Shown one piece after another: positions 1 to 64,000 of a DNA stretch of 64,000 nt. The notes below the pieces were generated by a model. That model was not told the DNA's origin, made no database searches, and was given only the letters and a program-made list of their open reading frames with translations. Origin of the DNA: Aurantibacter aestuarii (GTDB taxonomy: Bacteria > Bacteroidota > Bacteroidia > Flavobacteriales > Flavobacteriaceae). The position numbers were made by a program, and so were the translations under genes. Every line of letters starts with the position of its first letter. The stretch's first letter is position 1. Where the stretch lies: contig NZ_PXOQ01000006.1 of assembly GCF_003008425.1 (NCBI RefSeq), positions 1 through 64,000 of the forward strand. Direction: 5' to 3'.

Positions 1-392
1 CTAACGAGCCAAATGATGGGACGTACACCTTTACCGATGTAAGCGCAGGAGAGCATGTAATTACGGTAAGAGATAAGAATGGCTGTGGAGAAGCAAGTGC
101 AACAGTACTGGCAATGGACTACCCATTATTCTTTACACCAAATGGAGATGGCTATAACGATACGTGGAACATTTACGGAATCGCAAATCAGCCAGATGCG
201 ACGATTTACATCTTTGACCGTATGGGCAAACTCTTAAAACAAATCAGTCCAACAGGCGCAGGATGGGATGGAACCTATAATGGTAACCCAATGCCAACAA
301 GCGACTACTGGTTTACAGTAGAGTATAGAGAGCCAAACTCAACTTCAGATGAGAAGAAACAGTTTAGAGCACACTTTACACTGAAGCGATAA
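1..392 (+). CDS. C-terminal end of a secreted protein with a type B T9SS sorting domain (partial)
   Basis: The gene enters from the left edge and is open from base 3 with no stop until 392, so only about the last 129 residues are seen. The final ~90 residues form the gliding-motility-associated C-terminal (CHU_C, type B) sorting domain: LFFTPNGDGYNDTW, then IYIFDRMGKLL, then GWDGTYNG. In this family the domain directs export through the type IX secretion system and anchoring at the cell surface. The residues before it (TFTDVSAGEHVITVRDKNGC) look like the end of a SprB-type repeat, common in large flavobacterial adhesins. The function of the missing N-terminal part cannot be judged. The ATG at 114 lies inside the domain and is not the real start. 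Confidence 0.93.
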   Translation, partial: NEPNDGTYTFTDVSAGEHVITVRDKNGCGEASATVLAMDYPLFFTPNGDGYNDTWNIYGIANQPDATIYIFDRMGKLLKQISPTGAGWDGTYNGNPMPTSDYWFTVEYREPNSTSDEKKQFRAHFTLKR

Positions 393-410
393 GATTGAAG
401 TTCAATAAAA

Positions 411-449
411 AAAAGCCCAACTTACAAATTCGTAAGTTGGGCTTTTTTA
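411..449. terminator. Bidirectional intrinsic terminator
   Basis: A 12-base perfect stem (AGCCCAACTTAC / GTAAGTTGGGCT) with a 6-base loop is flanked by A-runs on the left and T-runs on the right. It can therefore terminate both the sorting-domain gene (plus) and the dodecin gene (minus), which converge here. Confidence 0.9.
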
Positions 450-462
450 TAACTGTATTTTT

Positions 463-663
463 TTAATTAACCTCGAAGGTAAGTTTCAGGTTAACTCTAA
501 ACTCTGTCACTTCATTATCTTTTACAATAGCACTTTGCTCACGAACATAAACAGATTTTATATTCTTAACACTTTTAGAAGCCTGTTTAACGGCTTTTCT
601 TGTGGCATCTTCCCAGCTTTTTTCTGAGTTAGATAATACTTCAATTACTTTTAATACTGCCAT
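463..663 (-). CDS. Dodecin family flavin-binding protein
   Basis: A 66-residue protein with the dodecin layout: beta strand (AVLKVIEVLSNSEKSW), one helix (DATRKAVKQASKSVKNI), then two strands (KSVYVREQSAIV and FRVNLKLTFEV). Length and motif order match the family. Dodecins are dodecameric shells that store or buffer flavins, and some bind CoA. Here W17, after the first strand, sits where the flavin-stacking Trp is expected. The protein is cytosolic. It stands alone between the left terminator and the NifU gene, which lies upstream on the same strand 46 bases away. The next ATG downstream would remove the first strand, so this start is firm. Confidence 0.88.
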   Translation of the reverse strand: MAVLKVIEVLSNSEKSWEDATRKAVKQASKSVKNIKSVYVREQSAIVKDNEVTEFRVNLKLTFEVN

Positions 664-709
664 AATTTTATGTTTTTATTAATTAATAGCAGTTAATTTA
701 CTAAAAGTA

Positions 710-1633
710 TTAGCCATTTATAGCCTCAACAGTAGAAACTTTGTCTTTCATCATTTCCTTAAGCATATTTTCAATACCGTTTTTAAGTGTAAATGTAGAA
801 GATGGACAACCACTGCAAGCACCTTGTAAAATTACTTTTACCTTTTTGGTTTCAGGATCATAAGAGTCGAATTGAATATTTCCACCATCACTAGCTACAG
901 CAGGTTTTACATATTCTTCAAGTATATTTATAATTTCTTTAGACGTGTCATCTAATTCTTCATATTTTTGATCTAAAGCTTCAGATGTTTTTTCTTTAAA
1001 CACTTCTGTGTCTGGGTTTACAATGTTTTCTCCAGTTTCAATAAATGCTTTTATAAATTCTCTTAGTTCATTAGTAATATCCTGCCATTCAGCAACATCA
1101 AATTTTGTAATTGAAACGTAGTTTTCATCAATAAAAACAGATTTTACAAAAGGAAAATGAAATAGTTGACTTGCCATTTTAGACGATTTGCTTTCATCTA
1201 TAGAAGTAAATTCAAAAGCGTTTGTCACTAATTTTTTATTGGTTACAAATTTTAAAACTGATGGGTTTGGTGTGCTTTCAGCATAAACGGTTACAGCTAT
1301 TTTTTTGCTGGTTGTTTCTTCAGAAATATTTGTAACTGGTTTACCGCTATTTAAATAGTTTTCAATTTGCTCGGCAACTTCATCCTGAACACTTTTCCAA
1401 TCGATAATATTATAGCGTTCTATTGCAATAAAATTACTTGAAATGTATACTTTTTTTACAAAAGGTAAATGAAATAACTGTTGTGCTATAGGCGAGTCTT
1501 TTGCTTCATCTATATTGTTAAACTCAAAACTCTGGTGTTGTGTTATAAATTGATTGGTTTCAAACTTAATGATGGTTTCGTTTGAAGTAGGCTGTATGTT
1601 TATTTTAAAAGAATCCATTTTTTTTTTTGGCAA
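710..1633 (-). CDS. NifU family Fe-S cluster scaffold with a duplicated Nfu N-terminal domain
   Basis: A 307-residue protein. The C-terminal ~75 residues are the Nfu/NifU scaffold domain, with the cluster-binding CSGC motif at C273 and C276 (GACSGCPSST), and probably carry a 4Fe-4S cluster for delivery to apoproteins. Before it are two homologous N-terminal Nfu domains, roughly residues 8-98 and 112-200. Both contain the series F-E-F, a run ending QLFHLPFVK or QLFHFPFVK, a V-x-I strand, and a W-x-x-I/V helix. Usual Nfu proteins have one copy (about 190-200 residues), so the extra length is an internal duplication. The start is fixed by conserved sequence from residue 8 on. The gene is divergent from the PorP gene, with about 180 bases between them. 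Confidence 0.92.
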   Translation of the reverse strand: MPKKKMDSFKINIQPTSNETIIKFETNQFITQHQSFEFNNIDEAKDSPIAQQLFHLPFVKKVYISSNFIAIERYNIIDWKSVQDEVAEQIENYLNSGKPVTNISEETTSKKIAVTVYAESTPNPSVLKFVTNKKLVTNAFEFTSIDESKSSKMASQLFHFPFVKSVFIDENYVSITKFDVAEWQDITNELREFIKAFIETGENIVNPDTEVFKEKTSEALDQKYEELDDTSKEIINILEEYVKPAVASDGGNIQFDSYDPETKKVKVILQGACSGCPSSTFTLKNGIENMLKEMMKDKVSTVEAING

Positions 1634-1734
1634 AAATAGGAAACTTAAAATCTAAAATTTGTTAATTAAGGATATTATGCTCATTTTTAACTAAATCAAT
1701 TAAACAAACCATTTATTTAATAAAACTAAATTTA

Positions 1735-1742
1735 TATATTTG
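1735..1742 (+). promoter_or_regulatory. Possible -7 promoter element for the PorP/SprF gene
   Basis: TATATTTG matches the flavobacterial -7 consensus TAnnTTTG and points toward the gene at 1817. No TTG is seen at the usual upstream spacing, so this is a weak call. The 183 bases between the NifU and PorP starts are otherwise AT-rich with no other structure seen. Confidence 0.35.
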
Positions 1743-1816
1743 GCTTTATTATATACTATATTGGATATAATTATTTTAATGATGTGTTTCAAATTACATC
1801 AAATAGATATTTGACT

Positions 1817-2824
1817 ATGAAGTTTAACAAGCTATTATTAGTAGTGTTTGCAGCACTATGTTTCTCAAACCTATCTCAAGCCCAAGAAGGTTTGCCAATT
1901 TACTCAGATTATTTAACAGATAATTTATACTTACTTCACCCATCTATGGCTGGTGCAGCTAATTGTGCTAAAATAAGATTGACAGGAAGACAACAGTGGT
2001 TTGGAGATGAAGATGCCCCAAGATTATTAACCGTAAGTGCCAATGGAAGAATTGGAGATACTAAATCTGGTATTGGAGGTATTGCTTACACAGATAAAAA
2101 TGGGTTTCACTCTCAAACAGGAGTTTATTTAACTTATGCTTATCATTTACTATTCTCTAGAAGTGAAGTAGATTTAAACCAATTATCTTTTGGTTTAAGT
2201 GCAGGAGCTATTCAGTATAAGTTAGATGAAACGCAGTTTAGAGATTTTGACCCTATAGTGGCAGGAATTGAGCAATCGGCAACAAACTTTAATGTAGATG
2301 TTGGTTTTTCTTATAACCTATATAATTTCTACGCTCACGCAACAGTGAAAAATTTATTAGAAAATGAAGGTATTAACTTTAACGAGCAAGGTTTAAGTTA
2401 TAATAACTTAAGAACATATATCTTTTCTTTAGGAAATACATTTGCAGTAAGCGATGATTTGGCTGTAGAACCTTCTTTTATGATTTTTCACAGAGATGCT
2501 ACGAAAGAAACAACTTTTGATGTTAATGTTAAGGCATACAAGCAAATGGACTTTGGACAGGTTTGGGGTGGACTATCTTACAGAAGAAGTTTAGATGGTG
2601 CTGAATACCTTAATCCAGATGGAACCGATGTAGATTCTCAAAAATTACAGTATATCACACCAGTTTTAGGAGTAGACTACAAGCAGTTTGTGTTTGCTTA
2701 TACGTATAGTTACCAATTAAACGATGTGGTATTTAATAAAGGTGGTTTTCACCAATTTACTTTAGGATATAATTTTAACTGTAGAAGAGCTAAATACAGC
2801 TGTAACTGTCCTGCAGTAAACTAA
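1817..2824 (+). CDS. PorP/SprF family type IX secretion membrane protein
   Basis: A signal peptide (MKFNKLLLVVFAALCF... ending SQAQ) is followed by the PorP/SprF pattern: an early QEGLPIYSDYLTDNLYLLHP segment, G-x-T-G-R-Q-Q-W, and a run of alternating beta strands ending in aromatic residues, as in an outer-membrane barrel. In this family some members are T9SS components or partners that anchor a specific SprB-like adhesin. An in-frame ATG lies at 1784, but the start at 1817 places the signal peptide at the N-terminus and gives 335 residues. PorP-like genes usually lie next to large type B sorting-domain proteins. One such gene ends at 392, although two minus-strand genes lie between them. 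The exact paralogue cannot be told. Confidence 0.9.
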   Translation: MKFNKLLLVVFAALCFSNLSQAQEGLPIYSDYLTDNLYLLHPSMAGAANCAKIRLTGRQQWFGDEDAPRLLTVSANGRIGDTKSGIGGIAYTDKNGFHSQTGVYLTYAYHLLFSRSEVDLNQLSFGLSAGAIQYKLDETQFRDFDPIVAGIEQSATNFNVDVGFSYNLYNFYAHATVKNLLENEGINFNEQGLSYNNLRTYIFSLGNTFAVSDDLAVEPSFMIFHRDATKETTFDVNVKAYKQMDFGQVWGGLSYRRSLDGAEYLNPDGTDVDSQKLQYITPVLGVDYKQFVFAYTYSYQLNDVVFNKGGFHQFTLGYNFNCRRAKYSCNCPAVN

Positions 2825-2840
2825 AATAATATAATATTTT

Positions 2841-2877
2841 AAAAAAGGCTCTGTCAACTGACAGAGCCTTTTTTTAT
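2841..2877. terminator. Bidirectional intrinsic terminator
   Basis: A 9-base GC-rich stem (GGCTCTGTC / GACAGAGCC) with an AACT loop is extended by A/T pairing on both sides. It serves the PorP gene on plus and the convergent SIMPL-like gene on minus, whose stop codon lies at its edge. Confidence 0.9.
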
Positions 2878-3905
2878 TAGTTAGAAGGTAATTCTTTATA
2901 GCTTACATTACCATTAGGAGATACTAAGTAATACTTATATTTAGTTTCAATTTTGGTTATGGGCTCTTGCTTTTGTTCAATAGGTTTTGGTGTTAATTGT
3001 AATTTAATATTCATACCAACTTGTACAACTGGTTCTAAAATGCTTGGGTTAACCACAATATCAAAATCTTCATAAGTTATGGCCTGATAATAATATGACG
3101 TTTGTTTTTCAGCAGTAGTTACTCCTTTTCTTTTAGAAATAGCTTCGTAGGATACACTATTAAATGCTTGGTAACTTCTGTAAAAATCTTTTGGGAAATA
3201 ACAAAAGCTTTCATCGGCAACACTTGGTGTATATGTAGAAATATCAAAGCCTAAAGCTTCATAATAGGTTTTCCTTTCATTAATTAAGGCAACTAATTTT
3301 GCTTGAAGATTTTTGTAAACTGAATTAACATCAGCAATAAAATAGTCCACTTTTACCAGATTGTAAATTTCGTGAGATGCACAAATTTTTAGAATAGATT
3401 CAAAGTCTTGGGTTTTAGTAAATGTAATCATTACATTTTTTTGAAGCTCAAAGCCAATTGGTATTTCATTATAGGTTTTACTAAATAGTTTTTTAACCAC
3501 TTCTAATTCAAATTTCGGCACAAAAGAAATAACGTCTACCGCAAATTGGTTAGGTTTAATACCAAGTTTTGTTAATTCGGCTTTAACGGCGTTAATACGT
3601 TTATCCATTAATAAATTTGTAGAGTCTGCAGTTGGACCAATTTGAGATAAATTAAATACCGCCGTATAATTGGCGGCAGTTACATTTTGTAATGCTTTTA
3701 CATCTATAGTTAAAATGTTAGAAGGGTTTAATTGACCAAAATAATTTTGTCTTTTTATGGGGTTATAAATAGGAGCATTTCCGGTATGAGAAATGTTTTG
3801 TCTGGAAATAGTCCCGCTTTCTAAATGATTGAAATTGCCTTTATGTTGTGCATATAAAGTAATATTCGTTAAAATAAGGACTAAAAGAATTAAGTTGTTT
3901 TTCAT
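2877..3905 (-). CDS. Secreted SIMPL-like (DUF541-type) protein
   Basis: 342 residues from the ATG at 3905, which begins a clear signal peptide (MKNNLILLVLILTNITLYAQ). An earlier in-frame ATG at 3965 would bury it. The middle resembles the SIMPL domain: a strand (ANYTAVFNLSQIG), a helix (MDKRINAVKAELTKLGI), a strand of the VISFVP type, then a helix-strand pair (FESILKICASHEIYNLVKVDYFI), and a final helix (LVALINERKTYYEALG). The end holds a strand-rich tail with YKYYLVSPNGNVSYKELP. SIMPL proteins are poorly understood cell-envelope proteins. The assignment comes from pattern only. The gene converges on PorP across a shared terminator. Confidence 0.6.
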   Translation of the reverse strand: MKNNLILLVLILTNITLYAQHKGNFNHLESGTISRQNISHTGNAPIYNPIKRQNYFGQLNPSNILTIDVKALQNVTAANYTAVFNLSQIGPTADSTNLLMDKRINAVKAELTKLGIKPNQFAVDVISFVPKFELEVVKKLFSKTYNEIPIGFELQKNVMITFTKTQDFESILKICASHEIYNLVKVDYFIADVNSVYKNLQAKLVALINERKTYYEALGFDISTYTPSVADESFCYFPKDFYRSYQAFNSVSYEAISKRKGVTTAEKQTSYYYQAITYEDFDIVVNPSILEPVVQVGMNIKLQLTPKPIEQKQEPITKIETKYKYYLVSPNGNVSYKELPSN

Positions 3906-4111
3906 AATAAATAGTTTTTTTATAGAACTCAAATGTGTGAGTAAATCATTAAAAAAACTATCCATAATGCGTCACTTAGGCTAAAAAATGAGTAAAGGCC
4001 TTTTGGCATTTAGTAAACAGTCTGTTTTCTATGCTTTTTTGCCAGTTATATAGATTTTCAGGTTTTTTTTAATGTAATAAAGTATGTAAGTTTATACTTA
4101 GATATTGTGAT

Positions 4112-6271
4112 ATGAATTTTTTCCGTTGTTTACTTTTTTTATTGTATTGCTCGACCTTATGTGTAGCACAAAACACAAATGCTTCCAAAATGCGAAGCTC
4201 ACAAAATTCGTATAAAACATTTACTTTAAAAGGAGAAGTTCAAGAAGAAGACCGCACACCAATTAAGGATGTTGAAATACTTGTAAATGGTGGGACATAT
4301 ACTAAAACAAACGCGCTGGGAGAATTTAGACTTCAAGTAAAACAAGGCGACCAAATAACCATTACAAGCGATTATTTTGACACTATTTATTACACGGTTG
4401 ACACAGATGATAGACTTACTGTAAAAGTTACTGAAAGCCGCTTTAATAACACACCGCAATTACTACAAGAAAAAGCTAATGCATTCGAGACTTCTATAGA
4501 CTCCGCTTTATTTTATAAAAGTGTTTCCATTGAAAAAAGTATTCAGTTTATTACAGAAAGTATAAATCATAGCAGTAGCACTAAACAAAATGCAGAAGCT
4601 TTTGAGCTTTTGGGTGATGTTTATGCAGAGTGGAATCAATTCGATTTAGCCATAACCAACTATAAAATTAGTATTAATAATAAAGATGTTGTAGATGTTC
4701 AATTAAAATTAGCAGCAGCTTACCACAAAAATAAGTCTAACGAAAATGCGTTGAAAGTTTATGACAAGCTCGCTGAAAACAATTTAAATAATTATCAGAA
4801 TATTAGTTTAGATGAAGGTAAGGCAGATGTGTATTTTGAGACCTCAAAAACAAAGGAAGCACTAAACCTTTATAAAAAAGCACTTAAAAAGGCTGAAGAG
4901 TTTAAAATTCAAGAAAAAATAACCGACTTAAACTCAAAAATTGGAGATGTCTACGCTAAAATGGGAGCAAAGGACATTGCCAAAACCTATTACAACACTG
5001 CATTAGGATTAGCAGGGCAACAAAATGAAACCCGCGAAATTGAAGAAAAAGAGAAAGTTGCTAATTTTGAAAACGCAACACAGGACTATAATAAAGAAAT
5101 AGAAATACGCAAAAGTGTTGTTGAAACCGTAGAAAAAAATAAAAAGAATTTTTATCTGCCAAACGAAAGTGCTTTAACTCCACAAAAACAAAATTATAAA
5201 ATTGGAAATGCGTATTACCTTCAAAAAAACTATACAGAAGCTGTACCGTATTTAGAAAAAAGTATACAACAGGCGGACGAGACTGAAGATTTAGTGGTTA
5301 AGAAAGATGCCACAAAAAAGTTAAGTGAAGTGTATAGTGCCTCAAAAAATTACAATAAAGCATTAGAAACTTATAAGGATTATACCAGTTTGGTAGAGGA
5401 TTTGTATCGAAAAAAAGAACAGGAAATTTCTCAAGCTGCTCGTTTTGCTAAAAATTTAGCCGAAAAGCAAAGTCGAATTCAAAGTTTAGAAACGGATAGA
5501 CAACTTAGTATAAGCCAAATCAATCTTTCAAAAGAGCGAAATAAACGACAGCAGTTTTATATCTATGCCTTAATTGGTGGGCTGTTTTTGGTGTTGCTAT
5601 TAGCGTATTTAATGTTTAAATACATCAAGCAACAACGCTTATCTAACAATCTTTTGGCTTTAAAATCCTTACGAAGTCAAATGAATCCTCATTTTATTTT
5701 TAATGCTTTAAACTCGGTTAATAGTTTTATCGCGGTAAATGACGAGCGTACGGCTAATAAATATTTATCCGATTTTTCTAAATTAATGCGTGCCGTTTTA
5801 GAAAACAGCGAAGAAGACTTTATACCTTTAGAAAAAGAAATTGAACTGATTAAACTTTACACGCAATTGGAACATTTTAGGTTTCAAGATAAGTTTGAGT
5901 ATACTATTGATATTGATGCAGAGCTTCAGGTTTCCGATTATGAAATTCCACCGATGTTATTACAGCCATATATAGAAAATGCGGTGTGGCATGGATTGCG
6001 ATATAAGAGTGAAAAAGGATATTTAAAGATAAATATTGAAGAAGATAAACCTCAAAATTTAAAAATTACAATTACAGATAATGGGATAGGTAGAGAAGAG
6101 TCCAAAGCTTTAAAAACCAATCACCAAAAAAAGCACAACAGTAAAGGTTTGGGTAATATCCAGAAACGAGTGGATATTTTAAATACCATGTATAAAAATA
6201 AAATTAGCGTCCAAGTAGTAAATAACCCTGTAGAAACAGGAACTCAGGTGGTTGTGCTAATTAAAAAATAA
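4112..6271 (+). CDS. TPR sensor histidine kinase (LytS/YehU type)
   Basis: 719 residues. In order: signal peptide (ending VAQ near residue 20); a carboxypeptidase-regulatory-like beta domain (about 37-105, with TLKGEVQEEDRTPIKDVEILVNGG); several TPR-like helix pairs (about 160-440); a coiled segment; one membrane helix at about 482-505; then the His_kinase domain with the phospho-acceptor H527 in NPHFIFN, a YIENAVWHGL N-box near 622, and the DNGIG ATP-lid motif at 656. The sensor region should be periplasmic and the kinase cytosolic. It is followed after 4 bases by a LytTR response regulator, so the two form a two-component pair. The signal sensed is unknown. Confidence 0.93.
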   Translation: MNFFRCLLFLLYCSTLCVAQNTNASKMRSSQNSYKTFTLKGEVQEEDRTPIKDVEILVNGGTYTKTNALGEFRLQVKQGDQITITSDYFDTIYYTVDTDDRLTVKVTESRFNNTPQLLQEKANAFETSIDSALFYKSVSIEKSIQFITESINHSSSTKQNAEAFELLGDVYAEWNQFDLAITNYKISINNKDVVDVQLKLAAAYHKNKSNENALKVYDKLAENNLNNYQNISLDEGKADVYFETSKTKEALNLYKKALKKAEEFKIQEKITDLNSKIGDVYAKMGAKDIAKTYYNTALGLAGQQNETREIEEKEKVANFENATQDYNKEIEIRKSVVETVEKNKKNFYLPNESALTPQKQNYKIGNAYYLQKNYTEAVPYLEKSIQQADETEDLVVKKDATKKLSEVYSASKNYNKALETYKDYTSLVEDLYRKKEQEISQAARFAKNLAEKQSRIQSLETDRQLSISQINLSKERNKRQQFYIYALIGGLFLVLLLAYLMFKYIKQQRLSNNLLALKSLRSQMNPHFIFNALNSVNSFIAVNDERTANKYLSDFSKLMRAVLENSEEDFIPLEKEIELIKLYTQLEHFRFQDKFEYTIDIDAELQVSDYEIPPMLLQPYIENAVWHGLRYKSEKGYLKINIEEDKPQNLKITITDNGIGREESKALKTNHQKKHNSKGLGNIQKRVDILNTMYKNKISVQVVNNPVETGTQVVVLIKK

Positions 6272-6275
6272 GTTT

Positions 6276-7010
6276 ATGAAGTTAAATGCCATATTAGTAG
6301 AAGACGAAAAACTAAGTCGGGATATTTTAAGTAATTATTTACAAAAATATTGTCCAAACATTAATTTAGTAGGACAAGCCGAAAACATTAAAGAAGGCTT
6401 GAAGCTTATAGAAAATAACAATTTAGACTTAGTTTTTTTAGATGTCGAAATGCCTTATGGTAATGCTTTCGATTTATTAGATCAGGTAGAAAATAGAAGT
6501 TTTGAAACCATTTTCGTGACCGCTTATAATAATTATGCTATTGACGCTTTAAATGCACATGCATCCTATTATTTAATGAAGCCCATAGAGATTGATGAGC
6601 TTATTAAGGCGGTAAATTATGTAGAAAGCATAAAGTTAAAAGAAAATGCTCTACAAGAAAAAATTCTTGTGCCAATTACTACTGGTGTTCAAGGAAAAAT
6701 TACCATACCTCAGCAAGACGGATTTGAAATATTAGAAACTAAGGATATCATGTTTTGCAAGGCGGACGATAATTATACAGAAATTTACTTGAACACGAAT
6801 AAAAAGAAAGTGGTAAGTAAAACCTTAAAATATTTTGACGAAATTTTAGCGGATTCTGGCTTTGCACGGATACATAAAAGTTATCTGGTTAATATCAATG
6901 AAATTACAAAATACGTAAAAGGAAAAGGAGGAAGCGTTATCTTATCTAACGGAAAAGAATTGAGTGTTTCTGCTTCCAGAAAAGCCGATTTATTAGCTTA
7001 TTTTAAGTAA
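6276..7010 (+). CDS. LytTR family response regulator
   Basis: 244 residues. The receiver domain (1-120) has the acidic pocket E9-D10, the phospho-acceptor D56 in LVFLDVEMP, T in FVTAYNN and K in YLMKPIE. The C-terminal LytTR DNA-binding domain (about 140-244) includes IMFCKADDNYTEIYL and FARIHKSYLVNI, which are typical. It should be phosphorylated by the kinase encoded immediately upstream, with which it is almost certainly co-transcribed. LytTR proteins bind imperfect direct repeats upstream of target promoters. No target is evident in this window. Confidence 0.95.
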   Translation: MKLNAILVEDEKLSRDILSNYLQKYCPNINLVGQAENIKEGLKLIENNNLDLVFLDVEMPYGNAFDLLDQVENRSFETIFVTAYNNYAIDALNAHASYYLMKPIEIDELIKAVNYVESIKLKENALQEKILVPITTGVQGKITIPQQDGFEILETKDIMFCKADDNYTEIYLNTNKKKVVSKTLKYFDEILADSGFARIHKSYLVNINEITKYVKGKGGSVILSNGKELSVSASRKADLLAYFK

Positions 7011-7012
7011 CA

Positions 7013-7046
7013 AATTCCTGCGGAGACAGAAACTCATTTGAATCAA
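7013..7046 (+). repeat. Possible degenerate copy of a flavobacterial palindromic repeat
   Basis: ATTCCTGCGGAGACAGAAAC followed by TCATTTGAATC resembles a decayed member of the ATTCCTG...CAGGAATCTCAT palindrome family that I recognise from intergenic regions in this phylum. The right arm no longer pairs with the left. It lies between the response regulator and the carbonic anhydrase homologue. Confidence 0.3.
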
Positions 7047-7078
7047 GTAAAATATAATAGATTAATAACCCAAAATAA

Positions 7079-7597
7079 ATGAAACCACTAATAAAACCAG
7101 TTAACGGACATACCCCAAAAATTGAAAAGGATTGTTATATCGCAGAAAACGCCACTATTGTTGGAAACGTGACAATCGGTAAAGAATGCAGCATTTGGTT
7201 TAATGCCGTCTTACGTGGCGATGTTAATGCTATAGAGTTGGGTAATAAAGTTAATATTCAGGATGGTGCGGTCGTACATTGTACTTACCAAAAATATGCT
7301 ACAAAAATAGGAAATAACGTATCCGTCGGGCATAACGCTATTGTTCATGGATGTACTATTCACGACAATGTGCTTATTGGTATGGGAAGTATTGTTATGG
7401 ATAATTGCGTGGTAGAAAGCAATAGTATTATTGCTGCAGGCGCAGTCGTAACGCAAAACACTCGAGTAGAATCTGGCAGTATTTATGCAGGTGTACCCGC
7501 TAAAAAAGTAAAAGATATTAGCAAAGAATTAATCAATGGTGAAATTAACAGAATTGCCGATAATTATGTGAAGTATTCTGGTTGGTTTAAAGAGTAG
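7079..7597 (+). CDS. Gamma carbonic anhydrase family protein
   Basis: 172 residues with the left-handed beta-helix hexapeptide pattern throughout (IAENATIVGNVTIG, NVLIGMGSIV, IIAAGAVVTQ). The three putative zinc ligands are H67, H85 and H90 (VVHCTY and VGHNAIVHG), spaced as in the family. R46-G47-D48 corresponds to the conserved RGD turn. Many members of this YrdA/PaaY-like branch bind zinc but have weak or no measured carbonic anhydrase activity, so the enzyme role is uncertain. The gene follows the LytTR regulator by 68 bases on the same strand and may be read from the same transcript. Confidence 0.9.
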   Translation: MKPLIKPVNGHTPKIEKDCYIAENATIVGNVTIGKECSIWFNAVLRGDVNAIELGNKVNIQDGAVVHCTYQKYATKIGNNVSVGHNAIVHGCTIHDNVLIGMGSIVMDNCVVESNSIIAAGAVVTQNTRVESGSIYAGVPAKKVKDISKELINGEINRIADNYVKYSGWFKE

Positions 7598-7678
7598 TCT
7601 TTAAGTCTACAGTCTTCAGTTTGCAGTTTTCTATTGTGTAGTTTTTAAACTGTTAGTAAGCCTTTTTTAAAGTGATTT

Positions 7679-8593
7679 TTAGCTCTCTAAAACCATCTCG
7701 TCCCAAGACAAAATGGTTTGAAACCTTTTAGATTCAAAATAAGACTTTGGGTTGTCCTTAGAAGCGACTAAAACAAAATCGCCACCCCAAGCGCCAAGAC
7801 TTTTTATACTTCCATTAAAATCTGAAAACAACTTATTTTTAATTGTTTCTTGCTTTGTAACATTTGATATTAAAGTTTCGTGTAGGTGAAGTAATTCGCA
7901 AAACTCATCAAAATTGTTGGTTTTACTTAAATTTTCGGTAATCGAATTAATGGTCGCAACAGTATCTTCTAAGTTAAACTCTTGTGCTTTGTAGTGTTTA
8001 ATCCCATCACGACTATTCTGTTTTTCATTTAAATGAACAAAATATAGGTGCTCTTTAAAATTAGGGTTAAAATGTGTAGGTGTAATTTTTGGTTTAAGAT
8101 TTTTAATATGATAAAAAATTGGCGAGCTGTTTTGAGCACAAGCAATATCATAACCAGAACCACCAAAGGTTAAATTAGAAAGCTCAAACGCATCTACCTT
8201 AGCCCATTGAGCAACATTGTTTAGTAAGGTTGATGAAGAACCCAAACCCCAGTTTTGAGGAAATTCTAATTTGGAAACTACATGATAACCTGTTCCTTCA
8301 GCAAGGAATTTTGGGTTTAAAGAACGCGCCGCTTCTAATATTTTAATTAGGTTTTGCGAAACTTTGCAAGAATTAGAACACGAAAGGTTTGAACCGTTAA
8401 GGTTAAAATCGGCCTCATACCAAAGGTCATTAGTATGGGTTAAGCTTTTCCAATTTAAAAACGTTTTTTTAGTGGCTTCAACCTCTAAAGATTGTCCCAT
8501 TTTTGTAGGAACAGCAAGAGCCATAGCACCATCTAAAACCACATATTCTGCGGTTATTAATAATTTGCCATGACTATAAAACATTTCTTTCAA
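7679..8593 (-). CDS. GYDIA family GHMP kinase
   Basis: 304 residues with the GHMP kinase fold: an N-terminal strand (FYSHGKLLITAEYVVLDGA), the ATP-loop motif NWGLGSSSTL near residue 126, and the family-naming GSGYDIACA. The C-terminal motif 3 region (IKSLGAWGGDFVLVA) is also present. GHMP kinases phosphorylate small metabolites such as mevalonate. This subfamily is known by the GYDIA motif and its substrate is not established as far as I know. The gene lies 15 bases downstream of HMG-CoA reductase on the same strand, which strongly suggests a step in the mevalonate pathway, for example mevalonate or phosphomevalonate phosphorylation. That substrate is my inference. Confidence 0.88.
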   Translation of the reverse strand: MKEMFYSHGKLLITAEYVVLDGAMALAVPTKMGQSLEVEATKKTFLNWKSLTHTNDLWYEADFNLNGSNLSCSNSCKVSQNLIKILEAARSLNPKFLAEGTGYHVVSKLEFPQNWGLGSSSTLLNNVAQWAKVDAFELSNLTFGGSGYDIACAQNSSPIFYHIKNLKPKITPTHFNPNFKEHLYFVHLNEKQNSRDGIKHYKAQEFNLEDTVATINSITENLSKTNNFDEFCELLHLHETLISNVTKQETIKNKLFSDFNGSIKSLGAWGGDFVLVASKDNPKSYFESKRFQTILSWDEMVLES

Positions 8594-8608
8594 TTTAATT
8601 GTAATTTT

Positions 8609-9904
8609 TTATGCTCTAAGCTCTTCTAACGCTTTTACAACGCCACTATGGGTAACTGTTTCTGTTTTAAACTTTTCGACAATAATATTTTTTTCTTCTA
8701 CAGTCGCTTCAAACTGATTTAGAATATTCATAAGGTGCATTTTCATATGACCTTCTTGAATTCCTGTAGTAACTAAAGATCGTAGTGCTCCAAAATTCTG
8801 TGCTAATCCGGCAACTGCTACTACTTGCATAAGTTCTTTTGCAGTTGGGTTGCCTAGAATATCTAATGCCAATTTTACTAAGGGATGTAGTTTAGTTAAT
8901 CCACCTACTGTACCCAAAGCTAAAGGTAGTTCTATCCAAAATGTAAAAATGCCATTTTCAACTTTGGCGTCCGTTAAACTGGAGTAACGACCTGTTCTGC
9001 TGGCGTAAGCATGAACACCAGCTTCAATTGCTCTAAAATCGTTTCCTGTAGCTAATACCACAGCATCAATTCCGTTCATAATCCCTTTGTTGTGGGTTAC
9101 AGCACGGTAAGGTTCAGTTTTAGCTATATTTACAGCTTGTATAAATTTTTCAGCAAATTCCTCTGGATGAATTCCTTTGTCTGCAAGCTCTTCAACTTTA
9201 CAACTTACACTTGCTTTAACTAAACAGTTAGGGACATAATTAGAAAGAATACTCATGACCACATGAATAGGAGTTTTTAATTTCTGCGCTTCTCTTTTTA
9301 AAGTGGTTGCAAATTGCTCTAGGCAAGAATTTATAAAATTGGCACCCATAGCATCTAGAGTTTCAAACGTAGCGTGTAGCTGGTAATAGTCTTTTAAGTG
9401 TTTGGTTTTATCAACTAAAACCACATCTAAAATACCGCCACCACGTTTTTCCATATTTTTAGTTATGGCTTGAGCGTCTTGTAAAATCTGAGGTTTAATT
9501 TGGTAAAAAAATGACTGTAACTCTTCAGAGTTTCCAGCATAGGTAAAATGTACCTGACCAATTTTTTCTGTAGAAAGTACTTCGGTTTTAAAACCGCCTC
9601 GTTCTCCCCAAAATTTAGCAGCTTTACTTGCAGCAGCGACTACAGAGCTTTCCTCAATAACCATTGGAATGGTATAAATTGCACCATTTATATTAAAATT
9701 TGGTGCTACTCCAAGTGGTAAATAAAAATTCGAAATGGTATTTTCTATAAAGTCATCATGAAGGTTTTGCAACTTTTCATTGCTGTTCCAATAGGTTAAA
9801 ATTGTTTCTTTTGCAGTTTCATTCCCATTTAAATAGGTCGAAACCAGCCAGTCAATTTTTTCTGTTTTAGATAGTTTGGAAAACCCCGATACTAATTTTG
9901 TCAT
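8609..9904 (-). CDS. Hydroxymethylglutaryl-CoA reductase, class II (degradative type)
   Basis: 431 residues. The class II signature includes MEKRGGGILDV, the DAMGANFINSCLEQF segment, the SCKV stretch that follows SNYVPNCLVKA, HNKGIMNGIDAV, ATGNDFRAIEAG, GTVGGLTKLHP and the C-terminal catalytic His in EGHMKMHL. The enzyme interconverts HMG-CoA and mevalonate. In Bacteroidota it is expected to work in the biosynthetic direction to supply isoprenoids for quinones, carotenoids and undecaprenyl phosphate. It is the first gene of a two-gene minus-strand operon with the GYDIA kinase. A -7-like element lies at 9924-9931. Length and motifs are normal. Confidence 0.95.
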   Translation of the reverse strand: MTKLVSGFSKLSKTEKIDWLVSTYLNGNETAKETILTYWNSNEKLQNLHDDFIENTISNFYLPLGVAPNFNINGAIYTIPMVIEESSVVAAASKAAKFWGERGGFKTEVLSTEKIGQVHFTYAGNSEELQSFFYQIKPQILQDAQAITKNMEKRGGGILDVVLVDKTKHLKDYYQLHATFETLDAMGANFINSCLEQFATTLKREAQKLKTPIHVVMSILSNYVPNCLVKASVSCKVEELADKGIHPEEFAEKFIQAVNIAKTEPYRAVTHNKGIMNGIDAVVLATGNDFRAIEAGVHAYASRTGRYSSLTDAKVENGIFTFWIELPLALGTVGGLTKLHPLVKLALDILGNPTAKELMQVVAVAGLAQNFGALRSLVTTGIQEGHMKMHLMNILNQFEATVEEKNIIVEKFKTETVTHSGVVKALEELRA

Positions 9905-9923
9905 TGTTGCAAATTGTGAGCGT

Positions 9924-9931
9924 CAAAGATA
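9924..9931 (-). promoter_or_regulatory. -7 promoter element for the HMG-CoA reductase operon
   Basis: On the minus strand the bases read TATCTTTG, an exact TAnnTTTG match ending 20 bases before the start codon. No TTG is present at 17-20 bases upstream, so the -33 half is weak. The remaining bases up to 10081 are AT-rich spacer of a divergent gene pair, with no further signal seen. Confidence 0.5.
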
Positions 9932-10081
9932 CTATTCTTCAAGCAAATTATTTTTTTGATAGATTGAATAATTTTTAATCCTTTTTTCGTTGCTCATTTA
10001 CCTCAAATAAGTCATTATTTATAGGGTTTTTTGCTTATTTTTTAGTAAACTTGACATCTTATTATTAAAAACATAAATTAT

Positions 10082-12265
10082 ATGAAGCTAATTAAGCTTA
10101 TGGTAATGAGTTGCTTTCTGGTAACTTCATTTATTTCAGCACAAAATAAAGACATCACCTTAGAAGATATCTGGTCTAAAGGAACATTTAGAACCGAGCG
10201 TTTAGATGCTTTACATTCTATGAATAACGGTAAACAATATTCTGTTTTAAATTTTGATAGAGCTTCTGGAAGCACCACTGTAGATGTGTATGATTATAGT
10301 ACATTAAAGAAAACAAAAACTTTAGTAAATTCTACCGATTTAACAGATGTAAAATACTTTACAGATTACAGTTTTAGTAAAGATGAATCTAAGATATTAC
10401 TGGCAACAGAGCAGGAATCTATTTTTAGACGATCGACTTTAGGGATTTATTTTGTGTATGACATTGCAAGTAAAACCTTAACTAAAGTATCTGAAGATAA
10501 AATACAAGAACCTACTTTTTCTCCAGATGGTTCTAAGATTGCATTTGGTTTAAATAATAACTTGTTTATAAAGGATTTAAATTCTGGAGCAACTTCACAA
10601 TTTACTAGTGATGGTGTAAAAAATAAAATTATAAATGGTATTACAGACTGGGTTTACGAAGAAGAATTTGGGTTTGTAAGAGCGTTCGACTGGAATGCTA
10701 ACGGTACTAAAATTGCCTTTATTCGTTTTGATGAAACTAACGTCCCAGAATTCTCTATGGATGTTTATGGAAATAAATTATACCAAACACAAACTGTATT
10801 TAAATATCCAAAAGCAGGAGAAGCAAATTCGGAAGTATCACTTCATGTGTTTGACTTAGCTTCTAAATCTTTAACGGAAGTTAAAGTGGATAAAGAATAT
10901 AAAGATTTTTATATTCCAAGAATAAAATGGACTAACAATGCTAATGTGTTAAGCGCACAATTTGCAAATAGACACCAAAATGAATTGGATTTGTGGATGA
11001 TTAATACCACTAAAAACCTTACTAAATTGGTCGTTGCAGAAAACGATAAGGCTTATGTAGATGTTACCGATAATTTAACCTTTTTAGAAGATGACAGTTT
11101 TATCTGGACCAGCGAAAAAGATGGATACAATCACATCTATCATTACGACAAGAATGGTAAATTAATTAATCAAATCACCAAAGGAAACTGGGAAGTCACA
11201 TCTTATTATGGATATGATGCTAAAACAGATCGTATTTTTTATCAATCTGTAGAAAATGGTTCAATAAACAGAGATGTTTATGCTATTAAATTAGATGGTC
11301 GTAAAAAACAACGCTTAAGTGAAAACACGGGAACTAATAATGCCGATTTTAGCGCCGATTTTTCTTATTTCATAAACACCTATTCTAGTGTAAATACGCC
11401 ACCATTGTACACTTTAAACGATGCTAAAAAAGGTGATGTTATAAAAGTAATAAAAGACAATTCGGATGTAAGAACCGTTGTGGCTGGATTTAATATGCCT
11501 AAGAAAGAATTTTCAACTATTAATGTTAATGGGAATAATTTAAATATGTGGCTAATTAAGCCAACAAATTTCGATGCTACCAAACAATACCCATTATTTA
11601 TGTACCAATATTCTGGTCCTGGATCACAACAAGTGGCTAACCAATGGAACAGTGCAAACGACTACTGGTATTATATGCTGGCAGAACAAGGTTATATTGT
11701 TGCTTGTGTAGACGGAAGAGGAACTGGTTTTAAAGGTGCCGAGTTCAAAAAAGTAACGCAAAATGAATTAGGAAAATATGAGGTTGAAGATCAAATAGAA
11801 GCCGCTAAATTATTAGGTGCAAGAGATTATATTAATCCAGATAAAATAGGTATTTGGGGTTGGTCTTATGGTGGATTTATGAGTAGTAATGCTCTGTTTA
11901 AAGGAAATGATACGTTTTCTATGGCAATTGCAGTAGCACCAGTAACCAGTTGGAGATTTTACGACTCAATTTATACAGAACGTTACATGACGACACCTCA
12001 GGAAAACGCTTCTGGATACGATGAAAATTCACCTATAAATCATGTCGATAAATTAAAAGGCGACTTTTTATTAATTCATGGTACTGGAGATGATAATGTG
12101 CATGTTCAGAATACCATGCGTATGGTTGAAGCTTTAATACAAGCTAATAAACAATTTGAATGGATGATTTATCCAGATAAAAATCATGGAATTTATGGTG
12201 GAAACACTCGTTTACACTTATACACAAAAATGACGAATTTTATTAATCGTACATTAGGACAATAA
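10082..12265 (+). CDS. S9 family peptidase (dipeptidyl peptidase IV type)
   Basis: 727 residues. Signal peptide (MKLIKLMVMSCFLVTSFISA), then an N-terminal beta-propeller (about 40-490) with repeats such as FSPDGSKIAFG and the DWVYEEEFGFVRAF segment containing the Glu pair that binds the substrate N-terminus. The alpha/beta-hydrolase domain follows, with S595 in GWSYGG, the Asp in GTGDDNVH (about 670) and H702 in DKNHGIYGG. It should cleave X-Pro or X-Ala dipeptides from peptides in the periplasm. The peptide/proton symporter gene follows after 28 bases, so the pair looks like a peptide-feeding module. Confidence 0.94.
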   Translation: MKLIKLMVMSCFLVTSFISAQNKDITLEDIWSKGTFRTERLDALHSMNNGKQYSVLNFDRASGSTTVDVYDYSTLKKTKTLVNSTDLTDVKYFTDYSFSKDESKILLATEQESIFRRSTLGIYFVYDIASKTLTKVSEDKIQEPTFSPDGSKIAFGLNNNLFIKDLNSGATSQFTSDGVKNKIINGITDWVYEEEFGFVRAFDWNANGTKIAFIRFDETNVPEFSMDVYGNKLYQTQTVFKYPKAGEANSEVSLHVFDLASKSLTEVKVDKEYKDFYIPRIKWTNNANVLSAQFANRHQNELDLWMINTTKNLTKLVVAENDKAYVDVTDNLTFLEDDSFIWTSEKDGYNHIYHYDKNGKLINQITKGNWEVTSYYGYDAKTDRIFYQSVENGSINRDVYAIKLDGRKKQRLSENTGTNNADFSADFSYFINTYSSVNTPPLYTLNDAKKGDVIKVIKDNSDVRTVVAGFNMPKKEFSTINVNGNNLNMWLIKPTNFDATKQYPLFMYQYSGPGSQQVANQWNSANDYWYYMLAEQGYIVACVDGRGTGFKGAEFKKVTQNELGKYEVEDQIEAAKLLGARDYINPDKIGIWGWSYGGFMSSNALFKGNDTFSMAIAVAPVTSWRFYDSIYTERYMTTPQENASGYDENSPINHVDKLKGDFLLIHGTGDDNVHVQNTMRMVEALIQANKQFEWMIYPDKNHGIYGGNTRLHLYTKMTNFINRTLGQ

Positions 12266-12293
12266 TAATTTTACTAACTAATAATTAATTTAT

Positions 12294-13883
12294 ATGGAAT
12301 TTAAATTTGGAGGTTCTGCAACCAATCAAAAAACGGTATTAGGTCACCCGTCGGGCTTATTTGTTTTGTTTTTTACAGAAATGTGGGAACGTTTTTCTTA
12401 CTATGGAATGCGTGCGCTTTTAGTGCTTTTTTTAGTAGCGTCTTTATTAGATGAAGGTTGGGGCTGGGAAAGAGCAGATGCTTTAGTGCTTTATGGCTGG
12501 TATACTGGTTTAGTATATATCACACCAATTTTAGGAGGTTTTATTGCCGATAAATTTATGGGATACCGTAATGCAATTGTTTTAGGAGCATTAATTATGA
12601 CTTTAGGTCACGCCTCTATGGCTTTAGAAGGTATTACAGATATCTTTTTCTATTTAGGTTTGTTATTACTTATTGTTGGAAATGGATTGTTTAAGCCGAA
12701 TATTTCTTCTATGGTTGGGCAATTATACCTTAATCAAGGAAAAGAGAAAGATGCAGGATACACTATTTTCTATATGGGTATTAATGCAGGTGCTTTCTTA
12801 GGAATTTTACTTTGTGGGTATATTGGTGAGTCTGTAGGCTGGCATTATGGTTTTGGTTTAGCTGGAATTTTCATGTTTTTTGGGATGCTTCAATTCTATT
12901 TCGCACAGAAAATTTTTGCTCGTATAGGCTTATCTCCAAGACAAACACAAGATTTTGATGATGCTGTTGAAGATTCATTAGAAGAAACCAAAGAAGTTAT
13001 TGAAGAAATTGCACATCAGGCTGAAAAATCTAAGGTAACTCGCGATAGATTAATTGTTATTGGAGTATTAGCATTCTTTACCATATTTTTCTGGTGGGCT
13101 TTTGAGCAAGCTGGTGGTTCTATGACCATTTTTGCTGCCGATTATACAGATAGGGTTTTAGTAGGGAATGGCGCATTAACCTTTAAAATATTTAACACAA
13201 TCCTTACTGTGGTTCCAATGTTAATTATTACTTGGGTTTTAACCATGTTATTTAAACAAACTTTTGGTAAATATGCGTTATCTAATATTTTATTAGGTAC
13301 AAGTTTTGTAATAATTTGGGCAATTGTAATTTGGATGTTAGTAAGAGAATTTAATGCAGAAATTGCAGAAGTTAAAGCTTCTTGGTTTGGTATTTTAAAC
13401 TCTTTCTTTATCATTGCTTTCGCTCCATTATTTTCTAAAATATGGCAAAGTAAATACAATCCAACTGGTCCAGTTAAATTTGCTGTTGGTCTAATTTTAT
13501 TAGGTCTTGGTTTTGGTATACTGGCTTATGGATCTACTGCAATTCCTTTAGGAGCTAAAACGGCATCAGTAAGTATGATGTTCTTAGTTTTTGCATACTT
13601 GTTCCATACGTTAGGAGAATTATGTGTGTCTCCTGTAGGCTTATCTTATGTAAGTAAATTGGCTCCAGTAAAATTAGTTGGTTTAATGTTTGGGGTATGG
13701 TTTGTTGCAAACTTTATTGCAAACCTAGCAGCAGGTATTACAGGAAGTTATATGGATCCAATTTTGGAAGAAAAAGGACTAACATTTTTCTTTATGATTT
13801 TTACTTTAATTCCTATTGGAGCAGGTGTAATTATGATCATTCTTAATAAAACTTTACTAAAATTAATGCATGGCATTAGATAG
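12294..13883 (+). CDS. Peptide MFS transporter (POT/PTR2 family)
   Basis: 529 residues with about 14 membrane helices. Helix 1 carries the E-x-x-E-R-F-x-x-Y-G signature (FTEMWERFSYYGMRALLV), the proton-coupling motif of POT transporters. The PTR2 loop motif GGFIADKFMGYRNAI and the FYMGINAGAFLG segment (the FYxxINxG motif) are both present, as is the late motif HTLGELCVSPVGLSYV. It should import di- and tripeptides with protons across the inner membrane. The gene is immediately downstream of the DPP-IV-like peptidase that would generate such peptides, and a strong terminator follows. A charged cytosolic segment (about 215-250, E/K-rich) lies between the two helix bundles. Confidence 0.95.
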   Translation: MEFKFGGSATNQKTVLGHPSGLFVLFFTEMWERFSYYGMRALLVLFLVASLLDEGWGWERADALVLYGWYTGLVYITPILGGFIADKFMGYRNAIVLGALIMTLGHASMALEGITDIFFYLGLLLLIVGNGLFKPNISSMVGQLYLNQGKEKDAGYTIFYMGINAGAFLGILLCGYIGESVGWHYGFGLAGIFMFFGMLQFYFAQKIFARIGLSPRQTQDFDDAVEDSLEETKEVIEEIAHQAEKSKVTRDRLIVIGVLAFFTIFFWWAFEQAGGSMTIFAADYTDRVLVGNGALTFKIFNTILTVVPMLIITWVLTMLFKQTFGKYALSNILLGTSFVIIWAIVIWMLVREFNAEIAEVKASWFGILNSFFIIAFAPLFSKIWQSKYNPTGPVKFAVGLILLGLGFGILAYGSTAIPLGAKTASVSMMFLVFAYLFHTLGELCVSPVGLSYVSKLAPVKLVGLMFGVWFVANFIANLAAGITGSYMDPILEEKGLTFFFMIFTLIPIGAGVIMIILNKTLLKLMHGIR

Positions 13884-13905
13884 TAGCTTTTTATATAATT
13901 AATTT

Positions 13906-13937
13906 AAACGCCCCACTTTTGGGGCGTTTTATTTTTT
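13906..13937 (+). terminator. Intrinsic terminator after the peptide transporter
   Basis: The hairpin AAACGCCCC / GGGGCGTTT has an ACTTTT loop and is followed by TTATTTTTTT. It overlaps the -33 element of the next promoter. Confidence 0.92.
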
Positions 13938-13947
13938 TGTAAATTTG
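13918..13947 (+). promoter_or_regulatory. Flavobacterial promoter for the thioredoxin-like gene
   Basis: TTTG at 13918-13921, an 18-base spacer, then TAAATTTG at 13940-13947 match both halves of the consensus. The expected transcript starts near 13953 and leaves a leader of about 35 bases before the ATG at 13988. Confidence 0.7.
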
Positions 13948-13987
13948 GAACACTATTTGCGACTACAATGTCCTAAACAAAAGTCAT

Positions 13988-14533
13988 ATGAAACATATTT
14001 TAATAGCTCTAACATTTATTTTAACAACCAGTCTGGTTTCTGCTCAAGAAATTAATTGGGTAAGCTTAGAAGAAGCTGTGGAATTACAAAAGAAAAATCC
14101 TAAGAAAATTATTGTGGATGTTTATACCTCTTGGTGTGGACCTTGTAAAATGTTAGACCGTAATACCTTTCAAAATAAAGATGTTGCTGCTTATATTAAC
14201 AAAAATTACTATGCCGTAAAATTTAATGCAGAAGGAAAAGAGCAAGTAACATTTAAAGGTAAAACTTATGCTAATCCGGGTTACAAACCAGAGAATGCTA
14301 ACCGTAGAAATGCGCAACACGAATTGGCTGGTGCTTTTGGCGTACGTTCGTATCCTACCATGTTATTTTTAGATGAAAAAGGTGGCTTAATCGCTCCAAT
14401 AATTGGCTATAAGACGCCACAACAATTAGAACTTTATTTAAAAATGTTTAAGAGTAACGAACATACTAATATGAAATCTCAGGAAGATTTTAACGCATAC
14501 TTTGAGTCTTTCAAATACGAGTTTAAAAGCTAA
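13988..14533 (+). CDS. Periplasmic thioredoxin family protein
   Basis: 181 residues: signal peptide (MKHILIALTFILTTSLVSAQ), then a thioredoxin fold with the active site C50-G-P-C53 in SWCGPCKML and the cis-Pro loop SYPTMLFLD. The insert between them (KGKTYANPGYKPENANRR) is typical of DUF255/DsbD-gamma-like secreted thioredoxins of Bacteroidota. It probably reduces or exchanges disulfides in the periplasm. It is transcribed alone from its own promoter and converges with comEC, the two stops being only 2 bases apart. Its terminator lies inside the end of comEC. Confidence 0.9.
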   Translation: MKHILIALTFILTTSLVSAQEINWVSLEEAVELQKKNPKKIIVDVYTSWCGPCKMLDRNTFQNKDVAAYINKNYYAVKFNAEGKEQVTFKGKTYANPGYKPENANRRNAQHELAGAFGVRSYPTMLFLDEKGGLIAPIIGYKTPQQLELYLKMFKSNEHTNMKSQEDFNAYFESFKYEFKS

Positions 14534-14535
14534 AT

Positions 14536-16560
14536 TTACTCACTAGATAATATAAAAGCTCCTTTTTCAGTTGTATGAAAAAGGACTTTTTTGTTTTGAG
14601 CTGTAAGGTTCCAATCTCTTACATAGCTTTTGTAGTTGCTACCATCACTAATAATGCCTTGTGGCTTTAATTGGTCGATTAGACGGTTTATATTAATTTT
14701 AGGCGATTGTGTAAGGATAACATAATCTGGTTTTAAAGATTTTGGATATAATCCAGTACTATCAATGACTAAAATAATTTTATTCTCGAAGCTTAATATG
14801 TTTGGTATTGGTTTATAACTTACAGTATTTATATGTTTGTTTACTTTATAATTAGTACTTATATAATTAGGTATTAAATTATCTGTATAAACGGTTAATC
14901 GATTGTTGTTTTTTAAACTCATTAAACGGTGTTTGCTTCTGTGAAAAATCACAAATTCATTTGATGCTGTGTGTATTTTTGTAAGCATGAAACTGCATTG
15001 CAGTAGAATGATTGCAGATAAACTACATATTATAGTTTTGGCAGAAAAGTACTTCCATAAAAAATAAAGAGATAATACAAATAACAGTGAAGCAATCAAG
15101 TTAAAACTGCTAAAAGAAAGTTCTTTAAATATGAAAGACTCCAAGCTCGAAATCCACCGAAGTAAGTAATTCATCCCATAAATAGAATAACTTAAAGTTG
15201 AAGCAAAAAATGTTGTTAGTATAGATTTATCAAAGCTTAAAACAAGCACTATAACTAATATGGCTAATCCCAAAATTAATGGCAAAAGCGGTATAATAAT
15301 TAAATTACTTAACCAGAATAAGCCAGGAATTTGATGAAAATAATAAACACTTAAAGGAATAATTCCAAATTGAGCAGATAAAGTAACTGTAAACGTTTGC
15401 CAATAGAGGTTTGTAAGTTTATATTTTGGATGCCATAAATTAGCAATTAAAGGCTGAAAGGCAACAATTGAAAATACAGCAACATAACTAAGTTGAAACC
15501 CAACATCAAATAAAAATTGAGGTTGAAATATTAGTATAATTAAGATAGAACCTATTAGCGTGTTGTAGGTATTTGTTTTTCGTTTTAAATTAATAGCTAT
15601 AGAAACTAAAGTAAACATTGCGGTAGCTCTAATTACAGAAGGAGAAAACCCAGTTAAAAAAGCATAAAGCCACAGCAAAATGATAGAGCATAGGATGACT
15701 ATTAAATTTCCATGCTTAATTTGTTTTAAAGGTTTTAGAATAAAGGTAATAATAAGTAAAATAATTCCCACGTGTAACCCAGACACCGCTAGAATATGTA
15801 TAGCGCCAGAATCGGTATAACTATCATAAATCTCAGAAGAAATATCTTGTTTTTGTCCTAAAACCAGAGCGTTTATAATCGCAAGTTCGTCCGGACTAAA
15901 ACGGTAATTTTTTAATTTGGAATTAATGGTTTGGATTAAGCGGCCATTTAAACCATTAAACGTAGTGGTTTCCTGTGTAAGCACTTTGTAGTTGGAATTC
16001 TCCAAATACATTTGATGGTAAACACCTTTGTTTTTTAAATAGGTTTTATAATCGAACTGTCCAGGATTTACGGCTGATTGGATGTCGCTAAATGCAGATT
16101 TAGTTATAACAACCGCGTCTGTAACAAGAGGTTTAACGCTGTCTTTTTTAAGTTGAATTAATACAGTTCCAGAAGTTTCCTTTTCGTCCATAGACAATAC
16201 GTCTGCATAGTACTTGGAATAAAACTTATTGTCTTTTAATTTTTGTGTAATTCGTAAAATTTTAAAACTACTTTCAGAATTACTTTTTGAGGAATAATGA
16301 GAATGGTGTTTGGAAGCTGTTTGCAGTGTATAATTTAAGGCACCAATGCTTATAAATAATAAAAAAGCAATTCCTGTAAATAAACTTGTGGTCGATTTGC
16401 CTATTTTATTAAAGATTAAAACAAGAAGTCCAAGCATGGTTATAAGTGGAATACTTATGTAAACCCATGCCCAAATATCTAATTCCAAACTTCTGGCAAG
16501 CAGTATCCCAGTTATAAAACTTAAGGTCAAATACAGCAGTGCAAAATTAGTAAATCTCAC
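14536..16560 (-). CDS. comEC: ComEC/Rec2 family DNA-uptake channel protein
   Basis: 674 residues. N-terminal helices (about 5-75) and a DUF4131-type OB-like domain (about 80-200, with SAVNPGQFDYKTYLKNKGVY) precede the Competence domain with its hallmark AVSGLHVGIILL and GFSPSVIRATAMF motifs and about 8 more helices. The last ~150 residues resemble the tail of a metallo-beta-lactamase domain (PDYVILTQSP, IISDGSNYK, TTEKGAFIL). However, they lack the HxHxDH metal motif found in full ComEC proteins. It should form the inner-membrane pore for single-stranded DNA in transformation. It is the last gene of the surE operon. The other natural-competence genes are not in this window. Confidence 0.88.
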   Translation of the reverse strand: MRFTNFALLYLTLSFITGILLARSLELDIWAWVYISIPLITMLGLLVLIFNKIGKSTTSLFTGIAFLLFISIGALNYTLQTASKHHSHYSSKSNSESSFKILRITQKLKDNKFYSKYYADVLSMDEKETSGTVLIQLKKDSVKPLVTDAVVITKSAFSDIQSAVNPGQFDYKTYLKNKGVYHQMYLENSNYKVLTQETTTFNGLNGRLIQTINSKLKNYRFSPDELAIINALVLGQKQDISSEIYDSYTDSGAIHILAVSGLHVGIILLIITFILKPLKQIKHGNLIVILCSIILLWLYAFLTGFSPSVIRATAMFTLVSIAINLKRKTNTYNTLIGSILIILIFQPQFLFDVGFQLSYVAVFSIVAFQPLIANLWHPKYKLTNLYWQTFTVTLSAQFGIIPLSVYYFHQIPGLFWLSNLIIIPLLPLILGLAILVIVLVLSFDKSILTTFFASTLSYSIYGMNYLLRWISSLESFIFKELSFSSFNLIASLLFVLSLYFLWKYFSAKTIICSLSAIILLQCSFMLTKIHTASNEFVIFHRSKHRLMSLKNNNRLTVYTDNLIPNYISTNYKVNKHINTVSYKPIPNILSFENKIILVIDSTGLYPKSLKPDYVILTQSPKININRLIDQLKPQGIISDGSNYKSYVRDWNLTAQNKKVLFHTTEKGAFILSSE
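14558..14596 (+). terminator. Terminator for the thioredoxin gene, inside the comEC coding end
   Basis: A perfect 10-base stem (TCCTTTTTCA / TGAAAAAGGA) with loop GTTGTA is followed by CTTTTTTGTTTT on the plus strand. On the minus strand the same bases encode the last ~20 residues of ComEC. Confidence 0.75.
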
Positions 16561-16578
16561 ACTTAAAGATAGTAAATT

Positions 16579-17145
16579 TTAGATTACGCGTCTCGCTTGT
16601 ACAAAAGCAAAATACCAGTATTTTTCAGACAATTCAGATTCTATTACACCAAGACTTGTGGTAGAGTGAATAAATTTAACGTAACCAACTCTAGAATCTG
16701 TAACAATCCCAACGTGGTTTATAACTCTGCTGTTTTTTCTGGTCGCAAAAAACACTAAGTCGCCTTCTCGTACATCTTTTAAATCTACCCATTCGCCTTC
16801 TAATGCCATGTCTCTCGAAACTCTGGGTAAATTAATATCTTCTTCGGAAAATGCGGTACTTACTAGTCCAGAACAGTCCATTCCAGATTTTGTAGTTCCT
16901 CCAGTCTTATACTTTACACCAATGTAGTCTTTAGCATTATCAATAATTTTATTAATAAGCTCATATTCTTCTTTAGTTACAACAACTGGTTCTGTGCTTT
17001 TTGGTAGAGGTAATGTGTTAGTAGTGGAGGTTTCAGGTTCTTTTTTAGGTATAATTACTTTTCTGGTAGTTACATATTTACTTTTGCTTGAGCCACAAGA
17101 GATTAGAAATAAAAGTATAATTAAAAGTGAAACTAGCTTTTTCAT
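16579..17145 (-). CDS. NlpC/P60 (C40) lipoprotein peptidase
   Basis: 188 residues. Lipoprotein signal with lipobox L-I-S-C (C17) followed by GSSKSK, then a ~35-residue linker and an NlpC/P60 domain from about 60. Catalytic C91 lies in MDCSGLVSTAF, H144 in NHVGIVTD, and a third polar residue is H159 in FIHS. Such enzymes cut the gamma-D-Glu to diaminopimelate bond in peptidoglycan stem peptides. MurE here carries the meso-DAP motif, which fits this substrate. The gene lies 9 bases after lpxB and 18 before comEC, so it is part of the operon. Confidence 0.93.
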   Translation of the reverse strand: MKKLVSLLIILLFLISCGSSKSKYVTTRKVIIPKKEPETSTTNTLPLPKSTEPVVVTKEEYELINKIIDNAKDYIGVKYKTGGTTKSGMDCSGLVSTAFSEEDINLPRVSRDMALEGEWVDLKDVREGDLVFFATRKNSRVINHVGIVTDSRVGYVKFIHSTTSLGVIESELSEKYWYFAFVQARRVI

Positions 17146-17154
17146 AAGTTGGTT

Positions 17155-18267
17155 TTATGTAATGTTTTTAAAAATTAACTCAGCAGTATGTTGACTTGCG
17201 CCAATACCACCTAATTTTTTTTCTAAAATATGATAATCATTAAAAATAGCAGTTCTTTTTTCAGAAGAGATTATAGCTTGTAGTTCTTCCTTTAAACGTT
17301 TTGGATTCATTTCATCCTGAATTAACTCCGTAACAGCAGGTTTATCTAAAATTAAATTAACTAAAGAGATATATTTCAGCTTTACTAATCGTTTTCCAAT
17401 TTGATAGGAAATCCAGCTGCCTTTATAACAAACTACTTGTGGAACTTTAAATAAAGCAGTTTCTAGGGTTGCTGTACCAGAAGTAACTAATGCTGCGGAG
17501 CTAATACTTAATAAATCGTAAGTTTTATTGCTAATAAATGCCACATTGCTTTTTCCTAAAAATGTTTGGTAAAATTCATAGTCTTGGCTTGGTGCACCAG
17601 CGATTACAAACTGATAGTCTTTAAAATGGTCCACCACAGTAAGCATAACGCTTAGCATTTTGCTAATTTCCTGTTTACGGCTTCCAGGAAGTAATGCAAT
17701 TACAGGTTTTTCAGATAAATTGTGGGAGTTTTTAAAAGTTGTTTCGTTTACTTGTGGTCTGTTAGCTATAGCATCAATTAATGGATGACCTACAAATGCA
17801 ACAGGATAATTATGTTTTTTTTCGTAAAAATCTTTTTCAAAAGGTAAAATCACATACATATGGTCCACATCTCTTTTTATGGCAGAAATCCTGTTTTCTT
17901 TCCACGCCCATATTTGTGGAGAGATGTAATATTCGGTTTTAAAACCTTTTGCTTTTGCCCATTTAGCAATTCTTAAATTAAAACCAGGATAATCAATAAA
18001 AATTATGGCGTCAGGTTGGTAGGATGCAATATCTTCTTTACAAAACTTCAAGTTATGAGTAATGGTTCTCAAGTTCATAACAACTTCAGCAAAACCCATA
18101 AAAGCCAATTCTTTGTAGTGTTTTACTAAAGTGCCACCAGCTTGCTGCATTAAGTCACCACCCCAAAACCGAACTTCGGTCTTAGAATCTATTTTAAATA
18201 GAGATTTCATAAGGTTTGCACCATGTAAATCGCCAGAAGCTTCACCAGAAATAATATAGAATTTCAT
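17155..18267 (-). CDS. lpxB: Lipid-A-disaccharide synthase
   Basis: 370 residues, the usual length. The GT19 signature runs from the N-terminal MKFYIISGEASGDLHGANLM, through MGFAEVV and DYPGFNLRIAKWAK, to the C-terminal GTATLETALFKVPQVVCY. The enzyme joins UDP-2,3-diacylglucosamine to lipid X to make the lipid A disaccharide at the inner face of the inner membrane. It begins 2 bases after the small membrane protein gene and sits in the surE-comEC operon. Kdo transferase, the later step, is found separately at 47933-49171. Confidence 0.97.
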   Translation of the reverse strand: MKFYIISGEASGDLHGANLMKSLFKIDSKTEVRFWGGDLMQQAGGTLVKHYKELAFMGFAEVVMNLRTITHNLKFCKEDIASYQPDAIIFIDYPGFNLRIAKWAKAKGFKTEYYISPQIWAWKENRISAIKRDVDHMYVILPFEKDFYEKKHNYPVAFVGHPLIDAIANRPQVNETTFKNSHNLSEKPVIALLPGSRKQEISKMLSVMLTVVDHFKDYQFVIAGAPSQDYEFYQTFLGKSNVAFISNKTYDLLSISSAALVTSGTATLETALFKVPQVVCYKGSWISYQIGKRLVKLKYISLVNLILDKPAVTELIQDEMNPKRLKEELQAIISSEKRTAIFNDYHILEKKLGGIGASQHTAELIFKNIT

Positions 18268-18269
18268 AT

Positions 18270-18560
18270 TTATACGAAATAAATTATGTATGATGTAATA
18301 GCAGCAACAAAGGTTGCTAATAGAACGCCTCGAGCTCTGTAAAATTTCTTTTTCTGTAAGAAATAGTAAAAGAAAATTAAATTAAAGGTCGCTCCTAAAC
18401 AAATTAGCATCCATAAATTTTCATTAGAATAGTAGAGATTTAAAATCCACATGAAATGCGCATTCTTTATTAATGAAATAATAGAGGTCACTATTAAAAC
18501 TCCAAAACTATTTGCTAATAAACCAATAAATAGTCCTGTAAAAACTTCTTTCTTAATCAT
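18270..18560 (-). CDS. Small three-helix membrane protein of unknown function
   Basis: 96 residues with three strongly hydrophobic segments (about 8-30, 48-67 and 76-95). Charged loops (KKKFYRARG) suggest which sides are cytosolic. I do not recognise a named family. The reading frame overlaps the end of surE by 8 bases and stops 2 bases before lpxB. This argues that it is a real, translationally coupled gene with a role linked to surE or lipid A synthesis, but no function can be assigned. Confidence 0.75.
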   Translation of the reverse strand: MIKKEVFTGLFIGLLANSFGVLIVTSIISLIKNAHFMWILNLYYSNENLWMLICLGATFNLIFFYYFLQKKKFYRARGVLLATFVAAITSYIIYFV

Positions 18561-19329
18561 TTAATTTCCAATTATTTAGTTCTTGAATGGCATGATGTGC
18601 TGTTAAATCAAATTTCACAGGAACCACAGCAACGTATCCTTTTTCTAAAGCTGCTTCGTCTGTATCTTCACCATCATCATAATTTTCAAAAGTTCCTGTT
18701 AACCAGTAATAATCTCTGCCTTGTGGGGTTTGTCGTTTATCAAATTTTTCTTTCCAGTTAGCACGAGCTTGTCTGCAAATTTTAATGCCTTTTAAATCTT
18801 CTTCAGATAAATTAGGGATATTCACATTTAAAATGACATCTGTAGGTAATCCCTTTTCTAAAACCAGTGCAGCAATTTTTTTAATATAAGGTTTGCTGGG
18901 TTCAAAATTGGCGTCCCAGCTGTAGTCTAAAAGTGAAAAACCAATAGCAGGAATACCTTCAATACCAGCTTCTATAGCGGCACTCATTGTACCTGAATAA
19001 ATTACATTAATAGAGGAGTTTGAGCCATGATTAATTCCCGAAACACATAAGTCCGGCTTTCTGTTTAAAACTTCGTTTATAGCAATTTTAACACAATCTG
19101 CAGGAGTACCAGAAGAGCTGTATGTTTTATATGCGTCTCCTTTTTTAGTTAATTCGTCTAGATGTAAAACCGAATTTAAAGTTATGGCATGACCCATGCC
19201 GCTTTGCGGACTATCTGGAGCAACGACAACAACCTCTCCAATGTCACACATTACTTCAATTAAAGTTTTTAATCCAGGTGCGGTCACACCATCATCATTG
19301 GTTACTAAAATTAAAGGTTTTTTCTGCAT
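18553..19329 (-). CDS. surE: 5'/3'-nucleotidase SurE
   Basis: 258 residues from the ATG at 19329 (MQKKPLILVTNDDG). The metal site is formed by N-D-D-G at the N-terminus, S in the SPQSGMGHAIT loop, and N in SGINHGSN, all as in SurE. It removes phosphate from nucleoside monophosphates, and many homologues also cleave short polyphosphate. In-frame ATGs at 19344 and 19368 exist. A good -7 element at 19350-19357 places the transcript start near 19344, which rules out 19368 and makes 19329 the best choice. It is the first gene of the five-gene operon. Confidence 0.94.
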   Translation of the reverse strand: MQKKPLILVTNDDGVTAPGLKTLIEVMCDIGEVVVVAPDSPQSGMGHAITLNSVLHLDELTKKGDAYKTYSSSGTPADCVKIAINEVLNRKPDLCVSGINHGSNSSINVIYSGTMSAAIEAGIEGIPAIGFSLLDYSWDANFEPSKPYIKKIAALVLEKGLPTDVILNVNIPNLSEEDLKGIKICRQARANWKEKFDKRQTPQGRDYYWLTGTFENYDDGEDTDEAALEKGYVAVVPVKFDLTAHHAIQELNNWKLND

Positions 19330-19349
19330 AAATTTATAACTCATTGAAG

Positions 19350-19357
19350 CAAAAATA
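19350..19357 (-). promoter_or_regulatory. -7 promoter element of the surE operon
   Basis: On the minus strand this reads TATTTTTG, an exact match to TAnnTTTG. It is 20 bases upstream of the chosen surE start and lies inside the longer candidate reading frame, so it helps decide the start. Confidence 0.6.
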
Positions 19358-19482
19358 CATAATTTCATGAGTTTAATTGTCTTTTGTCGAGTTTAACAAA
19401 AAATTAGTGGTCATACATTTTATTGGCACGGTTTTTTCTTTACTTTAGTGAAAATTTTACCCTTATTTTAAGCCGATTTACT

Positions 19483-21633
19483 ATGAAGAGGAATTATAAT
19501 ATTTTACTATTACTCGTTCTTTTTGCTTTTGGTTCTTGTAGTTTTACAACCAAAGTAGATAACGATCCAAATAAAGATAAGCTGTTAGTTCAGATTATTA
19601 CCATGGCTTTAGAGCAATTACATTTTGAGCCTAAGCAGATTAACGACGAATTTTCTAAAGAAATTTTAGCCGATTTTATAGAGACTGTTGACCCGCTAAA
19701 ACGCTTCTTTTTAGAGGAAGATATTAACGATTTTAAAAAGTTTGAAACTTTAATTGATGATCAGCTAAGAAACTACGATATTTCTTTCTTTAACCTAGTT
19801 TACGACAGACTTCTTATTAGACAAAATGAAGCTAAAACCTATTATCAAGATATTGTAAAGAAACCGTTTGATTTTAGTAAAGACGAAGTGTATGATGCTG
19901 ATTATGAAAATTTAGCTTATGCAAAAAATAAGAAAGAATTAAAGGATCGATGGAGATTACAGCTTAAATTTAATGCATTAACTAGTTATGATGATTTGCT
20001 TCTTGAAAAAGAAGAGCAAAACAAAACTGGTTTTGATGAGAGTTTAGTTACAGAGGTAAAAACATCTACAGCTTCTCAATTAGAAGAAAAGGCTAGAGAA
20101 GAAACGGCAAAATCTCTTAACATCTTTTTTACAGATTATATAGAGGATTTAGATAAAACCGATTGGTTTAATGTTTATGTGAATACGATTGTAGAAGAGT
20201 TTGATCCACACACTAGTTACTTAGCACCAGATGATAAAGATAAATTTGATCAGCAAATGTCTGGTAAATTTGAAGGTATTGGTGCTCGACTGCAAAAGAG
20301 ACTAGATTATATTAAAATTGTAGATATCATTTCTGGAGGACCAGCATGGCGAGGACAGGAACTTGAGGTGGAAGACGTTATTATGAAAGTGCGTCAAGAA
20401 AAAGAGAAACAACCAGTTAGTATAGTAGGTATGCGTATTGATGATGCTATTAAATTAATAAAAGGACCAAAAGGTAGTAAAGTTATTTTAACGGTTAAAA
20501 AGGTAGATGGTACTATAAAAGATATTACTATTACTAGAGATATTGTAGAGCTTGAAGAAACTTATGCAAAATCAACTTTAATCACAAAAGATAAATCAAT
20601 CTATGGTATAATTAATTTACCACGTTTTTATATTGATTTTGAAGATTATAATAAAAGAAATGCAGCTACCGATATTAGACAAGAAATAGAACGTCTAAAA
20701 GAACAAAATATAGAAGGTTTAATCTTAGACTTAAGAAATAATGGTGGTGGATCTTTAAAAACTGTTGTGGACATTGCAGGATTGTTTATTAAAGATGGGC
20801 CAATTGTCCAAGTGCGTTCTGCAGGACAACCACAAGAAGTGTTAGAAGATGAAGACGATGCTATAGTTTGGGATGGACCATTAGTTATAATGGTTAACGA
20901 ATTATCTGCCTCAGCAAGCGAAATTTTAGCGGCTGCAATGCAAGATTATAAACGTGCTATCATTATTGGAAGTAAACAAACTTACGGGAAAGGAACAGTC
21001 CAAAATGTGCTAGATTTAAACCGTATGGTAAGAAATAATTCTCATGACGATTTAGGGGCTTTAAAATTAACCCGTCAGAAATTCTATAGAATTAACGGAG
21101 GTTCTACTCAATTAAAAGGTGTAGAAAGTGATGTGGTTGTTCCAGACCGTTATAGCTTTATCGAAATTGGAGAACGCGACCAAGAAAATCCATTACCATG
21201 GGATAAAATTGATGCGGTTAATTACAAAGTCTGGGATAAGGATTTTAACTACGACAAAACAATTTCAAATTCTAAAGATAGAATGAAAGAAAATCAACAG
21301 TTAAAGTTGATAGAGCAAAATGCAAAATGGGCTAAGATAAAGTCAGATAATAAGATATATAATTTAAATTATAAAAAATATAGAGCTAACGTTGAAGAAA
21401 TAGAGCAGGAGTCTAAGCAGTTTGACGCTATAAATGATTTTAGAAACAAATTAGTTTTCAATTCGTTACCTTACGAAACCAAACTTTTTGAAAAAGATAG
21501 TACTCTAAAAGAAAAACGTACACGCTGGCATGAAAACTTAACAAAAGATGTTCATGTAGATGAAGCTGTAAATGTACTAGACGATATGTCTAAAACATAC
21601 GATATTAAAAATGTGGCTACCATAAAAAATTAA
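19483..21633 (+). CDS. Carboxy-terminal processing protease (Prc/Tsp, S41)
   Basis: 716 residues from the ATG at 19483, which begins a lipoprotein signal (MKRNYNILLL... lipobox FGSC with C19). An upstream ATG at 19423 precedes a likely promoter and is less good. An N-terminal helical domain is followed by a PDZ domain (FEGIGARL ... SGGPAWRG) and the S41 catalytic core with the Ser in NELSASASEIL and the Lys in GSKQTYGKGTVQ. The C-terminal DUF3340-like helical region is also present. The full Prc length is typical. It degrades periplasmic proteins from their C-termini. An ABC permease gene follows after 2 bases. Confidence 0.95.
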   Translation: MKRNYNILLLLVLFAFGSCSFTTKVDNDPNKDKLLVQIITMALEQLHFEPKQINDEFSKEILADFIETVDPLKRFFLEEDINDFKKFETLIDDQLRNYDISFFNLVYDRLLIRQNEAKTYYQDIVKKPFDFSKDEVYDADYENLAYAKNKKELKDRWRLQLKFNALTSYDDLLLEKEEQNKTGFDESLVTEVKTSTASQLEEKAREETAKSLNIFFTDYIEDLDKTDWFNVYVNTIVEEFDPHTSYLAPDDKDKFDQQMSGKFEGIGARLQKRLDYIKIVDIISGGPAWRGQELEVEDVIMKVRQEKEKQPVSIVGMRIDDAIKLIKGPKGSKVILTVKKVDGTIKDITITRDIVELEETYAKSTLITKDKSIYGIINLPRFYIDFEDYNKRNAATDIRQEIERLKEQNIEGLILDLRNNGGGSLKTVVDIAGLFIKDGPIVQVRSAGQPQEVLEDEDDAIVWDGPLVIMVNELSASASEILAAAMQDYKRAIIIGSKQTYGKGTVQNVLDLNRMVRNNSHDDLGALKLTRQKFYRINGGSTQLKGVESDVVVPDRYSFIEIGERDQENPLPWDKIDAVNYKVWDKDFNYDKTISNSKDRMKENQQLKLIEQNAKWAKIKSDNKIYNLNYKKYRANVEEIEQESKQFDAINDFRNKLVFNSLPYETKLFEKDSTLKEKRTRWHENLTKDVHVDEAVNVLDDMSKTYDIKNVATIKN

Positions 21634-21635
21634 TA

Positions 21636-22715
21636 ATGACTCACAAGTCACGATCACTATCATTAATTGCGCTCCAAAAGTTTAAAACTAATTTTTGGGG
21701 CGTTTTTAGTTTCGGTATTGTAGCTTTAATTGGTTTTACAGCTATATTTGCCTATGTTTTGGCGCCTGACAAGTCAGAAAATGCAAACCAAATACAGCTT
21801 TCTATACACAGTAAACCTCCAGGGTTTGAGGTTAAAGTTTTGGAATTGATGCCAGTAAAATCTACGCATCAATCTTTTTTCAGTAAATGGTTTTTTGGGC
21901 AAGAAAACCCATCTACGTTTGTTGCGATTTCAGACTTTAAAGAAAAAAATAATACAGTCACCTATACAGAATATGCTTCAGATGGATTAATAGGACAGAG
22001 TAAAAGTCTAAATATTAGTAATCAGCCTTATAAAACCTACAATAAAACGTTTTTGTTAGGCACGGATAAATACGGTAGAGATTTATTAAGTCGCGTTATT
22101 ATTGGGTCAAGAATTTCATTCTCTATTGGTTTTGTAGCAGTTTTTATATCTCTTCTTATTGGTTTAAGTTTAGGTAGTATTGCGGGTTATTTTGGGGGAA
22201 AAATAGATGCTTTTATTATGTGGGTTATTAACATCACATGGTCTATTCCAACTTTATTATTGGTTATAGCCATAACTTTAGCTTTGGGTAAAGGGTTCTG
22301 GCAGGTCTTTATCGCAGTGGGTTTAACTATGTGGGTGGAAGTCGCAAGAGTGGTTAGAGGACAAATTATAAGCGCAAAAGAATTGCAATATGTTACTGCG
22401 GCTAGAGCCTTAGGTTTTAATAATTTTAGAATTATAACTAAGCACATTCTGCCAAATATCATGGCACCAGTAATTGTTATTTGTGCAGCTAATTTCGCAG
22501 CAGCAATATTAATAGAAAGCGGCTTAAGCTTTTTAGGTATTGGAGCACAACCACCTATGGCGAGTTGGGGTGCTATGATAAAAGATCATTATAACTATAT
22601 TATTCTAGGTAAGCCCTATTTGGCTTTAGTGCCCGGATTTTGCATTATGATTTTAGTTATGGCGTTTATGCTTATAGGCAACGCACTTAGAGATGCTTTA
22701 GATGTGAAAACTTAG
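21636..22715 (+). CDS. ABC transporter permease (DppC/OppC type)
   Basis: 359 residues. The first helix (FWGVFSFGIVALIGFTAIFAY) is followed by a ~95-residue periplasmic insert, then LGTDKYGRDLLSRVIIGSRIS, which is the hallmark that opens the binding-protein-dependent permease domain. The EAA loop (YVTAARALGFNNFRIITKHILPN) contacts the ATPase. The insert (about residues 45-135) is longer than in usual DppC. No ATPase, second permease or binding protein gene is nearby, so partners must lie elsewhere. It starts 2 bases after the prc gene and its stop overlaps the convergent engB stop by 3 bases. Confidence 0.9.
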   Translation: MTHKSRSLSLIALQKFKTNFWGVFSFGIVALIGFTAIFAYVLAPDKSENANQIQLSIHSKPPGFEVKVLELMPVKSTHQSFFSKWFFGQENPSTFVAISDFKEKNNTVTYTEYASDGLIGQSKSLNISNQPYKTYNKTFLLGTDKYGRDLLSRVIIGSRISFSIGFVAVFISLLIGLSLGSIAGYFGGKIDAFIMWVINITWSIPTLLLVIAITLALGKGFWQVFIAVGLTMWVEVARVVRGQIISAKELQYVTAARALGFNNFRIITKHILPNIMAPVIVICAANFAAAILIESGLSFLGIGAQPPMASWGAMIKDHYNYIILGKPYLALVPGFCIMILVMAFMLIGNALRDALDVKT

Positions 22716-23320
22716 TTTTCTGCAATCATATTCTCATTTAATCCTTGTATATATCCTAATACTTCATCCTGTCCAATCACTTTAGAAGAAGAGGTAATAA
22801 AATAATTAGGCATATCTTCCCAAGTCTCTAAAAGTATATTTTTATAATCTTCTACATGCTTGGTTATGGCATTTGGTTTGAGCTTATCTGCTTTGGTAAA
22901 AATAATTGAAAACGGAATTCCGTTTTCTCCCATCCACTGCATAAAATCTAAGTCAACAGTTTGAGGTAGATGTCTTATATCTATTAATACAAACGCAGTG
23001 ACTAGTTGCGTACGCTTGCTAAAATATTGAGTAATGAATTTTTGAAATGTTTTTTTAGACGATTTACTCACTTTAGCATAACCATAACCAGGTAAATCTA
23101 CTAGGTGCCACTCCTGATTAATAAGGAAATGATTTATAAGTTGCGTTTTTCCTGGTCTACCAGAAGTTTTTGCCAAACTTTTTTTATTGGTAAGCATATT
23201 TATTAAGGAAGATTTTCCTACGTTACTTCTGCCAATAAAAGCATATTCGGGAATAAGAGATTTTGGACATTTCTCTACATCAGAATTACTCATTACAAAT
23301 TCTGCCGATTTAATATGCAT
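22712..23320 (-). CDS. engB: Ribosome biogenesis GTP-binding protein YihA/YsxC
   Basis: 202 residues, normal length. G1 motif GRSNVGKSSLIN, G2 T in KTSGRPGKTQ, G3 DLPGYG, G4 TKAD (IIFTKADKLKP), and G5 near ITSS. EngB is an essential GTPase for assembly of the large ribosomal subunit. It lies 12 bases downstream of the alpha/beta hydrolase gene on the same strand, presumably in one transcript. Confidence 0.97.
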   Translation of the reverse strand: MHIKSAEFVMSNSDVEKCPKSLIPEYAFIGRSNVGKSSLINMLTNKKSLAKTSGRPGKTQLINHFLINQEWHLVDLPGYGYAKVSKSSKKTFQKFITQYFSKRTQLVTAFVLIDIRHLPQTVDLDFMQWMGENGIPFSIIFTKADKLKPNAITKHVEDYKNILLETWEDMPNYFITSSSKVIGQDEVLGYIQGLNENMIAEN

Positions 23321-23332
23321 AATCTGTTTGTT

Positions 23333-24097
23333 TTAGAATTTATGTTTTGTCAACCAAGCATCTAAAATGTGGTTAAACTCTTCAGGATGTTCCATCATAG
23401 CCGCATGACCACATTTGTCTATCCAAAATAATTCAGAATTAGGTAAAAGTTTATTAAATTCTTCAGCCACTTCAGGAGGAGTTACAGTGTCATTTTTACC
23501 CCAAATAATACAGGTTTCTGTAGTCATTTTAGGCAACTCCTTGCTCATGTTATGACGTATGGCACTTTTTGCAATTGCTAACGTTTTAATAAGCTTATTT
23601 CGGTCATTTACAGTTTCGTAAACTTCATCAACAATTTCTTTGGTTGCCACAGCAGGATCATAAAAAACATCTTGTGCTTTTTTCTTAATGACCTCATAGT
23701 CTCCTCTTTTGGTATAACCTCCACCCATAGCACTTTCATAAAGTCCAGAACTACCGGTAATTACTAAGGCTTTTACAATTTCAGGATGTTGTTTAGTAAG
23801 ATAAAGTCCTATATGCCCGCCTAAGGAGTTTCCTAAGACAATAACATTTTCAAGCTGTTTAAATTTTATAAATTCAAAAACATATTTAGAAAAAGCTTTC
23901 ACATTGGTTCTTAGCAAACTCATGCTGTATATAGGTAATACAGGTACGATAACCTTATAGCCTTTTTGGCTAAAAAAAGTTGTTACAGCATCAAAATTAC
24001 TTAATCCGCCCATTAAACCATGAAGCACTAATAATGGCTTGCCTTCACCAACTTCTAGGTAGTGAAACTTGCCATCTTTTTTTAATTGTTCTGCCAT
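23333..24097 (-). CDS. Alpha/beta hydrolase
   Basis: 254 residues from the ATG at 24097. Oxyanion region LHGLMGG, nucleophile Ser in GNSLGGHIG, an Asp in WGKNDTVTPP and the catalytic His in KCGHAAMMEHPEEF complete the triad. The cap region is short. The substrate is unknown. Homologues include esterases and C-C hydrolases. An in-frame ATG at 24127 was rejected because the promoter at 24125-24153 overlaps it. The gene is divergent from mraZ and upstream of engB. Confidence 0.9.
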   Translation of the reverse strand: MAEQLKKDGKFHYLEVGEGKPLLVLHGLMGGLSNFDAVTTFFSQKGYKVIVPVLPIYSMSLLRTNVKAFSKYVFEFIKFKQLENVIVLGNSLGGHIGLYLTKQHPEIVKALVITGSSGLYESAMGGGYTKRGDYEVIKKKAQDVFYDPAVATKEIVDEVYETVNDRNKLIKTLAIAKSAIRHNMSKELPKMTTETCIIWGKNDTVTPPEVAEEFNKLLPNSELFWIDKCGHAAMMEHPEEFNHILDAWLTKHKF

Positions 24098-24124
24098 TAA
24101 TTTTTGTAAAAATCTGTACAGAAA

Positions 24125-24153
24125 CAAATATAGTTAATTCAGTTAAAAACCAA
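24125..24153 (-). promoter_or_regulatory. Flavobacterial promoter for the hydrolase-engB operon
   Basis: On the minus strand TTG (24153-24151), an 18-base spacer, then TATATTTG (24132-24125) match the consensus fully. The transcript should begin near 24119, giving a leader of about 22 bases before the start at 24097. Confidence 0.72.
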
Positions 24154-24244
24154 TACCTAATGTGGTTTTTGTTCAAAAAATCCAGATTAACTGTTGTTTT
24201 GTGTTGTGTAAATAGATTTTAAAATGGGATAAGTTATTAACAAA

Positions 24245-24269
24245 GTGGGTTTTTGTGGTAAAAAGTGGT
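24245..24269 (+). promoter_or_regulatory. Predicted MraZ operator of the division and cell wall cluster
   Basis: Three direct repeats, GTGGG at 24245, GTGGT at 24255 and GTGGT at 24265, are spaced exactly 10 bases apart with A/T-only 5-base gaps. MraZ is known in other bacteria to bind TGGGN-like repeats separated by 5 bases upstream of its own gene. The site lies 11 bases upstream of the -7 element and would block or bend around polymerase. Confidence 0.75.
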
Positions 24270-24280
24270 AATATTTTCAA

Positions 24281-24288
24281 TATATTTG
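24281..24288 (+). promoter_or_regulatory. -7 promoter element of the mraZ-ftsZ cluster
   Basis: TATATTTG is an exact consensus match ending 31 bases before the mraZ start. The nearest TTG upstream (24253-24255) is 25 bases away, longer than usual, which would suit a regulated promoter. Confidence 0.65.
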
Positions 24289-24319
24289 AACTTTAAACGT
24301 TTTAAATAAAAATTTTCTT

Positions 24320-24790
24320 TTGAACTCATTAATAGGCACATACGAATGTAAAGTAGATGCAAAAGGTAGGTTAATGCTTCCTGCTGCGTTGAAAAAGCAG
24401 TTGTCTCCTGTTTTGGAAAATGGGTTTGTTATAAAAAGAGCTGTTTTTCAACCTTGTTTGGAATTGTATCCAATGCAAGAATGGGAAGTTTTAATGCAGA
24501 AAATTAACAAGTTAAACCGTTTTAAAAAGAAGAATAACGATTTTATCCGTCGTTTTACTGCAGGTGTTAAAATGGTTGAGGTCGATGCGAATGGAAGACT
24601 TTTAATCCCAAAAGATTTAGTTGGTTTTGCACAAATTTCTAAGGAAACCGTGTTGTCTTCTGCAGTAAATATTATTGAAATTTGGGATAAAACGAAATAT
24701 GAAGCCGCTATAGATGAAGCTACTCTGGATTTTGCAGATTTAGCTGAAGAAGTAATGGGAAATGATGAAGACGATGACAGCATATCATAA
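24320..24790 (+). CDS. mraZ: Division/cell wall cluster transcriptional repressor MraZ
   Basis: 156 residues with two AbrB-like SpoVT repeats: GTYECKVDAKGRLMLPAALKK near the N-terminus and VEVDANGRLLIPKDLVG near residue 95, each with the D-x-x/G-R-L-x-L/I-P core. The start codon is TTG (24320), chosen because the family begins right at the GTYECK strand and no ATG lies upstream in frame. MraZ forms a ring and represses the cluster promoter. The 10-base-period repeats upstream fit autoregulation. The acidic tail (MGNDEDDDS) is common in this phylum. It overlaps rsmH. Confidence 0.95.
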   Translation: MNSLIGTYECKVDAKGRLMLPAALKKQLSPVLENGFVIKRAVFQPCLELYPMQEWEVLMQKINKLNRFKKKNNDFIRRFTAGVKMVEVDANGRLLIPKDLVGFAQISKETVLSSAVNIIEIWDKTKYEAAIDEATLDFADLAEEVMGNDEDDDSIS

Positions 24791-25679
24791 TCCAGTATTA
24801 TTAAAAGAAACTGTAGATGGCTTAAATATTAAGCCTGACGGAGTTTATGTAGATGTTACTTTTGGAGGTGGCGGACACAGTCGCGAGATTTTAAGTCGTC
24901 TAGGTGAAAACGGTAAATTGTTTGCTTTCGATCAAGATCCGGATGCATTGGAAAATACTATTGACGACTCTCGATTTACTCTAATTCATGAAAATTTCAG
25001 ATTTATAAAACGCTTTTTGCGTTTTTATGGAGTTAAAGAAGTAGATGGTATTCTGGGAGATTTTGGAGTGTCTTCGCATCAATTTGATGTGGCAGAACGT
25101 GGTTTTTCTACCCGTTTTGAAGCAGATTTAGATATGAGAATGAATCAAAATTCAAAACTGTCGGCTTATCATGTGGTTAATGATTACGATGAAGAACAAT
25201 TACGTTCGGTGCTAGCTCAATATGGAGAATTACGAGCGGCTCCGGCTATGGCGCGTTTAATTGTGGAAGCTCGTGAGCAAGCGCTTGTAAAAACTAGTGA
25301 ACAATTAAAAACGGTTCTAGCTAAATTTTTGCCACCAAGACATGAAAACAAAGTGTTGGCGCAAATTTATCAAGCGATTCGTATTGAAGTGAACCAGGAG
25401 ATAGAAGTGTTAAAAGAGTTTTTAGCGCAAACGCCGGAAATCTTGACGGAAAAAGGAAGATTAAGTGTGATATCATACCATTCTTTAGAAGATAGATTAG
25501 TAAAGCGTTTTATAAGAAATGGATTGTTTGAAGGTGAGCCAGAACGTGATATGTTCGGTAATTTTTCAGTGCCATTAAAAAAAGTGGGTGGGTTAGTAGT
25601 GCCTTCAAAAGAGGAAATAAAACTTAATAATCGCGCAAGAAGTGCAAAGTTAAGAATAGCAGAAAAAGTTAGTGAGTAA
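24774..25679 (+). CDS. rsmH: 16S rRNA (cytosine(1402)-N(4))-methyltransferase
   Basis: 301 residues from the ATG at 24774 (MTAYHNPVLLKE). ATGs at 24762 and 24765 are also in frame and cannot be excluded. SAM-binding VDVTFGGGGHS, the DxDP-like FDQDPDAL, the GILGDFGVSSHQFD segment and the C-terminal SYHSLEDRLVKRF are all present. It methylates N4 of C1402 in the ribosomal P site. It overlaps mraZ by about 17 bases and ftsL by 8, so expression is coupled. Confidence 0.96.
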   Translation: MTAYHNPVLLKETVDGLNIKPDGVYVDVTFGGGGHSREILSRLGENGKLFAFDQDPDALENTIDDSRFTLIHENFRFIKRFLRFYGVKEVDGILGDFGVSSHQFDVAERGFSTRFEADLDMRMNQNSKLSAYHVVNDYDEEQLRSVLAQYGELRAAPAMARLIVEAREQALVKTSEQLKTVLAKFLPPRHENKVLAQIYQAIRIEVNQEIEVLKEFLAQTPEILTEKGRLSVISYHSLEDRLVKRFIRNGLFEGEPERDMFGNFSVPLKKVGGLVVPSKEEIKLNNRARSAKLRIAEKVSE

Positions 25680-25986
25680 GTTTAATGACATATTAAGAGG
25701 TAAGTTTTTGGTTAGTGACGATTCGTTTAAAAACTGGCGCATCATCATATTTATTTCAGTATTAGCTCTTATAATGATAGCAAGCTCGCATAGTGCAGAT
25801 AAAAAAGTTCATGAAATTGCAAAATTGACAGATCAGGTTAAAGAGTTGCGCTCTGCGCTTTTTGATGGGAGAACTCAGTTAATGCAACTTAAAATGGAAT
25901 CTAATGTGGTAAAGCGAATGGAAGAGAAAAGCATTGCGCCTTCCGAGATTCCACCAAATAAAATAATAGTAAAAACAAGTAAGTAA
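25672..25986 (+). CDS. ftsL: FtsL-like cell division protein
   Basis: 104 residues, single membrane helix at about 23-40 (WRIIIFISVLALIMIAS) followed by a coiled-coil-like segment (VHEIAKLTDQVKELRSALFDGRTQLMQLKMESNVVKRM) in the periplasm. Size, topology and position between rsmH and the transpeptidase fit FtsL, although sequence identity within this family is low. The start is GTG and overlaps the rsmH stop by 8 bases. FtsL links with FtsB and FtsQ to activate FtsW and FtsI. No separate ftsB is seen here. Confidence 0.85.
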   Translation: MSKFNDILRGKFLVSDDSFKNWRIIIFISVLALIMIASSHSADKKVHEIAKLTDQVKELRSALFDGRTQLMQLKMESNVVKRMEEKSIAPSEIPPNKIIVKTSK

Positions 25987-25990
25987 TAAC

Positions 25991-27997
25991 GTGGCAGTAC
26001 AAGAAAAGGGCATATTAAACCGATTGTATTTTGTGGCTGGATGTATGTTCATCTTCGGCATTGCTGTGGTATTTAAATTATTTAGCATTCAGTTTATTCA
26101 AGGTGATAAATACCGTGAAATGGCCGATAAACGCGATATCAAGGAAATGGTTATTCCTGCAAATCGTGGTAACGTTTATTCTTCAAACGGAAACTTACTG
26201 GCAACTTCCATTCCTAAGTACGATATCCGCTTTGATGCGTTGGCGTCTTCAAATAAAAATTTCGAAAAACATATTAAAGGTTTGTCAGATTCACTATCGG
26301 TGTATTTTGGGAAGCCCTCATCATATTATACTCAGAAGCTTAGAAAAGAACGTAAAAACAAAAGTCGCTATTTACTATTAGCTCGTAATATTGGTTATTC
26401 ACAATATTTAAGATTCAGAAGTTTTCCATTACTAAACTTAGGTGCTTACAAAGGTGGTTTAATTGTAGAGCAATCGACTAAGCGCGAATATCCATTAGGT
26501 GTAGTTGCGCAAAGAACGATTGGTTATGAGCGTAAAGATGAAGCAGGAAATGTAACTCGTCCAGGAATAGATGGTGCTTTTGGAGAAAGCTATTTAAAAG
26601 GAAAAGATGGGTTGCGCTTAAAGCAGAAAATAGGAAAAGGACAATGGAAGCCTATTGTAGATTATGACCATGTAGAGCCGGTTGATGGTTATGATGTGTA
26701 CACTACGATTGACGTCAACATTCAGGATATTGCACATCACGCATTATTGGAGCAATTGGAGTATTATGAAGCGGAGCACGGTTGTGTGGTAGTAATGGAT
26801 GTAAAAACAGGAGAAATAAAAGCCATAGCTAATCTTGGTAGAACAAGTACCAATACCTATTACGAAAAATTAAATTATGCAGTTGGAGAGTCTCACGAGC
26901 CTGGAAGTTCTTTTAAGTTAATGGCGCTTATGGTGGCTTTGGAAGATAAGAAAATAGACACGTCCACCATAGTCGATACAGGTCGCGGTAAAAAACACTT
27001 TTATGGGCGATATATTACAGATTCTAAAACCGGTGGTTATGGTAAAATCTCTGCAGCGAGAGCTTTAGAGGTGTCTTCCAACATTGGTTTGGCAACCTTA
27101 ATAGATGATGCTTATGCCGATAATCCACAGCAATTTATAGACAAATTAAAATCTTGGCATTTAAATGAACGCTTAGGTGTTGCTATTAAAGGTGAAGGTA
27201 AGCCGGATATTCCTCAACCAGGAGACAAAAAATGGAGCCGTAATGCATTGCCTTCAATTGCATATGGCTATAACCTTAGACTTACACCGCTACAAACTTT
27301 AGCATTTTATAATGCAATTGCAAATAATGGTAAAATGGTTAAACCTCGCTTTATTAAAGAGGTAAAAGAGCACAGTAAGTCTATAGAGAAGTTTGACGAA
27401 ATGATTTTAGTAGATCAAATTGCATCAAAAGAAACTTTAGATAAAATTCACGAAATTTTAAAAAATACAGTAGAAAGAGGTACGGGTAGTAGTTTGTATT
27501 CAAAATACTTTTCTATGGCGGGAAAAACCGGAACTACACGAGTTGAATACTGGAAAGATGGATGGGAAGAAAATCCTAAATACATTTCATCTTTTACAGG
27601 GTATTTTCCAGCTGAAAATCCTAAATATTCTTGTATAGTTGTTATTCATGAGCCTAAAGTTAAAAAAGGATTTTATGGTGCAGATGTGTCGGGTCCAGTA
27701 TTTAAAAAAGTGGCTCAAAAGATATTTACAGATACACCAATTAAGGAAGAAATTAAATCGCTTAACGCAGAAACCGTCCAGTTAACTAAAGACTATAACA
27801 GTTATAACGATAAGGCAAGAACTTATATTACCATTATGCCAAGTGTAGTGGGTTTACCGGTTATGGATGCGGTAGCGCTGTTAGAAAATATGGGCTTAAA
27901 AGTGGTGTTTAATAAAACGGGACGCGTAAAATCGCAGTCCATTTCTAAAGGCATAAAAGTAAAAGCAAATCAAACTATAGAATTAGAAGTGTCGTGA
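25991..27997 (+). CDS. ftsI: Septal peptidoglycan transpeptidase (class B PBP) with a PASTA domain
   Basis: 668 residues from a GTG start. N-terminal membrane helix (about 15-35), PBP dimer domain (VIPANRGNVYSSNGNLLATS), then transpeptidase motifs: S306-x-x-K309 in GSSFKLM, S-S-N in EVSSNIGL and K-T-G in GKTGTTR. A single PASTA domain ends the protein (about 605-668, PSVVGLPVMDAVALLENMGL), which is usual in Bacteroidota PBP2/3. It crosslinks septal peptidoglycan with FtsW. It lies 4 bases after ftsL and overlaps murE by 4 bases. Confidence 0.95.
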   Translation: MAVQEKGILNRLYFVAGCMFIFGIAVVFKLFSIQFIQGDKYREMADKRDIKEMVIPANRGNVYSSNGNLLATSIPKYDIRFDALASSNKNFEKHIKGLSDSLSVYFGKPSSYYTQKLRKERKNKSRYLLLARNIGYSQYLRFRSFPLLNLGAYKGGLIVEQSTKREYPLGVVAQRTIGYERKDEAGNVTRPGIDGAFGESYLKGKDGLRLKQKIGKGQWKPIVDYDHVEPVDGYDVYTTIDVNIQDIAHHALLEQLEYYEAEHGCVVVMDVKTGEIKAIANLGRTSTNTYYEKLNYAVGESHEPGSSFKLMALMVALEDKKIDTSTIVDTGRGKKHFYGRYITDSKTGGYGKISAARALEVSSNIGLATLIDDAYADNPQQFIDKLKSWHLNERLGVAIKGEGKPDIPQPGDKKWSRNALPSIAYGYNLRLTPLQTLAFYNAIANNGKMVKPRFIKEVKEHSKSIEKFDEMILVDQIASKETLDKIHEILKNTVERGTGSSLYSKYFSMAGKTGTTRVEYWKDGWEENPKYISSFTGYFPAENPKYSCIVVIHEPKVKKGFYGADVSGPVFKKVAQKIFTDTPIKEEIKSLNAETVQLTKDYNSYNDKARTYITIMPSVVGLPVMDAVALLENMGLKVVFNKTGRVKSQSISKGIKVKANQTIELEVS

Positions 27998-29457
27998 AAA
28001 ATTTAAAAGACATACTATATAAAGTGGCAATCGAGAGTGTAGTTGGTTCTACGTCGGTTAGTGTAAATGCGCTTCAGTTCAATTCTAAATTAGTAGAAGA
28101 AAATGATGTATTTTTTGCTATTAAAGGAAGTGTTGTAGATGGTCATCAATACATTTCAAACGCTATAAACCAAAAAGCGATTGCTGTTATTTGCGAAGTG
28201 TTGCCAGAACAATTAGATGAAGCGGTAACTTATATAGTTGTAAAAGATAGTAGTGTGGCTTTAGCTATTATGGCGTCTAATTATTTCGAAAATCCATCAA
28301 CAAATCTAAAATTAGTTGGAGTTACAGGAACTAACGGTAAAACCACTATCGCAACGCTTTTATATCAACTCTTTAAAAATGCGGGTTACAAAGTAGGCTT
28401 ATTATCTACAGTTAAAGTAATGGTAGACGATAAAGAATTTCCTGCAACGCATACCACGCCAGACTCTATAAGTATCAATTCTTTTTTAGCTGAAATGAGC
28501 GGTGAAGGCGTCGAGTTTTGTTTTATGGAAGTGAGTTCTCACGGTATCCACCAAAATAGGACTTTAGGCTTACAATTTGAAGGTGGCATATTTACCAACT
28601 TAAGTCATGACCATTTAGATTACCATGAAACCTTTGCGGAATATCGCGATGTTAAAAAGCGTTTTTTCGACCAGCTGCCAAAATCGGCTTTCGCCTTAAC
28701 TAATGTAGACGATAAAAATGGAGCAGTGATGCTTCAAAATACCAAAGCTAAAAAGATAAGTTATGCTTTGAAAAGTATAGCTGATTATCAGGCGAAAATT
28801 TTAGAGAATCAATTAACAGGTCTCCTGCTAAAAATAAATAATAAAGAAGTTTGGACGAAGCTTATTGGAAATTTTAATGCCTATAATGTGTTGGCAATTT
28901 ACGCAACAGCAGAGCTTTTAGGATTAGAAGAGCAAGAGATTTTAAGATTGTTGTCCATTCTAGAAAGTGTAAGTGGTCGTTTTCAATATATCATTTCAGA
29001 TCAAAATATAACGGCAATTGTAGATTATGCTCATACGCCAGATGCTTTAAAAAATGTATTAGAAACCATAAACTCTATTCGCACAAGTAACGAAAATTTA
29101 ATTACGGTAGTAGGTTGTGGCGGGAATCGCGATAAAACAAAGCGTCCAAAAATGGGGCATATTGCATCTGCATTAAGTACTAAAGTGGTGTTTACTAGCG
29201 ATAATCCGAGACATGAAGATCCGGAGATTATTATTGAGGAAATAGAAAAAGGTGTAGAACCACAACATTTTAAAAAAACGATGTCTATTTCAGACCGCAA
29301 ACAAGCTATTAAAACCGCTTGTCAGTTTGCCGAAAGTGGTGATATTATCCTAATAGCAGGTAAGGGACATGAAACGTATCAAGATGTTAAAGGCGTAAAA
29401 TCGGATTTTGACGATTTAAAAATTGTGACACAATTGTTGAAACAATTAGAGAAATAA
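27994..29457 (+). CDS. murE: UDP-N-acetylmuramoyl-tripeptide synthetase (meso-DAP adding)
   Basis: 487 residues, GTG start in a 4-base overlap (GTGA) with ftsI. ATP loop GVTGTNGKTT, the central FTNLSHDHLDYHETFAEY, and the C-terminal D-N-P-R-H-E-D-P motif (TSDNPRHEDPE), which in known MurE enzymes selects meso-diaminopimelate rather than lysine. It adds the third residue to the UDP-MurNAc peptide. The cell wall is therefore of the DAP type. murF, usually next, is not in this cluster. Confidence 0.97.
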   Translation: MKNLKDILYKVAIESVVGSTSVSVNALQFNSKLVEENDVFFAIKGSVVDGHQYISNAINQKAIAVICEVLPEQLDEAVTYIVVKDSSVALAIMASNYFENPSTNLKLVGVTGTNGKTTIATLLYQLFKNAGYKVGLLSTVKVMVDDKEFPATHTTPDSISINSFLAEMSGEGVEFCFMEVSSHGIHQNRTLGLQFEGGIFTNLSHDHLDYHETFAEYRDVKKRFFDQLPKSAFALTNVDDKNGAVMLQNTKAKKISYALKSIADYQAKILENQLTGLLLKINNKEVWTKLIGNFNAYNVLAIYATAELLGLEEQEILRLLSILESVSGRFQYIISDQNITAIVDYAHTPDALKNVLETINSIRTSNENLITVVGCGGNRDKTKRPKMGHIASALSTKVVFTSDNPRHEDPEIIIEEIEKGVEPQHFKKTMSISDRKQAIKTACQFAESGDIILIAGKGHETYQDVKGVKSDFDDLKIVTQLLKQLEK

Positions 29458-29500
29458 TAAATAGAGAAGTAAAAAAGAATTTAAGCAAATAAACAACCAG

Positions 29501-30733
29501 ATGTTATACTATTTATTCGAATTTTTAGAAGAACAATACCAGCTTACCGGAGCGAGTGTGTTTCAATTTATCACATTTCGTGCGGCATTAGCTATTATTT
29601 TGTCATTGTTGTTTTCAACTATATTCGGAAAAAAAATCATTACACTGCTACAAAAAAAGCAGGTTGGAGAATCGGTTAGAGATTTAGGTCTAGAAGGTCA
29701 GGTTGAAAAAGCAGGAACGCCAACCATGGGAGGAATTATTATTATTCTTGCTACGCTAGTGCCTGTACTTCTTTTAGCTAAACTGGAAAATATATATGTA
29801 ATCATGCTTATTGTAACCACGATATGGATGGGAATTGTAGGTTTTACGGACGATTATATAAAAGTATTTAAAAAGGATAAAGGCGGTTTAAGTGGGAAAT
29901 TTAAAGTGCTTGGGCAAATAGGTTTGGGGATCTTTGTTGGCGCGATCATGTATTTTCATCCAGGTGTAACCATTAAGCAGGAAAAAATAAACCCAAAATA
30001 TTCAACAGAAAAAATCACACAAAACTCTCCTATGGAGTTTAATGAAGAAGAGCAGTCATTAAAAACAACTATTCCATTTGTTAAGGATAATGAGTTTGAT
30101 TATGCACAAATTACCACATGGTTTGGAGATGAAACTGGTAAGTATGCTTGGTTAATTTTTATTCCAATAGTCATTTTTATTGTTACCGCAGTGTCTAATG
30201 GTGCAAATCTAACCGATGGTATAGATGGATTAGCGGCGGGGAGTTCTGCCATTATTGTGTTTACACTCGCCATATTTGCTTTTATATCTGGTAACATTGT
30301 GTTCTCAGATTACTTAAACGTCATGTTTATTCCGCGTTTGGGTGAACTCGTGGTGTTTATAGCTGCTTTTGTAGGAGCACTTATTGGGTTTTTATGGTAC
30401 AACACCTATCCTGCTCAGGTTTTTATGGGAGACACAGGAAGTTTAACTATTGGTGGTGTTATCGCGGTAATTGCAATTGCGGTGCGTAAAGAATTATTAA
30501 TACCAGTGTTATGCGGAATTTTCTTTGCAGAATCACTCTCGGTGATTCTTCAAGTAAGCTGGTTTAAATATACACGAAAGAAATTTGGAGAAGGGAGACG
30601 CATATTTAAAATGTCTCCTTTACACCATCATTATCAAAAAGGTGGTTTTCATGAAAGTAAAATTGTAACACGATTTTGGATTATAGGAATTTTTCTAGCC
30701 ATAATTTCTATTGTGACCTTGAAGTTGAGGTAA
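29501..30733 (+). CDS. mraY: Phospho-N-acetylmuramoyl-pentapeptide-transferase
   Basis: 410 residues with about 10 helices. Motifs: [31 protein letters not shown], the [15 protein letters not shown] catalytic Asp segment, and [11 protein letters not shown] near the end. The protein is about 50 residues longer than E. coli MraY. The extra length is an acidic periplasmic or cytosolic loop (about 160-205, [17 protein letters not shown]) between helices, usual in this phylum. It makes lipid I from UDP-MurNAc-pentapeptide. It follows murE by 43 bases. Confidence 0.97.
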
Positions 30734-30774
30734 GTAAAAGAATACAGAGAAGAGAATTTAGATAATAATTTAAA

Positions 30775-32115
30775 ATGAAACAAAACAAAAAAATAGTGGT
30801 TTTAGGTGCTGGCGAAAGCGGTATTGGTACTGCGCTTTTAGCTCAGGCTAAGGGTTATGATGTTTTTGTTTCAGATAAGGGAACGATTAAAGAAAATTAT
30901 AAGCAATCGCTAATTGATAATAACGTCACGTTTGAAGAGCAGCAGCATACCGAATCTAAAATTTTAGATGCCGATGTGGTTATGAAGAGTCCAGGAATAC
31001 CAGATAAAGCGCCGCTTGTGAAACAACTTCGCGAAAACGGGACTCAAGTTATTTCAGAAATCGAATTTGCTTCAGAGTTTACTAATGCAACTTGTGTGGC
31101 TATTACAGGAAGTAATGGTAAAACAACGACTGCCAGATTAACTCATTTCATTTTGGAAAAAGAATTGGAAGTTGGTTTAGGAGGTAATATTGGCGACAGC
31201 TTTGCTTTACAGGTTCTACAAAAAGATGCACCAAATTATGTGTTAGAGATTAGTAGTTTTCAGCTGGACGACTGTTACGCTTTTAATCCTAAAATTGCCA
31301 TTATAACAAATATTACACCAGATCATTTAGATCGGTACGATTATAAATTAGAAAATTATGTAGCGTCTAAATTTCGCATTGTTCAAAACCATACCGAAAA
31401 TGATGTTCTTATTTACGATGCGGACGATGAGATTCTTAACGAGTACATAAATACACACGACATAAAATCAACCTTAATACCATTTTCATTAGTCAAAACT
31501 TTTAAAAATGGTGCTTATTTATCAGATAACAACCTTACAATAACCTTAGAAAACAACACATTCAGTATGCCTACAAAAGATCTAGCTTTAAACGGAAATC
31601 ACAACATTAAAAATGCTATGGCTGCAGCTACCGTAGCCAGTTTGTTAAAAATTAGAAAACAAACTATTAGAGAAAGTTTAGAGAATTTTCAAGGTGTAGA
31701 ACATCGTTTAGAGAATGTGCTTAAAATAAATAAGGTGCAATATATTAACGACTCTAAAGCAACTAATGTAAATGCGACCTATTATGCCCTAGAAAGTATG
31801 GAGGCTCCAACCGTGTGGATTGTTGGTGGTGTAGATAAAGGTAATAATTATAAAGAGTTATTTCCATTTGTAAATGAAAAGGTTAAGGCAATTATATGTT
31901 TAGGTAAGGATAACGAGAAATTAAAGGAAAACTTTAGTGGCATGGTAGATATTCTTGTAGAAACTGAATATATGAGTGAAGCTGTTAAGATTGCATACAA
32001 AATAGCAGAAGCAGGAGATAATGTGTTGTTGTCTCCAGCGTGTGCGAGTTTCGATTTATTTGAAAATTACGAAGACCGTGGGAGACAGTTTAAAGCATCT
32101 GTAAGAAATTTATAA
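30775..32115 (+). CDS. murD: UDP-N-acetylmuramoylalanine--D-glutamate ligase
   Basis: 446 residues. N-terminal Rossmann segment VVLGAGESGIGTALLA, ATP loop AITGSNGKTTTA, the NITPDHLDRYDY segment with catalytic His/Asp, and C-terminal LLSPACASFDLFENYEDRG, all diagnostic of MurD. It adds D-glutamate to UDP-MurNAc-L-alanine. In pathway order it acts before MurE although its gene is after mraY, as in other dcw clusters. Confidence 0.97.
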   Translation: MKQNKKIVVLGAGESGIGTALLAQAKGYDVFVSDKGTIKENYKQSLIDNNVTFEEQQHTESKILDADVVMKSPGIPDKAPLVKQLRENGTQVISEIEFASEFTNATCVAITGSNGKTTTARLTHFILEKELEVGLGGNIGDSFALQVLQKDAPNYVLEISSFQLDDCYAFNPKIAIITNITPDHLDRYDYKLENYVASKFRIVQNHTENDVLIYDADDEILNEYINTHDIKSTLIPFSLVKTFKNGAYLSDNNLTITLENNTFSMPTKDLALNGNHNIKNAMAAATVASLLKIRKQTIRESLENFQGVEHRLENVLKINKVQYINDSKATNVNATYYALESMEAPTVWIVGGVDKGNNYKELFPFVNEKVKAIICLGKDNEKLKENFSGMVDILVETEYMSEAVKIAYKIAEAGDNVLLSPACASFDLFENYEDRGRQFKASVRNL

Positions 32116-32157
32116 ACAACTATAAAAAGTATTTAATACAGCATTTAAAGGAAAGTA

Positions 32158-33375
32158 ATGGAAATGAAAACCGTGTTTAATAACATAAAAGGAGATCGGC
32201 TAATCTGGGCTTTGGTGGCGCTGTTGGCTATATTTTCGTTTTTACCGGTTTATAGTGCGTCCAGTAATTTAGCATATGTTACAGGTTCTGGAAACACATT
32301 TACTTTTTTTATAAAGCATTTTATTCATTTGCTTATGGGGTTTGGAATTATGTATGGCGTACATAAATTTCCTTACCGTTACTTTAGAGGGCTGTCGTTA
32401 ATCATGTTGCCTTTAGTAATTGTTTTACTTATTATAACCATGATTCAAGGCACCACTATAGATGGTGCTAATGCCAGCCGATGGATTAGAATTCCTATTG
32501 TGGGCGTTTCGTTTCAAACATCAACTTTTGCTTCGGTGGTTTTAATGGTTTATGTGGCGCGATACCTATCAAAAATAAAAGATGAAAAGGTGTCGTTTAA
32601 AGAGACCATTCTGCCTCTGTGGTTTCCTGTGTTTTTGGTTTTAATGCTTATTTTACCAAGTAACTTTTCTACTACGGCTATTATATTTTCAATGGTATTG
32701 GTATTAACCTTTCTTGGAGGTTATCCAATTCGGTATCTGGCAGCAATTGTTGGAGCAGGTCTAATTGGTTTTATCATGTTCGTGTTGGTAGCAAAAGCAT
32801 TTCCAGACGCTATGCCTAATCGTGTAGATACATGGATAAGCAGAATTGAAAATTTCTCCGATAACGCAGATACCAAAGAAGATTATCAAATTGAAAAAGC
32901 TAAAATAGCAATTGCTTCTGGCGGTATAAAAGGTGTTGGACCCGGTAAAAGTATTCAAAAAAACTTTTTGCCTCAGTCGTCATCCGACTTCATATTTGCA
33001 ATTATTATAGAAGAATACGGAATGATTGGTGGATTGTTCTTGCTGCTTATGTATATGTTTTTACTCTTTAGAATAGTAATTGTAGCTCAAAAAAGCGATT
33101 CTGTATTTGGAAAACTGCTTGTTTTAGGAGTTGGTATTCCTATCATTTTTCAAGCATTAATAAATATGGCTGTGGCGGTGGAATTATTCCCAGTTACAGG
33201 ACAGACCTTGCCATTTGTAAGTAGTGGAGGTACCAGTATTTGGATGTCATGTTTAGCTATAGGAATTATTTTAAGCGTAAGTGCTAAACGTGAAGAGTTA
33301 AAACAAAAAGAGTCTAACGATTTAGACGAAGATTTAGAAGATAATCCTTTGGAAGTGCTTTCTGAAGCGATGTAA
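32158..33375 (+). CDS. ftsW: FtsW/RodA/SpoVE family septal glycosyltransferase
   Basis: 405 residues, about 10 membrane helices. SEDS family motifs: [32 protein letters not shown], and the late [18 protein letters not shown] proteins polymerise glycan strands from lipid II. Its place between murD and murG points to FtsW rather than RodA. The extra C-terminal tail (about 380-405, [12 protein letters not shown]) is acidic and probably cytosolic. The segment around residues 225-245 ([18 protein letters not shown]) is a periplasmic loop. Confidence 0.95.
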
Positions 33376-33404
33376 AAAGAAAAGATAAGAATATAAAAAT
33401 AGAA

Positions 33405-34514
33405 ATGACAACTCGTAAATCACATCATTACAAAATTATACTCTCTGGCGGCGGTACAGGTGGTCACATCTATCCTGCAATTGCCATAGCTAACGAGCTT
33501 AAAAGCCGTTACCCAGAAGCAGAGTTTCTTTTTGTTGGAGCAAAAGATCGCATGGAGATGGAAAAAGTGCCTCAGGCGGGGTATGCTATTAAGGGTTTGT
33601 GGATTACGGGCATTCAACGTGCTTTAACTTTAAAAAATATAGCGTTTCCATTTAAATTGGCGAGTAGTTTATATAATGCTTATAAAATTGTAAACAAATT
33701 TAAGCCAGATGTCGCTATAGGTACTGGTGGTTTTGCTAGTGGCCCATTATTGCAAATGGCAAATTTAAAAGGAGTGCCAACCTTGGTGCAAGAGCAAAAC
33801 TCTTATCCTGGTATTACAAATAAGCTGTTAGCTAAACGAGCTAATAAAATATGTGTGGCGTATGACGGATTAGAGCGCTTTTTTCCAAAAGAAAAACTCA
33901 TTAAAACAGGAAACCCTGTGCGTCAGGATTTGTTAGATGTAAGTCAAAATGGAGAAGAAGCTCAAAAATTCTTCAACTTAAAAAAAGATAAAAAGACACT
34001 ATTAGTTTTAGGTGGGAGTTTAGGTGCAAAAGCTATTAATGAATTAATTGAATCGAAACAAGACTATTTCAAAAGTAATAATATTCAAGTTATTTGGCAA
34101 TGTGGAAAGTTATATGCAGAGCGTTTTGAAAAATATAATGCAACAGAAGATATTCAGGTACATACTTTTTTAAATCGAATGGATTTAGCCTATGCTGCGG
34201 CAGATGTAATTATCTCTAGAGCAGGAGCAAGTTCTGTTTCAGAATTATGTATTGTTGGGAAACCTGTTGTGTTTATTCCTTCGCCTTACGTAGCAGAAGA
34301 CCATCAGACTAAAAATGCCGAAGCTGTAGTAAGTAAAAATGCTGCATTGTCAATCCCACAAAATAAATTAGAAGAAGTGTTTGAAGCGCAGTTTTCAGCA
34401 TTACTAAATTCAGCTGAACAACAAGCTGAATTATCTCAAAATATAAAACAACTGGCCCTTACAAATGCAACTAAAGCTATTGTAGACGAAGTTGAAAAAC
34501 TATTAAAAAAATAA
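33405..34514 (+). CDS. murG: Lipid II synthase (MurG N-acetylglucosaminyltransferase)
   Basis: 369 residues, GT28 family. N-terminal glycine loop [21 protein letters not shown], the acceptor-binding [24 protein letters not shown], and the donor-binding C-terminal [11 protein letters not shown] with [16 protein letters not shown]. It adds GlcNAc to lipid I at the inner membrane. The stop codon overlaps the murC start by one base (TAATG). Confidence 0.97.
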
Positions 34515-35887
34515 TGAGTACGACAACATCACATACTGCAAATATTCGCTATACCAATATCTATTTTCTAGGTATTGGAGGAATTGGTATGAGTGCTTTG
34601 GCGCGTTATTTTAAAGCTATGGGTAAAATGGTGGCGGGTTACGATAAAACAAAAACCGATTTAACTCAGACCTTGGATGATTTAGATATAGAAATTCATT
34701 ATACCGATTCTGTAGCCAATATTCCTAAAAATTATTTTAACCATCATAATACTTTGGTGGTCTATACACCTGCTTTGCCAAAAGATTCTAGGGAATTAGC
34801 CTATTTTAAAAATAATGGGTTCGATGTTTTAAAACGAAGTGAAGTTTTAGGTTTAATTACTAAAAACACCTTTAGTTTAGCAGTTGCTGGAACTCACGGT
34901 AAAACGACTACCACTTCAATTTTAGGACACTTATTACGTTTTTGTGAGGTGAAATTAACCGCTTTTTTAGGCGGAATTAGTGAAAATTACAACAGTAATT
35001 TAATACTAAATGGTGATGAGGTAAGTGTTATTGAAGCAGATGAATTTGATCGCTCATTTTTAACATTATCTCCAGATATTGCGTGTATCACTTCAATGGA
35101 TGCCGACCATCTGGATATTTATGGAAGCAAAGAAGCCTTGCATGAGTCGTTTAACGACTTCGCTAAAAGACTAAAACCTGAAGGTGTGTTTTTTGTTAAA
35201 AATGGCCTGCCTATAGATGGTTTAACTTATGGTGTTGAAGATAATTCCGATTATACTGCTCAAAATGTAACTATAAAACAAGGAAGCTATCATTTCGATT
35301 TAAAAACGCCGCAAGAAACGTATGCAGGTTTTACGTTTAGTTTGCCAGGAAGACATAATTTGTCTAATGCTACCGTAGCATTAGCTATGGCATTAAAACA
35401 AGGTTGTAATCCGGAAGATTTGAAAAAGGCTTTAGCCGATTTTAAAGGTGTACAACGCAGATTTAGCTATCAAATAAAAACAGATGATTTAGTGTATATA
35501 GACGATTATGCACATCATCCAGAAGAAATTAATGCGGTACATCAAGCTGTTAGGGAGATGTATCCGGATACTTCGGTAACTGTTGTGTTTCAGCCACACC
35601 TGTTTTCTAGAACTAAAGATTTCGGTCAGGAATTTGCCGATAGTTTATCAAAATTTGATGACATTTTACTGTTAGATATTTATCCAGCTAGAGAGATGCC
35701 TATAGAAGGTGTAGACTCAAATTGGTTATTGGAAATGATAATAAATCCAAACAAAAAAGTAATTAACAAATCAGATCTGGTTGAAGAAATAAAGGCAACC
35801 AAAAACAAAGTGATTTTAAGTTTGGGTGCAGGAGATATTGGGGAACAGGTTAAGCAAATCAAAAAAGGATTGTTAAATGAAAATTAA
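34514..35887 (+). CDS. murC: UDP-N-acetylmuramate--L-alanine ligase
   Basis: 457 residues. FLGIGGIGMSALARY nucleotide fold, ATP loop AVAGTHGKTTTTS, MDADHLDIYGS and the C-terminal YIDDYAHHPEEI with VVFQPHLFSRT are diagnostic. It catalyses the first peptide addition on UDP-MurNAc. It overlaps murG by 1 base and ftsQ by 11 bases, implying translational coupling. Confidence 0.97.
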   Translation: MSTTTSHTANIRYTNIYFLGIGGIGMSALARYFKAMGKMVAGYDKTKTDLTQTLDDLDIEIHYTDSVANIPKNYFNHHNTLVVYTPALPKDSRELAYFKNNGFDVLKRSEVLGLITKNTFSLAVAGTHGKTTTTSILGHLLRFCEVKLTAFLGGISENYNSNLILNGDEVSVIEADEFDRSFLTLSPDIACITSMDADHLDIYGSKEALHESFNDFAKRLKPEGVFFVKNGLPIDGLTYGVEDNSDYTAQNVTIKQGSYHFDLKTPQETYAGFTFSLPGRHNLSNATVALAMALKQGCNPEDLKKALADFKGVQRRFSYQIKTDDLVYIDDYAHHPEEINAVHQAVREMYPDTSVTVVFQPHLFSRTKDFGQEFADSLSKFDDILLLDIYPAREMPIEGVDSNWLLEMIINPNKKVINKSDLVEEIKATKNKVILSLGAGDIGEQVKQIKKGLLNEN

Positions 35888-36596
35888 TTATAACTACATA
35901 AAAATAAGCTTATTAGCCATTTTTACAGTGATTATCTGTTCATTTGCCACATCAAGGAATAAAAAGCGTTTGGTAAGCAAACCTCAAATAGAATTTTTAG
36001 GCACCAATAACCTTTTTATAACGAGTGATGCTGTTAGTAACTTGTTAATACAAAATCATCCAGCTTATAAAAACCTTACAAAAGAAGCTTTAGATTTGAA
36101 TGGTTTAGAGCAGTCCTTACTGAAAAATCCAATGATCTCTAATGCAGAGGTTTATGTGAATGCGCAAGGTGTTTTAAAGGCAGAAGTATTGCAAAAACAA
36201 CCTATAGCTCGCGTTATGGGTCAGCAACAATTTTATATAGATAGTAATGGTGGCTACATGCCATTATCGGCTAACTATACAGAACGTGTTCCGTTTGTAA
36301 CTGGTGAAGTTTCAAAGCAAAAGCTAAATCTAGTATACCAAATGGCGCATGCTGTGTTAAATGATTCGTTTTTAAAAAAACAGGTCATTGAAATTCATCA
36401 GGATAAAGATGAGTTAATTAGTTTAAAACTAAGAGAGACTAATTTTGAAGTGATTGTTGGATCACTTGAAAATTTAGAAAAAAAAGTCAATAACCTGAAA
36501 GCTTTTTTTATAAAAGCCACTAAGGATAAGACGTTAAATGAGTATAAAACCGTGAATTTGCAATTTGATAACCAAGTTGTTTGTAGCAAAGTTTAA
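35877..36596 (+). CDS. ftsQ: FtsQ-like cell division protein
   Basis: 239 residues. One N-terminal membrane helix (about 8-24, IKISLLAIFTVIICSFA), then a POTRA-like segment (about 40-105) and a beta domain with the LPLSANYTERVPFVTGEV turn. The sequence is divergent from proteobacterial FtsQ, but topology and position between murC and ftsA support the call. It bridges cytosolic and periplasmic division proteins. It overlaps murC by 11 bases and ends 3 bases before ftsA. Confidence 0.88.
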   Translation: MKINYNYIKISLLAIFTVIICSFATSRNKKRLVSKPQIEFLGTNNLFITSDAVSNLLIQNHPAYKNLTKEALDLNGLEQSLLKNPMISNAEVYVNAQGVLKAEVLQKQPIARVMGQQQFYIDSNGGYMPLSANYTERVPFVTGEVSKQKLNLVYQMAHAVLNDSFLKKQVIEIHQDKDELISLKLRETNFEVIVGSLENLEKKVNNLKAFFIKATKDKTLNEYKTVNLQFDNQVVCSKV

Positions 36597-36599
36597 GTT

Positions 36600-37970
36600 A
36601 TGGAACAGAATATTGCAGTAGGATTAGATATAGGTACCACAAAAATTGTGGCCATGATTGGTCGTAAAAACGAGTATGGTAAAATTGAGATTTTAGGGAT
36701 TGGAAAATCTAAAAGTCTTGGTGTTCACCGTGGTGTAGTTAATAACATTACGCAAACTATTCAGTCTATACAACTGGCTATACAAGAGGCCGAAGCAGAA
36801 GCTTCAGAAAAAATAGATGGTGTAACTGTAGGAATTGCAGGACAGCATATTAGAAGCTTACAACACAGCGATTATATTACCAGACCAAATTCGGAAACGG
36901 TTATAAGTGAGGAAGATATAGACCGCTTAATTGGTCAGGTCCATAAATTAGTAATGCTGCCCGGAGAAGAAATCATCCATGTTTTACCTCAAGAATACAA
37001 GGTAGATGGTCAGGCAGAAATTAAAGAACCTATTGGAATGTACGGCGGGCGATTAGAAGCTAATTTTCATGTCGTGGTAGGGCAAGTGTCATCTATTAGA
37101 AATATTGGTAGATGTGTGCAAAGCGCTAATTTAAAATTAGACGGCATTACACTAGAGCCATTAGCATCTGCAAATGCGGTATTAAGTCAGGAAGAAAAAG
37201 AAGCAGGAGTTGCCTTAATAGATATAGGTGGTGGTACTACAGACTTAGCAGTTTTTAAAGATGGAATTATCCGCCATACTGCAGTTATTCCTTTTGGAGG
37301 AAATGTCATAACCGAAGATATTAAAGAAGGTTGTTCTATCATAGAAAAACAGGCCGAATTATTAAAAGTGAAATTTGGTAGTGCATGGCCTGGAGAAAAT
37401 AAAGACAATGAAATTGTCTCTATTCCAGGATTAAGAGGTCGCGAACCGAAAGAAATTACATTAAAAAACTTATCTAAAATTATTCATGCCAGAGTGGTGG
37501 AAATTATAGAGCAGGTGTACGTAGAAATTAAAAACTACGGACATGAGGAGCAAAAGAAAAAATTAATAGCAGGTATTGTACTAACCGGTGGAGGTGCTCA
37601 ATTAAAGCACTTAAAGCAGTTAGTAGAATATATTACAGGAATGGATACCAGAATTGGTTATCCAAATGAGCATTTAGCAGGAGAAAGTGATGATGTATTA
37701 ACAAGTCCATTATACGCAACCGCGGTTGGATTAGTAATGGATGGTTTAAAACGCCAGCAGCGTCAACGTGAAGAAGCAGCAGATTTGTTCTTAGCTAATG
37801 AAAAAGAAAAAGCTGAAGAAGAAGAAAGCAAAGCTTCAGAAGTTTTAAGTAATGAAGTTGAAGAAGAAGAGCAGCCTCAAGAAGAAGTGCAAAAAGTTAA
37901 AAAACCAAGACGCTCGTTACTAGACAGTTTAGCCGAACGTGTGAGGGATTTTTTAGACAATGCAGAATAA
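36600..37970 (+). CDS. ftsA: Cell division protein FtsA
   Basis: 456 residues, actin-like. Phosphate-1 loop GLDIGTTKIVAMIG, SHS2/1C domain (about 85-165), phosphate-2 loop ALIDIGGGTTDLAVF, adenosine motif GIVLTGGGAQL. An acidic linker (about 395-430, many E) leads to a basic amphipathic helix at the end (RRSLLDSLAERVRDFL), the expected membrane target sequence. It tethers FtsZ to the membrane. It lies directly before ftsZ with 51 bases between. Confidence 0.96.
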   Translation: MEQNIAVGLDIGTTKIVAMIGRKNEYGKIEILGIGKSKSLGVHRGVVNNITQTIQSIQLAIQEAEAEASEKIDGVTVGIAGQHIRSLQHSDYITRPNSETVISEEDIDRLIGQVHKLVMLPGEEIIHVLPQEYKVDGQAEIKEPIGMYGGRLEANFHVVVGQVSSIRNIGRCVQSANLKLDGITLEPLASANAVLSQEEKEAGVALIDIGGGTTDLAVFKDGIIRHTAVIPFGGNVITEDIKEGCSIIEKQAELLKVKFGSAWPGENKDNEIVSIPGLRGREPKEITLKNLSKIIHARVVEIIEQVYVEIKNYGHEEQKKKLIAGIVLTGGGAQLKHLKQLVEYITGMDTRIGYPNEHLAGESDDVLTSPLYATAVGLVMDGLKRQQRQREEAADLFLANEKEKAEEEESKASEVLSNEVEEEEQPQEEVQKVKKPRRSLLDSLAERVRDFLDNAE

Positions 37971-38021
37971 AAAATTAATAAAGAAAAGAAAAAGAATAGT
38001 AAACCAGCAAAATTAGAATTT

Positions 38022-40055
38022 ATGAGCAGCAACAACGAATTCGAAAGCATATCATTTGATTTACCAAAAAATCAATCTAACGTCATAAAAGTAATTGGCG
38101 TTGGTGGAGGTGGTAGTAATGCCATTAATCACATGTTCCAGCAAGGTATAAATGGCGTAGATTTTGTCATTTGTAATACAGACTCTCAAGCACTTCAAAA
38201 TAGTGGAGTGCCTAATAAAATCCAATTAGGAGTTCACCTAACCGAAGGTTTAGGAGCAGGTGCAAATCCGCATGTTGGAGAGCAGTCTGCAGTAGAAAGC
38301 TTCGAGGAAATTAAACGTATGTTAGACACTAATACAAAAATGGTGTTTATCACAGCCGGAATGGGTGGAGGAACAGGAACTGGTGCTGCTCCTGTAATTG
38401 CAAAGATGGCTAAAGATTTAGACATTTTAACGGTTGGTATTGTAACAATTCCTTTTCAATTTGAAGGGAAAATGCGTAATGAACAAGCGCAGTTAGGAAT
38501 TGAAAAATTAAGAAAAGAAGTTGATTCTCTAATCGTTATTAATAACAATAAGCTACGTGAGGTCTATGGAAACTTAGGCTTTAAAGCAGGGTTTTCTAAA
38601 GCAGATGAGGTTTTAGCAACTGCATCTCGTGGTATTGCCGAAGTTATAACACATCACTACACACAAAACATCGATTTACGTGATGCTAAAACGGTTTTAA
38701 GTAACAGTGGTACTGCTATAATGGGTTCTGCAACTGCTTCAGGACAAAATAGAGCTCAAGAAGCCATTACAAGTGCATTAGATTCACCTTTATTAAACGA
38801 TAATAAAATTACCGGAGCTAAAAACGTATTGTTGCTAATCGTTTCTGGTAGTCAAGAAATAACTATTGATGAAATAGGAGAAATTAACGACCATATCCAA
38901 TCTGAAGCTGGTCATGGCGCTAACATAATTATGGGTGTTGGTGAGGATGATAGTTTAGAAGATTCAATTTCTGTAACTATTATAGCAACGGGTTTTGATG
39001 TCGAGCAGCAAAACGACATTACTAATTTAGAAACTAAAAAAGTAATTCATTCTTTGGAAGACGACCAAAGTATGAAACAAGATTTGTCTGCTCAAAAAAC
39101 AATTGTTGCTCCCGCAAAACCTCAACCGGTTAACGAGCCTAAACCAGAGCCAATTATTAAGCACACGCTGGATCTTGATGAAGATGTAGAAGCTGTAACA
39201 GAGCCTATTCAAAAATCAACAGAAAAAAAACCACATACAGAACCAACAAACCATTTAGAGTTAATACCAACGAGTGAATTAATAAAAAATATAAATGTGG
39301 TTTATGATGAAGTTCAGGTTAATGTAGAGGATTTTAATGATTTTGTAATTACGTCTTCTGCAACAGCAAATGAGGAAGAAGAGGTTGAAGAAGAAGAACA
39401 ACAAATAACTTTGACTTTCGATTTACCTTTTAACGAATCTATGGATTTTGTTGAGAAAGAACCTGAAGCTAAAAATGAACCACAAGTAGAAGCGTCAATA
39501 GAAACGGTTAAAGAAGTGAAGCCAGTAATTCATCAACTTACAGACGATGAAAAAAATATTGAGGTTAATGATGAAGTAGAAATCATTCCAATTACCAAAT
39601 CAACTAGTAATGGAGAAGTACGTTATGCGTTAGACGATTATGATTTGGAAGAATCATCAATTAATAAAGTAGCTGAAACTACTAGTAAAGATAATGATGA
39701 AGAAGAAGATGCCGATTTAAATATGTTTGTAAAAGGATCATTAGAGGATAATTCTGTTTTATCAGAAGATTCGGATGCCGATACTTCAGATCCTTTAAAC
39801 TTGCCTATTTCAGAATTGTTAAAAAGTAGAGCAGACGAGCGTCGTAAAAAAATGAAAGCGTTTAATTACAAATTTAATAATCAGAAGATTGATGATATTG
39901 AAAAGATTCCTGCATATAAACGTCAAGGTTTGGATTTGGAAGAAGGACAGCATTCATCAGACTTAAATTCTTCAAGAACGATGCTTGGAACGGATGATAA
40001 TAATGACATCCAATTACGTAGTAATAACTCGTTCTTACATGATAATGTAGATTAA
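38022..40055 (+). CDS. ftsZ: Cell division protein FtsZ with a long acidic linker
   Basis: 677 residues. GTPase core (about 20-325) with the tubulin signature G115-GGTGTG-121 inside TAGMGGGTGTGAAP, the T7 loop NNDLR-like region and NIIMGVGEDDSLED. A very long, acidic, low-complexity linker (about 330-600) follows, against ~50 residues in E. coli. The FtsA-binding-like core peptide IPAYKRQG is at about 629-636, not at the very end. It is followed by a further 41-residue tail ending NNSFLHDNVD. It polymerises into the division ring. It is the last gene of the cluster, followed by a terminator. Confidence 0.96.
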   Translation: MSSNNEFESISFDLPKNQSNVIKVIGVGGGGSNAINHMFQQGINGVDFVICNTDSQALQNSGVPNKIQLGVHLTEGLGAGANPHVGEQSAVESFEEIKRMLDTNTKMVFITAGMGGGTGTGAAPVIAKMAKDLDILTVGIVTIPFQFEGKMRNEQAQLGIEKLRKEVDSLIVINNNKLREVYGNLGFKAGFSKADEVLATASRGIAEVITHHYTQNIDLRDAKTVLSNSGTAIMGSATASGQNRAQEAITSALDSPLLNDNKITGAKNVLLLIVSGSQEITIDEIGEINDHIQSEAGHGANIIMGVGEDDSLEDSISVTIIATGFDVEQQNDITNLETKKVIHSLEDDQSMKQDLSAQKTIVAPAKPQPVNEPKPEPIIKHTLDLDEDVEAVTEPIQKSTEKKPHTEPTNHLELIPTSELIKNINVVYDEVQVNVEDFNDFVITSSATANEEEEVEEEEQQITLTFDLPFNESMDFVEKEPEAKNEPQVEASIETVKEVKPVIHQLTDDEKNIEVNDEVEIIPITKSTSNGEVRYALDDYDLEESSINKVAETTSKDNDEEEDADLNMFVKGSLEDNSVLSEDSDADTSDPLNLPISELLKSRADERRKKMKAFNYKFNNQKIDDIEKIPAYKRQGLDLEEGQHSSDLNSSRTMLGTDDNNDIQLRSNNSFLHDNVD

Positions 40056-40077
40056 AAACCGACTATAAATTAATCCT

Positions 40078-40114
40078 AAAATCCAAGTTTTATCTATTGA
40101 AACTTGGATTTTTA
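40078..40114 (+). terminator. Intrinsic terminator of the mraZ-ftsZ cluster
   Basis: A 12-base stem (AAATCCAAGTTT / AAACTTGGATTT) with a 9-base loop is followed by TTTATTTTTT. It overlaps the first bases of a longer yqeY reading frame, which argues against that longer start. Confidence 0.85.
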
Positions 40115-40138
40115 TTTTTTAACTTAGCAAAAAAAACC

Positions 40139-40588
40139 ATGAGTTTATCTACCGAAATAATGACGGCGCTTAAAACCGCAATGAAAGAAAAAGACCAAAC
40201 GGCTTTAACGGCTTTACGTGCAGTAAAATCGGCTATATTGTTAGCTCAAACAGAAACAGGTTCTAAAGAAGAACTAACAGAAGAGCAGGAGTTAAAAATT
40301 CTTCAAAAACAGGTAAAGCAACGTAAGGATAGTGCTGCCATGTTTTTAGAACAAAACCGTGAGGATTTAGCAGCGCCAGAATTGGCAGAAGCAGCTATAA
40401 TTGCTCAGTTCTTACCAGAAGAAATGAGCGAAGAAGATATAAAGAAAGCTGTAGATGCAGTCATAGCTCAAACTGGTGCAGAAGGCATGAAAGATATGGG
40501 TAAGGTAATGGGCTTGGTAAGTAAAGAATTAGCCGGTCGTGCCGATGGGAAGACCATTTCAAATATTGTAAAAGCACAATTAGCATAA
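40139..40588 (+). CDS. GatB/YqeY domain-containing protein
   Basis: 149 residues from the ATG at 40139 (MSLSTEIMTALKTAMKEKD). YqeY family motif TALRAVKSAILLAQ, KQVKQRKDSAAMF, the FLPEEMSEEDIKKAV segment and the final MGKVMGLVSKELAGRADGKTIS are diagnostic. The domain resembles the tRNA-binding tail of GatB, and members are proposed to act in tRNA-dependent amidation, but the role is unproven. An earlier ATG at 40097 lies in the ftsZ terminator and is rejected. The tRNA-Arg gene starts 10 bases downstream. Confidence 0.92.
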   Translation: MSLSTEIMTALKTAMKEKDQTALTALRAVKSAILLAQTETGSKEELTEEQELKILQKQVKQRKDSAAMFLEQNREDLAAPELAEAAIIAQFLPEEMSEEDIKKAVDAVIAQTGAEGMKDMGKVMGLVSKELAGRADGKTISNIVKAQLA

Positions 40589-40598
40589 CCTAATAAAC

Positions 40599-40672
40599 GG
40601 CTCTGTGGCGCAACTGAATAGCGCACTGGATTTCGGCTCCAGCGGTTGTGGGTTTGAATCCCTCCAGAGTCA
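40599..40672 (+). tRNA. tRNA-Arg (anticodon UCG)
   Basis: Cloverleaf: acceptor GGCTCTG / CAGAGTC with discriminator A, D stem GCGC/GCGC, anticodon stem CTGGA/TCCAG with loop TTTCGGC giving anticodon TCG, and T stem GTGGG/CCCTC. CCA is not encoded. Two departures from the rule are seen. D-loop position 19 is A, not G, and T-loop position 56 is T, not C, so the tertiary G19-C56 pair is replaced by A19-U56. Position 15/48 is likewise A-U. The T stem has one U50-U64 mismatch. The gene follows yqeY closely and ends before a strong hairpin. Confidence 0.95.
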
Positions 40673-40682
40673 CGAATAAATA

Positions 40683-40736
40683 AAAAAGGAGAAAAATAAT
40701 TATTGAGCAAGCTCATGTTATTTTTCTCCTTTTTAT
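40683..40736 (+). terminator. Terminator after tRNA-Arg
   Basis: A long stem (AAAAGGAGAAAAATAA with TTATTTTTCTCCTTTT) encloses a small GAGC-AA-GCTC hairpin and is followed by T-rich sequence. It works in both directions in principle. From here to 40912 (about 176 bases) no gene, repeat or clear signal is seen. Confidence 0.8.
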
Positions 40737-40912
40737 GTTTTCAAAGCGCAGCTTTATATAATCAACTTCGTACTTAGGTTGTGAGGTTTCAGTATTAAAA
40801 CAAACTCTGTTTAGAAAATTATACTTCTAAAATGATTACTTCAGTTGTTATGTATATTCTTCGGGATATCTTCATTTGAATTTAAACAGTTATCACATAA
40901 ATAACTTAATAT

Positions 40913-41476
40913 TTAAAATAAAAGCTGAATGACCAATACAAGTATTATTGTATTTACTATAGCTTTTAATAGCTTTTTATGTTCGGTGTAGCTTAGGATG
41001 AGCGTCATGAAAGTTAAAAAAGCCATGACTATTAATATCTGGGCAAATTCAATTCCTAAATTAAAGGCAATTAATGTTTTGATTAGACTCTCATCATCAA
41101 AAAGCATGTGTTTAATAAAACTGGAAAAGCCCATGCCATGTATAAGACCAAAGCCGGCAATAATAAGATAATTAATGGTATCTAGTCTTTTCTTTTGGCT
41201 ATTGCTATATAAATGATAATAATTTTTAAGACAAGTAAATAGTACGGTTACGGTAATAAGAATTTCAATAACATCAATATTAAATTGAATATAGCCTAAA
41301 GTTGCCAAAATAAGCGTTAAAGAATGACCTAAGGTAAAGGCAGTAACTAATTTTAAAACCACTTTCCAGTCGGATAAACTATATAACAAACTAAACGCTA
41401 CAATAAAATAAAAGTGGTCTAAGCCACTTAAATCTAAAATATGATTAATGCCAAGTTTAAAATATTCTATAAACAT
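40913..41476 (-). CDS. HupE/UreJ family membrane protein
   Basis: 187 residues, about 6 helices. Family motifs: GLDHFYFIVAF near residue 18, TLGHSLTLILA, GLIHGMGFSSF and AFNLGIEFAQ. The His residues in the first three motifs are the expected metal ligands. HupE/UreJ proteins are secondary nickel or cobalt permeases, and other branches have unknown cargo. The gene starts at the stop of the DUF6702-like gene (shared base at 41476), so they are coupled. No hydrogenase or urease genes are in the window, so the cargo metal is open. Confidence 0.85.
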   Translation of the reverse strand: MFIEYFKLGINHILDLSGLDHFYFIVAFSLLYSLSDWKVVLKLVTAFTLGHSLTLILATLGYIQFNIDVIEILITVTVLFTCLKNYYHLYSNSQKKRLDTINYLIIAGFGLIHGMGFSSFIKHMLFDDESLIKTLIAFNLGIEFAQILIVMAFLTFMTLILSYTEHKKLLKAIVNTIILVLVIQLLF

Positions 41477-41943
41477 TAAGGTAATTTTAATTCGGGTTGA
41501 TATTTATTTAAGGTGAAGTGTTTTGAATTGTATATAAGCTTGTGTTCCTGATTCATAAATACTTCTGTAAGCAAATTATTATATATTATAATGTTGTCTG
41601 TAGGTGTTGCTTTGGCAGACAAAAATACATTAAGCGTAATTCCATCTTTCGAGACATGTAACCGGTCTATCTGAAGATTTATTTTTACAGAATTAACAAG
41701 TAAATAATAACGCTCATTAATATAGCGCTGTAAAGCCTGTGTGCCAGAACTGTCTAACTGTGAGAAATCGGCGTGTTTTAAACGGTAAGATGCCGCAAGA
41801 TGCTCCGATAAATCATCTAGAAAAAAGCGTGTTTCTATTGTAATGTTTTCTTTATTCTGAAACGTGACTTTGCTAAACGTACATTTTAAAGGATGAAAAA
41901 TTAAGGTGTAGGTTAGAACACAGATAAGACTAAGTAATTTCAT
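41476..41943 (-). CDS. DUF6702-like exported protein
   Basis: 155 residues from the ATG at 41943. Signal-like N-terminus (MKLLSLICVLTYTLIFHPL), then a beta-rich domain with TFQNKENITIETRFFLDDLSEH, close to the pattern of DUF6702 (a strand-rich domain with FxDDLE). An upstream ATG at 41973 is also possible. Such proteins are often encoded beside HupE/UreJ-like permeases in Bacteroidota, as here with a one-base overlap, which suggests an envelope partner for metal uptake. Family call is by pattern only. Confidence 0.65.
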   Translation of the reverse strand: MKLLSLICVLTYTLIFHPLKCTFSKVTFQNKENITIETRFFLDDLSEHLAASYRLKHADFSQLDSSGTQALQRYINERYYLLVNSVKINLQIDRLHVSKDGITLNVFLSAKATPTDNIIIYNNLLTEVFMNQEHKLIYNSKHFTLNKYQPELKLP

Positions 41944-42009
41944 AAGTCTAAAAGTTGAAAAAGCGAAGCACAATAAGTACTTCGCTTAAAAGTTATTCAT
42001 TTAATCTCT

Positions 42010-44808
42010 TCATTTTATTACGATTTTCATCTCGTAAATTTTATCGGCATGAATTTTTAAAAGGTAAGTGCCACTTGCTAAATGCCCTTTTTCAAGTTTA
42101 AATTCGCGTTTATTTACATTTTTAAAATCGAATAATTTTTTACCATTTAAATTGAATAATTCTAATTTTGAAATGTTATGGTTAGCTTCAATTTTAGCAA
42201 AATCTTCAATAGGGTTAGGAAATAATTTAATGTTTTTTCCTTCTTTTTCATCAAATGTAAAGGTACTTAAGGTATTATCTACCACATTAAAATAGACACG
42301 ATTAGAGACTTCATCATAACTATCATCCGTAAACATTACAATAAAATAATCTCCAACAGTATCCGGTACTTGGTTTGGCTCACCAGAAGTTCCAGATGTT
42401 TCAGAAATTGTAGTTGTTCCGTTTGCTAAACCATCAAAATATTTATAGGTAAATAACTGGTCTGTTCCTGGAGTATCACCGTCGTTAAAAATACCTAACC
42501 AGTCTTTTTCTAAACCAGGACCATCATTAAAAGTCACTTGTATTTCTTCATCTAAATCGTAAGTCGTTTTATTTGTAGAAATATTGGTAATTTGATCTCC
42601 AACTTGAAAGTAAACACGCTCTCCAATTTCTTTATAACCATCTAAAATGTGGTAGGTTGCATAATAGTAGCCTTTAGGTAAATTGTTAAACGTTCTGGTG
42701 CCATTTATAGCGTCTGTATATTGCCAAGTCGTATTGGTGCCTACTCCAGGTTCAAAACCAACCTTATAAATTGCAATCCAATCATTGGTATTAAAAGGAG
42801 AATTGGCGTAGGTAATATTTACAGGATCTCCAAGGTTGTATTCTGTAAAATCACTGGTTAAGGTTGGGATGTCTCCAAACCAGAATTCTTTTCGTGGAGC
42901 AACTTCAGTATAAGTATCATTTTCAAAAAATACTACAAAATACTCTCTATTTTTATTTGCAGCGTTATTAGCAATAGTTAGAGATAAATTTCCGCTGGTA
43001 TTTCCATTTACATAACTCCAAGAGGTGCTTGCAGGACCTCCAGGGGTTTGCCCTTTTTTGTAAAGACCAATCCAGTCTGTATTATTTCCTGGACCATTAG
43101 TGTAATCTATTTGTACAGGTTCTGACACGTTATAATACGTGCTGCTTAGTTCTAAATTTGGTGTTCCGTCTATACTTCCTGTTACAGTAAAGCTTAAAGG
43201 AGCAGACCAGTTACTCCATTTTAAATTTTCGTCTCTATGTCTTACTCTAATAAAATGTGTACCGTTATTAAGCTGATTGGTATTTACAGTATAGTCAAAA
43301 ATCCCTAAGCCTTCACCTATATTTGCTGTTTCATCGGTCGTAGCAGCAGGACCATAAAAATTGTCTTTACTTCTAAAACGATCGACTTCTAAAATAGAAA
43401 AATCTGATGCACTTGAAATTTGAAATTGTGTAGAGTAGTAAGCTTCCGAAGAAGTGGTTGAATAAGCAGAGCTATTAAACGTATACGGTAAATTTACAGG
43501 AGCGGTAATTGTATTTGTTACCGTTGGCGTGTCTGGATTTGCACTGTTTTTCTTGTAATGAAACTCATCTAACAATTCATTATTTTTAGAAGTGGTTAAA
43601 CTTCCAATGGTGTAAGATTGTACTTTAAATTCTTGAGCATCATTGTCAATTTCCATAATCTGATAGGCAAAATTAGACCAAGACCCAATAGTCTCTTCAT
43701 GATCGGTTTCATTATTAGAATCTCCCCAATATTGTGGCCAAGCAGTTCCACCAGAAATCATATGGTATCCATTATGGTCTTTAAATTGCCCTCTAGAATA
43801 TAAATGATGGTGTCCTGCTACATGCAATACAAACTTATCGGTTGTTTTTAAATTTGGTAAAATAGTTGTGTTATACCATGGAGAATAGTCGTTACTGTAT
43901 TGCTCTGCCTGAAAAGGTCTGTGTGCTGTGGTAATAATCCAATCCACATTAGCATCATTTTTAGCCGCATTTATGACAGCATTTCCCCAAGCTGTTTGAG
44001 TGTTTCCTTGTAACTCTGTGTCGAATACCACAAATAACACATTTTCCATCTGGTACGCATAATAACGTTCTGTATTAGAGTTAATCCCTTGGTAGGTTAA
44101 ATTATCGTCTAAAATAAAATGCTCGTAATAAGCATTTATACCCATAGAGCCGTACACTTCATGATTTCCAACCGCTGTAATTAAAGGTAAGCTAGGTGTT
44201 ATGATATTTTGTTTTTCAAAATGAATTTTCTCGTAATGGGTTAAATTCCCTAAATCTACCTGGTCGCCATCATTAACTATTAAATTAATATGGTCTGCAA
44301 TTGGTGTTCCGTATAACTGCTCAGCTTTATCTTTTGCTGCTTGTACCAACTCATTAAATTTATAATAAGGTTGTCCCTGGTAATTAATTAACTGGTGGTC
44401 TCCCAAAAAGATAAAACGCAGTTTCCCAGAGCTGCTACCTTCAGCTTTTGGGGTTTTAAAGTAATGTACAGTAGACTCGTCTGAAGCACCACTTTTAACC
44501 TGATAATAATATCCAGTATCTGGTGTTAGCCCAATTAACTTCACATTGTGCCAATGGTAAGGCGTATTATATCCAGGATCTTGAGGCTCTAAATTAACAC
44601 GGGTACCTGTCGCATTTAGATTAAGATTGTTTGCGGTTAAACCATATATAACCGTTGGGTTTGTTCCATTTTCATTATCGGTTTTCCAGCTTACCCAAAC
44701 AGACTCCGATTTTGCAGCCTGTAAATAAGGTTTTATGGTTTGTGCGTGTAAAGATTTAGTCGCAAATGCAAATGCAATAAGTACTAATAATGCGTTAAAG
44801 TGCTTCAT
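42010..44808 (-). CDS. Secreted metallophosphoesterase (purple acid phosphatase-like) with a T9SS type A sorting domain
   Basis: 932 residues. Signal peptide (ending LHAQ), purple-acid-phosphatase N-terminal FN3-like domain (about 25-120), and a calcineurin-like domain (about 128-365) with FLGDHQ, NDGDQVDLG, VGNHEVYG, TAHRPFQ and AGHHHLYSRG metal motifs. Three homologous beta domains follow (roughly 550-840), each with D-W-I/L-G/A-I/L-Y/F. They resemble SKICH-like domains. The end is a type A sorting domain (LFPNPIEDFAKIEAN ... SGTYLLKI). It should be exported through T9SS and release phosphate from organic esters. It is transcribed ahead of the DUF6702/HupE pair after a 66-base gap. Confidence 0.92.
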   Translation of the reverse strand: MKHFNALLVLIAFAFATKSLHAQTIKPYLQAAKSESVWVSWKTDNENGTNPTVIYGLTANNLNLNATGTRVNLEPQDPGYNTPYHWHNVKLIGLTPDTGYYYQVKSGASDESTVHYFKTPKAEGSSSGKLRFIFLGDHQLINYQGQPYYKFNELVQAAKDKAEQLYGTPIADHINLIVNDGDQVDLGNLTHYEKIHFEKQNIITPSLPLITAVGNHEVYGSMGINAYYEHFILDDNLTYQGINSNTERYYAYQMENVLFVVFDTELQGNTQTAWGNAVINAAKNDANVDWIITTAHRPFQAEQYSNDYSPWYNTTILPNLKTTDKFVLHVAGHHHLYSRGQFKDHNGYHMISGGTAWPQYWGDSNNETDHEETIGSWSNFAYQIMEIDNDAQEFKVQSYTIGSLTTSKNNELLDEFHYKKNSANPDTPTVTNTITAPVNLPYTFNSSAYSTTSSEAYYSTQFQISSASDFSILEVDRFRSKDNFYGPAATTDETANIGEGLGIFDYTVNTNQLNNGTHFIRVRHRDENLKWSNWSAPLSFTVTGSIDGTPNLELSSTYYNVSEPVQIDYTNGPGNNTDWIGLYKKGQTPGGPASTSWSYVNGNTSGNLSLTIANNAANKNREYFVVFFENDTYTEVAPRKEFWFGDIPTLTSDFTEYNLGDPVNITYANSPFNTNDWIAIYKVGFEPGVGTNTTWQYTDAINGTRTFNNLPKGYYYATYHILDGYKEIGERVYFQVGDQITNISTNKTTYDLDEEIQVTFNDGPGLEKDWLGIFNDGDTPGTDQLFTYKYFDGLANGTTTISETSGTSGEPNQVPDTVGDYFIVMFTDDSYDEVSNRVYFNVVDNTLSTFTFDEKEGKNIKLFPNPIEDFAKIEANHNISKLELFNLNGKKLFDFKNVNKREFKLEKGHLASGTYLLKIHADKIYEMKIVIK

Positions 44809-44982
44809 AGGTTTGGTTTATTTTTGATTGAGTTATTGCAAATGTATAAGTGAAGTGTTTTTTTAATGTAGCCTGAAAGTTATTAAACCTTTAACATCTA
44901 TTGTTTAATGTTAATAAAGTGTAACGATAAGCTTTTAGTAAAATTTTTTAGATTTTATATGTAAAGATGCTATTTTTACCCC

Positions 44983-45816
44983 ATGATGTATTTAAAAATA
45001 GAGTCGCCATTAGTCTATATGATATTTAATGGATTGATGCTTTTGGGCTTTGTGTTCTTGTTATATAAGTTGACTGAACGCTTTTATTATAAAATCTTCA
45101 ATAGGTCGCTATTTATACATTTTTATCCTTTTAAAAAGAAGCTTTCAGATAAAGACCGACAATTTATAAGTACACATTTTAAATTTTACAGAACATTATC
45201 CGCAAAACGAAAAACCTATTTTGAACATCGTTTAGTTCAATTTGTAAAAAAGAAGGAATTTATTGGTCGCGATGGTTTTATCGTAACACCTGATGTGGAA
45301 TTGTTATTAGGGGCGACAGCAGTTATGCTAACTTTTGGGATGAAATATTTCTATATTAAAATTTTAGAGCGTATTATTATTTATCCGGGAGAATTTTATT
45401 CTACCGTGAGTGACGATTATCATAAAGGAGAATTTAATCCAAAACTCAATGCCATAGTATTTTCTTGGAAGGATTTCTTACAAGGATTTAAAATTGAAAA
45501 TGATAATTTAAATTTAGGAATCCACGAGTTTACCCATGCCATCCATTTTAATAGTTTAACAGAAACCGATTACAGTTCGAAAATATTTAAGCGAAGTTTT
45601 GCAGAGCTTACTTTGTTTTTAAGCCAAAATGAACCTCTACGTAAAGAGTTAATTGCCTCACAGTATTTTCGAGACTACGCATTTACAAATCAGTTTGAGT
45701 TTTTGGCGGTGTTAATTGAAAATTTCATAGAAACACCAGAAAACTTCAAAAGCCATTTTCCTAATCTTTACAGAAAAGTCAAACGGCTTTTAAAATTTAA
45801 TTTTGCTAATTATTAA
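44983..45816 (+). CDS. MtfA-like zinc peptidase (M90 family)
   Basis: 277 residues. One or two N-terminal membrane helices (about 10-28), then the MtfA domain: RLVQFVKKKEFIGRDGF, the zinc motif H181-E-F-T-H185 in LGIHEFTHAIHF, and FAELTLFLSQNEPLR with the third ligand Glu region. E. coli MtfA is a soluble peptidase that binds the Mlc repressor; this protein is membrane anchored, so the role may differ. The gene is single, convergent with rpe with 7 bases between stops. The 174-base gap upstream holds no clear gene. Confidence 0.85.
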   Translation: MMYLKIESPLVYMIFNGLMLLGFVFLLYKLTERFYYKIFNRSLFIHFYPFKKKLSDKDRQFISTHFKFYRTLSAKRKTYFEHRLVQFVKKKEFIGRDGFIVTPDVELLLGATAVMLTFGMKYFYIKILERIIIYPGEFYSTVSDDYHKGEFNPKLNAIVFSWKDFLQGFKIENDNLNLGIHEFTHAIHFNSLTETDYSSKIFKRSFAELTLFLSQNEPLRKELIASQYFRDYAFTNQFEFLAVLIENFIETPENFKSHFPNLYRKVKRLLKFNFANY

Positions 45817-45823
45817 TAAGTTA

Positions 45824-46486
45824 TTAGCTATTCGCTAAAGCTTTTAGATCTTTTACAGTATCTGTTGGGTTTGTAGCTCCAAAAACATAGCTTCCAGCCA
45901 CTAGAACATCTGCACCAGCATCTACAAGTTGTTTTGCATTTTTATTAGTTACTCCACCATCAATTTCTATTAATGTAGAAGCTCCTTTTTTAGTAATTAA
46001 GGCTTTTAATTGTTCTACTTTAGTGTATGTATTCTCTATAAAGCTTTGTCCACCAAACCCAGGATTTACACTCATTAAACACACCATATCAATATCATTT
46101 ATAGTATCTTCTAAAACATTAATACTGGTATGCGGATTTAAAGCAACACCAGCTTTCATACCTGCTGCTTTTATAGCTTGTAGTGTTCTGTGTAAATGTG
46201 TGCAGGCTTCGTAGTGCACTGTTAAAATATCGCTTCCTAGGTCTGCAAATGTTTGGATATACTGATCTGGATTCACAATCATTAAATGCACATCTATAGT
46301 TTTTTTAGCATGCTTGGTAATGGCTTTTAAAACAGGCATTCCAAAAGAAATATTTGGTACAAAAACTCCATCCATAATATCAATATGAAACCAATCGGCA
46401 TCACTTGCATTAATCATTTCAATATCGCGCTGAAGATTGGCAAAGTCTGCCGCTAAAACTGAAGGTGCTATTAATTTACTAGACAT
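45824..46486 (-). CDS. rpe: Ribulose-phosphate 3-epimerase
   Basis: 220 residues, TIM barrel. APSVLAADFANLQRD, WFHIDIMDGVFVPNISFG (metal His and Asp), VDVHLMIVNPD, MSVNPGFGGQSFI and IDGGVTNKNAKQLVDAGAD are diagnostic. It interconverts ribulose 5-phosphate and xylulose 5-phosphate in the pentose phosphate pathway. A terminator separates it from rpoD upstream. Confidence 0.97.
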   Translation of the reverse strand: MSSKLIAPSVLAADFANLQRDIEMINASDADWFHIDIMDGVFVPNISFGMPVLKAITKHAKKTIDVHLMIVNPDQYIQTFADLGSDILTVHYEACTHLHRTLQAIKAAGMKAGVALNPHTSINVLEDTINDIDMVCLMSVNPGFGGQSFIENTYTKVEQLKALITKKGASTLIEIDGGVTNKNAKQLVDAGADVLVAGSYVFGATNPTDTVKDLKALANS

Positions 46487-46526
46487 TTATTATACATTTT
46501 AAAGTTGTGCAAATATATTAAAAATA

Positions 46527-46555
46527 AAAACCCTTAGCGTTAACTAAGGGTTTCA
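46527..46555 (-). terminator. Terminator of the sigma factor gene
   Basis: The stem AAACCCTTAG / CTAAGGGTTT with a CGTTAA loop is followed on the minus strand by TTATTTTT. It separates rpoD from rpe. Confidence 0.85.
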
Positions 46556-46583
46556 AAATATATAATTCTATAATTTAGAAAAT

Positions 46584-47447
46584 TTATCCTAAATATGTTT
46601 TTAAAATTTTACTTCTAGAGGTATGTTTTAAACGACGAATCGCTTTTTCTTTAATTTGACGAACACGCTCACGAGTTAAATCAAACGTTTCACCAATTTC
46701 TTCTAAAGTCATTGGATGTTGATTTCCTAAACCAAAATATAAACGAATTACGTCTGCTTCACGAGGTGTTAAAGTTTCTAATGCACGCTCAATTTCTGTA
46801 CGTAAAGACTCGTGTAATAATTCACGATCTGGGTTTGGAGATTCACCAGAGTTTAAGACATCATATAAGTTAGAATCTTCACCTTCAACTAAAGGCGCAT
46901 CCATACTTACGTGACGACCAGAATTTTTCATAGACTCTTTAACATCGTTAATAGTCATGTCTAATTCTTTAGCAATTTCTTCTGGGCTTGGTGGACGCTC
47001 ATGTGCTTGCTCTAAGTGAGCAAAAGTTTTATTAATTTTATTAATCGAACCAATTTTATTTAATGGTAAACGTACAATACGAGATTGTTCTGCAAGCGCT
47101 TGTAAGATGGATTGACGAATCCACCATACTGCATAAGATATAAATTTAAAACCACGCGTTTCATCAAAACGCTGTGCGGCTTTAATTAAACCTAAATTAC
47201 CTTCGTTAATTAAATCTGGTAACGTTAAACCTTGGTTTTGGTATTGTTTTGCAACAGAAACAACGAAACGTAAATTAGCTTTGGTTAATTTTTCTAAAGC
47301 AATTTGATCTCCTGCTTTAATACGCTGTGCTAATTCTACTTCTTCATCGGCAGTAATAAGATCTACCTTTCCTATTTCTTGTAAATATTTATCTAATGAT
47401 GCGGTCTCTCTGTTGGTTACCTGTTTGGTAATTTTAAGTTGTCTCAT
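46584..47447 (-). CDS. rpoD: Housekeeping RNA polymerase sigma factor (sigma-70)
   Basis: 287 residues. Region 1.2 ([15 protein letters not shown]), region 2 with the core-binding and -10 recognition helices ([34 protein letters not shown] and [14 protein letters not shown]), region 3, and region 4 with [27 protein letters not shown]. It lacks region 1.1, giving the short form typical of the primary sigma factor of Bacteroidota, which reads the TTG / TAnnTTTG promoters noted here. Single gene with its own terminator. Confidence 0.96.
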
Positions 47448-47536
47448 TTAAATATATGGGCTTTTAATTAGTGTTCTCATATACTTATACGTGAGATTTT
47501 TCAAAATGTTACAAAAAATTCATTTTTTTAAATAAA

Positions 47537-47567
47537 AAAAAAGCTATCCGTTAGGATAGCTTTTAAG
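47537..47567 (-). terminator. Terminator of the acidic lipoprotein gene
   Basis: AAAAGCTATCC / GGATAGCTTTT with a GTTA loop is followed on the minus strand by a long T-run. Confidence 0.88.
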
Positions 47568-47584
47568 TTTTAAACTAAAAAAGT

Positions 47585-47854
47585 TTAGTTGTTATCATCG
47601 TCAGTAGCTTCGTTTACTGCATCTTCTACAGCTTCACCAGCTTCTTCAGTTTCATTTACGGCATTGTCAATTGCTTCACCAACAGCTTCAAAACCACCTT
47701 CAGCAGCTTCTTCTGTGTCTTGAGCAGCTTCTTCAATAGCATCACCAGTTTGTTCCATTGCGTTTTCGGCATCTTGTTTGTCTTCTTCTCTACAAGATGT
47801 AAATGTTGCACATAAAGCTAAAAAAAGAGCTCCTGTATAAATTAATTTTTTCAT
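47585..47854 (-). CDS. Small acidic lipoprotein of unknown function
   Basis: 89 residues. A signal with lipobox F-T-S-C (C21) is followed by a short mature chain made mostly of Glu, Ala, Asp and Asn in imperfect repeats of the form AxEEAxE and AVGEAIDNAVNETEEA, predicted helical. I recognise similar acidic lipoproteins as common in flavobacteria but no function is known. It has its own terminator, and lies between kdtA and rpoD on the same strand. Confidence 0.75.
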   Translation of the reverse strand: MKKLIYTGALFLALCATFTSCREEDKQDAENAMEQTGDAIEEAAQDTEEAAEGGFEAVGEAIDNAVNETEEAGEAVEDAVNEATDDDNN

Positions 47855-47932
47855 TTTGATTAGTTTTTAATTATTTAATACAGGATAAATTAACAACATT
47901 TATATTTAAATAAGAATTTTTTTGAAATTATT

Positions 47933-49171
47933 TTAACATTTAAATGCGTTTAAGTTAAAAAAATCCATAATTGTTTTAGTAGCACCTTTTCTTTCTGAAA
48001 TGAATTGTGCCGATTGATGACTCATTTGTCTTCTAAGCTCATTATCCTTTACGAGTTTACTTAATTGTGTTTTAAAATTTTCACTTGAAGCAATTTCCAT
48101 AGCACCATTACAAGAAATTAATTCTTTTGCTTCAGGAAATTTATTATGGTTTGTTCCAAAGAGTATAGGCACACCAAAAGTTGCAGGCTCTAAAATATTG
48201 TGTAAACCAGAATGTCCTGCTGCGCCGCCTACATAAGCTATGTCTGCATAAGCATATACTTTACTTAATAAACCAATAGTATCTAGAATAAAAACTTGCG
48301 TGCGTTTTAAATCTAAGTTCTCAAGATTTGTATAGAGACCTGTTTTTAGATTAATTTTTTCAAGTAATGATTTTATTTTTTTAGGTTGAATTTCATGAGG
48401 TGCGATTATAATTTTTAATTCTTTAGAATTATTTATAGCGTCCAAGTACAAGGCCTCATCTTCAGCCCAAGAACTTCCAATGACTAAAAGTAAATGGTCT
48501 CCTTTAAAAGTTTCGACAAAATCTAATGTGTTGTTTAATTGTAGCTGATTTGTAACACGATCAAACCTTGTGTCTCCAGAAAAACTAGCCTGAGTATAAT
48601 TTATTTTTTCCAATAAGTTTAGCGTTTCTGTATTTTGAGTAAATATGTGATTAAAGCTCTTTAAGGCTTTTTTAAAAATACTACCATACCATTTAAAATA
48701 AATTTGTTCTGGTCTAAATGCAGCAGAGATTAAAATACTCTTATAATCTTTCTTTTGTAACTCTATCAAATAATTAGGCCAAATGTCATATTTAACAAAA
48801 ATGGTAAGCTCGGGTTTAAGCAGTGCAATAAATTTTTTAGAATTTGCTTTAGTATCTAACGGTAAATAAATAACCACATCTGCAATGGGAGAATGTTTTC
48901 TAATTTCATAACCCGATGGAGAAAAAAAACTTAAAACGATTTTATGTTCAGGGTAGCGTTTTTTAATTGCTTCAAATACAGGAAGTCCTTGCTCATATTC
49001 ACCCAAAGAAGCACAATGAAACCAGATGGTTCTATCGCTTTCATTTATACCGGTTTTAATTTTTAAAAAACTTTCGCTTCGTCCTAAAACACCTTTTTTA
49101 ATTTTTTCACTAAAAAGCGATAAGAATTTTAATATATACCTGGTAAATACGACCAATAAATTGTAAAACAT
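47933..49171 (-). CDS. waaA: 3-deoxy-D-manno-octulosonic acid transferase
   Basis: 412 residues, GT30 family. An N-terminal membrane segment (about 1-22) is followed by FHCASLGEYEQGLPVF, FSPSGYEIRK, PLDTKANSKKFI and KYDIWPNYL in the N-lobe, and VIGSSWAEDEAL, YVGGAAGHSGLHNILEP in the C-lobe. It adds Kdo to lipid A at the inner membrane. It is divergent from the DegT aminotransferase gene. Confidence 0.95.
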   Translation of the reverse strand: MFYNLLVVFTRYILKFLSLFSEKIKKGVLGRSESFLKIKTGINESDRTIWFHCASLGEYEQGLPVFEAIKKRYPEHKIVLSFFSPSGYEIRKHSPIADVVIYLPLDTKANSKKFIALLKPELTIFVKYDIWPNYLIELQKKDYKSILISAAFRPEQIYFKWYGSIFKKALKSFNHIFTQNTETLNLLEKINYTQASFSGDTRFDRVTNQLQLNNTLDFVETFKGDHLLLVIGSSWAEDEALYLDAINNSKELKIIIAPHEIQPKKIKSLLEKINLKTGLYTNLENLDLKRTQVFILDTIGLLSKVYAYADIAYVGGAAGHSGLHNILEPATFGVPILFGTNHNKFPEAKELISCNGAMEIASSENFKTQLSKLVKDNELRRQMSHQSAQFISERKGATKTIMDFFNLNAFKC

Positions 49172-49254
49172 ACTTACAAATAAATTTAAGCTAAAATACA
49201 GTTCTTTAAACTTTTTTCATTGTTTTAAGAAAACGAATTTTGTATTATTGTTAT

Positions 49255-50409
49255 ATGAGAAAAATACAAATGGTCGACCTTAAAGGTCAATACGATAAAA
49301 TTAAAGAAACCGTTAATGACTCTATTCAATCGGTTTTAGATACCACTTCATATATTAACGGGCCTTTAGTACACCAGTTTCAAAAAAACCTGGAAGACTA
49401 TTTAGGTGTGAAACATGTAATTCCATGTGCCAATGGAACCGATGCGCTACAAATTGCCATGATGGGCTTGGGTTTGCAACCTGGAGATGAAGTGATAACG
49501 GCAGACTTCACCTTTGCTGCAACGGTAGAAGTTATTGCGCTTTTAAACTTAACACCAGTTTTGGTAGATGTAAATAAAGATGATTTCAACATTAATATTG
49601 AAGCTATAAAAAAAGCCATAACGCCAAAAACAAAAGCTATAGTTCCGGTGCATTTATTTGGACAATGTGCAAACATGGAAGCTATTATGCAATTGGCGGA
49701 AGAACATAATCTGTATGTTATAGAAGATAATGCACAAGGTATTGGTGCTAATTATACCTATAAAAATGGTAAAAAAGCCAAGTCGGGAACGATAGGGCAT
49801 GTGGCGTCAACCTCTTTTTTTCCCTCTAAAAACTTAGGGGCTTATGGAGACGGCGGAGCAATTTTTACAAATGACGACGATTTGGCTCATACCATTAGAG
49901 GTATTGTAAATCATGGGATGTACGAGCGTTACCATCATGACGTGGTTGGCGTGAATTCTAGATTAGACTCTATGCAAGCAGCAGTTTTAGACGCCAAATT
50001 ACCACATTTAGATACTTACAACGCGGCAAGAAGAGAAGCCGCACGAAAGTATAACGACGCATTTAAAGACGAAAAAAACGTTATTACACCTAAAACAGTA
50101 AATAATTGCGAAGGTATTTGTAGCACTTGCGACTGTCACGTATTCCACCAATACACTTTAAAAGTTAAGAATATAGACCGAGACGCCTTAGTTAAACACC
50201 TAAACGAGAACGGTATTCCTTGTGGTGTGTATTATCCAATCCCACTACACTCGCAAAAGGCCTATAAAGATTCACGTTATAACGAAGCCGATTTTCCAGT
50301 GACTAATCAATTGGTAAAGGAAGTGATTTCATTACCTATGCATACAGAGTTAGACGACGAGCAAATTGACTTTATCACTAAAACAGTTAAAGCATTTATT
50401 AATAAATAA
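49255..50409 (+). CDS. DegT/DnrJ/EryC1/StrS family sugar aminotransferase
   Basis: 384 residues from the ATG at 49255 (MRKIQMVDLKGQY). PLP fold with GTDALQIAM, the EDNAQGIG segment, and the PLP Lys (residue 192) in FFPSKNLGAYGDGG, then NSRLDSMQAAVL. It resembles WbpE/WlbC-type enzymes that aminate UDP-sugars for surface polysaccharide. A CxxxCxxCxC cluster (CEGICSTCDC at 50107-50136) sits just before the HVFHQYTL strand and is unusual. A possible promoter (TTG at 49220, TATTATTG at 49243-49250) would put the transcript start at or next to the start codon. A repeat follows the stop. Confidence 0.92.
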   Translation: MRKIQMVDLKGQYDKIKETVNDSIQSVLDTTSYINGPLVHQFQKNLEDYLGVKHVIPCANGTDALQIAMMGLGLQPGDEVITADFTFAATVEVIALLNLTPVLVDVNKDDFNINIEAIKKAITPKTKAIVPVHLFGQCANMEAIMQLAEEHNLYVIEDNAQGIGANYTYKNGKKAKSGTIGHVASTSFFPSKNLGAYGDGGAIFTNDDDLAHTIRGIVNHGMYERYHHDVVGVNSRLDSMQAAVLDAKLPHLDTYNAARREAARKYNDAFKDEKNVITPKTVNNCEGICSTCDCHVFHQYTLKVKNIDRDALVKHLNENGIPCGVYYPIPLHSQKAYKDSRYNEADFPVTNQLVKEVISLPMHTELDDEQIDFITKTVKAFINK

Positions 50410-50414
50410 TATGT

Positions 50415-50518
50415 GGGCGTCCCCTTTTGGAGAAAAACCAAAAGGGCAGGCTTTTCATTCTATCTTTTTTTTGCATTACTGCAACAAAAAAAAGGATGTC
50501 ATTACAATCCTTAACGCA
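50415..50518 (+). repeat. Hairpin repeat element, copy A
   Basis: Starts 5 bases after the aminotransferase stop. It has two hairpins: CCCTTTTGG / CCAAAAGGG, then TTTTTTTTGC / GCAACAAAAAAAA around ATTACT. It continues with GGATGTCATTACAATCC and ends AACGC. Copy B at 54199-54289 on minus shares the ATCTTTTTTT...GC loop GC...AAAAAAAGGATGTCA core. I recognise this type of element from other flavobacterial intergenic regions. It ends just before galE. Confidence 0.7.
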
Positions 50519-50532
50519 ATAACCAACACCTT

Positions 50533-51552
50533 ATGAAAATACTAGTAACAGGCGGATTAGGCTATATAGGATCTCATACCGTTGTAGAACTTCAATCTCA
50601 AGGTCACGAAGTAATTGTTATAGATAATCTTTCAAACACCAGATTATCTGTTTTAGATGGTATTACTTCTATTACTGGCATTAAACCCGTATTTTATAAT
50701 ATAGATTTAACAGATAAAACTAAAACCAATCAGTTTTTTGAAATACATAAAGATTTAGGTGGTGTCATTCATTTTGCAGCTTATAAAGCAGTTGGAGAAA
50801 GTGTAAGCGACCCTTTAAAGTATTATGAAAACAACTTATTTTCTCTAATTAATATTTTAAATAATTTAAAGGAAAAGCAGTTATCAAATTTTATTTTTAG
50901 TTCGTCTTGTACGGTTTATGGAGAATCTTCAGAACAACCCATTACAGAAAGCGCGCCTGTTTTAAAAGCAGAATCTCCTTATGGTAATACCAAGCAAATT
51001 GGGGAAGAGATTATTCAGGATTTTTGTAAGTCTCAGTCATCATTTAAGGCAATAGCCTTACGGTATTTTAATCCTATAGGCGCACATGCATCTGCTAGAA
51101 TAGGAGAGTTGCCTTTAGGAATACCTCAAAACTTGGTGCCGTACATTACACAAACTGCGGCAGGTATTAGAGAACAATTACAGGTTTATGGTAACGATTA
51201 CCCAACACCAGACGGTACGTGTATTCGTGATTATATTCATGTGGTGGATTTAGCTAAGGCTCACGTTAAAGCTTTGGAAGTTTTAGCAGAACATAAAACG
51301 CATAAAAATTTCGATTTTTTTAATTTAGGAACAGGAAAAGGTAGTTCTGTTTTAGAAGTGGTCAAAACTTTTGAAAAAGTCACAGGTAAACCATTAAATT
51401 ATAAGATTGCGCCTCGAAGAGAAGGCGATATTATTACCGCTTTCGCAGACACTAAAAAAGCAAAAGAGGGCTTAGGCTGGGAAACGAAATTAAATCTGGA
51501 AGAAGCTTTAGCATCTTCATGGAAATGGCAGCAAAATTTACGCAACACATAG
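50533..51552 (+). CDS. galE: UDP-glucose 4-epimerase
   Basis: 339 residues, extended SDR fold. NAD loop VTGGLGYIGSHTV, the Ser-Ser in FSSSCTVYGE, catalytic Tyr-x-x-x-Lys in SPYGNTK, and RYFNPIGAHASA are typical of GalE. It interconverts UDP-glucose and UDP-galactose for surface glycans. It follows the aminotransferase gene across the hairpin repeat and may form part of a polysaccharide precursor set. Confidence 0.95.
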   Translation: MKILVTGGLGYIGSHTVVELQSQGHEVIVIDNLSNTRLSVLDGITSITGIKPVFYNIDLTDKTKTNQFFEIHKDLGGVIHFAAYKAVGESVSDPLKYYENNLFSLINILNNLKEKQLSNFIFSSSCTVYGESSEQPITESAPVLKAESPYGNTKQIGEEIIQDFCKSQSSFKAIALRYFNPIGAHASARIGELPLGIPQNLVPYITQTAAGIREQLQVYGNDYPTPDGTCIRDYIHVVDLAKAHVKALEVLAEHKTHKNFDFFNLGTGKGSSVLEVVKTFEKVTGKPLNYKIAPRREGDIITAFADTKKAKEGLGWETKLNLEEALASSWKWQQNLRNT

Positions 51553-51629
51553 ATTAACAGGGGTTTAACAAGTATTACTTGTTATTGGCGATTAATTTTC
51601 TCATCTTTGCACAAATGATATTTGAACAA

Positions 51630-51821
51630 ATGAAACTGATTAGAGTAAAACGACGCACCAAGTTAGAAAATAGATTTGCACCCAAAATGGGACGCGTTAA
51701 TGCAAAAGTAACTTATATTAAAAAGCAATTTTTAGGAGTTCCAATCGCTACACTACATAAATATAGAGAGACCTATAGTGGTGAAGTTAAAGATTGTGTG
51801 GAATGCCAATTAAGTCGATAA
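51630..51821 (+). CDS. Small basic protein of unknown function
   Basis: 63 residues from the ATG at 51630 (MKLIRVKRRTKLENRFAPKM). An upstream ATG at 51579 would add a hydrophobic piece that does not look like a signal. The mature part is strongly basic, then has FLGVPIATLHKYRETYSGEVKDC and ends with C-V-E-C. I do not recognise the family. A strong terminator just after the stop supports it as a real gene. Confidence 0.6.
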   Translation: MKLIRVKRRTKLENRFAPKMGRVNAKVTYIKKQFLGVPIATLHKYRETYSGEVKDCVECQLSR

Positions 51822-51836
51822 GATTTAGAAAAAATA

Positions 51837-51867
51837 AAAAAAGCGAAAGTTAGACTTTCGCTTTTTT
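51837..51867. terminator. Terminator between the small basic gene and lspA
   Basis: The stem AAAAGCGAAAGT / ACTTTCGCTTTT with a TAG loop and flanking A- and T-runs can act in both directions, serving the plus-strand small gene and minus-strand lspA. Confidence 0.88.
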
Positions 51868-51879
51868 TGTGCTTAATAT

Positions 51880-52380
51880 TTAATCTTCAGATAAGGTTTT
51901 CTTCTTTTTATTTCTAAAACTAGCTACTAGTAAGCAACCTAAGCCCACCATAACAGAAACGTCTGCAATGTTAAAAATCCCAGTTCTAAGCGAACCTCCA
52001 AAATCGATATGCATAAAATCGGTTACAGAGCCATAAACAATGCGGTCAAACACATTAGCAACGCCTCCACCAACAATACAGCAAAATCCAAATAAAGACA
52101 TAGCATCTATACTTTTATCGGTTAAAATCATACGCAATACAAAGCCTAATACCAAAATAGGTAATAGCCACAGTAAAGCAATTTTTATGAACGGATGAAA
52201 ATCGCCACCTAATCCTAAAAAGGCACCATCATTTTCAACGTTATTTAATGTAAAGACACTACCTAAAACCTTCACTTCTTCATAAGGCATTAAGGTGGCT
52301 CGGGCAATTACTTTGCTAATTTGGTCTAAAGCTATATTAATAACAATTAGACTAAGAATGTAAACGGTTCTTTTAGACAT
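51880..52380 (-). CDS. lspA: Lipoprotein signal peptidase (signal peptidase II)
   Basis: 166 residues, four membrane helices. The two catalytic Asp motifs are IVGGGVANVFDRIVYGSVTD and FNIADVSV. It removes the signal of prolipoproteins after diacylglyceryl transfer. Several substrates (lipobox proteins) are encoded in this window. It overlaps the fabD stop by 1 base (shared 52380) so the two are coupled. Confidence 0.97.
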   Translation of the reverse strand: MSKRTVYILSLIVINIALDQISKVIARATLMPYEEVKVLGSVFTLNNVENDGAFLGLGGDFHPFIKIALLWLLPILVLGFVLRMILTDKSIDAMSLFGFCCIVGGGVANVFDRIVYGSVTDFMHIDFGGSLRTGIFNIADVSVMVGLGCLLVASFRNKKKKTLSED

Positions 52381-53273
52381 TAGGCTTGTGTTTCAAAAGT
52401 TGCTGAAGCTGTTTCTGCGCTACGGTCTATTTTCTTAACTAAGCCTTGTAATACATTTCCTGGTCCAACTTCTGTAAATAAAGTTGCTCCATCTGTAATC
52501 ATTTGTTGTACAGATTGTGTCCATTTTACTGGTGCGGTTAACTGCGAAATTAAATTTGCTTTAATTTTGTTTTCATCGGTTACTGCATTTGCTGTAACAT
52601 TTTGGTATATAGGACAGTTTGGCTTAGAAAATGTGGTATTTTCTATAGCAGCAGCAAGTTCTTCTCTAGCAGGCTCCATCATAGGTGAGTGAAATGCACC
52701 ACCAACTGGTAATACTAATGCACGTTTGGCTCCAGCTTCTTTTAAAGCGTCACATGCTTTGTTAATGGCTTCAACTTCTCCAGAAATAACGAGTTGACCA
52801 GGACAGTTATAATTGGCTGCAACTACGACACCATCAATTGTATTACATACGTTTTCTACCACTTCATCTTCTAATCCTAAAACAGCAGCCATATTACTTG
52901 GAGCAGCTTCGCAAGCTTTTTGCATAGCTAAAGCACGTTGTGAGACTAGCTTTAAACCGTCTTCAAAACTTAAAGCACCAGCAGCTACTAATGCTGAAAA
53001 TTCGCCTAACGAATGTCCGGCAACCATTTCTGGTTTAAAAGCTTCACCTAAAGTTTTTGCTAAAATTACCGAATGTAAAAATATAGCTGGTTGGGTTACT
53101 TTGGTTTCTTTAAGTTGCTCTGCTGTTCCTTCAAACATAATGTCTGTAATCTGGAATCCTAAAATTTTATTGGCTTTCTCAAATAATTCTTGAGCTTCTG
53201 GTGAGTTTTCGTATAAGTCTAAGCCCATTCCTGAAAATTGAGCACCTTGACCTGGAAATATGTATGCTTTCAT
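52380..53273 (-). CDS. fabD: ACP S-malonyltransferase
   Basis: 297 residues. FPGQGAQFSGMG, the nucleophile Ser88 in GHSLGEFSALVAAG, QKACEAAPSNMAAVLG, and the His in GGAFHSPMMEPA are diagnostic. It moves malonyl from CoA to acyl carrier protein for fatty acid synthesis. The gene immediately precedes lspA. Upstream 69 bases hold no clear element. Confidence 0.97.
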   Translation of the reverse strand: MKAYIFPGQGAQFSGMGLDLYENSPEAQELFEKANKILGFQITDIMFEGTAEQLKETKVTQPAIFLHSVILAKTLGEAFKPEMVAGHSLGEFSALVAAGALSFEDGLKLVSQRALAMQKACEAAPSNMAAVLGLEDEVVENVCNTIDGVVVAANYNCPGQLVISGEVEAINKACDALKEAGAKRALVLPVGGAFHSPMMEPAREELAAAIENTTFSKPNCPIYQNVTANAVTDENKIKANLISQLTAPVKWTQSVQQMITDGATLFTEVGPGNVLQGLVKKIDRSAETASATFETQA

Positions 53274-53342
53274 TTTTTTTTAATTTTTGCTGCGGTAAAA
53301 ATAAGCATATTTTTTAACTCGAAGTATAACTTAAATTATTGA

Positions 53343-54158
53343 TTATTTAAGATAATAAGTAAAATGCTCCTTTACTTTAATTTTAGATTCAAAAGCTTCA
53401 AATGGCATCCAGTTAATACTTTTTAAATAGTCCTCTAATTGTTCTTCCAGGTTTAGTTTATGTTTGTTGTTAACGGTATCAAGTTTGGATTCAATTACTA
53501 AATCCTTAATTAATCCTTTCTTTGTGACAGTAAAATCGGCTGATAGATAAGCGTTGTTATTTTTGCTGATATATGATTTTGGGTAAATTATGTGTTTATT
53601 TAAGATTTTTATAATTGAGTCTTCAAATTTTTTATATTTTGGACTACTTACAAATGATTTAAATTCAGTTGAATTTGAAAAATTAAATATAGAATCTTTG
53701 TTCTTTAAATGATATTTTTTATTTGCTCTGTTAGACTGGGTTTTAATAAAGTTTACACCAAATCTTTTATCTAAAATACTATCCATTATTTTTTGATAAC
53801 AGTTTTCATAATTTGTACTATCGCTGTTTGATACAATATCGTTTAAAGGAGTGATTATGGATTTAATATTATACTCTTTCTTTAGAATGTCTATTAACTC
53901 TTCAGTATAATCTGGATAATAATTTAAACAAAAAGTTAAAGAGTTTTTTTGTAATTCATTTATAGCTCTTTGTTTCTCAATAGCGCATTTTTCTATTTTT
54001 GATAGATTTAGTTTATTTAATTCTAAATAGTACTTTCTGTAACTGTCATCATCGGTTACTTCCAATTTCTCTAATATATTTGATTTTGAAATGTTTTCTT
54101 CATTTGTGCATGAAGAAAAGAGTATTAAAATAAATAGAGATAGCTTAATAACATTCAT
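53343..54158 (-). CDS. Lipoprotein of unknown function with a TonB-like C-terminal domain
   Basis: 271 residues. Lipobox S-S-C with C17 (MNVIKLSLFILILFSSC), a helical middle rich in Lys and Asn, and a C-terminal ~85-residue region that resembles the TonB C-terminal fold: IIYPKSYI, SADFTVTKKGLIKDLVIESKLD, LKSINWMPFEAF. Function unknown. The A+T content is higher than its neighbours. It lies downstream of the hairpin repeat copy B. Confidence 0.6.
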   Translation of the reverse strand: MNVIKLSLFILILFSSCTNEENISKSNILEKLEVTDDDSYRKYYLELNKLNLSKIEKCAIEKQRAINELQKNSLTFCLNYYPDYTEELIDILKKEYNIKSIITPLNDIVSNSDSTNYENCYQKIMDSILDKRFGVNFIKTQSNRANKKYHLKNKDSIFNFSNSTEFKSFVSSPKYKKFEDSIIKILNKHIIYPKSYISKNNNAYLSADFTVTKKGLIKDLVIESKLDTVNNKHKLNLEEQLEDYLKSINWMPFEAFESKIKVKEHFTYYLK

Positions 54159-54198
54159 AAATAAAAAACGTCATATTTTAGGTCATATTATTTTTTTT

Positions 54199-54289
54199 AG
54201 CCCAGATTGAAGCATTTGTCTGACATCCTTTTTTTGCTTCCATTTATGGCAAAAAAAGATGGAGTGCGTAAAGCTGGAAATAGCTCCTA
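54199..54289 (-). repeat. Hairpin repeat element, copy B
   Basis: On minus it reads, from the stop codon of the flavoprotein, TAGGAGCTATTTCCAGCTTT, then CCATCTTTTTTTGCC, an 11-base loop, GCAAAAAAAGGATGTCA, and ends near CAATCTGGGCT. The stem CTTTTTTTGC / GCAAAAAAAG is shared with copy A. The stop codon TAG of the gene at 54287 belongs to the repeat end. Confidence 0.7.
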
Positions 54290-55840
54290 AAAATTACAAG
54301 CAGCTTCGGCACAACGCTCGCCATCCATAGCTGCGCTTACAATACCACCAGCGTAACCGCCACCTTCACCACAAGGAAAAAGATTAGTAATTTCTGGATG
54401 TTGTAATTTATCGTTTCTAGGAATATTTACAGGCGATGAGGTTCTGGATTCTACACCAATAATATTGGCTTCTTCGGTATAAAACCCTTTCATTTTGTCT
54501 CCAAAAGCGGCAAATCCTTTTCTTAATCTACTACCTATTTGTTTAGGCATTAAAGAATGCATAGGTACCGATTTTAATCCTGGCTGGTATGAAGTGTCGT
54601 TTAAAGAGTTAGACAATCTACCTTCCACAAAGTCGGTTAAACGTTGTGCGGGAGCGGTTTGTGTTTTTCCACCTGCCACGAAAGCAAATTTTTCGAAATC
54701 TTTTTGAAACTCTAAGCCTTTTAAAGCTCCAAAATGCTCGTATTTTTTTAAATCTTCTTCGGCATTTATTTCTACCACAATCCCAGAATTAGCAAATTGA
54801 TTATTACGTTTAGAAGGCGACATGCCATTCACGACTACTTCACCATTGGCTGTGGCAGCAGGAACTATAAAACCGCCTGGACACATACAAAAAGAGTAAA
54901 CCCCACGATTATTGACTTGTTGTACCAAACTATATGCAGCTGCTGGCAATAACTCATGTCGCTCTCCAGAGCAGTGGTATTGAATGCTATCTATAATGTC
55001 TTGCGGATGTTCCACCCGAACGCCCATAGCAAACGATTTTGCTTGTAATGCTATGTTTTTATCATGAAGTAGCTGATAAATATCTCTTGCCGAATGACCT
55101 GTTGCTAAAATAACACGTTCGGTTTTTAACTCGGTATTATTTTGAAGTTGTAAGGCTTCAATTTTATTTTGTTTTATAACAAAGTCGGTTACTCTGGTAT
55201 TAAAATGAATTTCGCCACCATGATTTAAAATGGTTTCACGAATATTTTGAACCACTTTGGGTAATTTATTGGTGCCAATATGTGGATGCGCATCTACCAG
55301 AATTTGGTCTGTTGCGCCATGAAATACTAGGTTTTCAAAAATTTTACGTACATCGCCACGTTTTAAACTTCGGGTATAAAGTTTACCATCACTATAGGTT
55401 CCTGCGCCACCTTCACCAAAACAATAATTAGAATCTTCATTTACAAAATGATCCTGATTTATAGCTTTTAAATCGCGACGTCTGTCTTTTACATTATTAC
55501 CGCGCTCTAACACAATAGGTTTGTATCCCAACTCTATACAACGTAATGCTGCATACATTCCTGCCGGACCAAAACCTATAATATGAACTGGTTTTGCTTT
55601 TGAAACGTCTTTATAATCAAAAATATAATCTGGTTGGTTTGGCAACGCTTCTTTTATAAATACCGAAAGTTTATAGTTTAAAATAATCTTTGGTTTTCTA
55701 GCATCTATAGATTTACGTAAGACTTTAATACCTGTAATTTCGGATACAGGAATACTTAGAAATTCTGCCGATTTTTTAAGTAAAATATCGCTAATTTCTT
55801 CTTCTTTTAATGAAATACGTAATTGAATGTGTCTAACCAT
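54287..55840 (-). CDS. NAD(P)/FAD-dependent oxidoreductase (COG2509 type)
   Basis: 517 residues. N-terminal ~75-residue domain (IQLRISLKEEE ...), then FAD-binding GFGPAGMYAALRC, ERGNNVKDRRRD, CFGEGGAGTYSDGKLYTR and the final FPCGEGGGYAGGIVSAAMDGERCAEA. The substrate of this widely conserved family is unknown. The gene ends in the hairpin repeat copy B, whose bases supply the stop. The DHFR gene is 16 bases upstream on the same strand, so they are probably in one operon. Confidence 0.9.
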   Translation of the reverse strand: MVRHIQLRISLKEEEISDILLKKSAEFLSIPVSEITGIKVLRKSIDARKPKIILNYKLSVFIKEALPNQPDYIFDYKDVSKAKPVHIIGFGPAGMYAALRCIELGYKPIVLERGNNVKDRRRDLKAINQDHFVNEDSNYCFGEGGAGTYSDGKLYTRSLKRGDVRKIFENLVFHGATDQILVDAHPHIGTNKLPKVVQNIRETILNHGGEIHFNTRVTDFVIKQNKIEALQLQNNTELKTERVILATGHSARDIYQLLHDKNIALQAKSFAMGVRVEHPQDIIDSIQYHCSGERHELLPAAAYSLVQQVNNRGVYSFCMCPGGFIVPAATANGEVVVNGMSPSKRNNQFANSGIVVEINAEEDLKKYEHFGALKGLEFQKDFEKFAFVAGGKTQTAPAQRLTDFVEGRLSNSLNDTSYQPGLKSVPMHSLMPKQIGSRLRKGFAAFGDKMKGFYTEEANIIGVESRTSSPVNIPRNDKLQHPEITNLFPCGEGGGYAGGIVSAAMDGERCAEAACNF

Positions 55841-55856
55841 AAGCTTTTAAACCCTT

Positions 55857-56771
55857 TTATATTCTTTCAAAAGTTAAAAAAGAAAATTCGTGTTCATGGT
55901 CTGCATCTGTGGTATGAAACACATTTTTAATTTCTCTCCAGTTATTAGCGTCTATTACAGGGAAATAGGTGTCGGCATCAAAAGTTTCATGCACGCGTGT
56001 TAATTCAATTTTCTCGGCATATGGTAAGGCTTGCTTGTAAATTTCGCCACCACCAATAATAAAAGGCTGATGGTCGTTTTTTATAAATTTAAAAGCCTCT
56101 TCTAGACTGTTTACTACTATGACGCCTTCAGTCACAACATAATTATCTTGTCTGGTAATAACAATGTGTGTTCTGTTTGGTAATGGTTTCTGGAAACTTT
56201 CAAAGGTTTTACGACCCATAATAATATGGTGACCAGAAGTTAAAGCCTTAAAACGTTTTAAGTCGTCTTTTAAATGCCAGATTAAATCATTGTTTTTACC
56301 AATTTCGTTTTTTTCGCCTGCAGCAACAATCATCGTTAAATTAGAAATGGTATCAGTTTTTTTTGAAGAGTGTTCAATTTGAGCGATTTCTTTTTCTGAT
56401 GGAATTTGAATGTCGTTTTTTGATTTTATTTTTTCTATGGCTTTTTTTTGTTTTTCAACCAGTTTAGCCAATTGCTTTTCTTCCCACTCTTTGTTGATGA
56501 ATTTATTTACAAGAAAAACAGAAATAAAGTGATATGCTAAAAAGAACAACCAGATTAAAACGGCAATAACACTCCAATCTAAATCTAAATAACGCTGCTC
56601 TTCACCAAATTTAAATACTAAATTTAGTGCCAATAAAAAGACCGCACCAACTAAAAATAAAACAAAATGAGCATACAGTCTTTTTTTCTGGGCAATGCGT
56701 TTTTGTGCTTTTTTAATAAGCTCTAACTGTTCCTGATCTATTTGTGGTGTGGATTTTTTCTTGCCAAACAT
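55857..56771 (-). CDS. folA: Dihydrofolate reductase fused to an N-terminal 2TM membrane domain
   Basis: 304 residues from the ATG at 56771. Residues about 33-53 and 66-88 form two helices within a pattern like the 2TM domain (KKRLYAHFVLF ... WEEKQLAKLVEKQKKAIEK), then a charged linker. DHFR occupies 144-304: MIVAAGEKNEIGKNNDLIWHL with the catalytic Asp170 in KDDLKRF, MGRKTFESF, VITRQ and IIGGGEIYKQALP. The enzyme reduces dihydrofolate using NADPH, and the fusion would place it at the membrane. An earlier in-frame ATG (56855) lies upstream of a likely promoter and is rejected. thyA is nearby at 58219. Confidence 0.9.
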   Translation of the reverse strand: MFGKKKSTPQIDQEQLELIKKAQKRIAQKKRLYAHFVLFLVGAVFLLALNLVFKFGEEQRYLDLDWSVIAVLIWLFFLAYHFISVFLVNKFINKEWEEKQLAKLVEKQKKAIEKIKSKNDIQIPSEKEIAQIEHSSKKTDTISNLTMIVAAGEKNEIGKNNDLIWHLKDDLKRFKALTSGHHIIMGRKTFESFQKPLPNRTHIVITRQDNYVVTEGVIVVNSLEEAFKFIKNDHQPFIIGGGEIYKQALPYAEKIELTRVHETFDADTYFPVIDANNWREIKNVFHTTDADHEHEFSFLTFERI

Positions 56772-56791
56772 GTCCTTTAGTTTTAGATAAA

Positions 56792-56799
56792 CAAAAATA
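56792..56799 (-). promoter_or_regulatory. -7 promoter element for the DHFR-flavoprotein operon
   Basis: On minus this reads TATTTTTG, an exact TAnnTTTG match, 20 bases before the ATG at 56771 and downstream of the alternative start at 56855. No clear -33 TTG is seen. Confidence 0.55.
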
Positions 56800-56925
56800 C
56801 ATAATTTTAAGTTGGAATGTATTGATAGCGAAACCGTTATAGTTATATTTGACAATAAGTTTTTCTATTATATTGATTATGAATTGTTTAATATTTAGTA
56901 ATTAAAAATTTTATTTTTTTATTTA

Positions 56926-56995
56926 ATGGTATTCAAAATTCAGAATACCATAAATCTTATTTTAAATGAGCATTTTCAAGTATTTTTTTGAAAAT
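56926..56995 (+). promoter_or_regulatory. Two inverted repeats upstream of the CBM48 gene
   Basis: ATGGTATTC / GAATACCAT (56926-56934 and 56943-56951, 8-base loop) and ATTTTCAA / TTGAAAAT (56972-56979 and 56988-56995, 8-base loop) are perfect pairs. They sit 38-107 bases before the start at 57033, in a place suited to an operator or leader structure. Role unknown. Confidence 0.4.
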
Positions 56996-57032
56996 AATAC
57001 TTTAATTTTAAACTAATAAAAAAGAAAAAATT

Positions 57033-57329
57033 ATGGCTATTAAGAAACAATTTTTAAAAACTAAACCGGTGTGTAAAGTTACGTTTAAGGTTGACGCAGA
57101 AACTGCAGAAACTGTTTCTGTAGCAGGTGACTGGAATAAGTGGAATTCTAAAAAAGCACCTCTAAAGAAACTTAAAAACGGAAGTTTTACAGGAACCGTA
57201 AATTTAGAGCAAGGCAAAAATTACGAATTTAAATATGTTGTAGACGGTAACTGGCAAAACGAACCAGAAGCAGATAAGCTAGTTTGGAATTCTTATGCAG
57301 GTTCTGAAAATAGTGTGTTGGAGTTATAA
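57033..57329 (+). CDS. Stand-alone CBM48 (isoamylase early-set) protein
   Basis: 98 residues. The whole protein is one glycogen-binding-type domain: KVTFKVDAETAETVSVAGDWNKW, then PLKKLKNGSFTGTVNLEQG and YEFKYVVDGNWQNEP, which is the core of CBM48/AMPK-beta-like domains. No signal peptide, so it is cytosolic. It may bind glycogen or another glucan or serve as a regulatory partner. No glycogen genes are in the window. Its stop is directly against the stop of the next, convergent gene. Confidence 0.88.
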   Translation: MAIKKQFLKTKPVCKVTFKVDAETAETVSVAGDWNKWNSKKAPLKKLKNGSFTGTVNLEQGKNYEFKYVVDGNWQNEPEADKLVWNSYAGSENSVLEL

Positions 57330-58184
57330 TTAAAAATAAATTGTAAGTAGATAAGAATATTTAAAGTCTGCTGGAGCTCCATTATTCATTGCAGGTTTTT
57401 TAAACTTCGGTAATTTTTTTAATACTCTAATGACTTCTTTTGCCATCTCTCTATGATGTGCTTTAGCGGTAATGTCTTTGATATTTCCTTTTTTATCTAC
57501 AGTGAAGAAAACTTTAAATTGAGTAGATTTATCTTGAGGGAATAGTTTATCGGCAAGTTCATAGTTAACACTCAATTTTATAAAATCAGATATTTTTTCT
57601 TGAGTACATTTTTTTAAAAGTTCATTATCTATAATTTTTGCACATCTTTTATGAGCTGGGTAGCTAAAGGACTCATCTTTATCCTTTTGTTCTTCAATCA
57701 TAATTTTAACAGGTAGACTGTAAGGTACTATAACAGGTTCATCTTCCACATAACCTGGAGCAGTAAATTTTGGCATTAAATTTAAAACCCTAACAATCTC
57801 CTTTTCCAATAAAATGTGCTCTGCTCTTGCTCTAATGTCAACAATCTCTCCTTTTGTATTAATTTTAAAAACAGAGATTATTCTAGTTGGGCCAGTTGGT
57901 AATCCTAGGTTTTGTGCCATGTCATTATCGAAATTCTCTTCAATAAATTGAGCAATTTTAGAACTCATGCAGTCCTTTTTTTCAATATTAGAACCTTTAA
58001 CGTCACAACCAGGATATAGTGGTACTTTTCCTACTTTACTAAATGGCACAGTATTTTTATCGGCTTCTTTCCTTGAAGATTTTTTGCTTTTTTCTTCTAA
58101 TTCTTCTAAGGTAAATGTGTCATTTTGTGCTTGAATTTTTAAGATTGAACACAATATTAAAATGGAGATTAAAAAATATTTCAT
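57330..58184 (-). CDS. Secreted protein with two TonB-like C-terminal domains
   Basis: 284 residues: signal peptide (ending KIQAQ), then two homologous units. Unit 1 (about 50-165) has VPLYPGCDVKG, KKDCMSSKIAQFIEENF, and FKINTKGEIVDIRARAEH ... LNLMPKFTAPG. Unit 2 (about 175-284) has AHKRCAKI ... CTQEKISDFIKLSV, and FTVDKKGNIKDITAKAHH ... LKKLPKFKKP. TonB C-terminal domains normally bind outer-membrane receptors but are attached to a membrane helix. Here there is none after the signal, so it may be a free periplasmic protein. It is downstream of thyA by 34 bases on the same strand. Confidence 0.8.
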   Translation of the reverse strand: MKYFLISILILCSILKIQAQNDTFTLEELEEKSKKSSRKEADKNTVPFSKVGKVPLYPGCDVKGSNIEKKDCMSSKIAQFIEENFDNDMAQNLGLPTGPTRIISVFKINTKGEIVDIRARAEHILLEKEIVRVLNLMPKFTAPGYVEDEPVIVPYSLPVKIMIEEQKDKDESFSYPAHKRCAKIIDNELLKKCTQEKISDFIKLSVNYELADKLFPQDKSTQFKVFFTVDKKGNIKDITAKAHHREMAKEVIRVLKKLPKFKKPAMNNGAPADFKYSYLLTIYF

Positions 58185-58218
58185 TAAAAAGAGTATTGTT
58201 ATTTTAAAGGTTTTATTT

Positions 58219-59043
58219 TTAAATAGCCACTTTACCTTTAATATGTGGATGTGGGTTATAATCGGTTAAGGTAAAATCCTCAAATTTAAAATCAAAAATA
58301 TCTGTTATATTTGGATTTAATATCATTTTAGGTAAAGGTCTGCAGTCGCGGGACAATTGCAGTTCTAATTGTTCTATATGATTGTTATAGATATGTGCAT
58401 CTCCAAACGTATGTATAAATTCTCCAGCCTCGTACCCACAAACTTGAGCCATCATCATGGTGAACAATGCGTAACTAGCAATATTAAAAGGAACTCCAAG
58501 AAAAATATCGGCACTTCTTTGGTATAATTGACAACTTAATTTTCCATTAGCCACATAAAATTGAAAAAAGGCATGACATGGTGGTAATGCGGCTTTACCA
58601 TTTGCTACGTTTTCATCAAAAGATTTTGAAGTATCTGGTAAAACGGAAGGGTTCCATGCTGAAACCAGCATTCTTCGACTGTTAGGATTGTTTTTTAAAG
58701 TAGTAACAATTTCTTTAATCTGATCAATATCATCACTGTTCCAGTTTCTCCATTGGTGTCCATACACAGGGCCTAAATCGCCATTTTCATCTGCCCATTC
58801 ATTCCAGATTCTTACACCATTTTCAGTTAAATAATTAATATTAGTATCACCTTTTAGAAACCATAACAATTCATATATAATAGATTTTAAATGAAGTTTT
58901 TTAGTAGTCACCATAGGAAAACCTTCACTTAAATCGAAACGCATTTGGTATCCAAATACACTTTTGGTGCCTGTTCCTGTACGATCTCCTTTTTCATTTC
59001 CATGCTCTAAAACATGTTTTACTAAGTCGTGATATTGTTTCAT
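58219..59043 (-). CDS. thyA: Thymidylate synthase
   Basis: 274 residues. [55 protein letters not shown], the nucleophile Cys in [33 protein letters not shown] and the C-terminal [14 protein letters not shown] are diagnostic. It makes dTMP from dUMP using methylene-tetrahydrofolate and yields dihydrofolate, the substrate of the DHFR encoded 1.4 kb away. A short insert (about 140-152) is normal for this phylum. Confidence 0.97.
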
Positions 59044-59079
59044 AAAATATATAACAGTAATTGAATGTAAAAATAAAAA

Positions 59080-59111
59080 ATAAGGGTAAAACGCTATTGT
59101 TTTACCCTTAG
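59080..59111 (-). terminator. Terminator after the nucleoside transporter gene
   Basis: AAGGGTAAAAC / GTTTTACCCTT with a 6-base loop is followed on minus by TATTTTTTATTTTT. It separates the transporter gene from thyA. Confidence 0.88.
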
Positions 59112-59136
59112 AGATATTATAAAGTTATTAACTTCT

Positions 59137-60852
59137 TTAACCAATAATCATACCTGCAATAGTTGCAGAGATTAATGATGCTATAGTTCCACCAATTAAA
59201 GCTTTAATACCAAATTTAGATAATGTTTTACGTTGTCCTGGTGCTAATGAGCCAATGCCTCCAATTTGAATTCCTATAGAGGCAAAATTAGCAAAACCAC
59301 ATAGCATATAAGTGGCCATGATAATGGATTTTTCAAATTTAAGATGTGTAGCATTCGCCACATCTTTAAGTTCGGCTAATTGTATGTAACCTATAAACTC
59401 GCTGGCAGCTAATTTTATACCAAGTAATTGTCCCATAAGCGCCATATCTTCTTTGGCTACTCCAATAAGCCACATTAGTGGTGCGAATGCATAACCTAAA
59501 ATAAATTCTAGAGACAGTCCATCATAAGGCGTATTGTTGGCAATAACAGTATTTAAAGACGTAAACTTCCAGTTAATATTTAGACTTTCAACTGTTAATC
59601 CATCAAAAGCAGCTATTCCACCTAAAATTCCATTAGCCATAGCAATAAAAGCTACAAAAACTAATAGCATAGCACCTACATTAACAGCTAATCTTAAACC
59701 TTCTGTGGTTCCGTTAGCGATAGCATCTAATATGTTACTTCCAATTTTTTCTTTAGAAACTTCAACTTCAGTATTAATTTTTTCGGTTTGTGGATATAAT
59801 ATTTTAGAAATTACAATAGCACCGGGAGCAGCCATAACAGATGCTGCTAATAAATGTTTGGCATAAAATAATTTTAGTGCTTCATCTTCACCACCTAAAA
59901 ACCCAATATATGCTGCTAAAACAGCTCCGGCTACAGTAGCCATGCCACCTATCATAACCAATAAAATTTCAGACTTGGTCATTTTTTCTAAATAGGCTTT
60001 TATAAGTAAAGGTGCTTCAGTTTGACCTAAAAAGATATTTCCGGCAACACTTAAACTTTCAGCTCCAGAAATTTTAAGGAGTTTTGTTAATAGCATAGCC
60101 ATTAACTTCACTAATTTTTGAATTAATCCTAAATAGAATAAAACCGAAGTTAGTGCAGAGAAAAAGATAATTGTTGGTAATACCTGAAAAGCAAAAATAA
60201 AACCAAAGGTGTCCATATCTACTACTAAGCCTTCAAATAAAAACTTGCTTCCGGCTCTAGTAAAGTCTAATACACTTATAAATAAACCACCAATTTTTTC
60301 AAAAATAGTTTTTACAAAACCAATTTTTAACACACCAACAGCTATTAACAACTGAAAGGCAAGTCCGATACCAACGGTTTTCCAATTAATGGCGCGTCTG
60401 TTATTACTAAACAGAAACGCGATAAAAACTAAAGCAAACATACCTAAAGCACCGCGCCATAGACTACTAAAAGTAAAACCCTGACTAGGAATGATAGGGA
60501 CAATTTGACTTTCAGGAATAATTGTTTCTTTCTCAATAGTTGGAAGGAACTTAAAAGTTTTAGAATTTTCAGTTAAAACAAGAGTAGTATCTGTTAAACT
60601 TGAGATTTTAAAACGTCTTATCGTATCCTTAGGTTGAGTAAAGTAAGCAATAATTAAATTGTTTTGAAACATATAATCACCGCTACCAATCACTGAGTCG
60701 TTTTTGGTTAAAGTAAAAGTGTTGTCTGAAAAATCAATAGCATTGATATCCTGAGACGTATTGTTAGAGACCCATTTTTGTTCTAATTCTTGTGCAGTAA
60801 GTTGGTGTGCACATAAACAGAAAAGGGCTAAAAAGAGCAAATGGATTTTCAT
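59137..60852 (-). CDS. CNT-family nucleoside transporter with a periplasmic N-terminal domain
   Basis: 571 residues. A signal peptide (MKIHLLFLALFCLCAHQLTA) and a ~90-residue beta-rich domain (about 22-120) resemble a lipocalin-like fold (SDNTFTLTKNDSVIGSGDYMFQNN). The CNT nucleoside transporter follows from about residue 135: FQLLIAVGVLKIGF, GNIFLGQTEAPLLI, GGMATVAGAVLAAYIGFLG, and the C-terminal NFASIGIQIGGIGSLAPGQR. It should import nucleosides with sodium or protons. The gene lies 6 bases after the bifunctional nuclease gene on the same strand, which suggests nucleic acid breakdown products as cargo (inference). Confidence 0.93.
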   Translation of the reverse strand: MKIHLLFLALFCLCAHQLTAQELEQKWVSNNTSQDINAIDFSDNTFTLTKNDSVIGSGDYMFQNNLIIAYFTQPKDTIRRFKISSLTDTTLVLTENSKTFKFLPTIEKETIIPESQIVPIIPSQGFTFSSLWRGALGMFALVFIAFLFSNNRRAINWKTVGIGLAFQLLIAVGVLKIGFVKTIFEKIGGLFISVLDFTRAGSKFLFEGLVVDMDTFGFIFAFQVLPTIIFFSALTSVLFYLGLIQKLVKLMAMLLTKLLKISGAESLSVAGNIFLGQTEAPLLIKAYLEKMTKSEILLVMIGGMATVAGAVLAAYIGFLGGEDEALKLFYAKHLLAASVMAAPGAIVISKILYPQTEKINTEVEVSKEKIGSNILDAIANGTTEGLRLAVNVGAMLLVFVAFIAMANGILGGIAAFDGLTVESLNINWKFTSLNTVIANNTPYDGLSLEFILGYAFAPLMWLIGVAKEDMALMGQLLGIKLAASEFIGYIQLAELKDVANATHLKFEKSIIMATYMLCGFANFASIGIQIGGIGSLAPGQRKTLSKFGIKALIGGTIASLISATIAGMIIG

Positions 60853-60858
60853 AGCGTA

Positions 60859-61479
60859 TTATCTTTTTGAAATCTCGTCTCTTATTTGAGCCGCTTTTTC
60901 GTAATCTTCATTGTTAACAGCCTCATCTAATAAAAGGTTTAGTTCTTCTAAAGATTTAGATTTTAAGTGGTCTTTAGGTTCATTGTCCTCGTCATCAACT
61001 AAAAGTACTTCACTTAAAATAGGGTCGTCTTCAATATCTAATGGATTATCATTTTTAATTTGTTCTCCTTTTAAATAAATCCCGGCTTTATCTAGTATGT
61101 TTTTATAAGTGAAAATAGGAGAGTTAAATCGTAGGGCTAAAGCAATAGCATCACTGGTTCTGGCGTCTATAATTTCTTCAATTTTATCGCGTTCGCAAAT
61201 TAAACTTGAATAAAAAACACCATCAACAAGTTTATGGATTATAACTTGTTTAACAACAATGTCAAACCTGTCGGAGAAGCTTTTAAATAAATCGTGGGTG
61301 AGTGGTCTTGGTGGTCGAATTTCTTTTTCTAGAGCAATAGCAATACTTTGCGCTTCAAAAGCTCCAATAACAATAGGTAGTTTTCTTTCGCCATCTACCT
61401 CACTAAGTATTAATGCATACGCACCATTTTGAGTTTGGCTGTATGAAATGCCTTTTATGTTTAATCTAACTAAACTCAT
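60859..61479 (-). CDS. Bifunctional nuclease family protein (DUF151) with UVR motif
   Basis: 206 residues. N-terminal BFN domain (about 1-130): LPIVIGAFEAQSIAIALE, RPLTHDLFKSF, and ARTSDAIALALRFNSPIFT. A short acidic linker is followed by a C-terminal UVR motif (LLDEAVNNEDYEKAAQIRDEISKR region). BFN proteins have been reported with DNase and RNase activity in plants. The bacterial role is unclear. It precedes the nucleoside transporter gene by 6 bases. A perfect 18-base inverted repeat lies upstream. Confidence 0.9.
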   Translation of the reverse strand: MSLVRLNIKGISYSQTQNGAYALILSEVDGERKLPIVIGAFEAQSIAIALEKEIRPPRPLTHDLFKSFSDRFDIVVKQVIIHKLVDGVFYSSLICERDKIEEIIDARTSDAIALALRFNSPIFTYKNILDKAGIYLKGEQIKNDNPLDIEDDPILSEVLLVDDEDNEPKDHLKSKSLEELNLLLDEAVNNEDYEKAAQIRDEISKR

Positions 61480-61493
61480 AATATATTAAAAGA

Positions 61494-61573
61494 CAAAGAA
61501 CTGTTTAAATTAGGACTTTACCAAACTGAAAGTTTTCAGAATTGTAAAATAATAAAATTTAAACAGTTCTTTG
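61494..61573. repeat. Perfect 18-base inverted repeat between etfA and the bifunctional nuclease gene
   Basis: The arms at 61494-61511 (CAAAGAACTGTTTAAATT) and 61556-61573 are exact reverse complements, with 44 bases between them that hold a small inner hairpin (CTGAAA / TTTCAG). It lies 15 bases upstream of the nuclease start and 21 after the etfA stop. It may be a terminator-like or leader structure, or a small mobile palindrome. Confidence 0.7.
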
Positions 61574-61593
61574 ATATAGAACTTAAAATAAAT

Positions 61594-62556
61594 TTAAGCG
61601 TTTGCCGCTTTAAATTCTTTTAATTTTTCAATTAATTGTGGGACTACCTCAAAAGCATCTCCAATCACACCGTAATCTGCAGCTTTAAAGAAAGGTGCTT
61701 CAGGATCTGTATTAATAACTACTTTTACTTTTGATGCATTAATACCAGCTAAATGTTGAATTGCACCAGATATACCAATAGCAATATATAAGTTGGAAGC
61801 AACCGGCTTACCTGTTTGTCCTACATGTTCTCCATGAGGTCTCCAGCCTAAATCACTTACAGGTTTTGAACATGCAGTTGCTGCACCTAAAACTTCTGCT
61901 AATTCTTCAACCATACCCCAATTTTCAGGACCTTTTAATCCTCTTCCGGCCGACACAACAATTTCTGCATCTGCAATAGAAACTTTGTCTGTTGCTTTAT
62001 CTACAGATTCTACAGTAACACCGTTATTTGGGATTGAAGGTGAAAAATCCTCTGAAGTTGCACTTGCAGACACCTCTTTTAAACCAAATGAATTATTAGA
62101 TAAACCAACTATTTTAACTTCAGTATTTATAGCTGTATTATTGAAAGCTTTATTAGTAAATGCTGTTCTTTTAACTGTAAATGGAGAAGTGTTACTTGGT
62201 GTTTCTACAACATTAGAAGCGTAACCTGCATCTAAATTTACGGCTAAGATTGGAGCCAAATACTTACTGTCTGCAGTTTGGCTTAAAACCACAACTTTAG
62301 AACCCTCCTTTTCGGCAGCTTGTTTAATAGCTGATGCATAAGATTTTGCGTTGAAAGGTTTTAGGTTTGCGTTAGAAACATTTAGTACTTTATCTACACC
62401 ATAAGTTCCTAATGCGGAAACATCATTAGAGTTTATTGCGATAGCGGTCACTGTTGTTCCCATTTGTTCAGCTACTGCTTTAGCGTAAGACGCTGCTTCA
62501 AAAGCTGTTTTTTTAAATTTTCCGTTTTCTGATTCTGTATATACTAAAACTGACAT
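61594..62556 (-). CDS. etfA: Electron transfer flavoprotein, alpha subunit
   Basis: 320 residues. The C-terminal FAD domain is diagnostic: AEIVVSAGRGLKGPENWG, KPVSDLGWRPHGEHVGQTGKPVASNLYIAIGISGAIQHLAG, and NTDPEAPFFKAADYGVIGD. (The middle stretch is quoted only as key residues at about 232-276.) EtfA/EtfB pass electrons from acyl-CoA dehydrogenases to ETF-ubiquinone oxidoreductase. The alpha gene follows etfB by 102 bases, with a palindromic repeat in the gap. Confidence 0.97.
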   Translation of the reverse strand: MSVLVYTESENGKFKKTAFEAASYAKAVAEQMGTTVTAIAINSNDVSALGTYGVDKVLNVSNANLKPFNAKSYASAIKQAAEKEGSKVVVLSQTADSKYLAPILAVNLDAGYASNVVETPSNTSPFTVKRTAFTNKAFNNTAINTEVKIVGLSNNSFGLKEVSASATSEDFSPSIPNNGVTVESVDKATDKVSIADAEIVVSAGRGLKGPENWGMVEELAEVLGAATACSKPVSDLGWRPHGEHVGQTGKPVASNLYIAIGISGAIQHLAGINASKVKVVINTDPEAPFFKAADYGVIGDAFEVVPQLIEKLKEFKAANA

Positions 62557-62573
62557 CTTTATAATTTTTTGTC

Positions 62574-62643
62574 ATCCTGAACTTGTTTCAGGATCTCATT
62601 AAACTTTTCTTAAATTTCCTAAGGTTCCGAAACAAGTTCGGAA
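62574..62643 (+). repeat. Pair of palindromes between etfB and etfA
   Basis: Palindrome 1 (62574-62594) is ATCCTGAA, CTTGT, TTCAGGAT. Palindrome 2 (62625-62643) is TTCCGAA, ACAAG, TTCGGAA and is itself close to the reverse complement of palindrome 1. An outer pair CTTAAAT / ATTTAAG encloses the second one. This is the pattern of a REP-like paired element. Confidence 0.7.
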
Positions 62644-62658
62644 TTATTTAAGATGTGA

Positions 62659-63405
62659 CTAAATTACTTTAGCTTCGTTATGAAGTAAGTTAACTAACTC
62701 GTCTAAATTATCTGCATCCACAAGTTTTACTGCGCCTTTTGGTGCTGGTTTTTCAAAACTTAAGGAGCTGGTTTCTGTTTCAGCAGATGCTGCTTCAACA
62801 ACATTTAAAGGTTTCGTCCTTGCAGTCATAATCCCTCTCATGTTTGGAATACGTAAATCGTTTTCTTCCACTAAACCTTTTTGACCTGCTATAACCAATG
62901 GTAAACTAGTAGAAACAGTCTCTTTTCCGCCGTCTATCTCTCTAACTGCCTTAGCGTTTGAACCATCTATTTCTAAAGAAATACAATTGGTTACAAAATT
63001 AGCATCTGTTAATTCTGCTAACATCCCTGGAACCATACCGCCATTATAGTCTATAGATTCACGACCAGCAATCACTAAATCATAGCCACCATCTTTAACA
63101 ACTTTTGCTAATTCCTTAGCAACTTGGAAACCGTCTTTTGCTTCAACATCTACCCTAATAGCATTATCTGCTCCAATAGCTAATGCTTTTCTTAATGTAG
63201 GTTCTGTTTCTTTTCCTCCAACATTTACGACATCTACGCTTGCACCTTGTTTTTCTTTAAACCACATAGCGCGTGTTAAACCAAACTCATCATTAGGATT
63301 AATAACATATTGCACACCATTAGTGTCAAACTTGGTGTCGTTTTCTGTAAAATTAATTTTTGAAGTCGTATCTGGTACGTGACTAATACATACTAAAATT
63401 TTCAT
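62659..63405 (-). CDS. etfB: Electron transfer flavoprotein, beta subunit
   Basis: 248 residues. ISHVPDTTSKINF, YVINPNDEFGLTRAMW, ALAIGADNAIRVD, VIAGRESIDYNGGMVPGMLAEL and RIPNMRGIMTARTKPL are diagnostic of EtfB. It carries AMP and forms the heterodimer with EtfA encoded downstream. It is divergent from the pyruvate dehydrogenase gene. The 205 bases between the starts are AT-rich and hold no other gene. No strong promoter match was found there. Confidence 0.97.
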   Translation of the reverse strand: MKILVCISHVPDTTSKINFTENDTKFDTNGVQYVINPNDEFGLTRAMWFKEKQGASVDVVNVGGKETEPTLRKALAIGADNAIRVDVEAKDGFQVAKELAKVVKDGGYDLVIAGRESIDYNGGMVPGMLAELTDANFVTNCISLEIDGSNAKAVREIDGGKETVSTSLPLVIAGQKGLVEENDLRIPNMRGIMTARTKPLNVVEAASAETETSSLSFEKPAPKGAVKLVDADNLDELVNLLHNEAKVI

Positions 63406-63610
63406 AGGTTAACTTTTAATAAATTATCTGTTCTCACGCGTAAAATTCCGTTATTTTTGTAGGATTACAAAATTAATGCTGAAATAATTACGAGATTACG
63501 AAAATAAAACATTTTCAATTAATTTCCTATGCATGCATAATAAATTTTAAATAAAAGTTTAACTTATATTTTTTGATTTATCCTTATTTTCGCGTCACAA
63601 TATTTGATTT

Positions 63611-64000
63611 ATGAAGACAATTCAATTTAGAGAAGCCATTTGTGAAGCCATGAGTGAAGAAATGCGCAGAGATGAGAGCATTTATTTAATGGGGGAAGAG
63701 GTTGCTGAATATAATGGTGCTTATAAAGCGTCTAAAGGTATGCTTGATGAGTTTGGAGCAAAACGTGTTATCGATACACCAATTGCTGAGTTAGGTTTTG
63801 CTGGTATAGCAATTGGTTCTACTATGACAGGAAACCGTCCAATAGTAGAGTATATGACTTTTAATTTCTCGTTAGTTGGAATTGATCAAATTATTAATAA
63901 TGCCGCTAAAATTAGACAAATGTCTGGCGGTCAGTTTAAATGTCCTATTGTTTTTCGTGGCCCAACCGCTTCTGCGGGTCAATTAGCAGCAACACACTCT
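63611..64000 (+). CDS. pdhB: Pyruvate dehydrogenase E1 component, beta subunit (partial)
   Basis: The gene starts with ATG at 63611 and runs off the right edge, so 130 residues are seen: [56 protein letters not shown], and [19 protein letters not shown]. These are the thiamine-diphosphate binding half motifs of E1 beta ([12 protein letters not shown] with the Glu that activates the cofactor). The enzyme decarboxylates pyruvate in the E1 heterotetramer. The rest and any partner gene are outside. Confidence 0.95.

Follow-up and report, generated by a model that had tools for sequence, protein, structure and literature searches.

A predicted MraZ operator abutted by a DnaA-like box at the dcw promoter of Aurantibacter aestuarii and other Bacteroidia

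Three GTGG boxes at positions 24245-24269, before the mraZ gene of Aurantibacter aestuarii, very likely form a MraZ operator, as predicted from their sequence, spacing and conservation. This operator is abutted by a 9-mer that resembles a DnaA box, and the arrangement makes it probable that MraZ and DnaA, both of them predicted to bind here, jointly set transcription of the dcw genes. The window analysed was a stretch of 64,000 nucleotides, and positions are those of the window unless a contig or locus is given.

The mraZ gene occupies positions 24320-24790 of the plus strand and encodes, from a TTG start, a 156-residue protein whose two D-x-x-x-R loops read DAKGR and DANGR. The product matched the Pfam MraZ model with an E value of 1.9e-28, as two stretches of PF02381, and reached 113.3 bits against NCBIfam TIGR00242 (cut-off, 98.35). 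Resemblance to the solved MraZ chains 1n0e, 9qlg, 9sx6 and 9qlr was also detected, and the protein has the two MraZ domains, each with a D-x-x-x-R loop, by which the family is recognized. TTG was also common as the mraZ start codon among the relatives that were read. The rest of the dcw run extends on the plus strand from 24762 to 40055 in the order rsmH (mraW), ftsL, a PBP gene, a Mur ligase gene, mraY, murD, a gene of the ftsW/rodA type, murG, murC, an ORF of 239 aa, ftsA and ftsZ. The 239-aa ORF (35877-36596) lies in the murC-ftsA interval, the place of ftsQ; at the thresholds applied, neither Pfam nor NCBIfam had a model that matched it. In the phylum sample, all 8 of the f22 genomes were without a MraZ match, and this family may lack mraZ.

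The boxes are GTGGG at 24245-24249 (box 1), GTGGT at 24255-24259 (box 2) and GTGGT at 24265-24269 (box 3), all on the plus strand; all three are conserved in relatives, and box 2 falls where the -33 element would be expected. The period is 10 bp, with TTTTT as the spacer between the GTGG-type boxes 1 and 2 and AAAAA between boxes 2 and 3. Eleven bases past box 3 lies TATATTTG (24281-24288, plus strand), the -7 element of the predicted promoter, and the mraZ start is 51 to 75 bases 3' of the three boxes. The boxes, their 10-base period and A/T gaps, the spacing to the -7 element and how far mraZ lies from them had been described in the sequence-only reading, and all of these were confirmed where it had placed them. 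When one mismatch was allowed, the GTGG triple matched the window once, 100 dinucleotide shuffles gave no match, and the whole 2.9-Mb genome also held a single match, before mraZ. A looser search of this genome for two exact boxes returned the two overlapping pairs of the operator and one further match, at C6:534841, which falls within an ORF; the backward-read control gave 2.

Conservation of the operator was examined in samples of increasing breadth. Among 80 named Flavobacteriaceae loci, which come from near relatives of A. aestuarii, 78 had three exact GTGG boxes at 10-bp steps before mraZ and the remaining 2 had GTGT as box 1. A sample spread over the genera of the family, in which all 58 mraZ matches were used, contained the exact triple in 49 genomes and a pair in 8 more. 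From the class sample, 134 of the 137 genomes with an mraZ match were used, the A. aestuarii genome being already in the family set and G265 (broken frame) and G323 (partial) being left out. After regrouping into 61 family (Flavobacteriaceae) genomes and 131 genomes of other Bacteroidia, an operator chain was found in 61 of 61 and 121 of 131, respectively. Chains with at least two exact GTGG boxes were present in 61 of 61 and 116 of 131 genomes, against means of 0 and 0.25 in dinucleotide shuffles, and at least three GTGG boxes preceded mraZ in 53 of 61 and 81 of 131. All 61 family genomes had a -7 element of the form TAnnYTTG no more than 40 bp past the last box, and in 58 of them its distance, counted from the first base of the last GTGG, was 15 to 16 bp. 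Because this box-to-TAnnYTTG geometry is fixed, boxes 2 and 3 would cover the -33 region of a promoter that we take to be of the Bacteroidota type (-33/-7). The proposal that GTGGN boxes with a 10-base period would be found before mraZ in Bacteroidota was borne out across the family and in most other Bacteroidia. The operator claim itself was supported: the boxes are kept before mraZ at the 10-bp period, their spacing to the -7 element is constant, and shuffled sequences contained almost none. Such conservation and spacing make autoregulation of the mraZ-ftsZ run the best reading of the boxes, with repression predicted by analogy with E. coli and Mycoplasma genitalium, in both of which MraZ represses its own cluster (PMC8475190, in excerpt).

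The change from G to T at base 5 of two boxes had been taken to mark a phylum-specific variant of the motif, and this part of the earlier claim did not stand. Of 175 GTGG boxes from Flavobacteriaceae, 85% had T and 12% had G at base 5; for 325 boxes from other Bacteroidia families, the shares were 47% and 41%, respectively. The E. coli K-12 record has GTGGG three times before mraZ with a 10-bp period, and GTGGg-type boxes were seen by eye, on the right strand, at several loci of the phylum outside the class Bacteroidia. In Mollicutes, the MraZ site consists of AAAGTG[T/G] repeats, and mraZ is the sole place with such a motif in the M. genitalium chromosome (PMC8475190, in excerpt). A phylum-specific change was rejected, as T is neither fixed in the phylum nor absent elsewhere. 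The E. coli, Mollicutes and Bacteroidia data together indicate that T at base 5 is a preference of the Flavobacteriaceae and no more than that.

A fourth GTGG was observed past the -7 element in 24 of the named loci (L032-L111), at 40, 42 or 50 to 51 bp from box 3. The genome sample contained 12 extra boxes, at 40, 41, 41, 42, 51, 52 and 53 bp in the family (6 of 61 genomes: G004, G007, G025, G031, G033 and G050) and at 11, 31, 41, 41 and 41 bp in other Bacteroidia (3 of 121 genomes). All of these distances are near multiples of one helical turn; a figure of 0.4 to the 12th for this phasing was derived after the fact and takes no account of kinship. On the reverse strand of the same span, GTGG occurred 2 times in the family and 21 times in the others. 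The DNA past the promoter may fold back on the MraZ ring, a post hoc suggestion drawn from these distances.

The DnaA-like box TTATTAACA lies on the plus strand at 24234-24242 and ends 2 bp before box 1. The sequence-only reading had missed this conserved neighbor of the operator. Two positions of the 9-mer are free, position 3 (A/T) and position 5 (C/T), and the same two are free in the DnaA consensus box, TTWTNCACA (PMC7561715, in excerpt). TTATTAACA fails an exact match to this consensus, as base 6 differs and is A at most sites, and it is therefore called DnaA-like rather than canonical. Fifty-two of 61 family genomes had TTWTYAACA on the coding strand no more than 15 bp before box 1, against an expectation of approximately 0.36 derived from their own -400 to -150 stretches. 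The motif was likewise present in 68 of the 121 other Bacteroidia with an operator; the plain form was absent from this interval in 9 of the 61 family genomes. The gap to box 1 was 2 to 3 bp at most sites, including 54 of the family sites that were counted. When TTWTYAACA or TTWTNCACA was accepted in both orientations and up to 40 bp from the operator, the numbers were 55 of 61 in the family and 99 of 121 in the others. One form or the other was present within this distance in 46 of 58 families, and the remaining 12 had neither. Canonical DnaA boxes in either orientation fill the mraZ place in some lineages (L245, L250-L251, L276, L277 and the L294 region). Reverse-strand canonical boxes were detected within 40 bp of the operator in 15 of 121 genomes, compared to a far-upstream background of 0.9, a value that may be too low because these boxes themselves contain GTGG. 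Across the A. aestuarii genome, TTATYAACA was not over-represented, with 155 occurrences versus 220 for the backward control.

A composite pattern, TTATYAACA-N1-4-GTGG-N6-GTGG, matched 85 of 246 Flavobacteriales genomes, at one place in each, and the backward control matched once. Thirty of the 85 matches were checked by tblastn, and all 30 stood 63 to 97 bp before the mraZ ORF. The exact composite was absent from 161 of the 246 genomes, among them all the f2 and f100 genomes listed; counting by hand found it in 47 of 53 family genomes, 0 of 51 f2 genomes and 0 of 52 f100 genomes. In one f2 genome, G071, 12 bp separate the 9-mer from the first intact box after it, which is the usual 2 bp plus one 10-bp period, and it looks as if box 1 has decayed there while the DnaA-like box stayed in register. 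The small family genomes G016, G035, G052 and G058, which belong to the 9 without the plain form near box 1, have kept the GTGG boxes and lost the 9-mer. Retention of the 9-mer in G071 and of the boxes in the small genomes suggests that the two parts evolve separately, as the sites of two proteins would.

The same word marks a region that is likely to be the replication origin. In A. aestuarii, six copies of [T/C]TATTAACA in both orientations were found at C4:451009-451609 (L307 11009-11609). TATTAACA had 6 copies in 600 bp at C4:451.1-451.6 kb, and its count never exceeded 2 in the remainder of the 400 kb read. The cumulative GC skew changed direction near C4:430-451 kb, falling before this stretch and rising after it, with a minimum at 429.7 kb, approximately 21 kb to the left of the TATTAACA cluster. 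The gene next to the cluster is rpiB; dnaA is far off, on contig C6. Skew and repeats together indicate that the region upstream of rpiB is likely oriC, and it is referred to below as the putative oriC. When clusters of canonical TTWTNCACA were sought as an origin marker, no 600-bp cluster of more than 2 was present in the 400 kb read, and the putative oriC of A. aestuarii was itself without a canonical TTWTNCACA box. An oriC beside dnaA was considered for this genome and rejected, there being no DnaA-like box between the dnaA ORF and the next upstream ORF.

Upstream regions of rpiB were compared for 30 of the 32 family genomes with rpiB and for 30 of 35 genomes from other families; two of the latter 30, L370 and L372, are cut by contig ends, and their counted stretch includes rpiB and its 3' side. 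TATTAACA was the top over-represented 8-mer in the 30 family genera (79 copies versus 5.8 expected; present in 27 of 30 genera), and the same regions contained TATCAACA 21 times (1.55 expected) and TTATCCAC 11 times (0.58 expected). TATTAACA also ranked first in the 30 genomes of other families (31 versus 3.7 expected), followed by TATCAACA; on the 3' side of rpiB in these families, TATTAACA was absent and TATCAACA ranked 1492. Canonical DnaA words did not rank high upstream of rpiB in the 30 genomes of other families. At a fixed distance of 70 to 72 bp from an inverted copy, a box was present in 21 of 30 family genera, being canonical in 10 (TTATCCACA in 7 and TTATTCACA in 3), TTATYAACA in 9 (TTATCAACA in 5 and TTATTAACA in 4) and TTATAAACA in 2. 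Ten other spacings, used as a control, gave 0 to 2 genera, and 9 of the 30 putative oriC regions had no box at the 70- to 72-bp place. The interchange of canonical TTATCCACA and TTATTCACA with TTATYAACA at one fixed place is the strongest sequence argument that TTATYAACA serves as a DnaA box in this clade.

The residues of DnaA were compared with base 6 of the element. DnaA of the family differs from E. coli DnaA in having Ala for Pro at residue 423 and Ala for Thr at residue 435 (E. coli numbering), two positions in domain IV that presumably contact bases. Within the Bacteroidia, DnaA proteins split into an Ala435 group and a Ser/Thr435 group. Among 31 genomes, base 6 of the mraZ element was A in 12 and C in 2 with Ala435, and C in 12 and A in 2 with Ser/Thr435, a further 3 of the latter being without the element; Fisher's test gave a p value of 0.0004 for these genomes, which were chosen by element type. 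A DnaA tree of 30 rows, made by a quick method with G251 left out, gave 2 and 4 changes, 1 to 3 independent pairs and a sign test p value of 1. Two of the residue-435 rows are doubtful, as G325 reads oddly and G071 has a very long branch. The link between residue and base rests on approximately one deep split and was therefore not used as proof.

Other explanations of the 9-mer and of the boxes were weighed against a pair of sites for MraZ and DnaA. The 9-mer could simply belong to a plain MraZ operator with no second protein, either as a flank rich in A and T or as an extended part of the MraZ site or the promoter (UP-like). Its constant closeness to box 1 (a gap of 2 to 3 bp at 54 of the family sites counted) would fit such an extension, as would the E. 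coli mraZ operator, whose first box is not immediately preceded by a 9-mer of this kind. However, the base table showed an A-rich spacer, not the 9-mer, before boxes 2 and 3, and the two parts have been lost independently: the 9-mer is kept at 12 bp in G071 despite a decayed box 1 and is gone from the four small genomes that keep their boxes. An extension of the operator would also not account for the same word topping the repeats at the putative oriC or for lineages that swap in canonical DnaA boxes in either orientation and at other distances. We consider a plain operator unlikely.

The occurrence of the word at both places could also reflect a different origin-binding regulator, with a role like that of CtrA, Spo0A or SeqA, which acts on oriC and on the dcw promoter. 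In Caulobacter-type bacteria, CtrA binds at sites of both types. A CtrA site lies upstream of mraZ in Sinorhizobium (PMC4414408, in excerpt). The A at base 6 of most sites, where the DnaA consensus has C, would be consistent with such a regulator. Against it, TTATCCACA and TTATTCACA exchange with the 9-mer at the fixed position in the putative oriC, canonical boxes occupy the mraZ place in several families, and the free positions of the word match those of TTWTNCACA, so that another regulator appears improbable. It is harder still to credit that the GTGG repeats are a promoter-linked repeat or the site of a factor other than MraZ. Their fixed distance to the -7 element might be read in this way, MraZ binding here being predicted from sequence, but the boxes and their period match the E. 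coli operator and the Mollicutes site, the triple of the A. aestuarii genome stands solely before mraZ, and every one of the 30 composite matches that were checked precedes mraZ.

Under joint control by MraZ and DnaA, MraZ on the boxes, which cover the -33 region, should block RNA polymerase and so repress the mraZ-ftsZ run. DnaA bound to TTATTAACA, at approximately -60 to -52 relative to the predicted start, would touch MraZ at box 1 or exclude it and would sit just upstream of the polymerase. With DnaA in contact or competition with MraZ and next to the polymerase, dcw transcription would follow both the level of MraZ and the activity of DnaA. The mechanism that we prefer, tentatively, is competition of DnaA with MraZ at box 1, lifting repression at high DnaA activity, around replication initiation. 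Co-repression of the dcw promoter by DnaA and MraZ is possible and a little less likely than that, and plain upstream activation by DnaA is also conceivable. A wider proposal is that, in most of the Bacteroidia, the DnaA box joined to the MraZ operator is a two-protein switch through which the initiator sets the division and wall operon, that the E. coli mioC promoter is one instance of a broader MraZ-DnaA partnership, and that DnaA with Ala435 has shifted its preference from TTWTNCACA to TTWTYAACA; we hold the chances of this to be evenly balanced.

How division keeps step with replication and what purpose MraZ serves are long-standing questions, and no clear phenotype has been reported for the loss of MraZ in E. 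coli (PMC8475190, in excerpt). A DnaA-like box 2 to 3 bp from a MraZ operator offers a direct, one-promoter test in non-pathogenic flavobacteria, and, if the reading is true, the site may couple division genes with chromosome copying across many relatives. The motif also predicts the place of oriC, upstream of rpiB, and the form of its boxes, for which the accessible parts of the literature offer little in this group. No report that connects the mraZ promoter of Bacteroidota with a DnaA box was found in the portions of the open-licence PMC literature that were covered.

The predicted operator resembles the mraZ operator of E. coli, reportedly described by Eraso et al. in 2014, whom PMC8475190 and PMC4446571 cite, in having three boxes with a 10-bp period before mraZ; the boxes there are GTGGG, whereas base 5 is mostly T in Flavobacteriaceae, and the E. 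coli operator lacks an adjoining DnaA-like 9-mer. It also resembles the Mollicutes MraZ site, which is said to have been identified as AAAGTG[T/G] by Fisunov et al. in 2016: both are direct repeats before mraZ at one place per genome, and the motif, as PMC8475190 gives it in excerpt, is matched by AAAGTGG at boxes 1 and 3. The Mollicutes site has four boxes, compared to three in A. aestuarii, and no DnaA-like box is mentioned for Mollicutes in the excerpts of that source. The 9-mer shares with the canonical DnaA box its length of nine bases, the same two free positions and the ability to interchange at a fixed place in the putative oriC, and it differs in having A as base 6 at most sites. The precedent for the pair is the E. 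coli mioC promoter, where a MraZ site overlaps a DnaA box (PMC4446571, in excerpt). As far as that excerpt describes it, the mioC promoter lies beside oriC and its two sites overlap, whereas the promoter described here is that of the dcw genes and its two sites abut.
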